A stretch of 51,038 nt of DNA from Patescibacteria group bacterium. Its GTDB lineage: Bacteria > Patescibacteriota > Minisyncoccia > GCA-002772825. The translations under genes and the position numbers were made by a program. Positions 1 through 51,038 of this stretch are shown here, one piece after another; position 1 is the first letter of the stretch, and each line of letters starts with the position of its first letter. The stretch spans positions 1 through 51,038 of the forward strand of contig JANLHB010000034.1 in the NCBI GenBank assembly GCA_024654625.1, given 5' to 3'. Below the pieces are notes generated by a model. The model was not told the origin of the DNA, made no database searches, and saw only the letters and a program-made list of their open reading frames with translations.

Positions 1-88
1 ACCACGCGCTCCGCGCGTGCGATTAGTCGGCATCAGGATTATCAGCAAAATACATTCGAACTTTGTTTAATACACACCGCAACGGCCA

Positions 89-119
89 ATTTTAATACCT
101 ATAGAAACGGTATTAAAAT
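89..119. repeat. inverted repeat, 11-bp arms
   Basis: ATTTTAATACC at 89-99 and its exact reverse complement at 109-119 flank a 9-base loop. It could be a hairpin at the edge of the putative structured RNA or a weak terminator. There is no strong T-run. Confidence 0.45.
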
Positions 120-132
120 TTTGCGTTAGTTT

Positions 133-282
133 AGTGGAGTAGAGATTCGAAAGGCGGAGGCAGGGAAAAGTTTGTAAAACTTTTCGGTCTGCCGAGCCAG
201 GGTCGTGAGCACATATTTATAAGAAGCGAAGTGACTATGTAAATAGCGACTCCTGACCGAATCTCACCTCTTCCGTTACCAC
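133..282. ncRNA. possible structured RNA, strand unknown
   Basis: No convincing protein gene lies in 1-334. The segment can fold into a branched structure: an outer stem 142-149 with 258-265 (GAGATTCG/CGAATCTC), a hairpin at 159-193 with GGCAG/CTGCC and a GAAAAGTTT stem, and a second arm pairing 198-205 with 247-255 (one bulged base), capped by ACATA/TATGT at 211-215 and 236-240. I do not recognise RNase P RNA, tmRNA, SRP RNA or a known riboswitch core. It lies downstream of the surface protein gene, so it could also be a long 3' untranslated region or chance pairing. Confidence 0.25.
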
Positions 283-305
283 CTAGGGATTTAATTATCC
301 CAAAA

Positions 306-330
306 TTTTCCAAGGTGTCACCTTGGAAAA
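306..330. repeat. palindrome with CAAGGTG-T-CACCTTG core
   Basis: Perfect 12-base arms (306-317 and 319-330) around a single central T, just downstream of the surface protein stop. The same 15-base core occurs inside tsaD at 4824-4838, where it is translated. This suggests a dispersed palindromic element; it may act here as a transcription end signal. Confidence 0.6.
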
Positions 331-334
331 GTGT

Positions 335-3067
335 TTACTTGAGATTTATTATCCTCTTAGCTTTAATCAATAAAACCGAGATTACCGCAAGCGTTACTAT
401 CAAAATCAAAATAAGCCAACTTGAGAAAGAAAGTGTCTTTAAGGCATCAAAGATTGAAGCTCCAAGTCCAAAACCATCCCCCACCACAGAAGAAGCAGAC
501 AAAGAGATTATAGGCTGAGAGCTACCTGAAGTGTCTTGATAATTAACACTGGCAATAGCCGTCAATACATCTCCTACTTTAGCATTAGTCCTAACTCTCC
601 CTGTTACCGTTTTTACTATCTCTTCTCCCCCGCCAAGGGTACCAAGATTAGCTGACAATATACCTGAATCATCGCCATTTGAAAGCGGAATATCATAATC
701 TACTATTTCAATATTCTCCGGCATACCTAAAGAAAGTTGAACTATTTTCACAGAAGAGTCATTCTCATTTTTTATAACGATAAGATATTTTAATTTACCT
801 TCAACATTCACCTCGCTTTTATCCACTTCAAATCTAACCAAGAGCGGTCTAAAAGCTTTAACAACCGGAGTCGTAGCCGGAATACTTAACTTTATACCGC
901 CTGTAGTGAAACTATTTACCACTCCATAACTTATACCGGCTGAATTCTGCGCTACCGGCCTATAATAATATGTAGCGTTAGGCAAAAGTCCTTGCGCAAT
1001 TATCGGAGAGTCTACATAATTATTGCCCATACCCGCGTTTCTAAATGTAGTTTTACTACCTAGCAAACCGGCAGATGCGCCATACTCAAACCACACGTTT
1101 GTTGCGCTGTTGTTTGGATTTACAGAAGCATCTAAAATAGCGGAATTTGAAGTAATGGAATATGCCGGCTTTGTAAAGATAGAAGGGAGTCCGCCTGTCC
1201 TTATCACATTTACTCCGCCAAGCGAAGTAAAGAAAGACATCTGACTGCCGTAATTTGTGCCGTATAGATTTTTACCGACAATCCTAAAGTCATATAAAGT
1301 GTTTGGCAAAAGATCTCTAACTTCAGCCGACACTTTTATAGCGTAATTGCTTTGCCCGGCCGAACGGACAGGAGTCACTCGATATACTTTATCTATTGAA
1401 GAATTATATTCAAACCAAACGTCGGTGCTGACGTTGTTTGGATTTACCATAGCGTTTAATATCGCTGAAGTCAGACCGACATTGGTAGCCTCAAGAGTGG
1501 AGACATTAGGACCAAGAGAGCTTGTGCCACTGGCAAAAGTTGTAGTAAACGAAAGCGTGGTGCCATAAGCGATACTATTGGAATTTTGCGCCACTACCCT
1601 AAAGTAGTAAGTGGTGTTTGGCAAAAGATTTAATATGCTTGAGGAAATATTGTAATTGAAGTTGCCTGAACCGACAGACTGAATAGAAGAAGACAGGGGC
1701 ATAGAGCTCGGAGAGTTGCCGTATTCAAACCAAGCATTCGTGAACGAACCATTAGGATTAACAGTGGCATTTAGAGTAGCTGTATCTCTAGAGATACCTG
1801 AAGCGAAGTTTGTAGTAACAATAGGCGCTGAAATTCCTCCCCCGCCACCTCCTCCGCCATAGAAGCCGGTAGTGAAAGACAGAATATTGCCATAATTAGT
1901 GCCGGCTGAATTTCGCGCCACCGCCCTGAAGTAATAAGTGGTGTTTGAAGAAAGACCGTATATATTTACAGAAGTGTTTACACCGAAACTGCCAGAACCG
2001 ATATTCTGCGAATTGGTAGTTAGACTAAAGAAACCGCTGGAAGTGCCATACTCAAACCAAACAGCAGTTAAGTCGTTGTTAGGACTTACTACGGCATTTA
2101 ATACGGCTGAATCACTCAAGATATTTGTCGCGCCGTTAGTTGATACTGTCGGCGAACTTATATTTGTACCTCCGCCTCCGCCTCCAGAGAAACTGGTTGT
2201 AAAAGATAAAACATTACCATAACTGGTGCCGGCAGAATTCTGCGCCACTGCTCTGAAATAATAAGTAGTATTTGAAGAGAGGCCTGATACCCCCGCAGAA
2301 ACATTCAGACTTGAAGTCCCCCCGCCAATACTCTGAGATGAACTCATATTAGAAAGCGATCCGGGAGATGCGCCATACTCAAACCAAACATTTGTATTTG
2401 AACCATTAGGATTAACAGTGGCATTTAGAGTAGCTGAGCTTGTAGAGATGTTTGTAGCTGTTGTAGTGTTCACAATAGGCGCACTAGCTTGAGGCTGACT
2501 GACACTGCCCACTAACGCTCTGAAGACGACATGACCTTGAGTTGCCCAACCCGGAGCGATGCTTCCTATATTTAGCCCTGAGCCCACCACCTCACTGCCG
2601 TTCTGCCCCAAAGGGAGTGCTTGCGCGATAAGAGTCTGGTTCGGGTACCATTTTACAGAACCGGGGATGAAGGTAAGAGTCTGTGCTGAAGTTAAGTTAA
2701 GAGATACGCTTCCACTCGCCTGACCGCCGGCGCTGTCTGTGATAACGACAGGGATATTAGCGCTAGTGAAAGTGCCGGACGGAAGTGTGGACCTAAGAGT
2801 GACATTGTTTGCCGTCTGACTGCCGGTGTTATGGTAATAGATATCAAAGCTCACTATCTCACCCTGGTTAGCAGAGGCCGAAGATGTCCAGCAAGTGGAA
2901 CAGCCTGGATTTTTCGTATAATTTGATATCCTGAAAGTCGGATTATCTTGCGGATCATTATTAAAAGTAGAAGCAAGCGCGCCATACATAGGAGCGAAAA
3001 CAACAATCAAAGCCACTACTGCCAAAAGAGCTGATTTTATTTTATTGTTTATAATTTTATTATACAT
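335..3067 (-). CDS. large repeat-containing surface protein, C-terminally anchored
   Basis: A 910-residue exported protein of unknown specific function. Residues 1-33 form a signal peptide with a hydrophobic core ending in ALAS. Residues about 40-190 resemble a DUF11-type beta domain. From about 197 to 740 there are five repeats of roughly 105 residues, each with a VNPN segment, WFEYG, and a (T/A)TYYFR.VAQNSAG closing strand, typical of FN3/Ig-like modules. Repeats 1 and 2 are followed by poly-Gly linkers. A second DUF11-like domain (about 750-865) precedes one transmembrane helix and a short basic tail (KAKR). It is probably a membrane-anchored adhesin or cell-envelope protein. It has no close operon partner; an inverted repeat follows its start region. 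Confidence 0.85.
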   Translation of the reverse strand: MYNKIINNKIKSALLAVVALIVVFAPMYGALASTFNNDPQDNPTFRISNYTKNPGCSTCWTSSASANQGEIVSFDIYYHNTGSQTANNVTLRSTLPSGTFTSANIPVVITDSAGGQASGSVSLNLTSAQTLTFIPGSVKWYPNQTLIAQALPLGQNGSEVVGSGLNIGSIAPGWATQGHVVFRALVGSVSQPQASAPIVNTTTATNISTSSATLNATVNPNGSNTNVWFEYGASPGSLSNMSSSQSIGGGTSSLNVSAGVSGLSSNTTYYFRAVAQNSAGTSYGNVLSFTTSFSGGGGGGTNISSPTVSTNGATNILSDSAVLNAVVSPNNDLTAVWFEYGTSSGFFSLTTNSQNIGSGSFGVNTSVNIYGLSSNTTYYFRAVARNSAGTNYGNILSFTTGFYGGGGGGGGISAPIVTTNFASGISRDTATLNATVNPNGSFTNAWFEYGNSPSSMPLSSSIQSVGSGNFNYNISSSILNLLPNTTYYFRVVAQNSNSIAYGTTLSFTTTFASGTSSLGPNVSTLEATNVGLTSAILNAMVNPNNVSTDVWFEYNSSIDKVYRVTPVRSAGQSNYAIKVSAEVRDLLPNTLYDFRIVGKNLYGTNYGSQMSFFTSLGGVNVIRTGGLPSIFTKPAYSITSNSAILDASVNPNNSATNVWFEYGASAGLLGSKTTFRNAGMGNNYVDSPIIAQGLLPNATYYYRPVAQNSAGISYGVVNSFTTGGIKLSIPATTPVVKAFRPLLVRFEVDKSEVNVEGKLKYLIVIKNENDSSVKIVQLSLGMPENIEIVDYDIPLSNGDDSGILSANLGTLGGGEEIVKTVTGRVRTNAKVGDVLTAIASVNYQDTSGSSQPIISLSASSVVGDGFGLGASIFDALKTLSFSSWLILILIVTLAVISVLLIKAKRIINLK

Positions 3068-3096
3068 ATTTTTATTGATTATATTTATAATTTTTT

Positions 3097-3150
3097 ACTC
3101 ATTTTTAAGTTTTTAATCCGCCGTGGCGGATTAAAAACTTAAAAATGAGT
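3097..3150. repeat. 54-bp perfect palindrome with TCCGCC-GT-GGCGGA core
   Basis: Arms of 26 bases at 3097-3122 and 3125-3150 are exact reverse complements with a 2-base centre. The inner core ATCCGCC..GGCGGAT also occurs at 46757-46788 and, in a variant, inside tpiA at 48553-48567, while the outer arms are unique to each site. It lies between the surface protein start and the lipoprotein stop. It could block transcripts from the lipoprotein gene, but the shared core points to a repeated element. Confidence 0.85.
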
Positions 3151-3152
3151 CC

Positions 3153-3193
3153 CTTCCTGCACTGTATAGATAATATCCATGCAGTACAGGAAG
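3153..3193 (-). terminator. probable terminator of the lipoprotein gene
   Basis: CTTCCTGCACTG at 3153-3164 pairs with CAGTACAGGAAG at 3182-3193 (one G-T pair). Read on the minus strand, the stem comes 28 bases after the lipoprotein stop and is followed shortly by a T-rich stretch inside the next palindrome. Confidence 0.5.
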
Positions 3194-3220
3194 AGACATT
3201 CTACTTAAAACTAAATCAAA

Positions 3221-4312
3221 CTAATTGCCAGGAACTGACGCCGGTCCATTTGGCGGTTCTGGTCCGGGTTCTGTTGGAGGACTTGATCCCGGTCCTCCAG
3301 ATGAAACACTGCCCGATTGGCGTGCATTATGGTAGCTAATACCACTGATTGCGCCGACAGTGCCACCAAAAAGGCCAGCGACCGCTTTACACGTTGGGTC
3401 TGAGTCCTTGTCTATAATGCCATAAGCACTAAGACCAGTACCGACAGCCATGGAACCCCATCCTACAGGATTAGCGATATTCGCCAACCCAAAAGTAAGG
3501 AAGAATCCTCCTGTACCTGAAGCGATAGTGCCCTTCCCAATGCAGTTTCTGTCAGTTAAGAACCAGAAAGTTCCTCCTTCTCTTTTACCGGCAATATTTA
3601 TCGCCACTGCCTGATAAAAGTATCGGGAATTTGCATCCAGGTTAGTAAGCTTGGACTCCACCAGTCCGCCATTTGCATATTGAGGTCTTGTGGCAAACTT
3701 ATTATTACCGCCATCTCTCCAATATACAAACCAAGCGATTGCTTGATCTTTGGAAGTGACGACGCCTTGAAGGATAGCCTCCGAAGAAGTTACTCCGGCT
3801 GGAGGCAATGTCTCCACCTCAAGAGAAACAGCGGGCAACTCTACCCTCAATGCTTCACCGCTTAGCAACGTGACTCCGTTTGCACAACTGCAAATACGAA
3901 GCACCTTACCAGTGGTATCAACTACAAGCACAGTCCCAAGAGGAAGAGTCCCTTTCACCCACTTACCGCCCTTTTGTTCAACCTTTAAAAGCTTATCCTG
4001 TTTGAGTCTTACGAGAAACTCCTTACCGGAATCATACCCGCGATCCGGATCAACAGGATTTCTTCCTAAATGGATATAATTAGCCTGCCTGCCCGGATCA
4101 GACACAGGGTCATCCTTAGGGCAAACAGTATTATCTCCATCATGATGAACAATGGCATTTTTTGCGGCATCCTCTACATCATAAGGCGCATATTTACCAT
4201 ACGCCTCAGGCGGCGGACCGCTATATTGGAATAGCTCTTTTTGACTGGCGCAACCAGCCAACAAAGCTATCACCGCCAACGACAAACATACTGCCAAATT
4301 CACGCCTTTCAT
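3221..4312 (-). CDS. lipoprotein with one FN3-like module
   Basis: A 363-residue protein with an N-terminal lipoprotein signal ending in the lipobox LLAGC (Cys about 21), so it is expected to be lipid-anchored outside the cytoplasmic membrane. Residues about 160-255 resemble a single copy of the module in the neighbouring surface protein: ATLP-like start, AWFVYW, then RYFYQAVAINIAG and a closing FLT strand. The C-terminal third has a Gly-rich, weakly hydrophobic stretch and ends in a Pro/Gly/Ser-rich tail. A strong AGGAGG ribosome site lies a few bases before the ATG, unusual for this window. Codon use is richer in G+C than in neighbouring genes. The function is unknown. Confidence 0.75.
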   Translation of the reverse strand: MKGVNLAVCLSLAVIALLAGCASQKELFQYSGPPPEAYGKYAPYDVEDAAKNAIVHHDGDNTVCPKDDPVSDPGRQANYIHLGRNPVDPDRGYDSGKEFLVRLKQDKLLKVEQKGGKWVKGTLPLGTVLVVDTTGKVLRICSCANGVTLLSGEALRVELPAVSLEVETLPPAGVTSSEAILQGVVTSKDQAIAWFVYWRDGGNNKFATRPQYANGGLVESKLTNLDANSRYFYQAVAINIAGKREGGTFWFLTDRNCIGKGTIASGTGGFFLTFGLANIANPVGWGSMAVGTGLSAYGIIDKDSDPTCKAVAGLFGGTVGAISGISYHNARQSGSVSSGGPGSSPPTEPGPEPPNGPASVPGN

Positions 4313-4468
4313 TTATGCCTCCTGTCATTTTTAAGGCAGAAAATAGCCTGCCAATTAGTTATTCAATCTATTAAAGAACTGCTTCTAGATACTAGACTAT
4401 ACGCTTCTTACTCAAAATCGTCAACATCTTGTTGATAACATTTTAAACCCTCCTTATCATGTTATTTT

Positions 4469-4497
4469 TTGCTCTATTTTTACTTATCATCTATACT
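4469..4497 (+). promoter_or_regulatory. candidate tsaD promoter, likely leaderless
   Basis: TTGCTC at 4469-4474 and TATACT at 4492-4497 are 17 bases apart. The -10 box ends 8 bases before the tsaD ATG, so the transcript would start at or next to the start codon. Confidence 0.45.
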
Positions 4498-4505
4498 TTA
4501 AAAGT

Positions 4506-5792
4506 ATGAGAATACTTGCCATTGAAACGAGTTGTGATGAAACAGCAATAAGCATTATTTATGCGAAAAGAACTCCCTCTTCAGGTCGGGAAAACGGAAA
4601 AAGCGCAAGCCATAAACCTTCCATTAAATATAGACGGCCACAAGTCAAAATCCTTTCAAATATCGTTTCATCGCAAATAAAACTTCACGCCAAGTGGGGT
4701 GGCGTTGTCCCGAATCTCGCGCGCCGCGAACATGAGAAAAATCTAATCCCAGTCCTAAAAAAAGCGCTAAAAGAGGCAAAAATACTAGACATCTCCTCCA
4801 GGGACTCACCTTGGACAGGTTTCCAAGGTGTCACCTTGAGGAAAATACTGGAACGCGAACCAGAACTGTTAAGACGATCACTAAAAGAATTTCCGAAGAT
4901 AAAAACCCCAAAAGTGGACGCTATCGCCGTAACTTACGGTCCAGGACTTGAACCGGCTTTATGGGCTGGAATAAACTTTGCTAAAGCGCTAGCCTATCTT
5001 TGGAATAAACCCCTTATTCCTATAAATCATATGGAGGGACATATCCTCTCTGCTTTGCTCCCGCAAAATAGAGAAAGCACGAAGCACGAAGCACGAAGCA
5101 CGAAAAAAAGTTTTCAATTTCCAGTTATCTCACTCTTAGTCTCGGGTGGGCACACCGAACTTGTGCTTATAAAAAAATGGCTTGATTATAAAATAATAGG
5201 AGAAACACGCGACGACGCTGTCGGCGAAGCCTTTGATAAAGTAGCGCGAATGTTAAACCTCGGATACCCAGGAGGACCAAAAATTTCTCACTTAGCAGAA
5301 AACTATAAGCCAACAGCTATAAGCTATAAGCTTAGCCTACCGAGGCCAATGATAAACTCAGGCGATCTTGATTTTTCTTTTTCCGGGCTTAAAACGGCTG
5401 TGCTTTATAAAATAAAGGAGTTAAAAGAAGCTAAAGATAGCGGAGCCAAGGATCACAAACTCAACAAAACAACGATATCGTCAATTTGCCATGAATTCCA
5501 AGAGGCTGTCGTAGATGTCCTCGTGTCTAAGACAATAAATGCCGCTAAAAAATATAAAGCCAAAACGATAATAATAGGCGGAGGAGTAGCTTCAAATACA
5601 AGACTAAGGGAACGGTTAAAAGAATCTTCGGCTGAAAACTCTGTGGATTTAATACTCCCGCCAAAAGAACTCTCCACGGATAATGCCGTCATGATAGCCA
5701 TGGCGGCTTATCTAAGGATAATTGGAGTAAAAAATCCGGCTATTAAAGATATTTCCAAACTCAAAGCTAACGGAAATCTTAGACTTAGATAA
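4506..5792 (+). CDS. tsaD: tRNA N6-threonylcarbamoyladenosine transferase TsaD
   Basis: Catalyses transfer of the threonylcarbamoyl group to A37 of ANN-reading tRNAs. Family marks are the MRILAIETSCDET start, HAKWGGVVPNLARREH, TYGPGLEPAL, the metal-binding NHMEGH, SGGHTEL, GEAFDKVARMLNLGYPGGP and GGGVASN. At 428 residues it is about 90 longer than usual. The excess sits in local insertions: residues about 17-43, about 95-135, a run coded by GAAGCAC heptamer repeats (DNA 5086-5110), and one coded by GCTATAA repeats (about 5305-5332). The second insertion contains the palindrome 4824-4838. The reading frame is intact, so the gene is probably functional. It is convergent with the next gene, one base between the stops. 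Confidence 0.93.
   Translation: MRILAIETSCDETAISIIYAKRTPSSGRENGKSASHKPSIKYRRPQVKILSNIVSSQIKLHAKWGGVVPNLARREHEKNLIPVLKKALKEAKILDISSRDSPWTGFQGVTLRKILEREPELLRRSLKEFPKIKTPKVDAIAVTYGPGLEPALWAGINFAKALAYLWNKPLIPINHMEGHILSALLPQNRESTKHEARSTKKSFQFPVISLLVSGGHTELVLIKKWLDYKIIGETRDDAVGEAFDKVARMLNLGYPGGPKISHLAENYKPTAISYKLSLPRPMINSGDLDFSFSGLKTAVLYKIKELKEAKDSGAKDHKLNKTTISSICHEFQEAVVDVLVSKTINAAKKYKAKTIIIGGGVASNTRLRERLKESSAENSVDLILPPKELSTDNAVMIAMAAYLRIIGVKNPAIKDISKLKANGNLRLR
4824..4838. repeat. palindrome inserted in frame in tsaD
   Basis: CAAGGTG T CACCTTG, with a further CACCTTGG copy at 4807-4814. It is translated as part of an extra segment absent from typical TsaD proteins. The same core forms the intergenic palindrome at 306-330. 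Confidence 0.65.
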
Positions 5793-5793
5793 A

Positions 5794-7068
5794 CTACCTG
5801 CCTATCCCTTTATAGCTAATACCGGCTTTAATAAAAGCTTCTTTATCTAGGCAATTGCGCCCATCCACAACGATACGCACGCCTTTTTCTACCAGATATT
5901 CCGGATCAATCTCTTTGAAAACATTATGAGCCGTAGCAACAACCACCGCCTTTGCGCCGCAAATAGCACTAGAAAGACTCTCCGCAGAAGAAATAAAAGG
6001 ATCATACGAAGAAACTGAGAGTCCGGCATCTTTAAGATGTTCTATTATTTTTACAGCCGGACTTTCTCTCATATCATCAATCTCCGGTTTATACGAGAGA
6101 CCCAAGACAGCAATCTTAGTCCCTTCTGCCGGTATTTCATTTTTATTTAAGATATTTACAACTTGATCTGCTGTAAATTTAGGCATATTACTATTTATCC
6201 GGCGAGCTAAAGAAAGAAACTTATGATCAAAACCGCTTTTTTTTGCATACTCAATCAGATAATAAGGATCTACCGGAATGCAATGCCCGCCAACACCGCA
6301 ACCCGGATAATGAGCCATAAAAGCAAACGGCTTTGTAGAAGCCCCTTCAATAACCCTAACTACATCAATATCAAGATGGTCAAATGACATAGCAAGTTCA
6401 TTAACAAAGGCAATATTTATATCACGAAAAGAATTCTCTACCACTTTGACAGCCTCAGCTTCCCTAAGAGACCCCATACGTTTTATATTGCCGGAAATAA
6501 TTGATTCATAAAATTCAACCGCCTTAATGAGACCGATATCATCCAAACTTCCGATTACACGATCTATGTTTTCTACACTCCATTTCTTATCACCGGGATT
6601 TATTCTCTCCGGGCAATGAACAAGGTAAAAATCATCTCCTCCTTTCAACCCGGAAGACTCTTCAAGTAACGGCAAGACGACCGTCTCTGAAACGCCAGGA
6701 TTAACAGTTGATTCCAACACAACCAATTGTCCTTTCTTCAAAAAAGGACCGACACTTTTACATGTATTCTCTACGGGAGACAAATCGGGCATATTATCTT
6801 TATCAACCGGAGTAGGTACGCAGATTATAATAATATCTGCTTCATTAACTTTTCTAAAATCAGTAGTGGCTTCAATAGAATATTTTTTAAGATCTGCATC
6901 AATCTTTTCATCTTTAAATGGAGAAGTATTATTCTTTATGGAATTAATTTTTTTCTCATCAATATCTATGCCCATAACACGATACCCCTTCTTTCTGGAT
7001 AATAAAGCAAGCGGCAAACCAACATAGCCTAAGCCGATAACTGCTATTGTCTTAGATTCTTTTTGCAT
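5794..7068 (-). CDS. nucleotide sugar dehydrogenase (UDP-GlcNAc/UDP-glucose 6-dehydrogenase family)
   Basis: Oxidises the C6 hydroxyl of a UDP-sugar to a carboxylate with two NAD+, giving uronic acids for surface polysaccharide. Residues 8-17 hold the Rossmann motif (IAVIGLGYVG), ICVPTP is at 82-87, the ESTVNPG segment at 119-125, and the catalytic Cys is C263 in GVGGHCIPVDPYY. The C-terminal domain has the LGLSYKPEIDDMRESPA motif. At 424 residues it is full length. GHCIPVDPYY and overall pattern favour the WecC/WbpA branch (UDP-HexNAc) over UDP-glucose, but the exact substrate cannot be fixed. It stands alone, divergent from valS. Confidence 0.9.
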   Translation of the reverse strand: MQKESKTIAVIGLGYVGLPLALLSRKKGYRVMGIDIDEKKINSIKNNTSPFKDEKIDADLKKYSIEATTDFRKVNEADIIIICVPTPVDKDNMPDLSPVENTCKSVGPFLKKGQLVVLESTVNPGVSETVVLPLLEESSGLKGGDDFYLVHCPERINPGDKKWSVENIDRVIGSLDDIGLIKAVEFYESIISGNIKRMGSLREAEAVKVVENSFRDINIAFVNELAMSFDHLDIDVVRVIEGASTKPFAFMAHYPGCGVGGHCIPVDPYYLIEYAKKSGFDHKFLSLARRINSNMPKFTADQVVNILNKNEIPAEGTKIAVLGLSYKPEIDDMRESPAVKIIEHLKDAGLSVSSYDPFISSAESLSSAICGAKAVVVATAHNVFKEIDPEYLVEKGVRIVVDGRNCLDKEAFIKAGISYKGIGR

Positions 7069-7121
7069 ATATTTTAATAAATTCTACCAATAAATAACAT
7101 TAATATCAATAGAAAAATAAT

Positions 7122-7149
7122 TTGAATTAAAGCGTTTTTCTGATATCAT
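7122..7149 (+). promoter_or_regulatory. candidate valS promoter with extended -10
   Basis: TTGAAT at 7122-7127, 16-base spacer, then TATCAT at 7144-7149 preceded by TG at -15/-14. Seven bases separate the -10 box from the ATG, implying a leaderless transcript. Confidence 0.45.
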
Positions 7150-7156
7150 TTATTGT

Positions 7157-9259
7157 ATGAACGAAAAACTATTAAGCCCTTACGACCCAAAAGAGACTGA
7201 GGGAAAAATTTATAAACTCTGGGAAGAGGGGGGTTTTTTTGCGCCCGAGGCGCATCAGCCAGAAGATGATAATCCGAATTCAAGAAAGTCCTTTACCATA
7301 GTATTACCTCCCCCTAACGTAACAGGCGTACTCCACATGGGGCATGCATTAAATTCCACAATCCAAGATATCCTAATAAGAAAAAAAAGGATGGAAGGAT
7401 ATAAAACACTCTGGCTACCGGGGACAGACCACGCCGGTATCGCCACCCAAAATGTAGTTGAGAAAAAATTAAAAAAAGAAGGCATCACCAGGCATGACCT
7501 TGGAAAGGAAAAATTTCTTGAGAAAGTCTGGGAGTGGAAAGAAGAATATGGCAACAAAATACTTGGACAACTCAAAGAACTCGGCGCATCATGCGATTGG
7601 TCTCGGACTCGCTTCACAATGGATGAAGATTATCAAAAAGCTGTTGAAAAAGCCTTCTTGGAATATTACAACAAAGGGCTTATCTACCAAGGAGAGCGCG
7701 TTATAAACTGGTGCAAAAGATGCCAAACATCACTCTCTGACCTTGAACTTGAATATGAGGAAGAAAAAGGTGTCTTATATTATATAAATTACCCGCTAAA
7801 AGACGACACGAGTAAATTTATAACTGTCGCCACAACAAGACCGGAGACAATGCTCGGTGACACAGCGGTGGCCGTATCCCCGAAAGACGACCGATATAAA
7901 GACCTAATCGGCAAAATGCTGATTTTACCGATTGCAGACAGAGAAATACCGATAATTGCCGATATCGCCATAGACAAAGAATTCGGGACAGGCGCTGTAA
8001 AAGTGACCCCTTCTCACAGTATCATTGACTCAGAGATTGGCGACAGGCATAACCTGCCAAAATTAAAGATAATAGATCCGTATGGAAAGATGACTAAAGA
8101 GGCTGGGGAAGAATTTGAGGGCCTATCAAGTAAAGACGCGAAGGAAAAAGTGATAGAAAAACTTAAAGCACTTAATCTCTTAGAAAAGTCTCTGGAACAT
8201 ACTCACCGCATATCAAAGTGCTATAGATGCAACTCCGTCATAGAGCCACAGCCGAGCAATCAATGGTTTCTGAAGATGAAAGAGCTTGCCCAAAAGACCA
8301 AAGAAACGCTTGAAAGCGAAAAAGTTAAATTTAATGATGAACGATGGAAGAAACTTTCTACTGATTGGCTCGAAAATATCCGCGATTGGTGTATTTCACG
8401 CCAAATCTGGTGGGGGCACAAGATCCCGCTTGAAGGCACTGACGATGTGCTTGATACTTGGTTCTCGTCAGCCCTTTGGCCATTTGCCACACTTGGCTGG
8501 CCTGATAAAGGCTCTAATGACCTAAAAGACTTCTACCCTACTCAAGTGCTTTCAACCGCAAGAGACATTATAAACTTATGGGTAGTAAGAATGATTTTCT
8601 CCGGACTTGAATTTATGGACGAAACACCGCCATTTACAAATATTATCATTCATCCGACCGTCCTCGCAAAAGATGGAAGAAGAATGTCTAAGTCGCTTGG
8701 CACAGGAGTGGACCCTATAGACCTTATAAACAAATATGGCGCTGATGCGACGCGCTTCGGTCTTATCTACCAAATGATGGGAAATCAAGATATGAAATTC
8801 GACGAATCTCACCTCTTGGCCGGCAAGAAATTCGCAAATAAATTATGGAATATAAGCCGTTTTGTAATCCAAAAAGTTGGTGACGATTTTCACTATGAAT
8901 TACCGAGAGAGAATGATCCAAAGAGCAAAAATTATGATGCATTAGATGGCGCGGACGGCGACTCTTTACTTAAAAATTTATCAGAAACAATTGAATTGAT
9001 TAATAAAGATATTGAAGAATATAATTTCGGACAAGCGCTTCACGCTCTATATAATTTTATCTGGCATGATTTTGCCGATAAATACATTGAGATTTCAAAA
9101 TCAAAAGACACAAAGGATGTTAAGATCATATTATCTTATACGCTCGTGAACATCCTAAAGCTCCTTCATCCTTTTATGCCTTTCATCACAGAAGAGATAT
9201 GGCAAAACAGCCCCGCAAAAGACACTAAGCCTTTAATAATCCAAAAATGGCCAGCTTAA
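7157..9259 (+). CDS. valS: valine--tRNA ligase
   Basis: Charges tRNA-Val. Class I marks are HMGH at 60-63 and RMSKS at 509-513; the editing domain shows TTRPETMLGDTAVAV, and the catalytic core shows DVLDTWFSSALWPF. At 700 residues it is short compared with the usual 850-950. Two parts are missing: the stretch usually found between RQIWWGHxIP and DVLDTWFSS, which in many ValRS carries cysteines, is reduced to LEGTD; and the C-terminal coiled-coil arm is absent, the protein ending soon after the anticodon-binding helices. The stop overlaps the next gene by 13 bases. No competing class I identity (Ile, Leu) fits as well. Confidence 0.93.
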   Translation: MNEKLLSPYDPKETEGKIYKLWEEGGFFAPEAHQPEDDNPNSRKSFTIVLPPPNVTGVLHMGHALNSTIQDILIRKKRMEGYKTLWLPGTDHAGIATQNVVEKKLKKEGITRHDLGKEKFLEKVWEWKEEYGNKILGQLKELGASCDWSRTRFTMDEDYQKAVEKAFLEYYNKGLIYQGERVINWCKRCQTSLSDLELEYEEEKGVLYYINYPLKDDTSKFITVATTRPETMLGDTAVAVSPKDDRYKDLIGKMLILPIADREIPIIADIAIDKEFGTGAVKVTPSHSIIDSEIGDRHNLPKLKIIDPYGKMTKEAGEEFEGLSSKDAKEKVIEKLKALNLLEKSLEHTHRISKCYRCNSVIEPQPSNQWFLKMKELAQKTKETLESEKVKFNDERWKKLSTDWLENIRDWCISRQIWWGHKIPLEGTDDVLDTWFSSALWPFATLGWPDKGSNDLKDFYPTQVLSTARDIINLWVVRMIFSGLEFMDETPPFTNIIIHPTVLAKDGRRMSKSLGTGVDPIDLINKYGADATRFGLIYQMMGNQDMKFDESHLLAGKKFANKLWNISRFVIQKVGDDFHYELPRENDPKSKNYDALDGADGDSLLKNLSETIELINKDIEEYNFGQALHALYNFIWHDFADKYIEISKSKDTKDVKIILSYTLVNILKLLHPFMPFITEEIWQNSPAKDTKPLIIQKWPA

Positions 9260-9975
9260 TAACATTTAGCATACTTATGCCTCTTGCGACGGGGATTATC
9301 CCTGCTCTTATTTGGCTTTGGTTTTGGCTTAAAGAAGACAGGAAATATCCTGAGCCAAAAAGGCTTATTGTGCTAACATTTATATTCGGAATGATTTTTG
9401 TCTTTATGGCGCTAGCCCTGGAATATTTGCTTCATTTGCTTATTAAAGGTCAAAATGCCATAAATATCGACAAGGGAATAATATTCCTGCTTTCTCTTGC
9501 CTTCATAGAAGAAATTATGAAATACTTCGCCGCCAGGCCGGCCCTAAAATCAAAAAACTTTGACGAACCGATAGACGCCGTAATGTATCTGATAATAGCG
9601 AGTCTTGGTTTTGCCGCTATGGAAAATATATTTTTCCTTATAAGCACATTCAAAGATGGAGGTATGACAATAGGCTTCCTAACCGGAGATATGCGCTTCT
9701 TAGGAGCAAACCTTCTTCACAGTATGACTTCGGCAGTTATAGGCATAAGTATTGCAATGTCATATTATCGCAGAAAAACAATCAAAATAACCTATTTAAG
9801 TATCGGGGTTATCCTCGCGACTTTATTGCATGCTATTTTCAATTTATATATAATAAAGATGCCAGGACAAAACAGTTTAAATGTATTTTTAGGTCTATGG
9901 ATTTTTACAATCATAATAATCCTGGCTTTTGAAAAAGTTAAAAGAATAAAACTAAAACAAATAAAATTAGAATAA
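9247..9975 (+). CDS. PrsW-type intramembrane metalloprotease
   Basis: A 242-residue polytopic membrane protein, with about eight hydrophobic segments. It carries the family's conserved pieces: FIEEIMKY (glutamates and a following Lys), AAMENIFF, LLHSMTSAVIGI and LLHAIFNLY, which are the likely metal ligands inside the membrane. PrsW in Bacillus makes the first cut in the anti-sigma factor RsiW; related proteins are diverse, so the substrate here is unknown. Translation probably starts at the ATG that overlaps the valS end. A GTP-free, purely membrane-located enzyme is expected. Confidence 0.8.
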   Translation: MASLITFSILMPLATGIIPALIWLWFWLKEDRKYPEPKRLIVLTFIFGMIFVFMALALEYLLHLLIKGQNAINIDKGIIFLLSLAFIEEIMKYFAARPALKSKNFDEPIDAVMYLIIASLGFAAMENIFFLISTFKDGGMTIGFLTGDMRFLGANLLHSMTSAVIGISIAMSYYRRKTIKITYLSIGVILATLLHAIFNLYIIKMPGQNSLNVFLGLWIFTIIIILAFEKVKRIKLKQIKLE

Positions 9976-10001
9976 GAATTCTAACACTTACATACAAAAA
10001 A

Positions 10002-10511
10002 ATGTTTAATAAAAATATGAATATGAGAAAAAATAAACAATCATTTTTTGAAAGACTCACCGGAAGCGCCACCATAAAAGAAGACGATGAATTTGTATCT
10101 TTTGGAGAAGAGAAAAAAAAATTAGAGAAAGAATCTTTAGAAAATATGAACAATGACGAATGGTTGGAAGAGGAAGAAGAGGCTCAGCTCACAATAGACT
10201 TGCTTCAAGACCACGAATATATCATTATTCAATCAATGTTAGCCGGCGTTAAACCAGAAGACTTAGATGTGGAGATAAGCCAAGAGATGATAACTATCCG
10301 CGGTAAAAGAAAAAATCCTCACGGAGGACAAAAACAAGAAGATTATTATTGCCAAGAATTATATTGGGGACCATTTTCAAGGTCAGTGCTCCTTCCTCAA
10401 GAAGTTGACACGGAAAAATCCGAGGCTTCACTAAAAGAAGGACTTCTTATAATCAAGCTTCCTAAAGTAGATAAAGAAAGAAAACAAAAACTCAAAATAA
10501 AGAGCTCATAG
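10002..10511 (+). CDS. Hsp20/alpha-crystallin small heat shock protein
   Basis: ATP-independent chaperone that binds unfolding proteins. Residues about 58-160 form the alpha-crystallin domain: YIIIQSMLAGVKPEDLDVEI, ITIRGKR, the FSRSVLLPQEVD strand and the EGLLIIKLPK closing strand. The first 55 residues are a charged, flexible arm. Several in-frame ATGs lie near the start (10002, 10017, 10023); the first is used here without strong support, as no clear ribosome site is present. A strong terminator follows. Confidence 0.88.
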   Translation: MFNKNMNMRKNKQSFFERLTGSATIKEDDEFVSFGEEKKKLEKESLENMNNDEWLEEEEEAQLTIDLLQDHEYIIIQSMLAGVKPEDLDVEISQEMITIRGKRKNPHGGQKQEDYYCQELYWGPFSRSVLLPQEVDTEKSEASLKEGLLIIKLPKVDKERKQKLKIKSS

Positions 10512-10521
10512 ATTAAATAAA

Positions 10522-10561
10522 AAAAACCGTCCGCTCGCCAGTTAGAGAACGGACGGTTTTT
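10522..10561 (+). terminator. rho-independent terminator after hsp20
   Basis: AAAAACCGTCCG (10522-10533) pairs with CGGACGGTTTTT (10550-10561), 12 bp with a 16-base loop and a T-run. It is symmetrical enough to work in both directions. Confidence 0.85.
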
Positions 10562-10571
10562 AACTGGTACA

Positions 10572-10584
10572 TGGGGGCAGGATC
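10572..10584. repeat. 13-bp direct repeat of the tRNA-Phe 3' part
   Basis: TGGGGGCAGGATC here is identical to 11478-11490, inside the T-arm/acceptor side of tRNA-Phe. The two copies bracket the REP-type transposase gene and its palindromes. It could be an old integration duplication or a chance G-rich match. Confidence 0.4.
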
Positions 10585-10598
10585 CCTATTCATCACCA

Positions 10599-10623
10599 TA
10601 TCAGACGTCCGACGTTTGACATA
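10599..10623. repeat. REP-like palindrome, left of the transposase
   Basis: TATCAGACGTC, a central C, then GACGTTTGACATA: an imperfect palindrome that matches the perfect one at 11378-11404 on the other side of the transposase gene. REP hairpins flanking a RAYT gene are the usual arrangement. Confidence 0.7.
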
Positions 10624-10625
10624 AG

Positions 10626-11327
10626 ATGGGTATATATGAAATAATAATACATATGACACGAGCAAAAGATATTGATGTCTCAGCTGGAGAATACTATCAT
10701 CTTTACACGCGTGGTGTAGGGAAAAAAAATATTTTTCTCGATAATCGCGACTACGCGCGTTTTCTTTTTTGCCTTCTCTATTTTCAATACAATGAAAGCT
10801 TTAATAACATTAGTGGTGCGGTTACCAGATTTTTGAGTAGTGGGTCATTTACATATCAAAAGAGAGGAGATCCGGATGAGGAAAATCGCGAAGTTGAAAT
10901 CGTTGCATTTGTGTTGATGCCGAATCATATACATATAACTGCACTCGAATTAAAAGACGGAGGTATTGCTCGCCTTATGAAGAGGGCTCTTGGTGGCTAT
11001 GCAAAATACTTCAATACAAAATATAAAGTGTCAGGACATTTATTCCAAGGTGCATATAATGCGGTCCATATTAAAGATAATACCCAATTATTACATGTAT
11101 CGGCGTATTTACACCGAAATCCGCGGGAATTACGCACATGGAAAAATAAAGAGGATCAATATAGATGGTCAAGTTTTTCTGATTTTGTCAAAAAAAATAG
11201 GTGGGGTAATTTAATCAAACCAGAAATTATCCTCAATCAATTTTTAAAGAAATCTGAGTATCATGATTTTGTTAATGAAAGCACCGCTAAAGAAAAGACA
11301 AAAGATCCAACGAAATTCGAAGTATAA
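10626..11327 (+). CDS. REP-associated tyrosine transposase (RAYT, IS200-like Y1/HUH)
   Basis: Single-strand DNA nuclease of the TnpA_REP type. Marks are YYHLYTRGVGKKNIF near the start, LMPNHIHI (the HUH pair of metal-binding histidines), LMKRALGGYAKYFNTKYKVSGHLFQG with the likely catalytic Tyr helix, and AYLHRNPRE. The better start may be the ATG at 10653 (MTRAKDIDV), since family members begin just before this block. It is flanked by two near-identical palindromes (10599-10623, 11378-11404), its probable substrates. No partner TnpB is present. The protein appears intact. Confidence 0.9.
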   Translation: MGIYEIIIHMTRAKDIDVSAGEYYHLYTRGVGKKNIFLDNRDYARFLFCLLYFQYNESFNNISGAVTRFLSSGSFTYQKRGDPDEENREVEIVAFVLMPNHIHITALELKDGGIARLMKRALGGYAKYFNTKYKVSGHLFQGAYNAVHIKDNTQLLHVSAYLHRNPRELRTWKNKEDQYRWSSFSDFVKKNRWGNLIKPEIILNQFLKKSEYHDFVNESTAKEKTKDPTKFEV

Positions 11328-11377
11328 ATATAATAAATATAAAATGAATATAGGGATATAACACCCCTCCCTTTTCC

Positions 11378-11404
11378 TTTATCAGACGTCGGACGTCTGA
11401 TAAA
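11378..11404. repeat. REP-like palindrome, right of the transposase
   Basis: TTTATCAGACGTC, central G, GACGTCTGATAAA: perfect 13-base arms. It matches the left copy at 10599-10623 in the core TATCAGACGTC. Confidence 0.8.
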
Positions 11405-11473
11405 TGTTTTAATACATCTAATAAATGTTACTTTCCTTCCGCAGGGCGGGCAAACTAAGCTGTATTCACTATG

Positions 11474-11545
11474 TGCCTGGGGGCAGGATCGAACTGCCGA
11501 CCCCTGCTTTTTCAGAGCAGTGCTCTACCACTGAGCTACCCAGGC
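11474..11545 (-). tRNA. tRNA-Phe (GAA)
   Basis: On the minus strand the acceptor GCCTGGG pairs with CCCAGGC, discriminator A. The D-arm is GCTC...GAGC, the anticodon stem CTGCT/AGCAG encloses loop CTGAAAA with anticodon GAA, and the T-arm is GGCAG TTCGATC CTGCC. The 3' CCA is not encoded. Confidence 0.95.
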
Positions 11546-11559
11546 ATTAAATTTCATTT

Positions 11560-11883
11560 TTACGGAAACAATTTTTTTATCTTTTCTATAAGGTCAGGAG
11601 AGATATTGTTTGGATTAACCGCTCCACCTACTGCCTCGCCCGTCTTCTGGATACCTTGCACTCCGGAAACCAACCCCTTATATGTATCTAGTATATCTAT
11701 AAGTATTGGTTGGACATAATAATAAACCCCTACCATAGAACTGATTATTATAACCCAATATAACAATTTAAAAATCCGCGCCCATCTATTAGCGCTGACA
11801 ATCTTCCGCAAAAGGCGGTTGTTATCTTCCGCAATCCTTATATTCTCGCGGATTAGATTTTTCAAATCGCTTGTCGGTTCCAC
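11560..11883 (-). CDS. small membrane protein, uncharacterised Parcubacteria-type
   Basis: About 107 residues when started at the GTG at 11883. A charged N-terminus with a short coiled stretch (NLIRENIRIAEDNNRLLRKI) leads into an ANRWARIFKLLYW segment and one transmembrane helix (about 44-66), then a soluble tail. A longer frame reaches 11940, but it would run through the terminator of the upstream gene and through this gene's own promoter. The extended -10 box TGGTATACT lies 7 bases before the GTG, so the mRNA is probably leaderless. The function is unknown; I have seen similar short proteins described only as hypothetical in these bacteria. Confidence 0.65.
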   Translation of the reverse strand: MEPTSDLKNLIRENIRIAEDNNRLLRKIVSANRWARIFKLLYWVIIISSMVGVYYYVQPILIDILDTYKGLVSGVQGIQKTGEAVGGAVNPNNISPDLIEKIKKLFP

Positions 11884-11890
11884 TTCAAAC

Positions 11891-11918
11891 AGTATACCAA
11901 AATAAAGAAAAATGGCAA
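11891..11918 (-). promoter_or_regulatory. candidate promoter of the small membrane protein
   Basis: Minus-strand TTGCCA (11913-11918), 16-base spacer, TATACT (11891-11896) with TG two bases upstream. The box ends 7 bases before the GTG start at 11883. Confidence 0.5.
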
Positions 11919-11957
11919 AAAAAATAGCCTGTCGTCGCAAAAGAGCAACGACAGGCT
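11914..11957 (-). terminator. terminator of the 104-aa unknown gene
   Basis: AGCCTGTCGT (11926-11935) pairs with ACGACAGGCT (11948-11957). Read on the minus strand the stem is followed by an eight-T run. It lies 13 bases after the stop of the gene ending at 11970. Confidence 0.85.
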
Positions 11958-11969
11958 GAGGACGAAAGG

Positions 11970-12284
11970 TTACAGCGGCAACGGCGACAAACGGGCGTCC
12001 ATGTGCGCATAGGAGAGTTCCATGTGCACGATACCCTTTGTAGTCTTGAGCGCGGTGATGATGTTGCGCTCAAGTGTCTCTAGAAGATGATTGGGCGTGA
12101 CCACTCCGCCAAGGCACTCGTCCACGGTGGGAGTGATCCAATCCCCTTTTTTAGAAGTCGGGGCGCAGACCCTCCTCCCGTTTATTGACGGCTGGACGAT
12201 AAAAGCCCCAGCCTTCGTCTTCACAACACATCTGTCTTCCTTGGAGTGACACCCCTCGCAGTCTGCCATAACCTTCTTTGACAT
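11970..12284 (-). CDS. unknown 104-aa protein with Cys residues
   Basis: Not recognised. The product is soluble, with C9/C12 (CEGC), His13, C18 and two further cysteines, so metal or redox binding is possible but unproven. The coding style argues that it is real: a GGGG-type ribosome site before the ATG, a strong terminator right after the stop, and a promoter about 105 bases upstream. The gene is clearly richer in G+C than its neighbours, like the genes at 3221-4312 and 49963-50790. Other frames over this stretch lack these signals. Confidence 0.6.
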   Translation of the reverse strand: MSKKVMADCEGCHSKEDRCVVKTKAGAFIVQPSINGRRVCAPTSKKGDWITPTVDECLGGVVTPNHLLETLERNIITALKTTKGIVHMELSYAHMDARLSPLPL

Positions 12285-12397
12285 AATTTCCCCTTTCTTT
12301 CTTATAAATAATTTTTAAAAAACGGCCATCCATTGCCTTTTACTGCCTCCACACAGCGACAACAACCTCCTTTCTTTATATTTTATCCTCTAAATTT

Positions 12398-12425
12398 ATT
12401 ATACAACTATCTATAAAAAATACAA
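12398..12425 (-). promoter_or_regulatory. candidate promoter with about 105-base leader
   Basis: Minus-strand TTGTAT (12420-12425), 16-base spacer, TATAAT (12398-12403). The leader down to 12285 includes an AAAGGAGG motif far from the ATG, followed by TTG/GTG codons; a short leader peptide is possible but not supported further. I see no gene in 12285-12445. Confidence 0.45.
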
Positions 12426-12445
12426 GACCATGTGGATTACTTAAA

Positions 12446-14437
12446 TCAAAGCTCTTTTATAGGATTACAAGCCTTGCATATCCCCATCTCTTCAAGTTTC
12501 TCAAGGTACCGCTCAACAACCAACACAAAACCGGCATGACTCCAAGTCAGAGGGGATGCCGAAATTTGCTCGCCTGTATAAGCGTTAAGCTGTTCCGGCA
12601 TGACTCCTGAAGGCAGAGCGTATTTAACAGCCCAATCGAGCCAGCTTTTTACATCCTCTAAATCTTTTTCATTTTTTGCCAATTCAATTTGATATTCTGC
12701 AACCCATAGAGTAGTGATAAACCACGGATTAGACGGCGCATCATTTCCCACCTGATAATATCTATCCCCTTCATAACGAAAGACGCCGTCCACTTCTGTT
12801 TTAGAGAAAAGTCTCCTTTTTAGCGTCTCGTACGAATCTTTCAACATCTTGTCATCCTTATCAAGCACACCAAACCTGAACACCCCATAGAAACTGCTAG
12901 CATCTATTGTAGGGTCATAATAAATCTCATTCCCGTCTCTTGTATCCATAAGTTTATAAAAGAAACGTCCTTCTTTGTTATAAAGATGTTCAATGACAGC
13001 TTGTTTTATATCCAAAGCCACAAGCTCGTAACGCTTAGCGTCTTCTTCCTTGCCTAAAAGCTTCGCAAAGTTACTTGCGGAAACAAGCGCGCCATAGACA
13101 GCCGAAGCCGTGAAAGTGGAAACTCCATATTTTTCCTCCCACAAATCATAACTTTCATGCGGAAGATGAGTATCGCTGTTTCTGTATTCAATCAAAAATT
13201 CAGCCGACTTTTTAATCAAAGAATTATATATACTCTCAATAAATTCCAAATCTTTGCTTATCTTATAATGTTCCCAGAGAGAATATAAGACGAGGGCGGT
13301 TTCATCTTCTTGTATGGCAAGCTGTCTCTTGCCGTTCCTTATCCACGGATGCCAAGAACTGCCTATTGATTTATCTGACCTGTATTTATGAAAGAAATAA
13401 CCTTCCGTGCTTATAATATCGTTACAGAAAGAAAAGAACCTTCTGGCAATATCATTGTATCCGGCCTTATCAAGAGAAAGGACGGTAAAAGCGGCGTCTC
13501 TCGGCCACATATAGGCGTAGGTATCGCGTCCGTTCTGAAGCATATCCGAATCGCAAGAAGCTATCACTGCGCCGTCATTATCAATATGCGTTCTTATTAT
13601 AAGGAGAGATTTTTTAAACAAATCACCGGCATCTTTTTTTAATCCAAAAAAATTAAAATTGCTTTTATTGACCCACGCCCTCCAGAAATCCTGTGTAGTC
13701 TCTATAAGATGACCGGGAGTCTTTTCAAGAATATAATCATGAAGTTCTTGAGCCTTCTTTAGGGTTGTTGAGGCTGACGTCCATAAAATCACTTCTTTTT
13801 CTTCTCCAGCTTCAATTTCAAAACTAAAAGAAACTACCGAGTCAACCGATCCGTGCTCAACCGGATTCTTATCTAAGACACCGTCTTCGGCGTCCTTCCA
13901 TGTCCCCTCTTTTCCTTCAATAGCAAAAATACCAATACTATAATCATTAAAACTTCTTCCGTCACAAAGTCCTCCGGTTATAAAAACTCGCCGACCTTCA
14001 TAATGCACTATCACTTTCCTATCCGGGTCATAATACCCCGTATCGCCGTCAGAGTTCCCATACATATCAAACTGCTGATGAAAAAAAATCTTTACTTCTC
14101 TTTTTCGTGAAGCTAAATTTTTAACAACCGCTTTTCTTATAAAAATATCTTTCTCATTATAAACAATATCAAGAAAATCTATTTCTATCTCAATACTGTT
14201 ATTTAAAGCTTTAATATCAGAAGCAAGTGTCTCGTCTTTATACTTAATAGAGATATTCCACGTGCCATCTGAAATCCAGCTAAAGCGACCATCTGCAAAT
14301 ATACCAATCTTATGGACGAGATTTTTGCCCATTTGGTTTTCAAGACCGACACGAGGAGAATAAAAATCGCTTACTTGGCCAAATTTATCCAAGCCTACTA
14401 GAATATTTCCATTCCCCAGCACTAATGATTTAGACAT
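12446..14437 (-). CDS. glycoside hydrolase family 15 (glucoamylase-like)
   Basis: Releases glucose from the ends of alpha-glucans, or acts on a related alpha-linked oligosaccharide. Residues 1-260 form the beta-rich N-terminal domain seen in prokaryotic GH15 enzymes. The (alpha/alpha)6 barrel follows, with YMWPRDAAF at 309-317, LPHESYDLWEE at 425-435 (probable catalytic Glu), NPWFITTLW, and a second catalytic Glu in MPEQLN near 630. No signal peptide is seen, so it acts in the cytoplasm. It is the last gene of a four-gene operon with DUF5752, GH57 and GT4; the stop-to-start distance to DUF5752 is 2 bases. Confidence 0.88.
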   Translation of the reverse strand: MSKSLVLGNGNILVGLDKFGQVSDFYSPRVGLENQMGKNLVHKIGIFADGRFSWISDGTWNISIKYKDETLASDIKALNNSIEIEIDFLDIVYNEKDIFIRKAVVKNLASRKREVKIFFHQQFDMYGNSDGDTGYYDPDRKVIVHYEGRRVFITGGLCDGRSFNDYSIGIFAIEGKEGTWKDAEDGVLDKNPVEHGSVDSVVSFSFEIEAGEEKEVILWTSASTTLKKAQELHDYILEKTPGHLIETTQDFWRAWVNKSNFNFFGLKKDAGDLFKKSLLIIRTHIDNDGAVIASCDSDMLQNGRDTYAYMWPRDAAFTVLSLDKAGYNDIARRFFSFCNDIISTEGYFFHKYRSDKSIGSSWHPWIRNGKRQLAIQEDETALVLYSLWEHYKISKDLEFIESIYNSLIKKSAEFLIEYRNSDTHLPHESYDLWEEKYGVSTFTASAVYGALVSASNFAKLLGKEEDAKRYELVALDIKQAVIEHLYNKEGRFFYKLMDTRDGNEIYYDPTIDASSFYGVFRFGVLDKDDKMLKDSYETLKRRLFSKTEVDGVFRYEGDRYYQVGNDAPSNPWFITTLWVAEYQIELAKNEKDLEDVKSWLDWAVKYALPSGVMPEQLNAYTGEQISASPLTWSHAGFVLVVERYLEKLEEMGICKACNPIKEL

Positions 14438-14439
14438 TC

Positions 14440-14760
14440 TTAAATTCTATAAAAATCTTTTAAACGAGTGCTTACTGCCTTTAGTGTGCCTGTCCTTGTT
14501 TTATATTTCATAAGCATCCTTGCTAAAATCTTGTCTTCTAAAACATCTTCAATCCACCTTGAAAAATCATTCTTATTTTCATTGACATGATAAGAATACT
14601 GTTCGTCAGACATAGTCTTCAAAGCTTCAGCCAAGTCAGGTAAGCTTCTTAAGACAGGACCGCTATTCACCCAAAAACATATCTCCGGCGAAGCGACTGT
14701 AAGAGCTTTCTTCTTTTTTATTTTTAACGACGCCTTCTTTACTTTTGTCTTTACTGTCAT
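14440..14760 (-). CDS. DUF5752 family protein
   Basis: A 106-residue protein with a Lys-rich start (KVKKASLKIKKKKA) and a compact domain: EICFWVNSGPVLRSLPDLAEALKTM, then YHVNENKNDFSRWIEDVLED and a helical end. The FW.N.G..L.+L.DL..L / F..H....DFS.WI..V..D pattern is what I recognise as DUF5752. Such proteins are often found beside glycogen or GH57/GH15 genes, as here, between GH57 and GH15. The biochemical role is unknown. It may be a small regulator or scaffold of glucan metabolism (inference). Confidence 0.75.
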   Translation of the reverse strand: MTVKTKVKKASLKIKKKKALTVASPEICFWVNSGPVLRSLPDLAEALKTMSDEQYSYHVNENKNDFSRWIEDVLEDKILARMLMKYKTRTGTLKAVSTRLKDFYRI

Positions 14761-14784
14761 AGTAATATTATAACAAATTATAAT

Positions 14785-16002
14785 TTATATAATCGACCAT
14801 TTTTTATTTTTCTCTTTAACTCTTAATTTAAGATCATTAAAAGCATTCATAAATGATATAAAAGCATCATAAGGAGTCTCATATGGATTAAAATACTTAT
14901 GCACGTCGCCATCTGAGAACCATTTAGTGCACATATAATAGAAGTGATCCGAGGTCTGCATCTTCCGCCAGTCATCGATAATATCCTTATCCATAGTTTT
15001 CAAAACATCAGGCTCAATATCGTAAAGCTTATTTAAGGCGTCATATTGCATCGGATTGGAAAGCCAAGCAGACAAATCACGCTCAATATCAGCCCAAGAG
15101 ATAAAGTGATGCACATCAAGCTCGGCAACATTATTAAATCTGCGCACCATCTCGCTCGGTGTGACGAAACTATTGTCAGGGTGCTTTAAAATCTCACCCG
15201 GCATAGCGCGGAGAAAATCAAATATACCGGTATCCTCCCATTGGTGCTCGCCAAAAGTCTCATAATCCATAAAAAGATTTACTACTTCGCCTCCGCCATT
15301 TACGGCAGAGACCCAGCTTGCAAATTTAGGGGCATCAAGAGGGTACTCGCTCCAATCCCGAGAAGAAAAACGAAAAGCGATATCATCCGAGAGCTTATAA
15401 TTCTTCAGAAAAAGTTTTATCCTTTCTGTACCAACCGGCTTATAAACAAAATTCGGACTGCGCCAATCAAGGATGTGGTCCGCCCCCTCCGCTAACACCC
15501 CCTCATAACCCATCTTCTCCAGCTCTTGGGCCAACTCATTGTTATAGATAAGTTCCGTGTTTCTAAAGACCCTAGGATCTTGGTAAAATAAGCGTCTTAC
15601 TTTATCCCTATGCAAAGCTACTTGTTTCCTAAATTCTTCTTTTGAACGAACGAAGGCCAGAGAATGATAGTATGTCTCGCTCAATATCTCTACCCTGCCT
15701 GTCATAGCGAGCTTCTGAAATGACTCAAGCACTTCAGGGTAAAATTCCTCCATTTGTTCTAATGCTATGCCTGAGATAGAATAGGTGATCTTAAATTCCG
15801 GGTGCTTCTCTAAGAGCTCCAACATAATCTTATTGGTTGGCAAATAACATTTATTGGCTACTTTCTCAAGAATTCGCCTATTGTTTAAGTCGCTTTCTGA
15901 ATCATCGTTAAAATAATTACTATCTTTACCAATATCAAAAACGCGATATTTCTTAATACGCCTAGGCTGGTGTACTTGAAAATATAAGCAGACGGCTGGC
16001 AT
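14785..16002 (-). CDS. glycoside hydrolase family 57 (alpha-amylase/glucanotransferase-like)
   Basis: A 405-residue enzyme acting on alpha-glucans. The five GH57 regions can be seen: HQPRR at 11-15, TGRVEIL at 101-107, FRNTEL with nucleophile E150, MDYETFGEH with acid/base D246, and a C-terminal helix with HHFISWADIERD. There is no signal peptide, so the substrate is probably intracellular glucan or maltodextrin. It sits between DUF5752 and a GT4 glucosyltransferase in the same operon. Whether it is hydrolase, branching enzyme or 4-alpha-glucanotransferase cannot be told from sequence. Confidence 0.88.
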   Translation of the reverse strand: MPAVCLYFQVHQPRRIKKYRVFDIGKDSNYFNDDSESDLNNRRILEKVANKCYLPTNKIMLELLEKHPEFKITYSISGIALEQMEEFYPEVLESFQKLAMTGRVEILSETYYHSLAFVRSKEEFRKQVALHRDKVRRLFYQDPRVFRNTELIYNNELAQELEKMGYEGVLAEGADHILDWRSPNFVYKPVGTERIKLFLKNYKLSDDIAFRFSSRDWSEYPLDAPKFASWVSAVNGGGEVVNLFMDYETFGEHQWEDTGIFDFLRAMPGEILKHPDNSFVTPSEMVRRFNNVAELDVHHFISWADIERDLSAWLSNPMQYDALNKLYDIEPDVLKTMDKDIIDDWRKMQTSDHFYYMCTKWFSDGDVHKYFNPYETPYDAFISFMNAFNDLKLRVKEKNKKWSII

Positions 16003-16019
16003 TATCTTAATACTTAAAC

Positions 16020-17267
16020 TTAAGCAACTCTCTCTTTATAATTATTAAAACTATTTAAAACTTTTTTATAAACATTGATACACTTATCTGCGCTTTTGTG
16101 CCAATTTATATTTTTAACCTCAGCGTGCCCATTTTCTGTAAGACACTGGCTGAGCGGTTCGTATTCCAAGACGGCGAGGATCTTATGCGCCATATCATCT
16201 ATATCCCAAAAATCAGCCTTAAGCGCGTGAGAAAGGACCTCGGAAGAGCCGGATTGCCTAGACACTAAAACGGGAGTCTTGTTCATCAAGGCTTCAAGCG
16301 GAGTGATACCAAACGGCTCTGACACAGAAGGGAGGATATAAAGATCGGCTAATTTAAAAATTTGATTCAGCTCGTCGCCTCGCAAGAAACCGGTAAATAA
16401 AATTTTGTCTGAGATGCCAAGATAAGCGGCGTCATTTAGAATCTGCGCTTCCATATCACCTGACCCCGAAACTATAAAAAGAACTTTTGGATTATAATCT
16501 AAAACTTTCTTTGCCACTCTTATAAAATAATCCGGACCTTTCTGAAGAGTAATTCTCCCTACAAAAAGCACTATCTTCGTGCCGTCTTCCTTAAGTCTCA
16601 TCAGATTTTCCGGAGGCAAAAGATGATGGTTAAACTCTCCTTCCTCCACTCCGTTATGAACGACATTTATCTTCTCCGGGTTGATGCCATAATGCCTAAC
16701 AATTATATCTTTAGTGAAGTTGCTTACCGCAATAATAGCGTCAGCTTCTTCCATTCCTCTTCTTTCTATCTCGTAGACTTCTTGATTTACACCTTTGCCG
16801 CCTGTCCTGTCAAACTCTGTCGCGTGAACATGAACGATAAGCGGCTTACCGCTAACTTTCTTAGCATGAATGCCAGCCGGAAATGAGAGCCAGTCATGAG
16901 CATGGATAACATCAAAATCATTATGCCTTGCAATGTCGGAAGCTTTAACGGCGTAACGGATTACCTCTTCCATAAGATTTCTACCATAAACCGAAGAATG
17001 CCCGCTTGAAAGATGCGCGCTGTATTCTGTAGAGGTTATGTATGGATATATTAGAGAATCAATCGCTCTAACCTTTATATTATAATCAATGTCGGCAAAA
17101 ACAAGCTTCAAGCGACTTTCAGAAACATCAACTCTCTTAGGAAGCACAAAAATTATCTCAAACGCGCGACTAGCCAAGGCCATTGAAAGCCCCTTGCATG
17201 CGACTCCCAATCCCCCGCTATTGTGCGGTGGGAACTCCCATCCAAACATAAGAATTTTTGTTGCCAT
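16020..17267 (-). CDS. glycosyltransferase family 4, glycogen-synthase-like
   Basis: A 415-residue GT-B enzyme. The N-terminus ILMFGWEFPPHNSGGLG is the nucleotide-sugar loop typical of GT4/GT5 glycogen synthases. HAHDW, HVHATEFDR, the central GRITLQKGPDYFI and the C-terminal SVSEPFGITPLEALMNKTPVLVS (E-x7-E motif) follow. It heads the GT4-GH57-DUF5752-GH15 operon and probably extends an alpha-glucan from UDP- or ADP-glucose. A trehalose or sucrose synthase-like role cannot be excluded. Confidence 0.85.
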   Translation of the reverse strand: MATKILMFGWEFPPHNSGGLGVACKGLSMALASRAFEIIFVLPKRVDVSESRLKLVFADIDYNIKVRAIDSLIYPYITSTEYSAHLSSGHSSVYGRNLMEEVIRYAVKASDIARHNDFDVIHAHDWLSFPAGIHAKKVSGKPLIVHVHATEFDRTGGKGVNQEVYEIERRGMEEADAIIAVSNFTKDIIVRHYGINPEKINVVHNGVEEGEFNHHLLPPENLMRLKEDGTKIVLFVGRITLQKGPDYFIRVAKKVLDYNPKVLFIVSGSGDMEAQILNDAAYLGISDKILFTGFLRGDELNQIFKLADLYILPSVSEPFGITPLEALMNKTPVLVSRQSGSSEVLSHALKADFWDIDDMAHKILAVLEYEPLSQCLTENGHAEVKNINWHKSADKCINVYKKVLNSFNNYKERVA

Positions 17268-17375
17268 TTAATATATCCTCGTCGGCAAGCGCGAGTTTAC
17301 TAAATTAATTATAACCTAAAAACAAAAGCAAGCAAAATAAAAAGTGAAAAAACTGCGTCTAATCAAAAATTCCTA

Positions 17376-17402
17376 TTGGTGGACATGTTATTATGATATA
17401 AT
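17376..17402 (+). promoter_or_regulatory. candidate lon promoter with extended -10
   Basis: TGATATAAT places TG before the TATAAT at 17397-17402; a weak TTGGTG lies at 17376-17381 (15-base spacer). Six bases separate the -10 box from the ATG, implying a leaderless transcript. Confidence 0.45.
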
Positions 17403-17408
17403 TATTAA

Positions 17409-19703
17409 ATGAATAAAAGCGGCCGTGAAATTTATCCCGCCGCGGTTTTGAGAAAAATCGCAATTCTTCCAGGAGAAAAAATATCCCTTATTCTTGAAGA
17501 AAAAGAGATGGTTGACGCCGTAAAAATCGCTTCCCAAGACGACCACTCTATTGTCTTTGCTTTCAAAAAAAACGGGGAAATGAGCCGCATTGCCACTAAA
17601 AGCCGTATTATTCAATTTTGGCACCTTTCTCCTTCCATTATCGGTATCGCCATTGAAGGATTGGAAAGAGTTGAACTTTTCCGCCTTTTTGAGGAAAAAG
17701 AAATTAAAAAAGCTGAGATTGAACCCATTAAAGTAAAAGTTGAAGAAACAACTGAGTTGGAAGCGCTTTCAAGAAGCGTTTTTGACCAATTAAAAAAACT
17801 GATTCAAATTGAAGGAATTATTCCGCTTTTAATCGTTTCCGAAATCCAGAAAGACCACATTCCGGCAGGCCGGATGAGCGACCTTATCGCCTCGGCAATA
17901 AGACTGGATTTTCCGGAAAAATTAGAGCTTCTGGAAACCACGGATGTCAAAAAACGGCTTGAAATTCTTAATGAAAAATTAGCAAAAGAATTAAATGTTG
18001 CCGAAACGGAACAAAAAATTCAACATGAAGTGGAAAAAAAAATGACCAAAGAACAAAGAGAATTTATTTTAAAGGAACAACTCCAAGCGATTCAGAAAGA
18101 ACTCGGAATAACCAAAGAAGAAGAGGAATACTCGGAACTTGAAAGAAAAATCAAAAAAGTAAAAATGTCAGAAACCGCGGAGAAGAAAGCCCTTAAAGAA
18201 TTAAGCCGGCTCAGGGCAATGTCGACTTTAAGCGCTGAAGCGCCATACATTCGCGCATATCTTGACTGGATGGCGGAGCTTCCATGGTCTCAAAAAAGCA
18301 AAACCGTTATTGATTTTAAAAAGGCAAAAAAAATTTTAGACGAAGATCATTACGGACTTTTAAAAACAAAAGAAAGAATCCTGGAATACCTGGCAGTCCA
18401 AAAACTGACGAAAGGCAAAGGACGAGGAACGATTATGTGCTTTGTCGGTCCTCCTGGGACCGGTAAAACTTCCGTTGGTAAATCAATCGCCCGTGCCCTC
18501 GGCCGAAAATTCGTCAGAATTTCCCTTGGTGGTATCCGCGATGAAGCCGAAATCCGCGGACACCGGCGAACTTATGTAGGAGCATTGCCAGGCAGGATTA
18601 TTCAGGGGATGAAAACCGCCGAAACGAAAAATCCGGTTTTTATGCTCGATGAAATAGACAAAATAGGTGCTGACTTCCGAGGCGACCCGGGAGCCGCCCT
18701 TTTAGAAGTTTTAGACCAGGAACAAAACTACGCTTTTTCCGATCATTATCTTGAAACGCCGTTTGACCTTTCGGAAGTTATTTTTATCACCACAGCCAAC
18801 ATACTTGATCCTGTTCCGCCAGCCCTGCGCGACAGGATGGAAATCATTGAATTTCCCGGTTACACTGACGAAGAAAAATTTCATATTGCCAAAAAATTTC
18901 TGCTCCCTCGCGCGCTTTCCTCATCCGGATTGGATGAAAAACGACTTTTGATAAATGACGAAGTTATTAAAAAAATCATCGGCAAATACACGCGTGAAGC
19001 CGGTGTGAGAAATCTTGAAAGGCAACTTTTAAAAATCGCCAGAAAAGCCGCCAAAAAAATCGCCGAAGGAACCGCCAAGGAAAAAATCTCCGTAAGAGAA
19101 ACCAATCTTTTTGATTACTTAGGACCCGAAGAATTTAAAATAACAATGAGTGAGGAAAAAGACGAAATCGGCGCGGCAACCGGCCTCGCATGGACTCCAG
19201 CTGGCGGAGAAATCATAATTATTGAAACCATTCTTATGCCTGGCAAAGGCAACCTGATTTTAACCGGGCAACTTGGCGAAATAATGCAGGAATCGGCAAA
19301 GGCCGCTTTATCTTACATCCGTTCAAAAAGCCACGAACTTAAATTTGAAAAAGATTTTTACCGCAAAAACGACATCCATATTCATGTTCCTTCCGGTGCC
19401 ATCCCAAAAGACGGGCCGTCTGCCGGCATCGCCATCGCCGCCGCCCTGGCTTCGACGCTGACAAAAAGAAAAGTAAAAAAAGAAATCGCTTTAACCGGCG
19501 AAATAACACTTTCGGGGAAGATTTTGGAAATCGGCGGGATAAAAGAAAAAGCGCTTGCCGCCCACAGGGCAGGTGTCAAAACAATGATTCTGCCGAAAGA
19601 AAATGAAAAGAATTTAGCCGACATTCCCGATGAAGCGAGACGAGAACTTAAATTCAAATTCGTCAAACATATGGACGAAGTCTTAAAAATTATTCTGAAA
19701 TAA
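17409..19703 (+). CDS. lon: ATP-dependent protease Lon (LonA)
   Basis: Cytoplasmic AAA+ protease that degrades misfolded and regulatory proteins. The order is Lon substrate-binding domain (1-200), a coiled stretch, AAA+ module with Walker A GPPGTGKT at 347-354, VFMLDEIDKIG, and the protease domain with catalytic S671 in KDGPSAG and K714 in GGIKEK. At 764 residues it is full length. Its Ile and Arg codons (ATT/ATC, CGC/CGG) differ from the ATA/AGA-rich genes nearby, which suggests acquisition from another lineage or different expression. It is followed by a long palindromic terminator. Confidence 0.96.
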   Translation: MNKSGREIYPAAVLRKIAILPGEKISLILEEKEMVDAVKIASQDDHSIVFAFKKNGEMSRIATKSRIIQFWHLSPSIIGIAIEGLERVELFRLFEEKEIKKAEIEPIKVKVEETTELEALSRSVFDQLKKLIQIEGIIPLLIVSEIQKDHIPAGRMSDLIASAIRLDFPEKLELLETTDVKKRLEILNEKLAKELNVAETEQKIQHEVEKKMTKEQREFILKEQLQAIQKELGITKEEEEYSELERKIKKVKMSETAEKKALKELSRLRAMSTLSAEAPYIRAYLDWMAELPWSQKSKTVIDFKKAKKILDEDHYGLLKTKERILEYLAVQKLTKGKGRGTIMCFVGPPGTGKTSVGKSIARALGRKFVRISLGGIRDEAEIRGHRRTYVGALPGRIIQGMKTAETKNPVFMLDEIDKIGADFRGDPGAALLEVLDQEQNYAFSDHYLETPFDLSEVIFITTANILDPVPPALRDRMEIIEFPGYTDEEKFHIAKKFLLPRALSSSGLDEKRLLINDEVIKKIIGKYTREAGVRNLERQLLKIARKAAKKIAEGTAKEKISVRETNLFDYLGPEEFKITMSEEKDEIGAATGLAWTPAGGEIIIIETILMPGKGNLILTGQLGEIMQESAKAALSYIRSKSHELKFEKDFYRKNDIHIHVPSGAIPKDGPSAGIAIAAALASTLTKRKVKKEIALTGEITLSGKILEIGGIKEKALAAHRAGVKTMILPKENEKNLADIPDEARRELKFKFVKHMDEVLKIILK

Positions 19704-19707
19704 CGAC

Positions 19708-19757
19708 ACACCACCAACATAAAAACAGCCGTATGGCTGTTTTTATGTTGGTGGTGT
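19708..19757 (+). terminator. 50-bp palindromic terminator after lon
   Basis: Arms of 23 bases at 19708-19730 and 19735-19757, perfectly complementary with loop GTAT. The inner part AAAACAGCC..GGCTGTTTTT is terminator-like. The outer extension ACACCACCAACAT is unusual, as terminators need no such long stem. Confidence 0.75.
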
Positions 19758-19826
19758 ATTCTAAACTTTGCGCGAACTTTTTTTGAACGAAACTGACCGC
19801 CTCCGCTTCGCTCCGGCGGAACGCTC

Positions 19827-19871
19827 GGGCGCGGCGGAATTCCCCCCTTAAACCCCCCTTCCGCCGCGCCC
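19827..19871. repeat. G+C-rich inverted repeat
   Basis: GGGCGCGGCGGAA (19827-19839) pairs with TTCCGCCGCGCCC (19859-19871). The whole stretch 19790-19890 is much richer in G+C than the genome around it and codes for nothing recognisable. It separates lon from the minus-strand operon. Confidence 0.6.
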
Positions 19872-19906
19872 TCGCGGGAAGCCCAAAATTTTTTCGCCGC
19901 CAGTCA

Positions 19907-20494
19907 TTACAATACAGGTTTAGGGACAAGCCGCCTTCTGAAAAAACAAAACAGAAAAAGTGCGATATTGGCAGATGTTATCGCGGCAAGATAAGTCACA
20001 GTTAATAAATTGTATTCTTTTAATGCCAATATCGCAAAAATATTTGATACTGAAAATAAAATCCAAGAAACCAAAGTTTCGCTCCACGGCTCTTGATATG
20101 ATTTTCTGAAACTTGGAACATAACCGATTACATCAATCGCCGAAACCATTATTACAGAAATAAGTGGTTTATCTAATTGCCACCAAACTACAATCGCGGA
20201 TAGAGCGGCAATCAAAATAGCCGTGTCGCTTTTGGTAATATTTTTTGTTCCGTATTTTAACGAAAAAAGAAAAACTGCAATAACAAAAAGTGTGCCAACT
20301 GTTAAATTTAACGCACCCCAGCCACCTCCTCCATACCAAATTCCAAAAACTGCCGTCCCTTGAGTAATTGCCCAAATAAGCCAAGTATAAGCATGGGGTT
20401 TTGTTTTTAACGAGAAAGTATCTTTTAGATATGGGAAGAAAGCTACAATTCCGATGAGCGTGGCGATTATTGTAAGAATAATTTTTATATCCAT
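19907..20494 (-). CDS. multi-pass membrane protein, PQ-loop/SWEET-like
   Basis: A 195-residue protein with about seven hydrophobic helices. The segment FPYLKDTFSLKTKPHAYTWLIWAI is similar to the first half of PQ-loop proteins, and IGYVPSFRKSYQEPWSETLVSWIL near 128-150 looks like a second copy, so this may be a two-repeat transporter-like protein. Substrate and function are unknown. It is the last gene of a three-gene operon with the DHFR-like and XRE genes, with 2-base gaps. Confidence 0.6.
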   Translation of the reverse strand: MDIKIILTIIATLIGIVAFFPYLKDTFSLKTKPHAYTWLIWAITQGTAVFGIWYGGGGWGALNLTVGTLFVIAVFLFSLKYGTKNITKSDTAILIAALSAIVVWWQLDKPLISVIMVSAIDVIGYVPSFRKSYQEPWSETLVSWILFSVSNIFAILALKEYNLLTVTYLAAITSANIALFLFCFFRRRLVPKPVL

Positions 20495-20496
20495 AA

Positions 20497-21009
20497 CTAT
20501 TTCAAAACTTCATAATGAAGCTGTATCTCATTATCACTTATTTGCTTTTGCCCGACTAATTTTAGGTTCCGCTCAAAATTTTTATCTCTGAAAAGTGGGA
20601 TACCTTGACTTAAAATTATCGGCTCAATATCGATAAAAATTTCATCAACCAAATTTTCTTCAACAAAAGAAGCGTTAAGCATGCTACCACCTGCGACAAC
20701 AACTCGCTCAAAATCGCTCAAAAGTTTTAACGCTTCTTTTGGCGAATGAGCGACTAAATGATTTTGTACTAAAGTTTGGAAATCCTCTTGAGCGACGACG
20801 ACAAGTTTTACATCTTTGAATTCCGCAAATTCTGGCTGTTTCGTAAGTATGCCATAAGTACGATGACCAACAACAAGATTACCGGCGGTTCGCACAGCCA
20901 AACTATAATTGTCCCACTCCTCTTTTGAAATCCATCTTGTGTCGTCGTCGCTCTTAGCGATCATGCCGTTCAAACTTATCGCCATGTATAAAATGATTTT
21001 TTGTTTCAT
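20497..21009 (-). CDS. dihydrofolate reductase-like / RibD C-terminal domain protein
   Basis: A 170-residue NADPH-type reductase fold: KIILYMAISLNGMIAK at the start, GNLVVGHRTYGIL, VVVAGGSMLNASF (the GG.....F cofactor loop) and FIDIEPIILSQGIPLF. This is the RibD_C/DHFR superfamily pattern found in many stand-alone proteins. A true folate reductase role is unproven and other pterin or flavin-related substrates are possible. It forms an operon with the XRE and PQ-loop-like genes. Confidence 0.8.
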   Translation of the reverse strand: MKQKIILYMAISLNGMIAKSDDDTRWISKEEWDNYSLAVRTAGNLVVGHRTYGILTKQPEFAEFKDVKLVVVAQEDFQTLVQNHLVAHSPKEALKLLSDFERVVVAGGSMLNASFVEENLVDEIFIDIEPIILSQGIPLFRDKNFERNLKLVGQKQISDNEIQLHYEVLK

Positions 21010-21011
21010 AA

Positions 21012-21245
21012 TTATTTCAATAACTCATCAACCGAAACACCAAGCGCATTTGCCAATTTTTCTAAAACAATCAAGGTGATGTTTTTCTTGCCGCTTTCAA
21101 TCGCACTCATATAACTTCTATCCATATCAATCGCTTGGCAAATGTCGCCTTGCGACATACGCTTTTTTAGGATTAAAGGGGTCAGGTACCTTTTTGGTCC
21201 ACTTCTTGCCGAACCGACGACGATTGTCGGTTTTGCGCTGCCCAT
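21012..21245 (-). CDS. XRE-family DNA-binding protein with a replaced N-terminus
   Basis: A 77-residue helix-turn-helix protein. Residues 30-77 match the family (MSQGDICQAIDMDRSYMSAIE, then VLEKLANALGVSVDELL). The usual first helix is missing; residues 1-28 (including SARSGPKRYLTP) look foreign and are coded by DNA holding the motif GGTACCTGACCCC, which I associate with short transposase-linked repeats. The HTH itself is intact, so DNA binding may survive, but helix 1 packing is doubtful. It leads the operon with the DHFR-like gene, which it may regulate. Confidence 0.65.
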   Translation of the reverse strand: MGSAKPTIVVGSARSGPKRYLTPLILKKRMSQGDICQAIDMDRSYMSAIESGKKNITLIVLEKLANALGVSVDELLK

Positions 21246-21340
21246 TACACTATCCCCACAATATCATCTATTGCGATATGTTTCTAGGAGGTTACGTAAG
21301 TGAGACTTATGTAGTGAATTTTCTCAATAATACCAAAGAT

Positions 21341-21580
21341 TCATATTAAATGTTTTTTTGTAAAAGCATAACCTGAGCTTGACTTAAGATATTTTTCAAA
21401 TTCATACGCTCGAACTTTTTCCGTAAATGCTGAATACCAAACTATTTTATATGGTCGTTTCGTGCTTGAGTAGCGAGCACTGCCATTGTTATGTTCACCT
21501 AGACGACGTTTTAAATCTTCGGTAACACCAATATATCGACTGGCATCTTTCTCGCTTTGTAAAATATAAACATAATACAT
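21341..21580 (-). CDS. GIY-YIG domain endonuclease
   Basis: A 79-residue protein covering one GIY-YIG domain: YYVYILQS, RYIGVTEDLKRRLGEHN with the catalytic Arg, WYSAF, and the family's Glu in AYEFEKYLKS. It belongs to the small UvrC-N-like/YhbQ group common in bacteria. Such proteins may act in DNA repair or as remnants of mobile DNA; the role here is unknown. Confidence 0.85.
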   Translation of the reverse strand: MYYVYILQSEKDASRYIGVTEDLKRRLGEHNNGSARYSSTKRPYKIVWYSAFTEKVRAYEFEKYLKSSSGYAFTKKHLI

Positions 21581-21700
21581 AATCCCACTTCACCAAGGTT
21601 CCGCGGGACACCACTTCGCCTTGTTTGCTATTTACATTTTATCTGAACTTCAACATTTGTGCTAGCACCGCGTAGCTCTCGAGTATACGAGAGAGCGAAG

Positions 21701-21774
21701 TGGTGGACCTATGGAGAATCGAACTCCAACCTCATCCATGCCATGGATGTATTCTACCACTGAACTATAGGCCC
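21701..21774 (-). tRNA. tRNA-Ala (GGC)
   Basis: Minus-strand acceptor GGGCCTA pairs with TAGGTCC through the G3-U70 wobble that marks tRNA-Ala. The anticodon stem CATCC/GGATG holds loop ATGGCAT, anticodon GGC. The T-arm is TGGAG TTCGATT CTCCA. CCA is encoded at 21701-21703. Confidence 0.95.
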
Positions 21775-21785
21775 GGTCTTTCATA

Positions 21786-21857
21786 TCCCCTCGAAAGGAA
21801 TCGAACCTCCATCTCTCCCTTAGGACGGGATTGCTCTATCCATTGAGCTACGAGGGG
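21786..21857 (-). tRNA. tRNA-Arg (CCT)
   Basis: Minus-strand acceptor CCCCTCG pairs with CGAGGGG; D-arm GCTC...GAGC; anticodon loop GTCCTAA gives CCT; T-arm GGAGG TTCGATT CCTTT uses two G-U pairs. CCA is not encoded. Confidence 0.93.
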
Positions 21858-21862
21858 ATGTA

Positions 21863-21894
21863 TTCAATGCCCCGACTTAAGCCGGGGCATTGAA
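21863..21894. repeat. hairpin between glutaredoxin and tRNA-Arg genes
   Basis: TTCAATGCCCCG (21863-21874) pairs exactly with CGGGGCATTGAA (21883-21894). No T-run follows on the minus strand, so it may be an RNA processing or 3' end structure rather than a terminator. Confidence 0.6.
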
Positions 21895-21912
21895 ACTAAT
21901 ACTCTATTTCTA

Positions 21913-22164
21913 TTATTTTATTCCCAATTTATCAGAAAGGAGAGCTTGGTCAAATCCGATAACATACTCTGGATCTTTCCCCTCTTCGGAGATCTCTATC
22001 ACCGGCACGCTCATCTGATTAGTCTTCTTCACCACCTCATCACGAGCGGCTGAATCAACGGACAAATCTACATCTGTATACTCTACCCCTTTATCATCAA
22101 AAAAATCTTTAGTCATCTTGCAATACATACAAGTTGGCGTTGAATAAATTTTTACTTTTTTCAT
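21913..22164 (-). CDS. glutaredoxin-like protein
   Basis: An 83-residue thioredoxin-fold protein with the redox motif CMYC at 12-15, the cis-Pro segment SVPVIEI at 52-58, and a closing GFD...L helix. Glutaredoxin or NrdH-redoxin type; it reduces disulfides in partner proteins. No ribonucleotide reductase lies nearby to tell which. It is transcribed alone, toward the tRNA genes. Confidence 0.85.
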   Translation of the reverse strand: MKKVKIYSTPTCMYCKMTKDFFDDKGVEYTDVDLSVDSAARDEVVKKTNQMSVPVIEISEEGKDPEYVIGFDQALLSDKLGIK

Positions 22165-22232
22165 GATTATCGCGCTAAAAGCGTGTTAAATTAATAATAT
22201 CCTTATTATACCCAAATACCTCTTAAATTCAA

Positions 22233-22276
22233 CCACGTCGCTCGCGCCTGCCTACCGGCAGGCAGGAGCGACGTGG
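22233..22276. repeat. palindrome with CCTGCC..GGCAGG core
   Basis: Outer arms CCACGTCGCTC (22233-22243) and GAGCGACGTGG (22266-22276) enclose a core with CCTGCC, TACC and GGCAGGCAGG. A related core is inside hyhB at 31627-31646, where it is translated. It lies in the intergenic gap upstream of hypC. Confidence 0.65.
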
Positions 22277-22298
22277 TCAACCTCTTTATATTGGCGCT

Positions 22299-22362
22299 AA
22301 AAATCAAAATGAGTTAAAATAAAATCATAAGTTTTGAATAATAATTTTCCATTTTGATTTTT
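22299..22362 (+). promoter_or_regulatory. inverted repeat in the hypC upstream region
   Basis: AAAAATCAAAATG (22299-22311) and its exact complement CATTTTGATTTTT (22350-22362) surround a 38-base A+T-rich loop, ending 18 bases before the hypC ATG. It could be an operator or an RNA hairpin that controls the maturation genes. Confidence 0.4.
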
Positions 22363-22380
22363 AAATTTTAATCTTTTATT

Positions 22381-22653
22381 ATGTGCCTTGCCACGCCAAG
22401 TAAAGTTATAAAGATAGATGGAGAGTGGGTAGAAGTAGAGTCCATGGACCACACCCACCGAGCCAATATCAGCCTCCTTAGAAACAAAGGGGTTAATTTG
22501 GGCGACTATCTTCTAATCCACGGTGACCTGGCTATCCAGAAGCTACCTGAAGATGAAGCGCTGAAAATCCTTGAGATGATAAAGACAATGCCTTCTCACG
22601 AGCATGAAGATTCTCACACACACGAACATGAACATATTTGCAACTGCGAATAA
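22381..22653 (+). CDS. hypC: HypC/HupF hydrogenase maturation chaperone with His/Cys-rich tail
   Basis: HypC carries iron with its CO and CN ligands and delivers it, with HypD, to the [NiFe] large subunit. Residues 1-70 match the family: N-terminal MCL with essential Cys2, a small beta barrel, and GDYLLIH with His47 at the conserved place. The usual PG after MCL.. is PS. The tail (residues 71-90) is unusual: six His in alternation with acidic residues, then CNC, a likely metal-binding extension like those more often seen in HypB. It is followed after 9 bases by the HypC-HydE fusion, so the two HypC domains are co-transcribed. Confidence 0.9.
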   Translation: MCLATPSKVIKIDGEWVEVESMDHTHRANISLLRNKGVNLGDYLLIHGDLAIQKLPEDEALKILEMIKTMPSHEHEDSHTHEHEHICNCE

Positions 22654-22662
22654 CTAATTAAA

Positions 22663-23946
22663 ATGTGCTTAACTATCCCCGGTAAAATCATAAAAATAGA
22701 TGGAAATATTGCTTCTGTAAAACGCTATGATGGAATAAAAGAAGTTAATATCTCTACTACCCCCGGCGTGAAGAAGGGAGACTGGCTTCTTGCTACCGTA
22801 GGACTAGCAGTAAAAAAGATAAATGAAAAAGATGCAAAAGAGATTATAGACCTCTTGGAATCTCACAGACTGATAAGAGAAGACAAATTATCTAAAAAAT
22901 TCAAAGAAATCATTCTTAACTCAAAAAAGGGGGAACTTAAAAAAGACGAGATAGAATATTTACTCTCGCTTGATAACAAAGACGAAATAGAATCATTATT
23001 CAGCGAAGCGGATGTCGTAAGAAAGACAAGCCTAAAAGATTTCATCTGTCTTCATGGGATAATAGAATTCTCAAATTACTGCGGGAATAATTGCTTGTAT
23101 TGCGGAGTAAGAGCTGAGAATAGAAATTTAACAAGGTTCCGCATGAGTCCTGAAGAGGTGGTAGCGACAGCCGATGAAGCCGTAAACAAGAAGGGATATA
23201 AAATGCTAGTGCTTCAGTCAGGAATGGACTTGGGCTACAGAGACGAGGAGATTGAGAGAATAGTAAAAGGAATTAAAGAAAGATGCCGAGTCTTCGTCTT
23301 TCTTTCAGTGGGAGAGAGATCTCCCGAAGCATATGAAAAATTCAAGAAGGCTGGCGCCGACGGAGTGCTTTTCCGCTTTGAGACAACTAATCCTAGCTTA
23401 TATGAAAAGTATCATCCGGGCGGTGTGAATAAAGGAAATAAAGAAAATAGATTTGAGTTACTGAAAAAGATGAAAGAGATGGGTTACTACATAGCCTCCG
23501 GTCCTCTCATAGGACTGCCGGGGCAGACTATAAGTGATTTAGCTAATGACATAATCTTTATGAAAGATTTTAAAGTAAACATGGTATCAATGGGGCCATT
23601 TATACCATCAAAAGAAACTCCGCTTAAAGATGAGGAAAAAGGAGATATGGAAATGGCTTTAAAAATGATAGCTGTCTCTCGCCTTGTTATGCCTCGCTCA
23701 AGAATAGTGGTGGCAAGTTCTCTTGAAACATTAGACAAAGAAGGAAGGAAAAAGGGTCTTCAATCTGGAGGCAATTCAATAATGTTTAATCTGACACCGG
23801 CTAAATATAGAGAGGATTATAAAATATATCCAGGCAAGAAGAGCCTCCCCGAGGAATCTTGGGAGAAATATGCTCTATTCTCCGGAGAAGAAGACAGCTA
23901 CCAGATGATTGAAGACGAGATAAGAAGTGGATTATCCGCTAGATAA
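22663..23946 (+). CDS. hydE: HypC-HydE fusion protein
   Basis: Residues 1-70 are a second HypC domain (MCLTIPGKI start with Cys2, GDWLLATVGLAV), but the conserved His is Thr45. Residues about 75-427 are HydE, the radical-SAM enzyme that works on the Fe(CO)2CN precursor of the [FeFe] H-cluster. HydE marks are GIIEFSNYCGNNCLYCG (C140, C144, C147 for the 4Fe-4S cluster), LQSGMD, FETTNP, GLPGQTISDL, GPFIPSKETPL, LKMIAVSRL and NLTPAKYREDYKIYPGK. The extra C-terminal CX7CX2C cluster of some HydE is absent. BioB or PylB fits less well, as the HydE blocks match throughout. It sits between hypC and hydG. Confidence 0.9.
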   Translation: MCLTIPGKIIKIDGNIASVKRYDGIKEVNISTTPGVKKGDWLLATVGLAVKKINEKDAKEIIDLLESHRLIREDKLSKKFKEIILNSKKGELKKDEIEYLLSLDNKDEIESLFSEADVVRKTSLKDFICLHGIIEFSNYCGNNCLYCGVRAENRNLTRFRMSPEEVVATADEAVNKKGYKMLVLQSGMDLGYRDEEIERIVKGIKERCRVFVFLSVGERSPEAYEKFKKAGADGVLFRFETTNPSLYEKYHPGGVNKGNKENRFELLKKMKEMGYYIASGPLIGLPGQTISDLANDIIFMKDFKVNMVSMGPFIPSKETPLKDEEKGDMEMALKMIAVSRLVMPRSRIVVASSLETLDKEGRKKGLQSGGNSIMFNLTPAKYREDYKIYPGKKSLPEESWEKYALFSGEEDSYQMIEDEIRSGLSAR

Positions 23947-23952
23947 TAACAT

Positions 23953-25329
23953 ATGACAAAAGTTACAGAAATAATAAACGAAAAGAAAATTTTAAACTTG
24001 CTAAAAACCGTATTAGAACCCGAAAAGAATACCGTATTAAAAATACTGAAAAAAGCTTCAAAGAAAAAAGGCTTAAATCTCAAAGATGTCGCTTGTCTTC
24101 TAAATACAAAAGATAAGAAACTTGTGACTGAAATGCACAAGACGGCTGGCCAGATAAAACAAGATATCTACGGTGAGAGATTAGTTCTCTTTGCTCCTCT
24201 TTACATATCAAGCTTTTGTATAAACGACTGCGAGTATTGCGGTTTCCACAGACGCAATACTGACGAGCGGAAAAAGCTTTCTACAAAAGAGATTGAGCAA
24301 GAAGTAAAAGTCCTCTTAGATATGGGACACAAGAGACTTCTCTTGGAATTCGGGGAACACCCCCTCAACAAAATAGAAGATGTCGTTAATGCTATAGATA
24401 CTATTTATAAAACTAAATCAAAAAACGGGGAGATAAGGAGAGTAAATGTTAACATAGCGGCTACCTCAGTAGAGGATTATAAAAAATTAAAAAAAATCGG
24501 CATAGGGACATACCAGCTATTTCAAGAAACTTATCACCGCGAAACCTATGACAAAATGCACGACGGACCAAAAGCTAACTACGAAAGACAGCTCTTTGCT
24601 CACGACAAAGCATTTGAAGCGGGGATTGATGATGTTGGACTAGGCGTCCTATTCGGGCTTTATAACTATAAATTTGAAGTTTTAAGCTTATTGTCACACG
24701 CCAAGTATTTAGACAAGAAATACGGCGTCGGACCGCATACCTTTTCTGTTCCTCGCTTCCAACCGGCCCCAACCGTCAAGATGAAAACTCCTTATAAGGT
24801 TAATAATGATGATTTTCTGAAGATAATAGCCATCCTTAGAATGGCAGTACCTTACACCGGCATTATTATCTCAACAAGAGAGACGCCAGAAATACGATCT
24901 AAAGCATTTGAAATAGGTATTTCCCAAGCAAGTTCCGGCTCCATAACAACCCCTGGTGGCTACAGTGAAAAAGAAAATAGATTAAAACAATTTGAGTTGG
25001 GCGACCACAGAGATATTAATCAATTCCTAATAAGCGCCATTAGACAAGATCTATTGCCTAGTTTCTGCACCGCCTGCTACAGAAAAAAACGCACGGGAAA
25101 AGCTTTTATGGACTTGGCCAAGCCCGGCGATATCCAGAACTTCTGCAGGCCAAACGCCATCTTAACTTTCAAAGAATATCTTGAAGATTACGCTCAGAGT
25201 GAAGTTAGAACAGAAGGAGAGAAATTGATGGTTAGATATTTAGAGCAGATCCCGAATGAAAATATAAAAAAAGAAACCAAAAAGAGGCTAAAAGCTATAG
25301 AGCAAGGAAAGAGGGACCTTTATTTTTAA
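23953..25329 (+). CDS. hydG: HydG, tyrosine lyase making CO and cyanide
   Basis: Radical-SAM enzyme that splits tyrosine into p-cresol, CO and CN- and builds an Fe(CO)2(CN) unit. The SAM cluster motif is C89-x3-C93-x2-C96. The HydG-specific CX2CX22C motif (C372, C375, C398) for the second, dangler-iron cluster is complete, which separates it from ThiH. At 458 residues it is full length. It follows the HypC-HydE gene by 6 bases and its stop overlaps the stop of the convergent NiFe large subunit gene. No HydF or [FeFe] hydrogenase is in the window, so its client may be the neighbouring [NiFe] enzyme (inference). Confidence 0.93.
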   Translation: MTKVTEIINEKKILNLLKTVLEPEKNTVLKILKKASKKKGLNLKDVACLLNTKDKKLVTEMHKTAGQIKQDIYGERLVLFAPLYISSFCINDCEYCGFHRRNTDERKKLSTKEIEQEVKVLLDMGHKRLLLEFGEHPLNKIEDVVNAIDTIYKTKSKNGEIRRVNVNIAATSVEDYKKLKKIGIGTYQLFQETYHRETYDKMHDGPKANYERQLFAHDKAFEAGIDDVGLGVLFGLYNYKFEVLSLLSHAKYLDKKYGVGPHTFSVPRFQPAPTVKMKTPYKVNNDDFLKIIAILRMAVPYTGIIISTRETPEIRSKAFEIGISQASSGSITTPGGYSEKENRLKQFELGDHRDINQFLISAIRQDLLPSFCTACYRKKRTGKAFMDLAKPGDIQNFCRPNAILTFKEYLEDYAQSEVRTEGEKLMVRYLEQIPNENIKKETKKRLKAIEQGKRDLYF

Positions 25330-26552
25330 TGCACGGAGCAAGTGATGCAAGGATCATAGGCGCGAATTAACATCTCCATCAGGTGTTCAAGCTCTTCGTG
25401 AGACTTCTCGCTATGCTGAGCTAACAAGGCCTCAGCGGTATTTTCCATAGAAGTGAGGTTCTGCACTGTCGGCGTAATAATGTTAGCGTATTTTATAATG
25501 CCATCTTTATCAAAATGAACTTCATTATAAAGACCTCCTCGTGGCGCCTCTACCGCGCCTATACCAACAAGAGATGGATTCTTCGAAGGAGAGGCTACCC
25601 TATCGTCAATATCTTTTTTCAATAACTTCCCTAAGATAGAAACCGCTTCTTCAAGTTCAAAAAGCGTCTCTATGACTTGTGCCAAATTATTGTGATACGG
25701 ATTTTTAAAGTCTAGCCCGAAAAAAGAAATGTCTCTGTCATAAAAACTCTTATGATAAAGTCGGGCCAGAGAGCCCACCATATAAACATTGCCCTTATAC
25801 GAACCGAATTTGGCAGTGGAATATTTCTTCACCTCCTCTTCAATATTCTTCTTATAATCTTTAATACTGAAAGATTCTCTTTTATTTGAAAGCACTTTGC
25901 CATCTTTCTGAGCCAAAAGTTCAAGATCAACCTGCAGCTCAGGATATTCAAGAGTAGCGAAGAAGTCTGCCAGTGCCTTCGCTTTCGGGATCGCTATTTT
26001 TACTTTCTCCAATAAACCGCTAAGCTCTTCTTTGGTCGGCGTTTTATGAAAACCGCCCACCGTAGTTCGCGTAGGATGGACATTGCGTCCCGCCACCACA
26101 TAAGCAATCTCATCTCCAAGCTCTTTAAGAGAAAGTGCAAGTTCAAATTTCTTCGGGTCCTTAAAATCAAGCTCTGTAATCCTATCTATCCCTATATAAT
26201 CCGGCAAAGCCAAAAAGACTGCGTGGAGTACGTGACTCTGCACATTTTGTCCAACCTGCATAAGCCGGCGAAGCAATTTCGCAGTCTCTGTAATCTCCAC
26301 CCCTAGAGCATCTTCAGTGGCGGCAAGCGAAGCCAAGTTATGGGCAATAGGGCAGACACCGCAAATCCTCGGGGTGATCCAATGCATCTCATCGGCCGTT
26401 CTTCCAACCAAGATCCCTTCAAACAAGCGCTCTCCCTCATGGACATTAAGCTCCACTTTCCCCTTCCGCCAATCAATAGCCAAAGAGCCGTGCCCTTCAA
26501 TCTTGGCAATATATTCATCGGCTCTTTTTTTTACTAGATTCTTTTCAGACAT
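25326..26552 (-). CDS. hyhL: [NiFe] hydrogenase large subunit, group 3b-type (HyhL)
   Basis: Holds the NiFe(CN)2CO site that interconverts H2 and protons. The L1 motif is RICGVCPIAH (C64, C67), and the L2 motif DPCITCSVH has C402 and C405. The protein stops right after this His. Most large subunits carry a further peptide removed by a protease after metal insertion; here none exists. At 408 residues length is normal for group 3b. A hairpin with a T-run lies 15 bases upstream of the ATG, after murC, so expression may be separate from the rest of the cluster or need read-through. Confidence 0.95.
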   Translation of the reverse strand: MSEKNLVKKRADEYIAKIEGHGSLAIDWRKGKVELNVHEGERLFEGILVGRTADEMHWITPRICGVCPIAHNLASLAATEDALGVEITETAKLLRRLMQVGQNVQSHVLHAVFLALPDYIGIDRITELDFKDPKKFELALSLKELGDEIAYVVAGRNVHPTRTTVGGFHKTPTKEELSGLLEKVKIAIPKAKALADFFATLEYPELQVDLELLAQKDGKVLSNKRESFSIKDYKKNIEEEVKKYSTAKFGSYKGNVYMVGSLARLYHKSFYDRDISFFGLDFKNPYHNNLAQVIETLFELEEAVSILGKLLKKDIDDRVASPSKNPSLVGIGAVEAPRGGLYNEVHFDKDGIIKYANIITPTVQNLTSMENTAEALLAQHSEKSHEELEHLMEMLIRAYDPCITCSVH

Positions 26553-26567
26553 AAAATTCGTTTATAA

Positions 26568-26640
26568 AAAAATCGGGAAATCGGTTCCCGGCGAATCCCT
26601 ATCTCGTCCGTGAGCTAAGGGCGCCGATTTCCCGATTTTT
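26568..26640 (-). terminator. long hairpin between murC and hyhL
   Basis: AAAAATCGGGAAATCGG (26568-26584) pairs perfectly with its complement at 26624-26640, around a 39-base loop that can itself form CCCT/AGGG and CGGCG/CGCCG pairs. On the minus strand the stem ends in a T-run just before hyhL, as a terminator or attenuator would. Part of the loop (GAATCCCT..) is similar to the loops of the bulged elements elsewhere in the window. Confidence 0.6.
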
Positions 26641-26657
26641 CTAAATAAATTTTTACT

Positions 26658-27965
26658 TTAATTTAATAATAACAAACTTTCGCCTATTTTAAAAACGTCC
26701 CCCGCGCCGATAGTGATAATAACATCGCCTTTTTGAGCATTTTTAATCAAAAATTTTTCAATTTTACCAAAAGGACCGATATATTGGGTATTCCTGTTAT
26801 ATTTCCTGATTTTCTCCGCCAAATCTTTCCCGCTGATTGTTTTATCTTTTTTCTCCCGCGCCGCGTAAATATCGGTAATTATAACTTCATCGGCACTATT
26901 GAAGCTCTTGGCAAATTCGGTGAGAAGTAATTTTGTCCTAGAGTAAAGATGAGGCTGGAAGACGACCCATACTTTCTTCTTTTTGAAATAATCTCTAGCG
27001 CCTTTGAGTGTCGTTTGTATCTCTGTCGGATGATGAGCATAATCATCATATATAGAAACACCATTAATTTTTCCCTTATACTCAAATCTTCGCCAAGTTC
27101 CTTTAAAATTATTAAGTGCTTCCACTATTAGAGGATTTTTCACCTTCAATATCTGCGCCACAGCCATAGCTGCTTTAGCGTTATCTATATTATGATTCCC
27201 CGGCACCTTGAGATTTAATCTAGTTGATATTTTGGAATAATCAACAATCTTACAGCCCGTCTTTTTTGCCTCATTGATAATCGGCTTCATATTTTTACCT
27301 GACACACCACAAACAAAATGCCCGTCTTTACCTAATTTTTTTACAAGAGAAATAAAAGCGCTTTGAATGTCTCGTAGGTCCTTATAATAATCCAAGTGAT
27401 CTTTATCAATATTTGTGATAACTATAATCTTCGGCGAAAGATTAAGAAAAGCGCGCCTATACTCACACGCCTCCGTGAGAAAATATTTTGACTTTCCGAA
27501 AACGAAATTACTTCCGCCCTCTTTCAATATACTCCCCACGACAACAGTAGGATCCACTTTTGCATCACTTAGCGCCTTGGCAATCATCGCTGTGGTTGTC
27601 GTCTTGCCGTGCGTACCGGAGACAGCAATGGTGTATTTTTCTCCGGAGACAAACCCGAGCATCTCAGGGTAACTTATGGCAAAAATCCCCATCTTCTTTG
27701 CCTTTTTAAGTTCAGGGTTGTTGGGAGATATAGCTGTGGTATAGACAACTAAATCTGTATTATCAGGAAGATTAGGGGATTTATGCCCTATCTTTATATT
27801 CATTCCCGCTTTCTTAAGATCGGCAAGGATCGCCGAGCCATGGAGATCCGAACCGCTCACCGCTTTCCCTTCCCTCTTCATCATCCTGGCAATAGCCGAG
27901 ACACCGATACCCCCTATACCGATAAAGTGAACGCTTTTTATATTATCCAATAGATTTTTTTTCAT
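26658..27965 (-). CDS. murC: UDP-N-acetylmuramate--L-alanine ligase
   Basis: Adds L-Ala to UDP-MurNAc in peptidoglycan precursor synthesis, using ATP. Residues 11-22 have the GIGGIGVSAIAR nucleotide-sugar motif, SGTHGKTTTTAM is the P-loop, ACEYRRAFL, TNIDKDHLDYY and DDYAHHPTEI follow, as in MurC. At 435 residues it is full length. It follows murD by 19 bases, inside the hydrogenase gene row, an uncommon place. It is not related to hydrogenase function as far as known. Confidence 0.95.
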   Translation of the reverse strand: MKKNLLDNIKSVHFIGIGGIGVSAIARMMKREGKAVSGSDLHGSAILADLKKAGMNIKIGHKSPNLPDNTDLVVYTTAISPNNPELKKAKKMGIFAISYPEMLGFVSGEKYTIAVSGTHGKTTTTAMIAKALSDAKVDPTVVVGSILKEGGSNFVFGKSKYFLTEACEYRRAFLNLSPKIIVITNIDKDHLDYYKDLRDIQSAFISLVKKLGKDGHFVCGVSGKNMKPIINEAKKTGCKIVDYSKISTRLNLKVPGNHNIDNAKAAMAVAQILKVKNPLIVEALNNFKGTWRRFEYKGKINGVSIYDDYAHHPTEIQTTLKGARDYFKKKKVWVVFQPHLYSRTKLLLTEFAKSFNSADEVIITDIYAAREKKDKTISGKDLAEKIRKYNRNTQYIGPFGKIEKFLIKNAQKGDVIITIGAGDVFKIGESLLLLN

Positions 27966-27984
27966 TTTTAATGTTGTAATCTTT

Positions 27985-29367
27985 TTACTTTAACTTCCTT
28001 ACCTCTCTTACAAACTGTTTGCCCCTGTCAAATTCATTCTTAAACAAACCAAAGCTTGCCGCGCCCGGAGAAAGCAACACTATGTCCCCTTTCTTGGAAA
28101 GACTCCTCGCCAATCTCACCGCCTCCTTCATTTTGTGCACCACCGAGTGGTGCACATTTATCTCTTTTAGAAGCTTATCTGTGGCAGTGCCAGGGAAAAT
28201 GATTAACTCTTTTACTTCTTTTTTTATAGTTTTCGCAAATTCTTTATAATCAAGATTTTTATCAACTCCTCCGGCAATCAGAATTATTCTTTTCTTCTTC
28301 TCCTTGAAAGCCTTCAGGGCAGACACCGCTCCGTCCGGATTCGTCGCAGTCGTGTCATTATAATACTTTATGCCCTTTATTTCACGCACCAGCTCAAGCC
28401 TATCTTTAACCCCCTTAAAATCTCGCAAGACCATTCTAATATCACTATTCTTCACACCGAAAATTTTTGCCGCACAAACTCCAGCTAGCACATTCTCCAA
28501 GTTATGATCGCCGGGAACCTGGATGTCGCTAATTTTCACCACTTTTTCTTCTTTTCCGTCTACCTTGAATACAATGTCTCTACCTTCAATAAAAATACCG
28601 TCCTTACCATTAAAATGTTTTTTAGAAAACCAAAAAATCCTGCTCTTTATACCTTTGCCCGCTTTCTTAGACTCTTTATCATCCTTATTTAGAATAAGGA
28701 AATCTTGCGGTCCTTGAAATTTAAAAATAATCTTTTTATCATTATGGTAATCCTCTAAACTCTTATACTTATCAAGATGGTCTGACTTTAGATTAGTAAT
28801 AACCGCAATATTAGGACTCTTCTTTGCCGGCAAAAGACCTCTTAAAAGCCAGCTTGAGAATTCCGCCACAACAACATCTTCTTTTTTTATCTTATCCATA
28901 TACTTAAGCGGAGAAACACCTATATTTCCGCAAAGAATAGCCTTATTCTTCTTTTTAATAAATTCGTAAACTAAAGAAGTGGTCGTACTCTTGCCCTTAC
29001 TCCCAGTAACGCCTATAAGGAAATTGTCATTGTTATCTAAAAATAGACTCCAGTCATTGATGATAGGGATATTATTTTCTCTGGCAATTTTAAGATAAAC
29101 CGAAGAATCAGGAACTGAGGGATTTTGAAAAATCAGATCCGCCCTCTGGAAATCCTTTTCCCTATGTCCACCAAAAAAGTATTGTATATTCTTAAACTTA
29201 TTCAATTTTTTAATCTGATGTCTTAGATCTTCTTCTTTCTTAAGATCTGTCACGAGGACACGGGCGCCGACCCGCGCAAAAAACAAAGCGGCAGATATGC
29301 CGCTGCCGTCTCCATACCCCCCCAAGCCCATCACGACAACTCTCTTATTTTTAAATTTATTTTCCAT
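27985..29367 (-). CDS. murD: UDP-N-acetylmuramoylalanine--D-glutamate ligase
   Basis: Adds D-Glu to UDP-MurNAc-L-Ala. The N-terminal domain has VVVMGLGGYGDGSG, the P-loop is GVTGSKGKSTTTSL, AEFSSWLL, TNLKSDHLDKY and YYNDTTATNPD are the family's central motifs, and LLSPGAASFGLFKNEFDRG is the MurD C-terminal signature. Its start overlaps the hyhS end by 11 bases, so the two are translationally coupled. This puts cell-wall synthesis inside the hydrogenase operon. Confidence 0.95.
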   Translation of the reverse strand: MENKFKNKRVVVMGLGGYGDGSGISAALFFARVGARVLVTDLKKEEDLRHQIKKLNKFKNIQYFFGGHREKDFQRADLIFQNPSVPDSSVYLKIARENNIPIINDWSLFLDNNDNFLIGVTGSKGKSTTTSLVYEFIKKKNKAILCGNIGVSPLKYMDKIKKEDVVVAEFSSWLLRGLLPAKKSPNIAVITNLKSDHLDKYKSLEDYHNDKKIIFKFQGPQDFLILNKDDKESKKAGKGIKSRIFWFSKKHFNGKDGIFIEGRDIVFKVDGKEEKVVKISDIQVPGDHNLENVLAGVCAAKIFGVKNSDIRMVLRDFKGVKDRLELVREIKGIKYYNDTTATNPDGAVSALKAFKEKKKRIILIAGGVDKNLDYKEFAKTIKKEVKELIIFPGTATDKLLKEINVHHSVVHKMKEAVRLARSLSKKGDIVLLSPGAASFGLFKNEFDRGKQFVREVRKLK

Positions 29368-30145
29368 TTTTCTTTTTCTTCATTTCTTTTTCAAACACTT
29401 CTCTATATTCTTTAATCTTGTTAAAAAACATAGAAAGATGCCTATCTATCTCTTTATTGGCGGCAAACTTCTTTAATATCTTTACCAGTGCCGGTATATT
29501 AGCCTCTTCCCTGGGGCCAAAACATCCATAACAAGGGCTTCCTCCGGAGATGCACACCGCCTTACACCCACCTTGAGTTATAGGACCAAAGCATATCTTA
29601 TCTTCAAGTAAACGACAAGGATTCTCTCTTTCCTTACATTCAAAGCAAACCGAGTAACCATGATAACGGGGGGTCTTCCCGGCTAACAGCTCTTCAAGAG
29701 CTCTCATTATTTCGTCTTCTTCTACAGGACAACCATGTATCATATAATCAACCTTCACATAAGCTGAAAGAGGGAGTGCATCAATCCCTTTAGGCTTATA
29801 CCCTTCACCATAAATTTTCTTATACCATTTTTCTCTATCTTTTTTATCCATTATCCCCGGTATGCCGGCTATAGAAGCGCACGCGCCCAAAGCGACAATC
29901 ACTTTTGATTTTTCGCGGAGCTCTACAAGAAGGTCAATCTCGTCTTTGGTGACAGGTGTTCCTTCTATAATAGTGACGTCATATGGACCGTCTTCAAAAT
30001 GCTCTTGACCTAGCCTCCAATTCACGATATTAAATCTCTTCTCCAGATCCAAAAGCTTCTCTTTAATAGAAACGAGTTTTACTTCACATCCTTCGCAGTC
30101 GGTGAAGTCGTATATGGCTATTTTTGGTTTTGCTAAATTTTTCAT
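29357..30145 (-). CDS. hyhS: [NiFe] hydrogenase small subunit (HyhS)
   Basis: Carries the electron-transfer FeS clusters between the NiFe site and the FAD subunit. Proximal-cluster Cys residues are seen in DCEGCEVKL (about 17-20), GACAS and HGCPVEEDE; further Cys sites in VCFECKERENPC, GGCKAVC and CYGCFGPREE fit the medial and distal clusters. At 262 residues it matches sulfhydrogenase delta subunits. No twin-arginine signal is present, so the enzyme is cytoplasmic. It overlaps murD by 11 bases and is separated from hyhG by the bulged hairpin at 30156-30231. Confidence 0.93.
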   Translation of the reverse strand: MKNLAKPKIAIYDFTDCEGCEVKLVSIKEKLLDLEKRFNIVNWRLGQEHFEDGPYDVTIIEGTPVTKDEIDLLVELREKSKVIVALGACASIAGIPGIMDKKDREKWYKKIYGEGYKPKGIDALPLSAYVKVDYMIHGCPVEEDEIMRALEELLAGKTPRYHGYSVCFECKERENPCRLLEDKICFGPITQGGCKAVCISGGSPCYGCFGPREEANIPALVKILKKFAANKEIDRHLSMFFNKIKEYREVFEKEMKKKKNGK

Positions 30146-30155
30146 ATATATTAAG

Positions 30156-30231
30156 TTGGAAACAAAAACTTAATTTCTGTAGAATTTCCCTCTATGACCG
30201 TTCTTAAGGAAATTAAGATTTTTGATTCCAA
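30156..30231. repeat. bulged-stem element A (30-base-loop family)
   Basis: Arms 30156-30177 and 30209-30231 pair with one mismatch and a single extra base 9 bp from the loop. The 31-base loop holds AATTTCCCTCTATGACCG, identical with element B. It lies in the gap between hyhG and hyhS within the hydrogenase operon. Confidence 0.75.
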
Positions 30232-30243
30232 CGCTTTCCTACA

Positions 30244-31074
30244 TCATTTATCCCACGCTTTATCTATCTCATCTAAATTGAATACTGGTCCGTCAACGCA
30301 TACATATTTATCCCCGCAGACACAATGCTGACACCGGCCTACCCCGCACTGCATCTTTCTCTCCATACTTACGAAAATTCTCCTATCAGGTATGCCCATT
30401 GGATTAAGTAAGTTCTCTATGGCGTCAACCATCGGACCAGGCCCACACATCGCAACCACTGTGTTAGCCGAATTTATCTTCAGGTGTTCCAAGCAATCAG
30501 TCACAAAACCGGTATTACCGTCCCAATTACAAGCCGGCTTATCAACAGTCAAAGTAACATTTATCCTCCTCTTCCATTCATTCATCCTTTCCTTCATTAA
30601 AAGATCTTCCGGAGTAGTGGCGCCATATAGAAGATTAACTTCTCCAAAATCGCTCCTATTTGAAATAATATATTCAACAAGCGAAGCTATTGGCGGAATA
30701 CCACAGCCGCCTGTTATTAAGATAACATCTTTCTCGCGAAAAAAATCTATCGGATACCCATTGCCATAAGGTCCTCTTAGTGTCAGTTCATCTCCCTCTT
30801 CAAGAGAGTGCAAAGCGCTTGTAACTTGGCCGACTTTTCTAACAACAACCTCTATACACGAAGAATCATTTGGGTGAGAAGCCGGACCAAACGGCGACTC
30901 TCCATACCCCCACAAACCAGCGAGCACAAATTGACCCGGCACAAATACGAGTCCATTTTGATTTAAAGGGAAAGGGCTTCCATCTAACTTAGCCATACGG
31001 AAAAGCTTAACGTCACCTGAATATATTTCAATTTTTTGAATTTTTACCGGTATCGGCTCGTAAATATTTTGCAT
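30244..31074 (-). CDS. hyhG: hydrogenase FAD/NAD(P)-binding subunit (HyhG)
   Basis: Electron-transfer subunit that exchanges electrons with NAD(P)(H). Residues about 60-130 form the ferredoxin-reductase FAD domain (GQFVLAGL, GPYGNGYP), residues 130-235 the NAD(P) domain (VILITGGCGIPPIASLV, LLYGATTPEDLLM, AMCGPGPMVDA), and the C-terminus has the Cys cluster MQCGVGRCQHCVCGDKYVC for a 2Fe-2S centre. At 276 residues it is a complete sulfhydrogenase gamma subunit. With hyhB, hyhS and hyhL it makes a group-3b NAD(P)-linked enzyme. Confidence 0.92.
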   Translation of the reverse strand: MQNIYEPIPVKIQKIEIYSGDVKLFRMAKLDGSPFPLNQNGLVFVPGQFVLAGLWGYGESPFGPASHPNDSSCIEVVVRKVGQVTSALHSLEEGDELTLRGPYGNGYPIDFFREKDVILITGGCGIPPIASLVEYIISNRSDFGEVNLLYGATTPEDLLMKERMNEWKRRINVTLTVDKPACNWDGNTGFVTDCLEHLKINSANTVVAMCGPGPMVDAIENLLNPMGIPDRRIFVSMERKMQCGVGRCQHCVCGDKYVCVDGPVFNLDEIDKAWDK

Positions 31075-31119
31075 AATTATTATTTATTTAAGATGAAAAC
31101 GGATAAAAATCTTGTGAAT

Positions 31120-32085
31120 TTAATTTTTAATTTTTTTAAACCTATTCATTATCTCCAAAAGAACTTCCTCTATATCAATCCGCGCCGGACAATATTTCTT
31201 ACATCTACCACAGGTGACACACTGGGATTTGCCAAATTCAAGATAACCTCTCACAAATTTATGATAAAACCAATTATAATACCTCTCTTTCACTCCTTTA
31301 TGAAAACTATGCCCCGGTCGCCCTATTCCTCCGGCAACCTTAGCGAACTCGGGCAGAGTGCAAGCATCCCACTTACGACAACGCCTACATTCGTCTCCGG
31401 AAAGATCCATTTCATCTTCTACAGAAAAACAATGGCAAAGTGGGCAAACATAAGTGCAGATCCCGCAATTAAGGCATTCCCCCGCCAGCTTATCCCAAAT
31501 CTCCGGGTAACCTTGCCAAGACCACTTCACAGCATCATGGAGAAGCTCAGGGTCGGACAAAAGTCCATGAAGCTCTACCATCGTCTTGCTCTTAGAAATT
31601 TTATATTCAACTCTATCTTTTTCTTCCTTACCTGCCGGCAGGCAAGTAAAAGGAAAATCCAATCTCTTTAAAAACTTCTCCCCTTTTTTTGTTACGACAA
31701 CGACTTCATACTCATCGTTCTTTAATTTCCTCAAGATAATATCTCCCCCTGGAGCAACATTGAATTCTTTCCCAGTCAAGCCTATTAAAATTGATTTGTC
31801 TCTTTTGTTAAAATAAAAATCATCCCGCGCCGGCTTTTGCATTATCTCATCAAGATAAGTAATAGCCTCTAAGTCCTTAAGTGAAATTCCAAAAAGAATA
31901 AAATCTTTAGGCGCCTTTTGGCTTGAGAGACTTTTACTTTTTTTATCAAATGTAAAAGTTATCTCTCTTGAAGGAAAAAAATATCGCTTCGGAGGCAAAA
32001 TACTTTCACGAACATCAAATAATTGCGCCTGTTTTCCGAGCTTATCTAAAAAAATATTTAGTCGTTTTTCTTCTAAAATCTTCAT
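31120..32085 (-). CDS. hyhB: hydrogenase 4Fe-4S subunit (HyhB)
   Basis: The beta subunit of group-3b hydrogenases, with ferredoxin-like clusters. The C-terminal half has CLNCGICTYVCPLCHC and CVTCGRCKKYCPAR, each able to hold a 4Fe-4S cluster, plus CRRCRKWDAC. At residues 147-153 the stretch TCLPAGK is coded by a CCTGCCGGCAGG palindrome (31627-31646) and looks like an in-frame insertion in a linker between the two halves. The frame stays open, so function may be kept. It is the first gene of the hydrogenase row. Confidence 0.92.
   Translation of the reverse strand: MKILEEKRLNIFLDKLGKQAQLFDVRESILPPKRYFFPSREITFTFDKKSKSLSSQKAPKDFILFGISLKDLEAITYLDEIMQKPARDDFYFNKRDKSILIGLTGKEFNVAPGGDIILRKLKNDEYEVVVVTKKGEKFLKRLDFPFTCLPAGKEEKDRVEYKISKSKTMVELHGLLSDPELLHDAVKWSWQGYPEIWDKLAGECLNCGICTYVCPLCHCFSVEDEMDLSGDECRRCRKWDACTLPEFAKVAGGIGRPGHSFHKGVKERYYNWFYHKFVRGYLEFGKSQCVTCGRCKKYCPARIDIEEVLLEIMNRFKKIKN
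31627..31646. repeat. LPAG-coding palindrome inserted in hyhB
   Basis: CTTACCTGCCGGCAGGCAAG, a near-perfect 20-bp palindrome, coding LPAG on the minus strand. The same core is intergenic at 22247-22266. Confidence 0.75.
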
Positions 32086-32113
32086 TTATTTCATTATAAT
32101 AAAATAAATAAAG

Positions 32114-33946
32114 TTATTCCACCTCCCTCCAGTTAACAATATCCCAGGCGCCGGAAGGTCCGGCTGAAAAATTCAAGTCAGCCAAACCTTGTTCGTAAGT
32201 AACCACGGCAGTATTATCAAGCCTGAGTTTATAAGCGATAATTTCCGTAACATTGACGCCATTATGCAAATTTATCATACCGTTTTGAGCGTAGAAAATG
32301 ACACCAGATGCATTGTTATGTATATCAACCGCGCCATTGTGATGAGTACATCCTATCCCCGACGTGCCATCGCAATTTGAAGTCGTTAGCATCATCAAAT
32401 AACTACCCGTCTCGCCTGATCCGCGAAAATTACTGTTATTTTCTGTATGAATCCAGCTGTCAGCAATAACAATGCAAGAATTCGCGCCATAAGAAGGATC
32501 ACATTGAATAGTTGACCCATTTGCAATATCAATATAGCCATGAACATACACTGTTCCGGTAATTGTCAGTATTTTATTATTGGATGTCATCATAAGATTT
32601 CCCGTAATCTCTTTCGGTCCAAGAGATATATTAGAAATGACAGAAAGATCCCCAATGACTTGTCCGCCGACACTCGCATCAGTCTTCCAGCTCTCAATAT
32701 TCGCATCAGAAATAGGCATGCCTTGATATGGTTGATCAGAAGATACTAAATAGCCGATACCGGGAGTTAATGGATTCAAACAAGTCGGACTTGACGGACT
32801 ATTTAAAAAATCCAAAGAAGCTGAATCAATGGATTGATAATAAGCATCACCGCAAATCTTTGAGTTCGTTATAGTATTAGATTTAGCGTCGCCTGTCACA
32901 ATAATATTATCTATAAAATTAATGCCAGACCCCCAATAAGTCCTGAAATTCAGATCGCCTGTGATTTGCGTCCATGGATCATTGTCCCAATCCTCGCTGT
33001 ATTTGCCAATACCATTGCCATAACCATTATTAGAATCAGAACACCAATACCAATACTTAGTTGAACTCCTGCTGGCATCAAAAACAATCCAATAAGTATT
33101 TCCGTTCACTAGCATTGGGGGAGATAGAAAGACGACATCAATCCATCCGTACTCCGTAGTTACCAAACTGGCAGAAAGGGTCGCGCTGGCAAACACATTA
33201 TTTTCATCCGGCGATCCGCTACTGTCACCGGTTATCCTTATGGTTCTGTTTGACGGGTTGCTTACTTTTTTAATATAAATGCTGATTTTAGCGAGCTTAC
33301 CGGTCTGTGGCGCGATAAAACTTTGGGCCATATCTACCACGGGGTTAACTTGACCAAAAAGCTGGTCCTGGTTGCAGACCGCTGATTTTACCTGACCGCT
33401 CTCTTCTATATTGGTCGCTACAATCGCATCACCGGATATTTTTGATCCATTTTCGCCTGTAACCGAACCATTTGAATAAATATTACCTATAACAGCGGAA
33501 TTCTCATCCATCTCTAATCCCCCTTCACCCACCTCTACGCCGTAGAAAAATTCAAAGCCATACGCAGAAGAAAGAACAGCTTTTATTTTCCTCACATATC
33601 CTAAAATATCAGCAGTTGCGACTATTTCTTTATTGCCCCCTAATGGACTTGAAACGATAATATTAACTTGCCCGTCTGGAGTAAATATAGACCCGGATGA
33701 TGAAACATTCTTCCCTCTTTTTATCCTGTATACCACATCTTCAACACCTGACTCAGCCAAAAAATAACTTTTCTTAGAATTTGAAAAGACCTTTCCTGCC
33801 TTTACATCCTTTGACGCAAGCGAAGAGGCTCCGGCTATAAGTCCAATAGAAATAAAAAGAAATAAAACAACAACAGTAAGACCGGCCTGACCGTTATTAA
33901 GGTCTAAAGTATATTGCTTTATGAATAGTTTTTTCAAAAATCTCAT
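32114..33946 (-). CDS. PilX-like pilus-associated protein with an inserted beta domain
   Basis: A 610-residue protein. One hydrophobic helix near 22-48 (GLTVVVLFLFISIGLIAG) and a following ESGVEDVVYRI segment match the PilX/minor-pilin-like start of type IV pilus clusters. Residues about 205-345 form a separate module: AQSFIAPQTGKLAKISIYIKK, a GWIDVVF strand, YWIVFDAS and DLNFRTYW, which resembles carbohydrate-binding or adhesin jelly-roll domains. The rest is Gly/Asn/Ser-rich beta sequence. It may be a pilus-tip adhesin. It follows the three prepilin-like genes in the same direction. Confidence 0.65.
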   Translation of the reverse strand: MRFLKKLFIKQYTLDLNNGQAGLTVVVLFLFISIGLIAGASSLASKDVKAGKVFSNSKKSYFLAESGVEDVVYRIKRGKNVSSSGSIFTPDGQVNIIVSSPLGGNKEIVATADILGYVRKIKAVLSSAYGFEFFYGVEVGEGGLEMDENSAVIGNIYSNGSVTGENGSKISGDAIVATNIEESGQVKSAVCNQDQLFGQVNPVVDMAQSFIAPQTGKLAKISIYIKKVSNPSNRTIRITGDSSGSPDENNVFASATLSASLVTTEYGWIDVVFLSPPMLVNGNTYWIVFDASRSSTKYWYWCSDSNNGYGNGIGKYSEDWDNDPWTQITGDLNFRTYWGSGINFIDNIIVTGDAKSNTITNSKICGDAYYQSIDSASLDFLNSPSSPTCLNPLTPGIGYLVSSDQPYQGMPISDANIESWKTDASVGGQVIGDLSVISNISLGPKEITGNLMMTSNNKILTITGTVYVHGYIDIANGSTIQCDPSYGANSCIVIADSWIHTENNSNFRGSGETGSYLMMLTTSNCDGTSGIGCTHHNGAVDIHNNASGVIFYAQNGMINLHNGVNVTEIIAYKLRLDNTAVVTYEQGLADLNFSAGPSGAWDIVNWREVE

Positions 33947-33986
33947 ATATATTTCTATTAACTAATGGCTAATAACTACTGGCTAA

Positions 33987-34523
33987 TCAATAACTTCTCT
34001 TCAATACTGCGGTATTATAAAATTTTTCCACCTTATTGCCAAAAAGACTGATTCCATTTACTTCAATTTCTATTTTTATTGACTCAGAAATTCCGGGAAC
34101 AACAATATCATGAAAAATCAGATTCGTAACAGAAAGCGATGAAGGAGTTATATCTTCAGCTACCCCTGCGCCTTCTTTAATCATAAGATCTGTCCCATCA
34201 ATATAGAACTCAACAGTAGTCGGTGATTCGCTTATAGGATCTATAGTATTCAGTTTTAAAATACCCGGATTAACTCCGAATGTACTGCCCAAGGTATCTA
34301 CGCTACTTGCAAATCTTATCTCCCTGACAAGCCTCTCTAAAGATGTCTCTGCGAAATTATTAATCTTTCTTGATGTATTAATACTGCTCAATGACTTAGA
34401 CATAGCTAAAACAGATGAAATAACCAAAACAACGATAACAGATAGAATGGCGATATAAATAACCATCTCAATAAGAGTAAATCCGGCTATATAAGACTTA
34501 AATTTTAATCTATTACTCATCAT
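33987..34523 (-). CDS. type IV pilus minor prepilin, PilW/PulJ-like
   Basis: A 178-residue prepilin with the peptidase site AGFTLIEMVIY (cut after G14, Glu5 of the mature protein kept) and a long N-terminal helix. The soluble part is beta-rich and poorly conserved. It is the third of three prepilin genes, all within about 1.5 kb, next to pilC and pilB. Confidence 0.8.
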   Translation of the reverse strand: MMSNRLKFKSYIAGFTLIEMVIYIAILSVIVVLVISSVLAMSKSLSSINTSRKINNFAETSLERLVREIRFASSVDTLGSTFGVNPGILKLNTIDPISESPTTVEFYIDGTDLMIKEGAGVAEDITPSSLSVTNLIFHDIVVPGISESIKIEIEVNGISLFGNKVEKFYNTAVLKRSY

Positions 34524-34535
34524 TAATTTTAAAAT

Positions 34536-35021
34536 TTAATTATTGAAAATATTTGTAATGTATGATGAAACGAAGCTTGTGGTAGTGGCGCCTCTTTCTT
34601 GCCAAGAAACATAAAAAATCACATTCTTGGTATCCGGGTCAATTGTGCCGAACTCCGATATATCGTCATTGGCATCACGCAAAACATCTTCAATGATAAA
34701 TTTTCTTTCAAAAAAACCGTCTATAAGACTCGGGATAATAGACACTTGCCAATTTAACCCATCAAAGACAAGGTAATAATCCAATCCTGAAGAGAGCGCG
34801 CCAAGACTGGTGCCCCAGCCAGTATCACGCATAATTTTGGCCGCTTCAATTCCCTCTTCAAGCAAAAATGACGCTTTTATGTTATTTGCAGTCTTTCTCT
34901 CTGCTCTAAGAGAAAGCTCAAAAATAAAAAATAGGCTAAAAACAGAGAAAGAGATAATAGCCACAGCTATTACAATCTCTACCAATCCGAATCCGCGATC
35001 GTTTAATTTATTTTCTCTCAT
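34536..35021 (-). CDS. type IV pilus minor prepilin, PilV-like
   Basis: A 161-residue prepilin with the N-terminal RGFGLVEIVIAVAIISFSVF helix, here with Gly-Leu in place of the usual Thr-Leu. LEEGIEAAKIMRD after the helix and GWGTS are seen in PilV/GspI-type pilins. Function is most likely in pilus tip or priming complex. It is 12 bases from the upstream gene. Confidence 0.75.
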   Translation of the reverse strand: MRENKLNDRGFGLVEIVIAVAIISFSVFSLFFIFELSLRAERKTANNIKASFLLEEGIEAAKIMRDTGWGTSLGALSSGLDYYLVFDGLNWQVSIIPSLIDGFFERKFIIEDVLRDANDDISEFGTIDPDTKNVIFYVSWQERGATTTSFVSSYITNIFNN

Positions 35022-35033
35022 TTTTTTTAATAA

Positions 35034-35489
35034 TTAATTTTGATCAATAGACCCGCTCTGCGTAATATTTGCAGTCTTTGTATTGCCAACATCGGACTTA
35101 ACTCTAAAAATAATCGTGCCATATTGTTCTGTCTTTCCCGTAAGTTTTTTAAACATAATATCAGATCCTCCGCCATTTAAAGAAATTGAAGAAATTTCAA
35201 TCAATGGAGAAAAAAGAAGACTGCGATTGTCAGGATTCGGTTCCGAAAAAACCGCCCCCTTAAATAAAACCGCCCTATTTGTTTCAAAATGAATCCCGTA
35301 AGCAGAGTCGTCTTTTGAAGAAATGGTATTAATCTTTGCTTCATTTATCATAGAAACGGCATCCGAAATAGTATTGCTTAAAGCCTGATTATTGCGAAAA
35401 GAAGCAAATGATATTACAGCGAAACTGGCTAATATAGACACAATGACTATAACTATAATAAATTCAATTAAAGTAAACCCTTTATTCAT
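35034..35489 (-). CDS. type IV pilus prepilin, GspH/FimT-like
   Basis: A 151-residue prepilin starting MNKGFTLIEFIIVIVIVSILA, cleaved after Gly4. The following domain has the alternating beta pattern of GspH/FimT pseudopilins. It lies 4 bases after pilC's stop on the minus strand and starts the set of minor pilins. Confidence 0.8.
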   Translation of the reverse strand: MNKGFTLIEFIIVIVIVSILASFAVISFASFRNNQALSNTISDAVSMINEAKINTISSKDDSAYGIHFETNRAVLFKGAVFSEPNPDNRSLLFSPLIEISSISLNGGGSDIMFKKLTGKTEQYGTIIFRVKSDVGNTKTANITQSGSIDQN

Positions 35490-35493
35490 ATTT

Positions 35494-36699
35494 TTATAAG
35501 CCTCCTGCCATAGAATACATAGGCGATATCATTGATACGGCAAAGAAGCCTACGACAGCGCCCACAACAACCATCAAAAGCGGTTCTATGACGGTTGAAA
35601 GATTCTTAGTCGTATTATTAACCTCCTCTTCATAAAAATCAGCGACTCTCTCAAGCATTTCTGAAAACTTTCCCGTCTCTTCGCCAACCGCCATCATCTC
35701 GCCCACCAGCACAGGGTATAGATTCTCATTTTCTTGAAAGACTTTTGAAACAGGAGAGCCTTTTTGAATTTCTATCTTAGCCTTTGAAATAACTTCTTTA
35801 TAATAAGAATTTTGGATAACATCAATCGTTATATCAAGCGCTTCTATTATCTTAACTCCGGACCCCGTCAAAGAAGAAAGCGTTCTTGCTGTGCGCGCAG
35901 AGTTAATTTTTTTCACTAAAGGAGATATAATTGGGACTCTAAGCAATACATATTCAAAAAGTCTCTTTCCTTTCGGCAGTCTTAATAACCAAGTCATCAG
36001 AGAAAAAAAGGCGGCGGAAAATATAATTGTAATTAAGGAATTATTTATTAAAAAATTACTTAAACCGATAATCATTCTAGTGCTTAAAGGAAGTTCTATT
36101 TTAAGCTCTGAAAAGGTAGAAACCAAAGTAGGAACGACAAAAACCAAAAGGAGAATCCCTATTATTATAAGCGCAATTACCACGATCACAGGGTAAATCA
36201 TCGCTCCCTTAATCTTCTTTTTTAGAGTCCAATCCCTCTCAAGCTGTATCCCTATAATCTCAAGCGCTTCGCTTAATTTGCCCGACTCTTCTCCCATTTT
36301 TACCATCGCGACAAAAAGGCTTGAAAAAATCTTCGGGAATAGCGCCATTGACTCTGATATGGATTTACCTTTCTGTATATTATTTTTTAATGACTCAACT
36401 GTTTCTTTGAATTTATTATTTTTAGTCTGTTTTACGATAATAGACAAAGCCCTTGTCACAGAAAGTCCGGCGCTTATCATAACGGACAAATTTCTTGCAA
36501 AGACCATTTTCTCCGACGCAGGCACAATACTTAAAAACGAAAAAGACAAAAAAGGCTTCGCTTCTTTTTCTTCTTTATATGAAGTAAGCATATAACCTTC
36601 GGCTTTCAAATCCTTAGCAAGCTCAAACCTGTCTTTTGCATCAAGTTCTCCCTCCGTTTCCTCACCGGTTATTTTTTTCGCTTTATATTTGAATTTCAT
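35494..36699 (-). CDS. pilC: type IV pilus inner-membrane platform protein PilC
   Basis: A 401-residue GspF-family protein: a cytoplasmic N-terminal part, two GspF repeats (SVMISAGLSVTRALSII and SLTGSGVKIIEALDI) and three hydrophobic segments. MVKMGEESGKL and MAVGEETGKFSEML are the duplicated conserved blocks. It is the platform on which PilB assembles pilins. Gene order is pilB, pilC, prepilins. Confidence 0.92.
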   Translation of the reverse strand: MKFKYKAKKITGEETEGELDAKDRFELAKDLKAEGYMLTSYKEEKEAKPFLSFSFLSIVPASEKMVFARNLSVMISAGLSVTRALSIIVKQTKNNKFKETVESLKNNIQKGKSISESMALFPKIFSSLFVAMVKMGEESGKLSEALEIIGIQLERDWTLKKKIKGAMIYPVIVVIALIIIGILLLVFVVPTLVSTFSELKIELPLSTRMIIGLSNFLINNSLITIIFSAAFFSLMTWLLRLPKGKRLFEYVLLRVPIISPLVKKINSARTARTLSSLTGSGVKIIEALDITIDVIQNSYYKEVISKAKIEIQKGSPVSKVFQENENLYPVLVGEMMAVGEETGKFSEMLERVADFYEEEVNNTTKNLSTVIEPLLMVVVGAVVGFFAVSMISPMYSMAGGL

Positions 36700-36714
36700 A
36701 AATTATTGCTGTTA

Positions 36715-38466
36715 TTACTCGCTGGTAACTCTCAGGACTTCTTCAATGGTGGTAATTCCTTGGACTGCTTTTATAATACCATCTTCAAGCATCGTTATCA
36801 TCCCCTCTTTTTTCGCTTGATTTTCAATTTCATCAGAAGTGGCGTCTTTCATAACCAAATTTTTTATAGTTTCTGTCACTTCAAGCACTTCATGTATTCC
36901 GATTCTGTCAAAATACCCGTCAGGAGAATCTTTTGTCTGTTTCGTCTTATAAAATGGTATTTTGTCAAAAGAAATATTCGGCTCTATGACTTTTTCATCC
37001 TTTAAAATTTCTAACATTCTATCCAAATCAACCACGTCGCCTAAATCCTTCAATTGATCTTTGTTTAGAAAATATTTTTCTTTTGTTTTGGATAATTTCC
37101 TGACAAGACGCTGAGCAACAGCCATATTTAATGTTGACACTAAAAGGAACGGTTCCACTTTCATATCAAGAAGCCTCGGGATGGAGCCAGCCGCTGAATT
37201 AGTGTGAAGCGTTGATAAGACAAGATGGCCGGTCAATGAGGCATTTATTGCCAAAGATGCCGTTTCATTATCTCTAATCTCGCCGACCATTATAATATCA
37301 GGGTCTTGCCTCAAAAGAGACCTTAATCCGTTTGAGAAAGAAAATCCTATTTCAGGCCTGACTTGGCTTTGATTAATCCTTTGCATTTGATATTCAATAG
37401 GGTCTTCAACAGTAGATATATTCACCCCTGGTTTATTCAATATATCAAGAACAGTATAAAGAGTTGTTGTTTTTCCAGAGCCGGTAGGGCCCGTTACAAG
37501 AATCATGCCGTTTGGCTTTTTTATCGTTTTCTGCACTTTATCAATCTGGCTCTCCGAGAAACCTAAAGCTTCCAAAGAAAAACCTTTCGCTCCTTCATGC
37601 AAAAGCCTCAGTACGACTTTTTCCCCGTTATAAACCGGCAAAACAGACACTCTGAAAGCCACTCTTTCTTCAGGAGTCTCAATCTTAAATCTGCCGTCTT
37701 GAGGCAAACGCTTCTCATCAAGCCTCAAGCTTGAGAGAATCTTAATACGAGCGACGATTCCATCAGCGGCGCTTTTTGGCAAAACCATGGCATCATGCAA
37801 AACACCGTCAATTCTATAACGGACAATAACATCTTTATCAGTCGGTTCAATATGAATATCGCTTCCCCGCTCAAGTATGGCATGACGAAGAAGAGTATCC
37901 ACAATCTTCACAACGGGAAGATCTTCTCCGAGTTTTTTTAATTCTTCAACTTTTTCTTCTCCGCCAATCTCGTCAGAAATGATTTTTATAGATCCTGATT
38001 CTTTTTTTATAATATCGCTAAATTCAGCACTCAAACTCCTTTGATACTGAGATAACGCATATTTGATAGAATCAGGTGTGGTAAGTCTTGGTAGTATCTT
38101 TAAACTTGATTTTTTCTTTATAAAATCTATCGTCTCAAGGTCTTCAGGATCAAGCATTGCCACCTCCAGTGATCCGTCATAAGCTTTAAAAGCGACTATA
38201 TTATGAGTCCTCGCTATCGGCTCAGGGATCATGCTTAAGACGTCAAAGCTTATCTTTTCATTCTTCAAGTTTACAAACGGAATACCGAGTATATATGCCT
38301 CAAGATGTATTAAGTCATCTTCATTCACTTTCCCGTCGCTTAATAGAACATCTCGCAAACTTTTTTTTGTCTTCTTTGCCTTCTTTTCCGCTTCATCAAT
38401 GTCACTGCTATTCACCAAGCTTGAATCAAGCAAAAAGGCTTTGAGTTGTTCCTGTTCAACTCTCAT
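36715..38466 (-). CDS. pilB: type IV pilus assembly ATPase PilB
   Basis: Powers pilus extension. Residues 1-150 form the MshEN-type N-terminal domain, the ATPase core has the Walker A GPTGSGKTT at 326-334, the Asp box STVEDPIEYQ, Walker B IIMVGEIRD and the His box LVLSTLHTN. The usual tetracysteine zinc module after AQRLVRKL is absent: the region holds no cysteines. At 583 residues it is full length. No pilT gene is seen nearby. Its start overlaps the response regulator stop by 11 bases. Confidence 0.93.
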   Translation of the reverse strand: MRVEQEQLKAFLLDSSLVNSSDIDEAEKKAKKTKKSLRDVLLSDGKVNEDDLIHLEAYILGIPFVNLKNEKISFDVLSMIPEPIARTHNIVAFKAYDGSLEVAMLDPEDLETIDFIKKKSSLKILPRLTTPDSIKYALSQYQRSLSAEFSDIIKKESGSIKIISDEIGGEEKVEELKKLGEDLPVVKIVDTLLRHAILERGSDIHIEPTDKDVIVRYRIDGVLHDAMVLPKSAADGIVARIKILSSLRLDEKRLPQDGRFKIETPEERVAFRVSVLPVYNGEKVVLRLLHEGAKGFSLEALGFSESQIDKVQKTIKKPNGMILVTGPTGSGKTTTLYTVLDILNKPGVNISTVEDPIEYQMQRINQSQVRPEIGFSFSNGLRSLLRQDPDIIMVGEIRDNETASLAINASLTGHLVLSTLHTNSAAGSIPRLLDMKVEPFLLVSTLNMAVAQRLVRKLSKTKEKYFLNKDQLKDLGDVVDLDRMLEILKDEKVIEPNISFDKIPFYKTKQTKDSPDGYFDRIGIHEVLEVTETIKNLVMKDATSDEIENQAKKEGMITMLEDGIIKAVQGITTIEEVLRVTSE

Positions 38467-38857
38467 TTTTTTCTTTATTGTTAATTTTTAGAGTATCTTT
38501 TACTTTGGCTACAATATCATCAAGTGTATAATTTGCTTTCACCAGATACATATTGGCGCCGGAAGAAATAACTTTTTCAACATTCTGATTTTCTTCCAAG
38601 TTTGTGAGAATAATTATAGGAATATTGGAAATATTAGGATTATTTTTCAATTCATTAATTACATTAAATCCGTCTTTTTTAGGCAAAACTAAGTCAGAAA
38701 GTATAATATCCGGCTTTTCTTCTTCCGCCATCCTTACTCCGTCAACGCCATTAAAAGCGGAAAAAGTTTCAAAGCCCTCAGCCTTAAAAATAGTTTCAAG
38801 CATCTCCTGAAAACGCCGTTCGTCTTCTATAAAAAGTATTTTTTTCTTTTTCTCCAT
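38456..38857 (-). CDS. single-domain response regulator
   Basis: A 133-residue receiver domain: E11 and D12 for Mg binding, phospho-acceptor D55 in ILSDLVLP, Thr in IILTNL and K108-like Lys in YLVKANY. There is no output domain, so it probably acts by protein contact. It lies between a histidine kinase and pilB, overlapping pilB by 11 bases, which suggests control of pilus function. Confidence 0.88.
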   Translation of the reverse strand: MEKKKKILFIEDERRFQEMLETIFKAEGFETFSAFNGVDGVRMAEEEKPDIILSDLVLPKKDGFNVINELKNNPNISNIPIIILTNLEENQNVEKVISSGANMYLVKANYTLDDIVAKVKDTLKINNKEKNES

Positions 38858-38889
38858 AAGAAATTACAAAGCGCAATTTAACATCAGCA

Positions 38890-39828
38890 TTAAGCCTTCT
38901 TTTCCGAAGAAAGAGGAAGCATAAACCAGAATGTAGAGCCGCGGCCTTCTATGCTCTCAAAACCTATCTTTCCTCCGGAAGCTTCAATGACAGCCTTGGC
39001 TATAAATAATCCTATGCCGGTGCCTCTTGTCTGATAGCTGACGATGCTTTGATTTCTAAAAAATTTTGTAAATATCTTCTTAGCATCAACAGATGATATT
39101 CCTATACCATTATCAGTGATAGAGCACTTGGCAAATCCCGAAACCTTTTCTATTGATATTACGACATTACCCTTTTTAAAACTATAACGAATAGCATTGT
39201 CTATCAGATGGCCTAAAACATCTTTTACCTTCCTGTCATCGGCAAACACGAAAATGGGTTCGCCTGATAGATTTTTAACAAGAGTAATGTCTTTTATATA
39301 AGCAAAACCTTCTTGTTCTTTCAAGACAGTCTCAATCGTTTTATTTAAAGAAAAAGAAACCGGTTTTAATACAAGACCATTGCCCTCAATCTGATCTATC
39401 TCCAAAAGTTTATTGGAAAGCTTAATCATTTCCTCATTCTTCTCTTCCAGCATTGAAAGCATAGGAAGTATCTCTTCGCCGTTTGGCTTTAATCGCTGTA
39501 TTAAATTAAGCTGCCACTTCATTGCAGAAAGCGGGCTCCTTAGTTCATGAGACATAATATTAACAAATTCCGATTTTGTCTGAGACGCTATTACTACCTG
39601 TTCAAAAGAATAAACTATAACGTAGCTTATTACAAAAAGAACCGCGGTTATAATTAAGACTATAAGCGCGACTATTTCAGGCTCTACATAATATTGAGCC
39701 AAATAATATGTAGAAATAATAGATAGGATTATGAATAATCCCATTATCAAAAATAAGAACTGAGGGCATTGCCATAACTTAACTCTATAATTTCTGCAGT
39801 CTTTAATTAAATTTAAACTTCCAATCAT
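38890..39828 (-). CDS. sensor histidine kinase
   Basis: A 312-residue membrane kinase: two transmembrane helices (about 24-44 and 51-75), almost no extracellular loop, an H-box FVNIMSHELRSPLSAMKW with H94, then HATPase_c with N-box DNAIRYS, DNGIGIS and GTGIGLFIAK. The sensed signal is likely membrane-related because there is no clear sensor domain. It probably phosphorylates the downstream receiver gene and so may govern the type IV pilus. Confidence 0.9.
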   Translation of the reverse strand: MIGSLNLIKDCRNYRVKLWQCPQFLFLIMGLFIILSIISTYYLAQYYVEPEIVALIVLIITAVLFVISYVIVYSFEQVVIASQTKSEFVNIMSHELRSPLSAMKWQLNLIQRLKPNGEEILPMLSMLEEKNEEMIKLSNKLLEIDQIEGNGLVLKPVSFSLNKTIETVLKEQEGFAYIKDITLVKNLSGEPIFVFADDRKVKDVLGHLIDNAIRYSFKKGNVVISIEKVSGFAKCSITDNGIGISSVDAKKIFTKFFRNQSIVSYQTRGTGIGLFIAKAVIEASGGKIGFESIEGRGSTFWFMLPLSSEKKA

Positions 39829-39902
39829 TTAACTTAATTATACTACTCACAAATCATCTCGCAAATGCCTTATGTGTAAAAGTAATGATATTTCACGCAA
39901 GA

Positions 39903-41036
39903 CTACAGATATAACCCGGTCGTTTGAGTTATCATACTTTTAAAAGAGAAACTATTTTCTATTTTCTGCTTTAAGTTAACGCCTAATTTTTCTCTCTTTT
40001 CTTTATCTTTCAATAAACTTTCCAATTCAATCTTTATAGAGTTATAATCAGCCGGCTTTACTAAAACACCGCAATCGCTTGAAATTACATCTCGCACGCC
40101 GCCGACAGAAGAAGACACTACCGGAAGACCGACAAAACCCGCTTCAATAATAGAATAAGGAAATGCCTCAGTGATTGAGGATAAAAGAAAAATATCAAAA
40201 GCCTTAAGATATCTTTTCGCATTATCAATAAACCCCAAAAGAATAACTTTTTGCTCTAACTTCTCTTTCTTTATCATTTCCTCAAGATTGATCTTCAATT
40301 CACCCCCGCCTATTATCAAAAAAACTATCGGGTAATCCCTTAATAAAGAAATGGCTTTAATTGCATATTCTAAACCTTTATTTTTATGAAGTTCAGAAAG
40401 CGTCCCAATCCATATTGCTTCGCTTGGCAAATCAATCATAGAAATATTTTTTAAAGCGGTCCTCGCTTCATTTTTCTCTAAAAGATCAAAATCTGGAATC
40501 CCATTATAGATAACTCGTGTCTTTCTATATACAAAAGGAAAATTTTTTATATTTTCCTTTGTAGCTTCTGAAACACAGATTATATTATCCGCTAAAAGAA
40601 GGGTCACCCAAACAAATATTTTTATCAGAGTCTTTTGCCAAAAAGGACGATCTTCATTAAAAGCCCAACCATGAGCTGTAAAAATTATATTACGAACACC
40701 GGCAATTTTTGCTGAGAGAACGCCAAGCCCACCGGCCTTAGAACTATTTAAGTGCACTACATCTGGCCTCTCTTTTCTAAATAATTTCAAAAGACTAAAG
40801 AAAACCTTAATCTCCGCAAATAAATTTATATCTCGCGAAAGTTTTTCTATTGATACTGTTTTTATGCCAGCGTATTTAAGTTTTTCATTAAGTATTCCTC
40901 CTCCTCCTGATAAAACCATCACTTCAAAATCATCTTTTGGCAGACTGGTGGCCAAATCAAACACATATCTTGTCGCCCCTCCCCAAGATGACTTTGTAAT
41001 AAGATATATTATCTTTTTTTTTCTATCTTCCTTCAT
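39903..41036 (-). CDS. glycosyltransferase family 4
   Basis: A 377-residue GT-B protein. Residues 1-30 (KIIYLITKSSWGGATRYVFDLA), ICVSEATKENI, IYNGI, GTLSELHKNKGLEYAI and SSITEAFPYSIIEAGFVGLPVVSS are GT4 marks. It probably adds a sugar to a lipid-linked polysaccharide precursor. It overlaps the upstream sugar transferase gene by 14 bases, so both probably act in one surface polysaccharide pathway. Confidence 0.88.
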   Translation of the reverse strand: MKEDRKKKIIYLITKSSWGGATRYVFDLATSLPKDDFEVMVLSGGGGILNEKLKYAGIKTVSIEKLSRDINLFAEIKVFFSLLKLFRKERPDVVHLNSSKAGGLGVLSAKIAGVRNIIFTAHGWAFNEDRPFWQKTLIKIFVWVTLLLADNIICVSEATKENIKNFPFVYRKTRVIYNGIPDFDLLEKNEARTALKNISMIDLPSEAIWIGTLSELHKNKGLEYAIKAISLLRDYPIVFLIIGGGELKINLEEMIKKEKLEQKVILLGFIDNAKRYLKAFDIFLLSSITEAFPYSIIEAGFVGLPVVSSSVGGVRDVISSDCGVLVKPADYNSIKIELESLLKDKEKREKLGVNLKQKIENSFSFKSMITQTTGLYL

Positions 41037-42357
41037 TAGAGATGATTGTCTTTAATGTTTTTAAAGCAATAGACACATCAAGGGCCAGAGAGCGATTTTT
41101 TATATAAAATAAATCATACTGCAATTTTTCCAACGCATCCTCAATAGAAGATCCGTAAGGAAAATTTATCTGCGCCCAGCCGGTAAGCCCGGGCTTTACA
41201 AGGTGTCTCATTTTATAATGAGGCAATTTCAAAGAAAGCTCTTTTACAAATTCCGGCCTCTCCGGCCTTGGACCGAAAAAAGAAATGTCCCCGCGAATAA
41301 CATTCCAGACCTGAGGCAATTCATCTATCCTTGAACCCCTTAATATTCTCCCAAAATAAGTAATCCTATCATCATTTTTCTTAGACCACTCCGCTCCATT
41401 CTTTTCTGCGCCAGAAACCATTGACCTGAACTTTATAATATGAAAAATTTTTCCGTTTTTACCTATTCTATTCTGCTTATAAAACACATCTCCGCGACTT
41501 GTAATTTTTATAAAAAAAGCGGCAAAAGGAAGAAAAAATAAAAAGACAATACCTACAAACACAGACAATGCCAAATCAATAACCCTTTTTATATTCTCGT
41601 ATTCTCGTTTATTTATTTCAACAAGATTCTCAAGAAACCAAGCTTTGCCTATCACGGAAACAGGGACTTTCCCGGTCACAGATTCATAAAAATTACTAAA
41701 ATCAACTATAGCCACGCCTAGCGGTATTATATTGTAAAAAACAGATATCAAACTGTCATCTTGCCTCATATCATCAGAAACAGCTATAACTTCAACATTA
41801 TGTTCTTTAACATATCTCTCAATATCAATCTCTTTGCTTTTATCCTCGTCAAATATATCCAATACTTGATAAGCAAGTTGTGGTCGGTCATTTATAAAAC
41901 CGGCAAAATCTTCAATCTCTTTTGATGACCCGAAAAAAATAACATTTATCTTGGAACTTTTAACCACATTATTAAAAAAGAACTTTCTCCATAGCCACAT
42001 AAGACCAGTGACTATAAGCAAATTTATCAATAAGATTGTTTTAGGCGTTATCCCCCAGATTGGAACAGTATAAAATACCAAAACTGAAATAATGCCAACG
42101 GCAAGCATTGTCTTCAAAAAACGATTCCTTAAATCATTAAACGAAATAAACTTCTCAATCTCATACAATCCCGCGATAAAAAATATGATAATCCATATTA
42201 TGTACAACATGATCATCGGCATAGCGTTTGTACTTATAACAGTAGAAGAAGGAAATTCCAAAGACCTCAAAAAAAAAGTTAAAAAGAATGAAAAAAACAA
42301 AAGAATCAAATCTCCGCTTAATATAATAATTTTTCTAAAATTATGAGTCTTAATCAT
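41023..42357 (-). CDS. exopolysaccharide initiating glycosyl-phosphate transferase (WbaP/PssY type)
   Basis: Transfers a sugar-phosphate to undecaprenyl phosphate at the membrane, starting polysaccharide synthesis. Four N-terminal transmembrane helices (residues 1-130), a CoA-binding-like central domain (INVIFFGSSKE), a fifth membrane helix and the C-terminal catalytic domain with KRVIDLALS, FHIIKFRSM, LRGSRIDELPQ, GPRPERPEFV and PGLTGWAQI. At 444 residues it is full length. It is followed by the GT4 gene. Confidence 0.9.
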   Translation of the reverse strand: MIKTHNFRKIIILSGDLILLFFSFFLTFFLRSLEFPSSTVISTNAMPMIMLYIIWIIIFFIAGLYEIEKFISFNDLRNRFLKTMLAVGIISVLVFYTVPIWGITPKTILLINLLIVTGLMWLWRKFFFNNVVKSSKINVIFFGSSKEIEDFAGFINDRPQLAYQVLDIFDEDKSKEIDIERYVKEHNVEVIAVSDDMRQDDSLISVFYNIIPLGVAIVDFSNFYESVTGKVPVSVIGKAWFLENLVEINKREYENIKRVIDLALSVFVGIVFLFFLPFAAFFIKITSRGDVFYKQNRIGKNGKIFHIIKFRSMVSGAEKNGAEWSKKNDDRITYFGRILRGSRIDELPQVWNVIRGDISFFGPRPERPEFVKELSLKLPHYKMRHLVKPGLTGWAQINFPYGSSIEDALEKLQYDLFYIKNRSLALDVSIALKTLKTIISNEGR

Positions 42358-43829
42358 ATATCATCAATTATATCAAAATCACTCTCTTTTAAAACCTGCC
42401 TGCCAAAAATAAATTTAAATATAATAAAAGCATATATAACATAAATAAGAAACATTATCCACAAAGGAACCTGAAGCTTAATTGATGCAAATGGGATAGA
42501 GCTGAAAATATCCACCACCTTGAGCTCGTATTCCAAGAGAAGATAAGTAACCCAAGCAAATGGCGTAGAAATAATTATACCCAGAAAGCCAAAAAACCCG
42601 GCCAAAAACCCGAAAAACATAGTAACCGGTACAAAGATAAGAATAAGAAGATTCACCGGCAAAGAAACGATAGATATTTCCCCGATCTTATACAGCAAAA
42701 ACGGCAAGACAAAAATTTGAGTAGCTAAAGTGGCAATAGCGACCTCGCGGATATTCCACTTCTCCGGGATAAATTTAAACTTTCTCTCAAAAAACGGGGA
42801 AAAATAGATAAGCCCGACAGTTGCGAGAAAAGAAAGCTGAAAAGACGGATCAAATACAAGAATCTTCGGGTTATGAAAGATCATCAAAAAACCGGCGATA
42901 AAAAGAGCTATTGTAATATTATAAATCCTGCCTGTAGTTTTCGCCAAAACAACAATAAGCGCCATTATTGAAGAGCGCACAATGGTTGCCGAAGCGCCTG
43001 TCAAAAGAGCAAATAATATTATTCCAAACGACCCAAGCGCGATACCAAAAACCTGAGGAAGAAAAGAGAATATTCTCATCATTGAAAGGACGACTATCGT
43101 CACATTGTATCCGGATAAAACCACGATATGGATAACACCCGTCTTACGAAAATCATCCAGAAGTTCTTTTCCCATAGCCTCTTTTGAACCTACGACCAAT
43201 CCGCCAAGGAGAGCTGAATGAGGAGAAGGGATAACCCGTGAAATATTTTGCAAAAATCTTCTCTTTACGGCGAACAAGCCCTCTTTCAATATAAAACCAT
43301 TTCCAGATGAAATAAGTTCCATCTTCGGATAAAACATCTCATAAAAAATATTGTCCTTAGCCAGATAAAGAGGCCAATTAAAATCCCCTGAGAAATTCTC
43401 AGGTTTTTTTAATTTACCCTTGACCCCGACTTCATCGCCATAATTAAATTCCGGGTAACGCTCTCCATAAACAAGTATTCTCACCCCGTCACCTACCTCA
43501 ATAATATACCTTGTATTGTCTTCTCTGTAGTCAGGCTCATCGGAAACAATACCTTTAAAACTAATTGCTTGATCAATGTTACTTTCAAAAAATATATTCT
43601 CTCTACTGTTTGAACTGATATCATATCTGAAAATTCCAAGACCTGTTGAGAAGAACAAAAGAGAAGCGAAAATAATAATCTTTTTCTTCCCTTGAAAAAA
43701 ATAAACGAGAACCAAAACTGCGCCAAGTAAAATAAAAAGTCCGGCAAAAGCCGGGCCGAAATCTAAAAAAGAGCGTATAAATACACCGAAAACAAAACTG
43801 CCCAAAAATATCGTAAAGATTTTGTTCAT
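42354..43829 (-). CDS. comEC: ComEC/Rec2-family competence membrane protein
   Basis: Likely DNA-import channel. About nine transmembrane segments; the N-terminal DUF4131-like part is followed by the ComEC core with RRFLQNISRVIP, LLGGLVVGSKEAM, DFRKTGVIHIVVLSGYNVTI, SIMALIVVLAKTTGR, and DPSFQLSFLATVGLIYFSP. The C-terminal metallo-beta-lactamase domain of long ComEC is absent, as in many short forms. I start it at the ATG at 43829 (MNKIFTIFLG), since the longer start at 43874 lies in hairpin element B. The type IV pilus in the same window may serve DNA uptake. Confidence 0.88.
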   Translation of the reverse strand: MNKIFTIFLGSFVFGVFIRSFLDFGPAFAGLFILLGAVLVLVYFFQGKKKIIIFASLLFFSTGLGIFRYDISSNSRENIFFESNIDQAISFKGIVSDEPDYREDNTRYIIEVGDGVRILVYGERYPEFNYGDEVGVKGKLKKPENFSGDFNWPLYLAKDNIFYEMFYPKMELISSGNGFILKEGLFAVKRRFLQNISRVIPSPHSALLGGLVVGSKEAMGKELLDDFRKTGVIHIVVLSGYNVTIVVLSMMRIFSFLPQVFGIALGSFGIILFALLTGASATIVRSSIMALIVVLAKTTGRIYNITIALFIAGFLMIFHNPKILVFDPSFQLSFLATVGLIYFSPFFERKFKFIPEKWNIREVAIATLATQIFVLPFLLYKIGEISIVSLPVNLLILIFVPVTMFFGFLAGFFGFLGIIISTPFAWVTYLLLEYELKVVDIFSSIPFASIKLQVPLWIMFLIYVIYAFIIFKFIFGRQVLKESDFDIIDDI

Positions 43830-43874
43830 AAAAAGATTTCCACAAACCCAAAACTTGATTTCTTGATATCTCAA

Positions 43875-43951
43875 GCAAAAGTGAGAAAAACTGTTTTGGA
43901 AGAATTTCCCTCTATGACCGTTCTGGAAAAACAGTTGTTTCTCACTTTTGC
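43875..43951. repeat. bulged-stem element B
   Basis: Arms 43875-43897 and 43928-43951 pair apart from one extra base 9 bp from the loop. The 30-base loop has AATTTCCCTCTATGACCG at the same offset as element A; 24 loop bases are identical. It lies between the RNase H stop and comEC. Confidence 0.8.
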
Positions 43952-43961
43952 CTTTATAAAA

Positions 43962-44399
43962 CTAAAATAATGTTTTCTTCTTATCCATCGCTTCATTTGC
44001 CAGCCTGTCTGCCTCTTTATTCTTCTCTCTGGGAATTTCCACAAAAGAAATTTTTCCCAGTTCCGTCTTCAAGTTCCAGATCTTTATAAATAAAGGAAAA
44101 AGCTTCTCTTCATTAAGCTTATACTCCCCCTTCAACTGTCTAGCAATAAGCTGGCTGTCTGTCCTTATTTCAATCTCAAGATTTTTTGTTTTTTCTTTTC
44201 CAAACAGATGTTTAACTTTACTTAAGGCTAAAATAATCGCCTCATATTCTGCCTCATTATTTGTCCGCACGCCGATATCGCTTGAATATTCCTTTAAGAC
44301 TTTACCCTGGCTATCAACAATAACCACGCCTACTCCAGCGGGACCCGGATTCCCCCTTGAACCGCCGTCTGTATAGATTACAATTTTATCTTGTTTCAT
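43962..44399 (-). CDS. ribonuclease H-like protein
   Basis: A 145-residue RNase HI fold: YTDGGSRGNPGPAG (Asp10-type), NNEAEYEAI (Glu), RTDSQLIARQL (Asp) and EADRLANEA (Asp) are the metal-binding residues. It resembles stand-alone RNase HI or the Bacillus YpdQ/YpeP type; it may remove RNA from hybrids. It follows recJ in the same direction. Confidence 0.9.
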   Translation of the reverse strand: MKQDKIVIYTDGGSRGNPGPAGVGVVIVDSQGKVLKEYSSDIGVRTNNEAEYEAIILALSKVKHLFGKEKTKNLEIEIRTDSQLIARQLKGEYKLNEEKLFPLFIKIWNLKTELGKISFVEIPREKNKEADRLANEAMDKKKTLF

Positions 44400-44441
44400 C
44401 TCGTTAAAAGTTATAGTTATATACTCTTAATATCTATTATT

Positions 44442-46175
44442 TTATACGGCTTTTCGTATATCCACAATCCTGAGGCGGAGCTCCGGCACGCCGCGAAACA
44501 TTGATTTCTCCATTGTCGCTACTAAATCTATATCTTGCTCATCTTTAAGAGTTATATCTTTAAACTTGTCCACTTTCATGAAGAATCCTATCGCTTTCAC
44601 TGTATCTCCGCTTGTCTTAGTAAACGAAAGCTCAAGGTGAATACCACCGTTGCCAAACTCTCTCACCTCTCCTATCTTTATATTCTCAAACATAAAGACC
44701 GGCTTCGGATTATCCATACCAAACGGCGCAAATTTCTCAATAATATTCCAATTCTTCCAATTTATATCGTCCAAGCCGAGCTTGCTGTCTATCTCAAACG
44801 TAGCAAATCCGTTTTCCATCTTCTCCACTTTCTTATACGCTTCCACCGCCTCCACTTCCAGTGAATCAAGTTTTTCAGGAGCCACACTGAAACCGCCAGC
44901 CAAAGCATGTCCGCCAAATCCTGTGAATAGGCCACTGACTCCTTCCATAAATTTAACAAGGTCTATGGTCCCATCTGAACGGCAAGAACCTTTTATCTCA
45001 TGAGCATCAGCCTTGCCCCAGAGAAATACTGGCCTCTGATATTTCTCCATTATCCTATTGGCGGCAAGCCCAAGCACTCCAGGCATCCAACTAAAATCAC
45101 CCAAGACGATAATCGGCGGAATATTATCTTCCTTTCCGGCAAACTTCCCTTCTACGGCATCAAGTATCACCTGCACCGATTCCTTTCTTTCGCCATTCTT
45201 CCCTTCAAGGTCAGAAGCGATACTTTGAGCTTCTTCTTTATTTTCTGTTATCAATAAGTTAAAACTTGTAGTCGCATGCCCCATTCTGCTTGCCGTGTTT
45301 ATCCTTGGCGCCACCATAAATCCGATATCATCTTCATTTAAATATTCATTATTTAATTTCAATCTCTTGTATAAAGAAACAAGACCGACTCTCTTTGTCT
45401 TACGAAGAACCTTCAATCCGAAATGAACAATCGTCCTGTTTTCATCGCGAAGAGAAACCATATCGGCAATAGTGGCAATAGACGTCACATCAAGAAGCCA
45501 TTTTTCCCAGCCTTCTACAATATTAAATTGACCGGTATCAATCCCTCTCTTAATAAGACCTTGAACTGTTTTAAAAGCAGCTCCAGCTCCTGATAGAAAT
45601 TTAAAAGGATATGTCTCTCCTTCCTGCTTGGCGTCAATTATCGCATACGCCTCAGGCATGTCTTCCTGCACGATATGATGGTCAATTATAATAGTATCAA
45701 TACCGGCATCTTTTGCTTTCTTCACTTCAGGCGTATCTGTAATACCGCAATCAACAGTAATTATAAGATTAATACTATCCTTTATAAATTCATCAATCGC
45801 CCCCAAGGTAAGGCCGTATCCGTCTTTATACCTATTTGGAATATGAATATGAAAATTCTCAAAACCTATTTTTTTAAAAAAATCATAAAAAATCACACTG
45901 CCTGAGATGCCGTCGGCGTCATAGTCGCCGAAGACCACAATCTTCTCTTTATTCTCTATTGCCTTAAGAATCCTCGTGACTGACTCCTCCATGCCAAGCA
46001 TAAGAAAAGGATCATGCATATCTCTCCCGTAATCCGGATTGAAGAACCTCTCCGCTTCATCGGCACTCTTAATATCGCGATAAAAAAGAAGCTGGCGAGC
46101 CAGCTGGGGATAAGCTTCAAGTTTTTTATCCGCTTCTTTTGGTATCTCTTTATTTACAATCCACTTTTTTGTCAT
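44442..46175 (-). CDS. recJ: single-stranded-DNA-specific exonuclease RecJ
   Basis: 5' to 3' ssDNA exonuclease in repair and recombination. The DHH motifs can be seen: VVFGDYDADGISG, ITVDCGIT, IIIDHHIVQ, and the DHHA1 part GFGGHALAGGFSV; the C-terminal OB domain follows. At 577 residues it is full length. It is divergent from the HIT gene, with element C in the gap. Confidence 0.94.
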   Translation of the reverse strand: MTKKWIVNKEIPKEADKKLEAYPQLARQLLFYRDIKSADEAERFFNPDYGRDMHDPFLMLGMEESVTRILKAIENKEKIVVFGDYDADGISGSVIFYDFFKKIGFENFHIHIPNRYKDGYGLTLGAIDEFIKDSINLIITVDCGITDTPEVKKAKDAGIDTIIIDHHIVQEDMPEAYAIIDAKQEGETYPFKFLSGAGAAFKTVQGLIKRGIDTGQFNIVEGWEKWLLDVTSIATIADMVSLRDENRTIVHFGLKVLRKTKRVGLVSLYKRLKLNNEYLNEDDIGFMVAPRINTASRMGHATTSFNLLITENKEEAQSIASDLEGKNGERKESVQVILDAVEGKFAGKEDNIPPIIVLGDFSWMPGVLGLAANRIMEKYQRPVFLWGKADAHEIKGSCRSDGTIDLVKFMEGVSGLFTGFGGHALAGGFSVAPEKLDSLEVEAVEAYKKVEKMENGFATFEIDSKLGLDDINWKNWNIIEKFAPFGMDNPKPVFMFENIKIGEVREFGNGGIHLELSFTKTSGDTVKAIGFFMKVDKFKDITLKDEQDIDLVATMEKSMFRGVPELRLRIVDIRKAV

Positions 46176-46220
46176 TTAAGAGAGTATATCATATAATTAA
46201 AAGAAAAAGTGTAGAATAAT

Positions 46221-46304
46221 TTTTCAAAAACTAAAACTTGATTTCCGAAAACTGTCCCTTGCTGTTTGGCTCTTGCAGGAAATTAAGATTTTAGTTTTTG
46301 AAAA
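46221..46304. repeat. bulged-stem element C
   Basis: Arms 46221-46246 and 46278-46304 pair with one mismatch and one extra base 10 bp from the loop, around a 31-base loop. The loop-side arm AGGAAATTAAGATTTT also occurs in element A. It fills the gap between recJ and the HIT gene. Confidence 0.7.
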
Positions 46305-46345
46305 TTCACTTTCCATTATTTAAATTAAATAATTTCTAAGACATT

Positions 46346-46753
46346 ATGAATGATTGTATATTTTGTAAAATAATAAAAGGAGAAATACCGGCAGATAAAA
46401 TCTATGAAGATGATAATTTCCTAGCTTTTCTTGATATCACGCCAATCAACTTAGGTCACGCCCTTTTAATCCCAAAAAATCATTACAAAGATCTTTTTGA
46501 AATTCCCGATGATACTTTATGCAAAATCGGTCCGGTTATAAAGAAGGTTGCAGGAGCAGTGAAAGAAGGAACAAAAGCTGATGGTATAAATATAGGGATG
46601 AATAACGGCAGAGCAGCAGGACAAATCGTCTTCCATGCCCACATCCACATAATGCCAAGATTTTCTGATGACGGATATAAACTCTGGCACGGCAAAGAAT
46701 ATGATAAAGATACAAGCAAAAAAACCGCCAAAGAAATAAGAAAATTCATCTAA
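46346..46753 (+). CDS. HIT family protein (Hint-type nucleoside phosphoramidase)
   Basis: A 135-residue histidine-triad protein with CIFCKIIKGEIPA at the start and HAHIHIMPR (H-x-H-x-H) near 94-102. It hydrolyses adenosine 5'-phosphoramidates or similar nucleotides. C4 and C7 in CIFC fit the zinc-binding variant, if the other ligands are present. It is a single gene, with a palindrome and bidirectional terminator behind it. Confidence 0.93.
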   Translation: MNDCIFCKIIKGEIPADKIYEDDNFLAFLDITPINLGHALLIPKNHYKDLFEIPDDTLCKIGPVIKKVAGAVKEGTKADGINIGMNNGRAAGQIVFHAHIHIMPRFSDDGYKLWHGKEYDKDTSKKTAKEIRKFI

Positions 46754-46756
46754 CCC

Positions 46757-46788
46757 CAACGGCTATCCGCCGCGGCGGATAGCCGTTG
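46757..46788. repeat. 32-bp perfect palindrome with TCCGCC..GGCGGA core
   Basis: Self-complementary throughout, starting 4 bases after the HIT stop. The core is shared with 3097-3150; the outer arms differ. Confidence 0.85.
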
Positions 46789-46807
46789 CTTTTTGCCTAA
46801 ACTAATT

Positions 46808-46839
46808 AAAAAAGATTTCGTTATAGCGAAATCTTTTTT
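46808..46839. terminator. bidirectional terminator between the HIT and pgk genes
   Basis: AAAAAAGATTTCG (46808-46820) pairs with CGAAATCTTTTTT (46827-46839), loop TTATAG. It has a T-run in both directions and lies between convergent genes. Confidence 0.85.
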
Positions 46840-46841
46840 GT

Positions 46842-47927
46842 TTATTTCTTCTTTTTCTTAAGCGCTTCTATACCTGGCAAAGTTCCCTCTGATAGGAAAG
46901 CAAGCATTGCTCCACCACCGGTTGATACAAAAGAAAACTTATTTAATATATTCAACTTCTTTATAGCCGAGATGGTATCCCCTCCACCAACGATAGAGAT
47001 CGCTTTAGACTTAGCTATAGCTTTTGCTATTTCAGTAGTGCCATTCTTATATCCTCCTTCAAAGTTGCCAAGTGGTCCGCTCCAGATTACAAATTTAGAT
47101 TTACTTATAATCTCCTTTAATTCTTTTATTGCATCAGTGCCAATATCCCAATTGATACCGCTCTCTGTGAGCATGTCTTTAGGAATAACAATCTTTTTGC
47201 TCTTCACAAATTTCTTTATATCAACGTCTTTGTCATAAATAGACTTGCCTATATCAATTCCTTTTTCTTTAAGGAAGACGTTTGCCAACGCCCCTCCTAT
47301 AAATATCTTATCAGCAGTCTTTATAAATCTCTTAAGCACGCCTAATTTACTCTCAAATTTTACACCTCCCAAGATTAGGAGAAAAGGGTGTTTTGACTTA
47401 AATGCTTTAGACAGATTTGAAACTTCTTCATCCATAAGAAGTCCTGAATACGAAGGAAGAAACTTGGGTAAACCCACTATAGAAGCGTGCTTTCTATGAG
47501 AAACCGAGAAGGCGTCGTTAACATAAATATCCCCAAGGGAAGCTAACTCCTTGGCAAAAGCGGTATCATTATTTTTTTCTCTATCGTCTGATCTTAAATT
47601 CTCAAGCAGAAGAACTCCGCCATTTTTCATATTATTGATCTTCTCTCTTGTTTCACTTCCTAAGACCTCCCTCGAGAAATCTACTTTAAAATATGAATTA
47701 ATATATTCTGCCACAGGCAACAAACCCGCAGCTCGTCCTTTTGTAACGTGACTTAATATTATAACTTTTGCTCCATTTTTCTTCAAAAATCTGATTGTAG
47801 GAAGAATTTGTTTTATCCTGAAATCTCCTTTCACTTCGCCATCTTCTATAAATACGTTTAGGTCCCCTCTTAAAAGAACCTTTTTACCCTTTAAATTCTT
47901 CGCCTGTTTTATACTTGGTAATTTCAT
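46842..47927 (-). CDS. pgk: phosphoglycerate kinase
   Basis: Makes ATP and 3-phosphoglycerate in glycolysis. KKVLLRGDLNV, GRAAGLLPVAEYI, FVNDAFSVSHRKHAS-like VNDAFSVSHRKHASIVG, LLILGGVKFESKLGVL, WSGPLGNFE and the C-terminal VGGGDT...STGGGAML are present. At 361 residues from the ATG at 47927 it is slightly shorter than most. An upstream ATG at 47963 would overlap tpiA's end and adds an unrelated MRWQIILK stretch, so I reject it. tpiA lies 7 bases upstream in the same operon. Confidence 0.95.
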   Translation of the reverse strand: MKLPSIKQAKNLKGKKVLLRGDLNVFIEDGEVKGDFRIKQILPTIRFLKKNGAKVIILSHVTKGRAAGLLPVAEYINSYFKVDFSREVLGSETREKINNMKNGGVLLLENLRSDDREKNNDTAFAKELASLGDIYVNDAFSVSHRKHASIVGLPKFLPSYSGLLMDEEVSNLSKAFKSKHPFLLILGGVKFESKLGVLKRFIKTADKIFIGGALANVFLKEKGIDIGKSIYDKDVDIKKFVKSKKIVIPKDMLTESGINWDIGTDAIKELKEIISKSKFVIWSGPLGNFEGGYKNGTTEIAKAIAKSKAISIVGGGDTISAIKKLNILNKFSFVSTGGGAMLAFLSEGTLPGIEALKKKKK

Positions 47928-47934
47928 AATTAAA

Positions 47935-48723
47935 TTAATTTTTAATATTATTTGCCATCTCAAGTATTTCTTTAAAAGACTCTATCTCTAGTGACTTGTG
48001 CCCTATCAAGAGACCTGACACGCCTCCCGAAGAAAGAAAGCCGGCTGTATTTTTAGCATCTACAGATCCGCCATAAAGTATTGGTATCTTTTCTCCCTTT
48101 TGTCTTCCAAAAACATCTACAAGAATCTTTTTAATATAAATTGATACTTCAAACACCTTCTCCGGAGAATCGGCATTCTTGCCGGACTTGCCTATCGCCC
48201 AAATAGGCTCATAAGCTATTATCAAATTGCCTGCTAGTTTACTTGGTACGGATTTGAGCCCTTCCAATAACTCTGTCTTTATAAAATTAAGATAATCACC
48301 GTCTTCATCTCGCTTTCTCTCTCCAACACAAAGTATAACCTTAAGCCCTGAGATAAGCGCGTACTTTACCTTCTTGTTTATCATCAAATTATCTTCCCCT
48401 AAGTGCTCCCTCCTCTCAGAGTGTCCGATGATTACATATTTCACTCCGAGCTTCTTTAGCATTGTGGCGGAGACCTCTCCCGTGTACGCTGTTTTCTTCT
48501 CATCCCAAAATATATCCTGAACACCAAGCGCCAGTTGGCTCTTGGTGTGAAGTCCGCCTTGGGCGGATGGAGCTAAAATCCCCAAATAAACAAAAGGTGG
48601 GCAACTAACCATCTCTACATTCTTTAAATTACGAGAATTCTTCTTGGCGGAATTAAAAATCTTTTTTGCTGTCTCTTTATCAGCAGGATTCATCTTCCAA
48701 TTAGCGACAATCAATTTCTTCAT
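47935..48723 (-). CDS. tpiA: triosephosphate isomerase
   Basis: Interconverts DHAP and glyceraldehyde 3-phosphate. ANWKMN with the active Lys, IIGHSERRE (His), AYEPIWAIG with the catalytic Glu, and YGGSVDAKN and LLIGHKSLE phosphate-binding loops are clear. Residues about 53-59 (SAQGGLH) are an extra segment between strand 2 and GVQD, coded by the palindrome at 48553-48567; a typical TIM lacks it. The insertion is on a surface loop, so the enzyme may work normally. It forms an operon with pgk. Confidence 0.94.
   Translation of the reverse strand: MKKLIVANWKMNPADKETAKKIFNSAKKNSRNLKNVEMVSCPPFVYLGILAPSAQGGLHTKSQLALGVQDIFWDEKKTAYTGEVSATMLKKLGVKYVIIGHSERREHLGEDNLMINKKVKYALISGLKVILCVGERKRDEDGDYLNFIKTELLEGLKSVPSKLAGNLIIAYEPIWAIGKSGKNADSPEKVFEVSIYIKKILVDVFGRQKGEKIPILYGGSVDAKNTAGFLSSGGVSGLLIGHKSLEIESFKEILEMANNIKN
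48553..48567. repeat. TCCGCC-GGCGGA palindrome inserted in tpiA
   Basis: TCCGCC TTG GGCGGA, translated as SAQGG. The core matches the intergenic palindromes at 3097-3150 and 46757-46788. Confidence 0.65.
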
Positions 48724-48734
48724 ATCTATAAAAA

Positions 48735-49199
48735 TTATTTATTTTTATCAAGTTTTATATTTTTCTTCACCTTATCTTCAATAGCCCACATAATAGTGAA
48801 AATAAATATAGTAAGGGCACTGACAAAAACGGCTATGGCATAAAGCTCATAACCAACCGCCATCCCTATACCGGCTGCCATCCACAAACCAGCCGCTGTG
48901 GTAAGCCCTCTTAACTTAGACCTCTTGAAGATTATAAGCCCGGCGCCTATAAAACCGATTCCAACAATGACCTGAGAAGCGACTCGAAGCGGGTCAAAAT
49001 TTGTAATCCCTATATATCGAGATGTAACAGTATTTGAGATGACAATAAAAAGAGCCGCACTCATGCTTACCAAGGCATAAGTCCTCATGCCCGCTGTCTT
49101 ATGAGCAACTGATCTCTCAATACCTATAATGCCACCTAGTAAAGCCGCGACAGCCAACTGAAGAAATATATTTAAATTTTGGATAAATGTTAATTCCAT
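48735..49199 (-). CDS. MgtC/SapB family membrane protein
   Basis: A 154-residue protein with four to five hydrophobic helices. LGGIIGIERSVAHKTAGMRTYALVSMSAALF and QVIVGIGFIGAGLI, then LRGLTTAAGLWMAAGIGMAVG are the family motifs. In pathogens MgtC affects Mg2+ homeostasis and ATP synthase; its role in this organism is unknown. It lies 11 bases upstream of tpiA. Confidence 0.9.
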   Translation of the reverse strand: MELTFIQNLNIFLQLAVAALLGGIIGIERSVAHKTAGMRTYALVSMSAALFIVISNTVTSRYIGITNFDPLRVASQVIVGIGFIGAGLIIFKRSKLRGLTTAAGLWMAAGIGMAVGYELYAIAVFVSALTIFIFTIMWAIEDKVKKNIKLDKNK

Positions 49200-49206
49200 A
49201 AAAAGA

Positions 49207-49785
49207 TTATACCGTTTTTCCGATATTTTTTATATCCGATAAAAGCTCTTGTTTTTTTTCATCATTAAATTTTCTTAAAGAGCTTATAATTTTAATATCT
49301 ACCGGGTTAACGCCGCAAAATTCCAAAACAATTTTTTTTAAAGCGACAACGCTTGGCGCGCCAAAAAGCTTCTCGCTTATTTTTTGCTTATTGTCCATGG
49401 TAACTATAAGGTGAGCGCTCTTCCCGCTTAAAAGTCTGTCCGGGTAAGGTTGCCCTTTATTGAACTTGAAACCGAAACCCGGCAAGAAAACCCTATCCAC
49501 AAATCCCTTCATAAGAGCCGGCATTCCTCCCCACCAAGTAGGGTACACAAACACAAGATGATCTGCCCAGCGCATATCTTCTTGAGCTTTCTTTAAATCT
49601 TCTTCAAGCTCCTGAATAGATGAATACCCTTTCCATAAAATCGGGTCAAATTTTAAATCACCAATATAAACCTCTCTCACCTCCTTCCCGCTCTCTTTTG
49701 CTCCGTCTATATAACTTTGCATTATAGATCCGCAAAAACTCTCACGAGACGGATGCCCTAATATGACAGTTACTTTCTTATTCAT
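49207..49785 (-). CDS. NAD(P)H dehydrogenase (quinone)/flavodoxin-fold oxidoreductase
   Basis: A flavodoxin-2 family protein with FMN or FAD: VTVILGHPSRESFCGSIM phosphate loop, HLVFVYPTWWGGMPALMKGFVDRVFLPGFGFKF, and GKSAHLIVTMDNK. I start it at the ATG at 49785 (MNKKVTVILGHP, 192 residues), because the extra 18 residues from 49839 are not family-like. It reduces quinones or similar acceptors with NAD(P)H. It lies close to MgtC in the same direction. Confidence 0.88.
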   Translation of the reverse strand: MNKKVTVILGHPSRESFCGSIMQSYIDGAKESGKEVREVYIGDLKFDPILWKGYSSIQELEEDLKKAQEDMRWADHLVFVYPTWWGGMPALMKGFVDRVFLPGFGFKFNKGQPYPDRLLSGKSAHLIVTMDNKQKISEKLFGAPSVVALKKIVLEFCGVNPVDIKIISSLRKFNDEKKQELLSDIKNIGKTV

Positions 49786-49869
49786 AGAGACATAATAAAC
49801 TATTTTTCGTTTATAACAAAATAAGAATGTTGACAGCAAAGGATACTCAGATTATCGCGCAAAATAAAA

Positions 49870-49899
49870 AAGCGCCGAAGTTTTTAGGCTTCGGCGCTT
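49870..49899 (-). terminator. terminator of the unknown 275-aa gene
   Basis: AAGCGCCGAAG (49870-49880) pairs with CTTCGGCGCTT (49889-49899); read on the minus strand it is followed by TTTTTATTTT. It sits 64 bases after the stop at 49963. Confidence 0.85.
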
Positions 49900-49962
49900 A
49901 TAGGAACTTGGCAAGGAATTTTGTCTTTTTAAAACTTACTACTACCTTTTATGACTTATATC

Positions 49963-50790
49963 CTAAATGGCCTCGGCTATAGCCATGCTCTCCGGTGAAG
50001 TTGAAGGGAATATGTTTATCCCCCCACCCTTCTTGGTTATGAAGGCCACGACACCGGCATGCAGTCTGAGAACCGCTGACGGCGCCTCTTCCGAAGATGC
50101 CACGAAGACGCTTTTGAAGCTTCCGTCCTTGAGGTTTAAGGCGAAGATGTCGCCCCCCACAGTGACCAGCGCCCTTCCTTTCTCTACGCGGTCTATATAG
50201 AGGATAGTCTTATCGCCCTTGACCTCTGCGATCTTCATGGCTTTTGCCCATGCCTCTTTGTAAAGGTCGCCCAAGGATATCTCCTTGATGACCTTATCAT
50301 CCGTGAAGATAATACCCTTGGAAAGAACGCTTTGGTACTCCCTCCTTACAGTGAAGGGCTGGACACTCTTCATCCAGCCGGGGAGCTTGATTGCATCAAC
50401 GGCATAGTTTTTCCAGCTGATGTAGAACTTCACCCTTAAGGACATCCCGTAAGCCGGGAAGTATGCGCCGTTTAAGCCGTCCCTCCTGACGATCTCCGCA
50501 ATCTTTGATACCAGCAATTTCACCTGCGAGGTGATGTTGCCAGTGATGCCAAAGAGGACATTGCCGTCAGGCAGTATAGACACACTCTGTATCGTTGTGG
50601 ACACCTCCCTTGAAACGTGAGGGAAGATGCTTACGACTTTCTCTCTCACTGATACGGCCTCATCAAAGGCCATGATGTACACCCTGCCTGAAGTGCCACC
50701 TTCCGGCAACAATATGCCGGCCATTCTCTGCAGGTCTATGCCCTTTACCTCATTGAAATAACCCAGGTTTGTTTCTTTTTTAAGAATCAC
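49963..50790 (-). CDS. unknown 275-aa protein, G+C-richer
   Basis: Not recognised. No signal peptide or membrane segment; the pattern of short alternating strands (VSIFPHVSREVSTTIQ, VLFGITGNITSQVKLLV, ALVTVGGDIFALNLKDGSF) suggests a beta-rich, possibly propeller-like domain. Translation starts at GTG, after AAAGGGGATAATC, a plausible ribosome site. Codons are richer in G+C (GAG, AAG, CTG) than in most genes here, as for 3221-4312 and 11970-12284. A strong terminator follows. It lies next to an IS30 end and may have come with mobile DNA. Confidence 0.55.
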   Translation of the reverse strand: MILKKETNLGYFNEVKGIDLQRMAGILLPEGGTSGRVYIMAFDEAVSVREKVVSIFPHVSREVSTTIQSVSILPDGNVLFGITGNITSQVKLLVSKIAEIVRRDGLNGAYFPAYGMSLRVKFYISWKNYAVDAIKLPGWMKSVQPFTVRREYQSVLSKGIIFTDDKVIKEISLGDLYKEAWAKAMKIAEVKGDKTILYIDRVEKGRALVTVGGDIFALNLKDGSFKSVFVASSEEAPSAVLRLHAGVVAFITKKGGGINIFPSTSPESMAIAEAI

Positions 50791-50962
50791 GATTATCCCC
50801 TTTTTTAATTGTTATTTTGGTTTACCCTTGCCAAGGAATCCCCAAAAAAAATATAAAGAACTAATTCCGCGCTAACTATACGCCATACGGAAACAAGATT
50901 ATAGTTTACATGATATATTTCTTCTGTCAACAACAAAAAAGGTCAGTTCAACAAGTAAGTGC

Positions 50963-50996
50963 AACACTTTGATTAAACAGATAATATCAAAGTGTT
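50963..50996. repeat. inverted repeat before the IS30 transposase start
   Basis: AACACTTTGAT (50963-50973) pairs with ATCAAAGTGTT (50986-50996), ending directly before the ATG. It probably belongs to the left end of the IS30 element and could be bound by the transposase. Confidence 0.65.
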
Positions 50997-51038
50997 ATGA
51001 AATACAAGCATTTAACGATTGAGGAAAGGGAAAAAATA
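50997..51038 (+). CDS. IS30-family transposase, N-terminal fragment (partial)
   Basis: Only 14 codons are in the window: MKYKHLTIEEREKI, the standard start of IS30 transposases (helix-turn-helix). The gene runs past the window end. An inverted repeat ends right at its ATG. Confidence 0.75.
   Translation, partial: MKYKHLTIEEREKI

Follow-up and report, generated by a model that had tools for sequence, protein, structure and literature searches.

The window (the whole stretch of DNA analysed, 51,038 nt) encodes a protein in which a HypC domain is joined to a HydE-type radical-SAM domain, and its gene lies beside those of a stand-alone HypC, a HydG and a [NiFe] hydrogenase. Comparative sequence analysis indicates that this HypC-HydE protein, together with HydG where the latter is present, probably assembles the Fe(CO)/(CN) moiety of the [NiFe] site and replaces HypD, HypE and HypF. 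Its parts belong to known families; their combination, serving [NiFe] enzymes without HypD and HypF, is not described in the open-access literature searched.

The HypC-HydE fusion and the adjacent hydrogenase genes

The following features were identified in the window:

22381..22653, plus strand: stand-alone HypC, 90 aa (PF01455, 61.8 bits; TIGR00074, 52.0 bits)
22663..23946, plus strand: HypC-HydE fusion, a single uninterrupted frame of 427 aa
22663..22857, plus strand: HypC domain at the N-terminus of this protein (residues 1-65; PF01455), with Cys2 kept and the conserved His replaced by Thr45
22924..23871, plus strand: HydE radical-SAM domain of the fusion (TIGR03956), altered at C129, H131, F239, V350 and E355
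23953..25329, plus strand: HydG, 458 aa (TIGR03955, 547.7 bits, cut-off 312; PDB 4wcx, E 2e-160)
25326..26552, minus strand: [NiFe] hydrogenase large subunit (LSU), group 3b type (PF00374; motifs RICGVC and DPCITCSVH)
29357..30145, minus strand: [NiFe] hydrogenase small subunit (PF01058; NF040831, 178 bits, under the equivalog cut-off)
30244..31074, minus strand: hydrogenase gamma subunit, FAD/NAD(P) binding (Pfam and NCBIfam profiles)
31120..32085, minus strand: hydrogenase beta subunit, 4Fe-4S (Pfam and NCBIfam profiles)

The stand-alone HypC gene is located 9 bases 5′ of the fusion gene and the HydG gene 6 bases 3′ of it, while the HydG and LSU genes are convergent and overlap by 4 bases.

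The initial annotation of this DNA had proposed that HypC and HydE share one open frame, which was borne out by profile searches. Residues 1-65 matched HupF_HypC (PF01455) with 61.2 bits (Pfam; cut-off 28.5) and the protein matched the HypC profile TIGR00074 with 56.3 bits (NCBIfam; cut-off 48), the HypC domain scoring 65.3 bits in the genome search; the HydE profile TIGR03956 covered residues 88-403 with 290.2 bits (NCBIfam; cut-off 254.6). Pfam placed Radical_SAM at residues 134-295 and BATS at 313-375. Among solved structures, T. maritima HydE was closest to residues 80-398 (E 6e-79), and residues 1-64 matched T. kodakarensis HypC (2z1c, E 2e-11). Each motif named in the annotation is found at its place, i.e. 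MCLTIPGKI with Cys2, Thr45 in the place of the conserved His, C140-x3-C144-x2-C147, GLPGQTI, GPFIP and YPGK.

The HydE part thus combines a profile score over the cut-off with the CxxxCxxC motif (C140/C144/C147), and the HypC part has the profile match, fold and Cys2 of its family and lacks only the conserved His. Thr45 occupies the position of that residue (His51 of E. coli HypC), five residues after the Asp of the GD motif, where other fusions mostly carry Gln, Ala or Thr. Cys2 is kept in the fusion of the window and in 78 of 80 related loci (see below), the remaining two being devoid of the N-terminal part. The annotation would have been overturned by a different fold of the N-terminal part; the AlphaFold2 model (pLDDT 91.8, pTM 0.91; confident over almost the full chain) shows, over residues 1-65, a HypC-like barrel of five strands with a helix, and after it the radical-SAM barrel. 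The best Foldseek matches of the model were HydE structures (3iiz at 2.1 Å; complex-B-bound 8qmk and 7o1o). An assembly join or chance frame was ruled out by the occurrence of the fusion in six more genomes of the phylum and in the 78 loci.

The stand-alone HypC keeps both Cys2 and the conserved His, and has a His-rich C-terminal tail, which may possibly bind Ni. The HydG of the window contains the radical-SAM CxxxCxxC and the C-terminal CxxCx22C cluster motifs, features by which it is predicted to be a tyrosine lyase with a CO/CN-forming auxiliary cluster. The LSU matches P. furiosus SHI alpha (a sulfhydrogenase of 3b type) and its relatives (E about 1e-63) and keeps all four metal cysteines. 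DPCITCSVH forms its last residues and therefore there is nothing C-terminal to cleave. The LSU and small-subunit genes are separated by two genes reading as murC and murD (26658-29367), and the two have the same place in a genome of the same genus (G001, locus L079).

Distribution of the fusion and of other maturation genes

The genome containing the window (G000; CPR/Patescibacteria) has a size of 831 kb, with completeness scored at 100% and contamination at 2.5%. Searches of this genome with curated profiles detected no HypD, HydA or DUF6390, and no HypF or HydF over the cut-off, so the full complement of hypA-F plus hydA/hydF that would have spoken against the initial annotation is absent from a genome scored as complete. 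A weak HypF match in the window was recognized as TsaD.

A HydE-only profile, applied to 380 genomes of the phylum, revealed six further HypC-HydE fusions (in G266, G214, G115, G215, G217 and G312). All seven fusion genomes contain a [NiFe] LSU, and all but G214 a second HypC. Whole-genome profile searches within the phylum found HypD, DUF6390 and over-cut-off HypF or HydF in none of the seven. HydG is present in three (G000, G266 and G214); genome searches did not find it in G115, G215, G217 and G312 (94-100% complete; fusion loci L072, L073, L074 and L076), and therefore it cannot supply ligands there. [FeFe] HydA was found in one fusion genome, G312, where HydA-type genes are located at C2:3040-3897 and 30987-31652; this genome is without HydG and without HydF over the cut-off.

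HypD-bearing genomes (G055, G031, G069, G076, G024 and G149) contain neither the fusion nor DUF6390. G149, which has HypD and HypF and lacks HydA, encodes a HydE-like radical SAM protein with a methyltransferase-looking C-terminal part (L075:3263-5128). In G065, HypC and a [NiFe] LSU were found, and no HypD, NiFe-type HydE or DUF6390.

The initial annotation had called for a search for single chains of HypC and HydE type in other genomes, and such proteins proved to be widespread. When 84,980 species genomes were scanned, 149 relatives were obtained; 80 loci, found by the patterns C[ILV]HGI[IV]EF or MC[LY]TIP[GS][KQ][IV], were kept. The HypC part is in frame with HydE in 78 of them, which represent about 20 lineages of Bacteria and Archaea, the exceptions being L160 (cut by a contig end) and L207 (HydE alone; the same locus as G015). 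According to the record titles, single ones of which may be misbinned because nearly all records are metagenome-assembled, the lineages include CPR, Planctomycetota (Kuenenia, Scalindua), Omnitrophota, Elusimicrobiota, Margulisiibacteriota, Nitrospirota, Spirochaetota, Myxococcota, Pseudomonadota, Methylomirabilota, Chlamydiota, Firestoneibacteriota and several DPANN archaea.

HydG is encoded in 52 of the 80 fetched stretches, in 47 of them directly beside the fusion and in the same orientation; in L202 (Nitrospirota) HypC, HydE and HydG form one chain of 943 aa. The HydG homologs adjoining the fusion in L175 and L214 were searched for the C-terminal CxxCx22C motif, which was not found. The stretches also contain LSU (39), small-subunit (30), HycI (20), HypA (20), HypB (9) and HydA (1) genes, the last being an [FeFe] hydrogenase gene near the fusion in L184 (3-1628), the sole case in the set. 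HypD, HypE, HypF and HydF were found in none of the 80 stretches; the E. coli HypD/E/F queries used detect known CPR homologs, HypD and HypE at E 1e-18 or better. The LSUs of these loci keep their Ni/Fe cysteines, and some are group-4-like (PF00346; L169, L191). LSUs with a short C-terminal extension (7-10 aa) are mostly accompanied by HycI in the fetched locus, and CPR LSUs without such an extension have no HycI there.

HydE signature and proposed maturation route

The HydE sequences associated with [NiFe] genes (89) were compared with seven canonical ones, of which plasmid records provided five, a CPR genome one and PDB one. The former are distinguished by C129 (aromatic or His in canonical HydE), H131 (Arg), F239 (His), V350 (Ala/Ser) and E355 (Gly/Ala/Asp), as well as by Leu/Ile/Phe at position 375 (Pro). 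F239 and E355, both outside the search patterns, are near-invariant. The invariance of C129 and H131 in the 80 loci is partly by construction, because the patterns include these positions; free of this bias, both residues occur in 9/9 profile- or protein-found sequences versus 0/7 canonical ones. The HydE domain of the window has C, H, F and E at positions 129, 131, 239 and 355 in place of the [FeFe]-type residues; it retains the radical-SAM cysteines as well as the majority of residues conserved in HydE.

In a phylogenetic tree (quick method), NiFe-associated HydE are placed apart from the canonical proteins (SH-aLRT 98 for the 89 sequences and 90 for canonical HydE). The HydE proteins of G009 and G015, which are not fused, group with the NiFe-associated set, their placement being unsure due to long branches. 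Only three weakly discriminating columns were found for HydG, and CxxCx22C is kept in 49 of 51 sequences. A separate clade of NiFe-associated HydG was not supported (no clean split from the canonical ones; p-AU 0.09). With HydE altered and HydG almost unchanged, the changed member is HydE; transfer of a mononuclear unit to HypC would require a different product from this very member.

Cleavage of tyrosine by HydG to CO and CN− on a dangling iron is established in other systems. In the proposed route HydG, which keeps the needed residues here, would perform this reaction, and the mononuclear Fe-cysteine synthon would move to the HydE domain. The changed pocket of the latter (Cys129, His131, Phe239, Glu355) may skip dimerisation to the [2Fe] unit, so that the mononuclear Fe unit would be handed to Cys2 of the protein's own HypC domain; Cys129 and His131 are possible substitute ligands for HypD Cys41 and HypC His51. 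HypC would then deliver the unit to the LSU, directly or via the stand-alone HypC, and Ni insertion and C-terminal cleavage would proceed as usual by HypA/HypB and HycI, where present. In [FeFe] maturation, HydG makes the [Fe(Cys)(CN)(CO)2] synthon and passes it directly to HydE, which adenosylates and reduces it on the path to the diiron product (PMC12752695). During Fe(CN)2CO assembly the iron is held by HypC Cys2, possibly HypC His51, and HypD Cys41 (PMC12134894).

The annotation's suggestion that a HydE/HydG product is passed via HypC to the neighboring [NiFe] LSU fits all testable data, with two amendments: the arrangement is not a one-off, and the HydG product is not universal. The four fusion genomes without HydG are the main problem for a HydG-based route, and led to the rejection of HydG as a universal partner of the fusion; the chances that it supplies the ligands where present appear somewhat better than even. 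Also counting against replacement is the ligand ratio, since the HydG product has two CO and one CN, and the known [NiFe] site one CO and two CN. A further point against it is the [FeFe] hydrogenase gene near the fusion in L184. It is doubtful that the hydrogenases of this route carry Fe(CO)2(CN), with the HydG synthon inserted unchanged as a mononuclear unit; if they did, this would represent a new variety of [NiFe] active site.

The HydE domain might also have been recruited for another reaction (modifying HypC-bound iron, or forming a ligand from another precursor), with HydG being optional. This is unlikely, but it would account for the retention of the fusion, the LSU and a second HypC in the four HydG-less genomes, as well as for the changes at conserved positions of the HydE pocket; against it are the same-strand adjacency of HydG in 47 of 80 loci, their union in one chain in L202, and the presence of the radical-SAM cysteines together with most of the residues conserved in HydE.

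We consider it very unlikely that a classical Hyp pathway, either divergent or provided by a host or partner cell, matures the enzyme, the HypC-HydE protein being an accessory or storage protein. The genomes of the phylum are reduced and the HypE search was confined to the fetched loci, but the HypD profile, which gives no match in the window's genome, detects HypD in 5 of 86 relatives, and the fusion also accompanies [NiFe] genes in lineages such as Nitrospirota, Omnitrophota and Spirochaetota. Moreover, there is little overlap between the maturation sets: of 25 [NiFe] genomes HypD and HydE occur together in none, and DUF6390 and HydE in one (Fisher p 0.04-0.06, for genomes chosen by their matches and not at random). 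Strict exclusivity of the sets was rejected on account of these p values and this choice of genomes.

Standard [FeFe] maturation by the fusion and HydG, with the HypC part as a by-product, is extremely improbable. By their profile scores both HydE and HydG are [FeFe] maturases, and HydA occurs near the L184 fusion and in G312; however, HydF over the cut-off is missing from all seven fusion genomes and HydA from six, which already largely refutes this explanation, and it also conflicts with the single HydA among 80 loci, whereas [NiFe] LSUs are abundant, and with the separate position of NiFe-associated HydE in the tree. That the hydrogenase is inactive or lacks diatomic ligands, in a decaying locus, has a negligible chance of being true, given the four LSU metal cysteines, the open frames throughout and an arrangement kept in about 20 lineages.

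If [NiFe] maturation by HypC-HydE and HydG is correct, tyrosine-derived CO and CN− on a HypC carrier would answer the anaerobic CO-source question for many uncultured anaerobes, the HydE reaction would be a novel outcome of radical-SAM chemistry, and a compact set of maturation proteins would become available for producing [NiFe] hydrogenases. The presence of hydE/hydG in metagenomes would then be no proof of an [FeFe] hydrogenase.

Relation to a DUF6390 gene set and to known maturation systems

Comparison of the window with G001, from the same genus, revealed an exchange at this locus. The gene order glutaredoxin, HypC, HypC-HydE, HydG, LSU of the window's genome corresponds in G001 to glutaredoxin, HypC, EamA, DUF6390, LSU; EamA and DUF6390 occupy the exact place of the fusion and HydG. 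The LSU and HypC proteins of the two genomes are 92% identical. In profile comparison the C-terminus of DUF6390 aligns with HypC (probability 94.7, E 6e-8), Cys155 being placed onto HypC Cys2 and the stretch GDWVSFHW, with His216, onto the HypC stretch GDYLLIH. The DUF6390 model ends with a barrel and helix in HypC order; HypC 3vyu gave the highest target-normalised TM-score among the matches listed (0.75), with a weak E-value of 0.035. Thus, in two different HypD-less sets, the fusion set and the DUF6390 set, a stand-alone HypC is accompanied by a second HypC-like module that is part of a fused protein.

DUF6390 (PF19927), mostly with the EamA transporter, was observed beside [NiFe] genes at L079:6022-6828 (G001), L080-L087 and L223, and the genomes bearing it in this position are without HypD. 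Judged by sequence, DUF6390 and its partner may possibly constitute a further [NiFe] maturation set.

The HypC-HydE fusion, HydE/HydG serving [NiFe] enzymes, and DUF6390 are undescribed in the open-access literature searched (preprints and most subscription papers lie outside it). Near these 3b hydrogenases, Jaffe et al. 2020 (PMC7304191) noted just hypC homologs. A 2025 review (PMC12134894) holds that the Fe(CN)2CO unit needs HypC to HypF and that the anaerobic CO source is unresolved; the words "radical", "tyrosine" and "FeFe" were not found in its text.

As in the HypA-F pathway (HypC-HypD scaffold, HypE-HypF cyanide donor), the target here is a [NiFe] LSU, Cys2 is present in the fused HypC, the stand-alone HypC has Cys2 and His, and HypA, HypB and HycI occur in many relatives. 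Unlike in that pathway, HypD and over-cut-off HypF are absent from the seven fusion genomes, HypD/E/F lie beside none of the 80 loci, and the fused HypC is without the conserved His. With the HmdB/Hcg route of [Fe]-hydrogenase the present system has in common a HydE-related radical-SAM enzyme, but the fusion scores 80 bits versus an HmdB cut-off of 321. From the HydE-HydF-HydG pathway of [FeFe] hydrogenases it differs in that HydE is fused to HypC, and the window's genome is without HydA and without HydF over the cut-off; yet it shares with this pathway a nearly unchanged HydG, the HydE fold and the radical-SAM cysteines.
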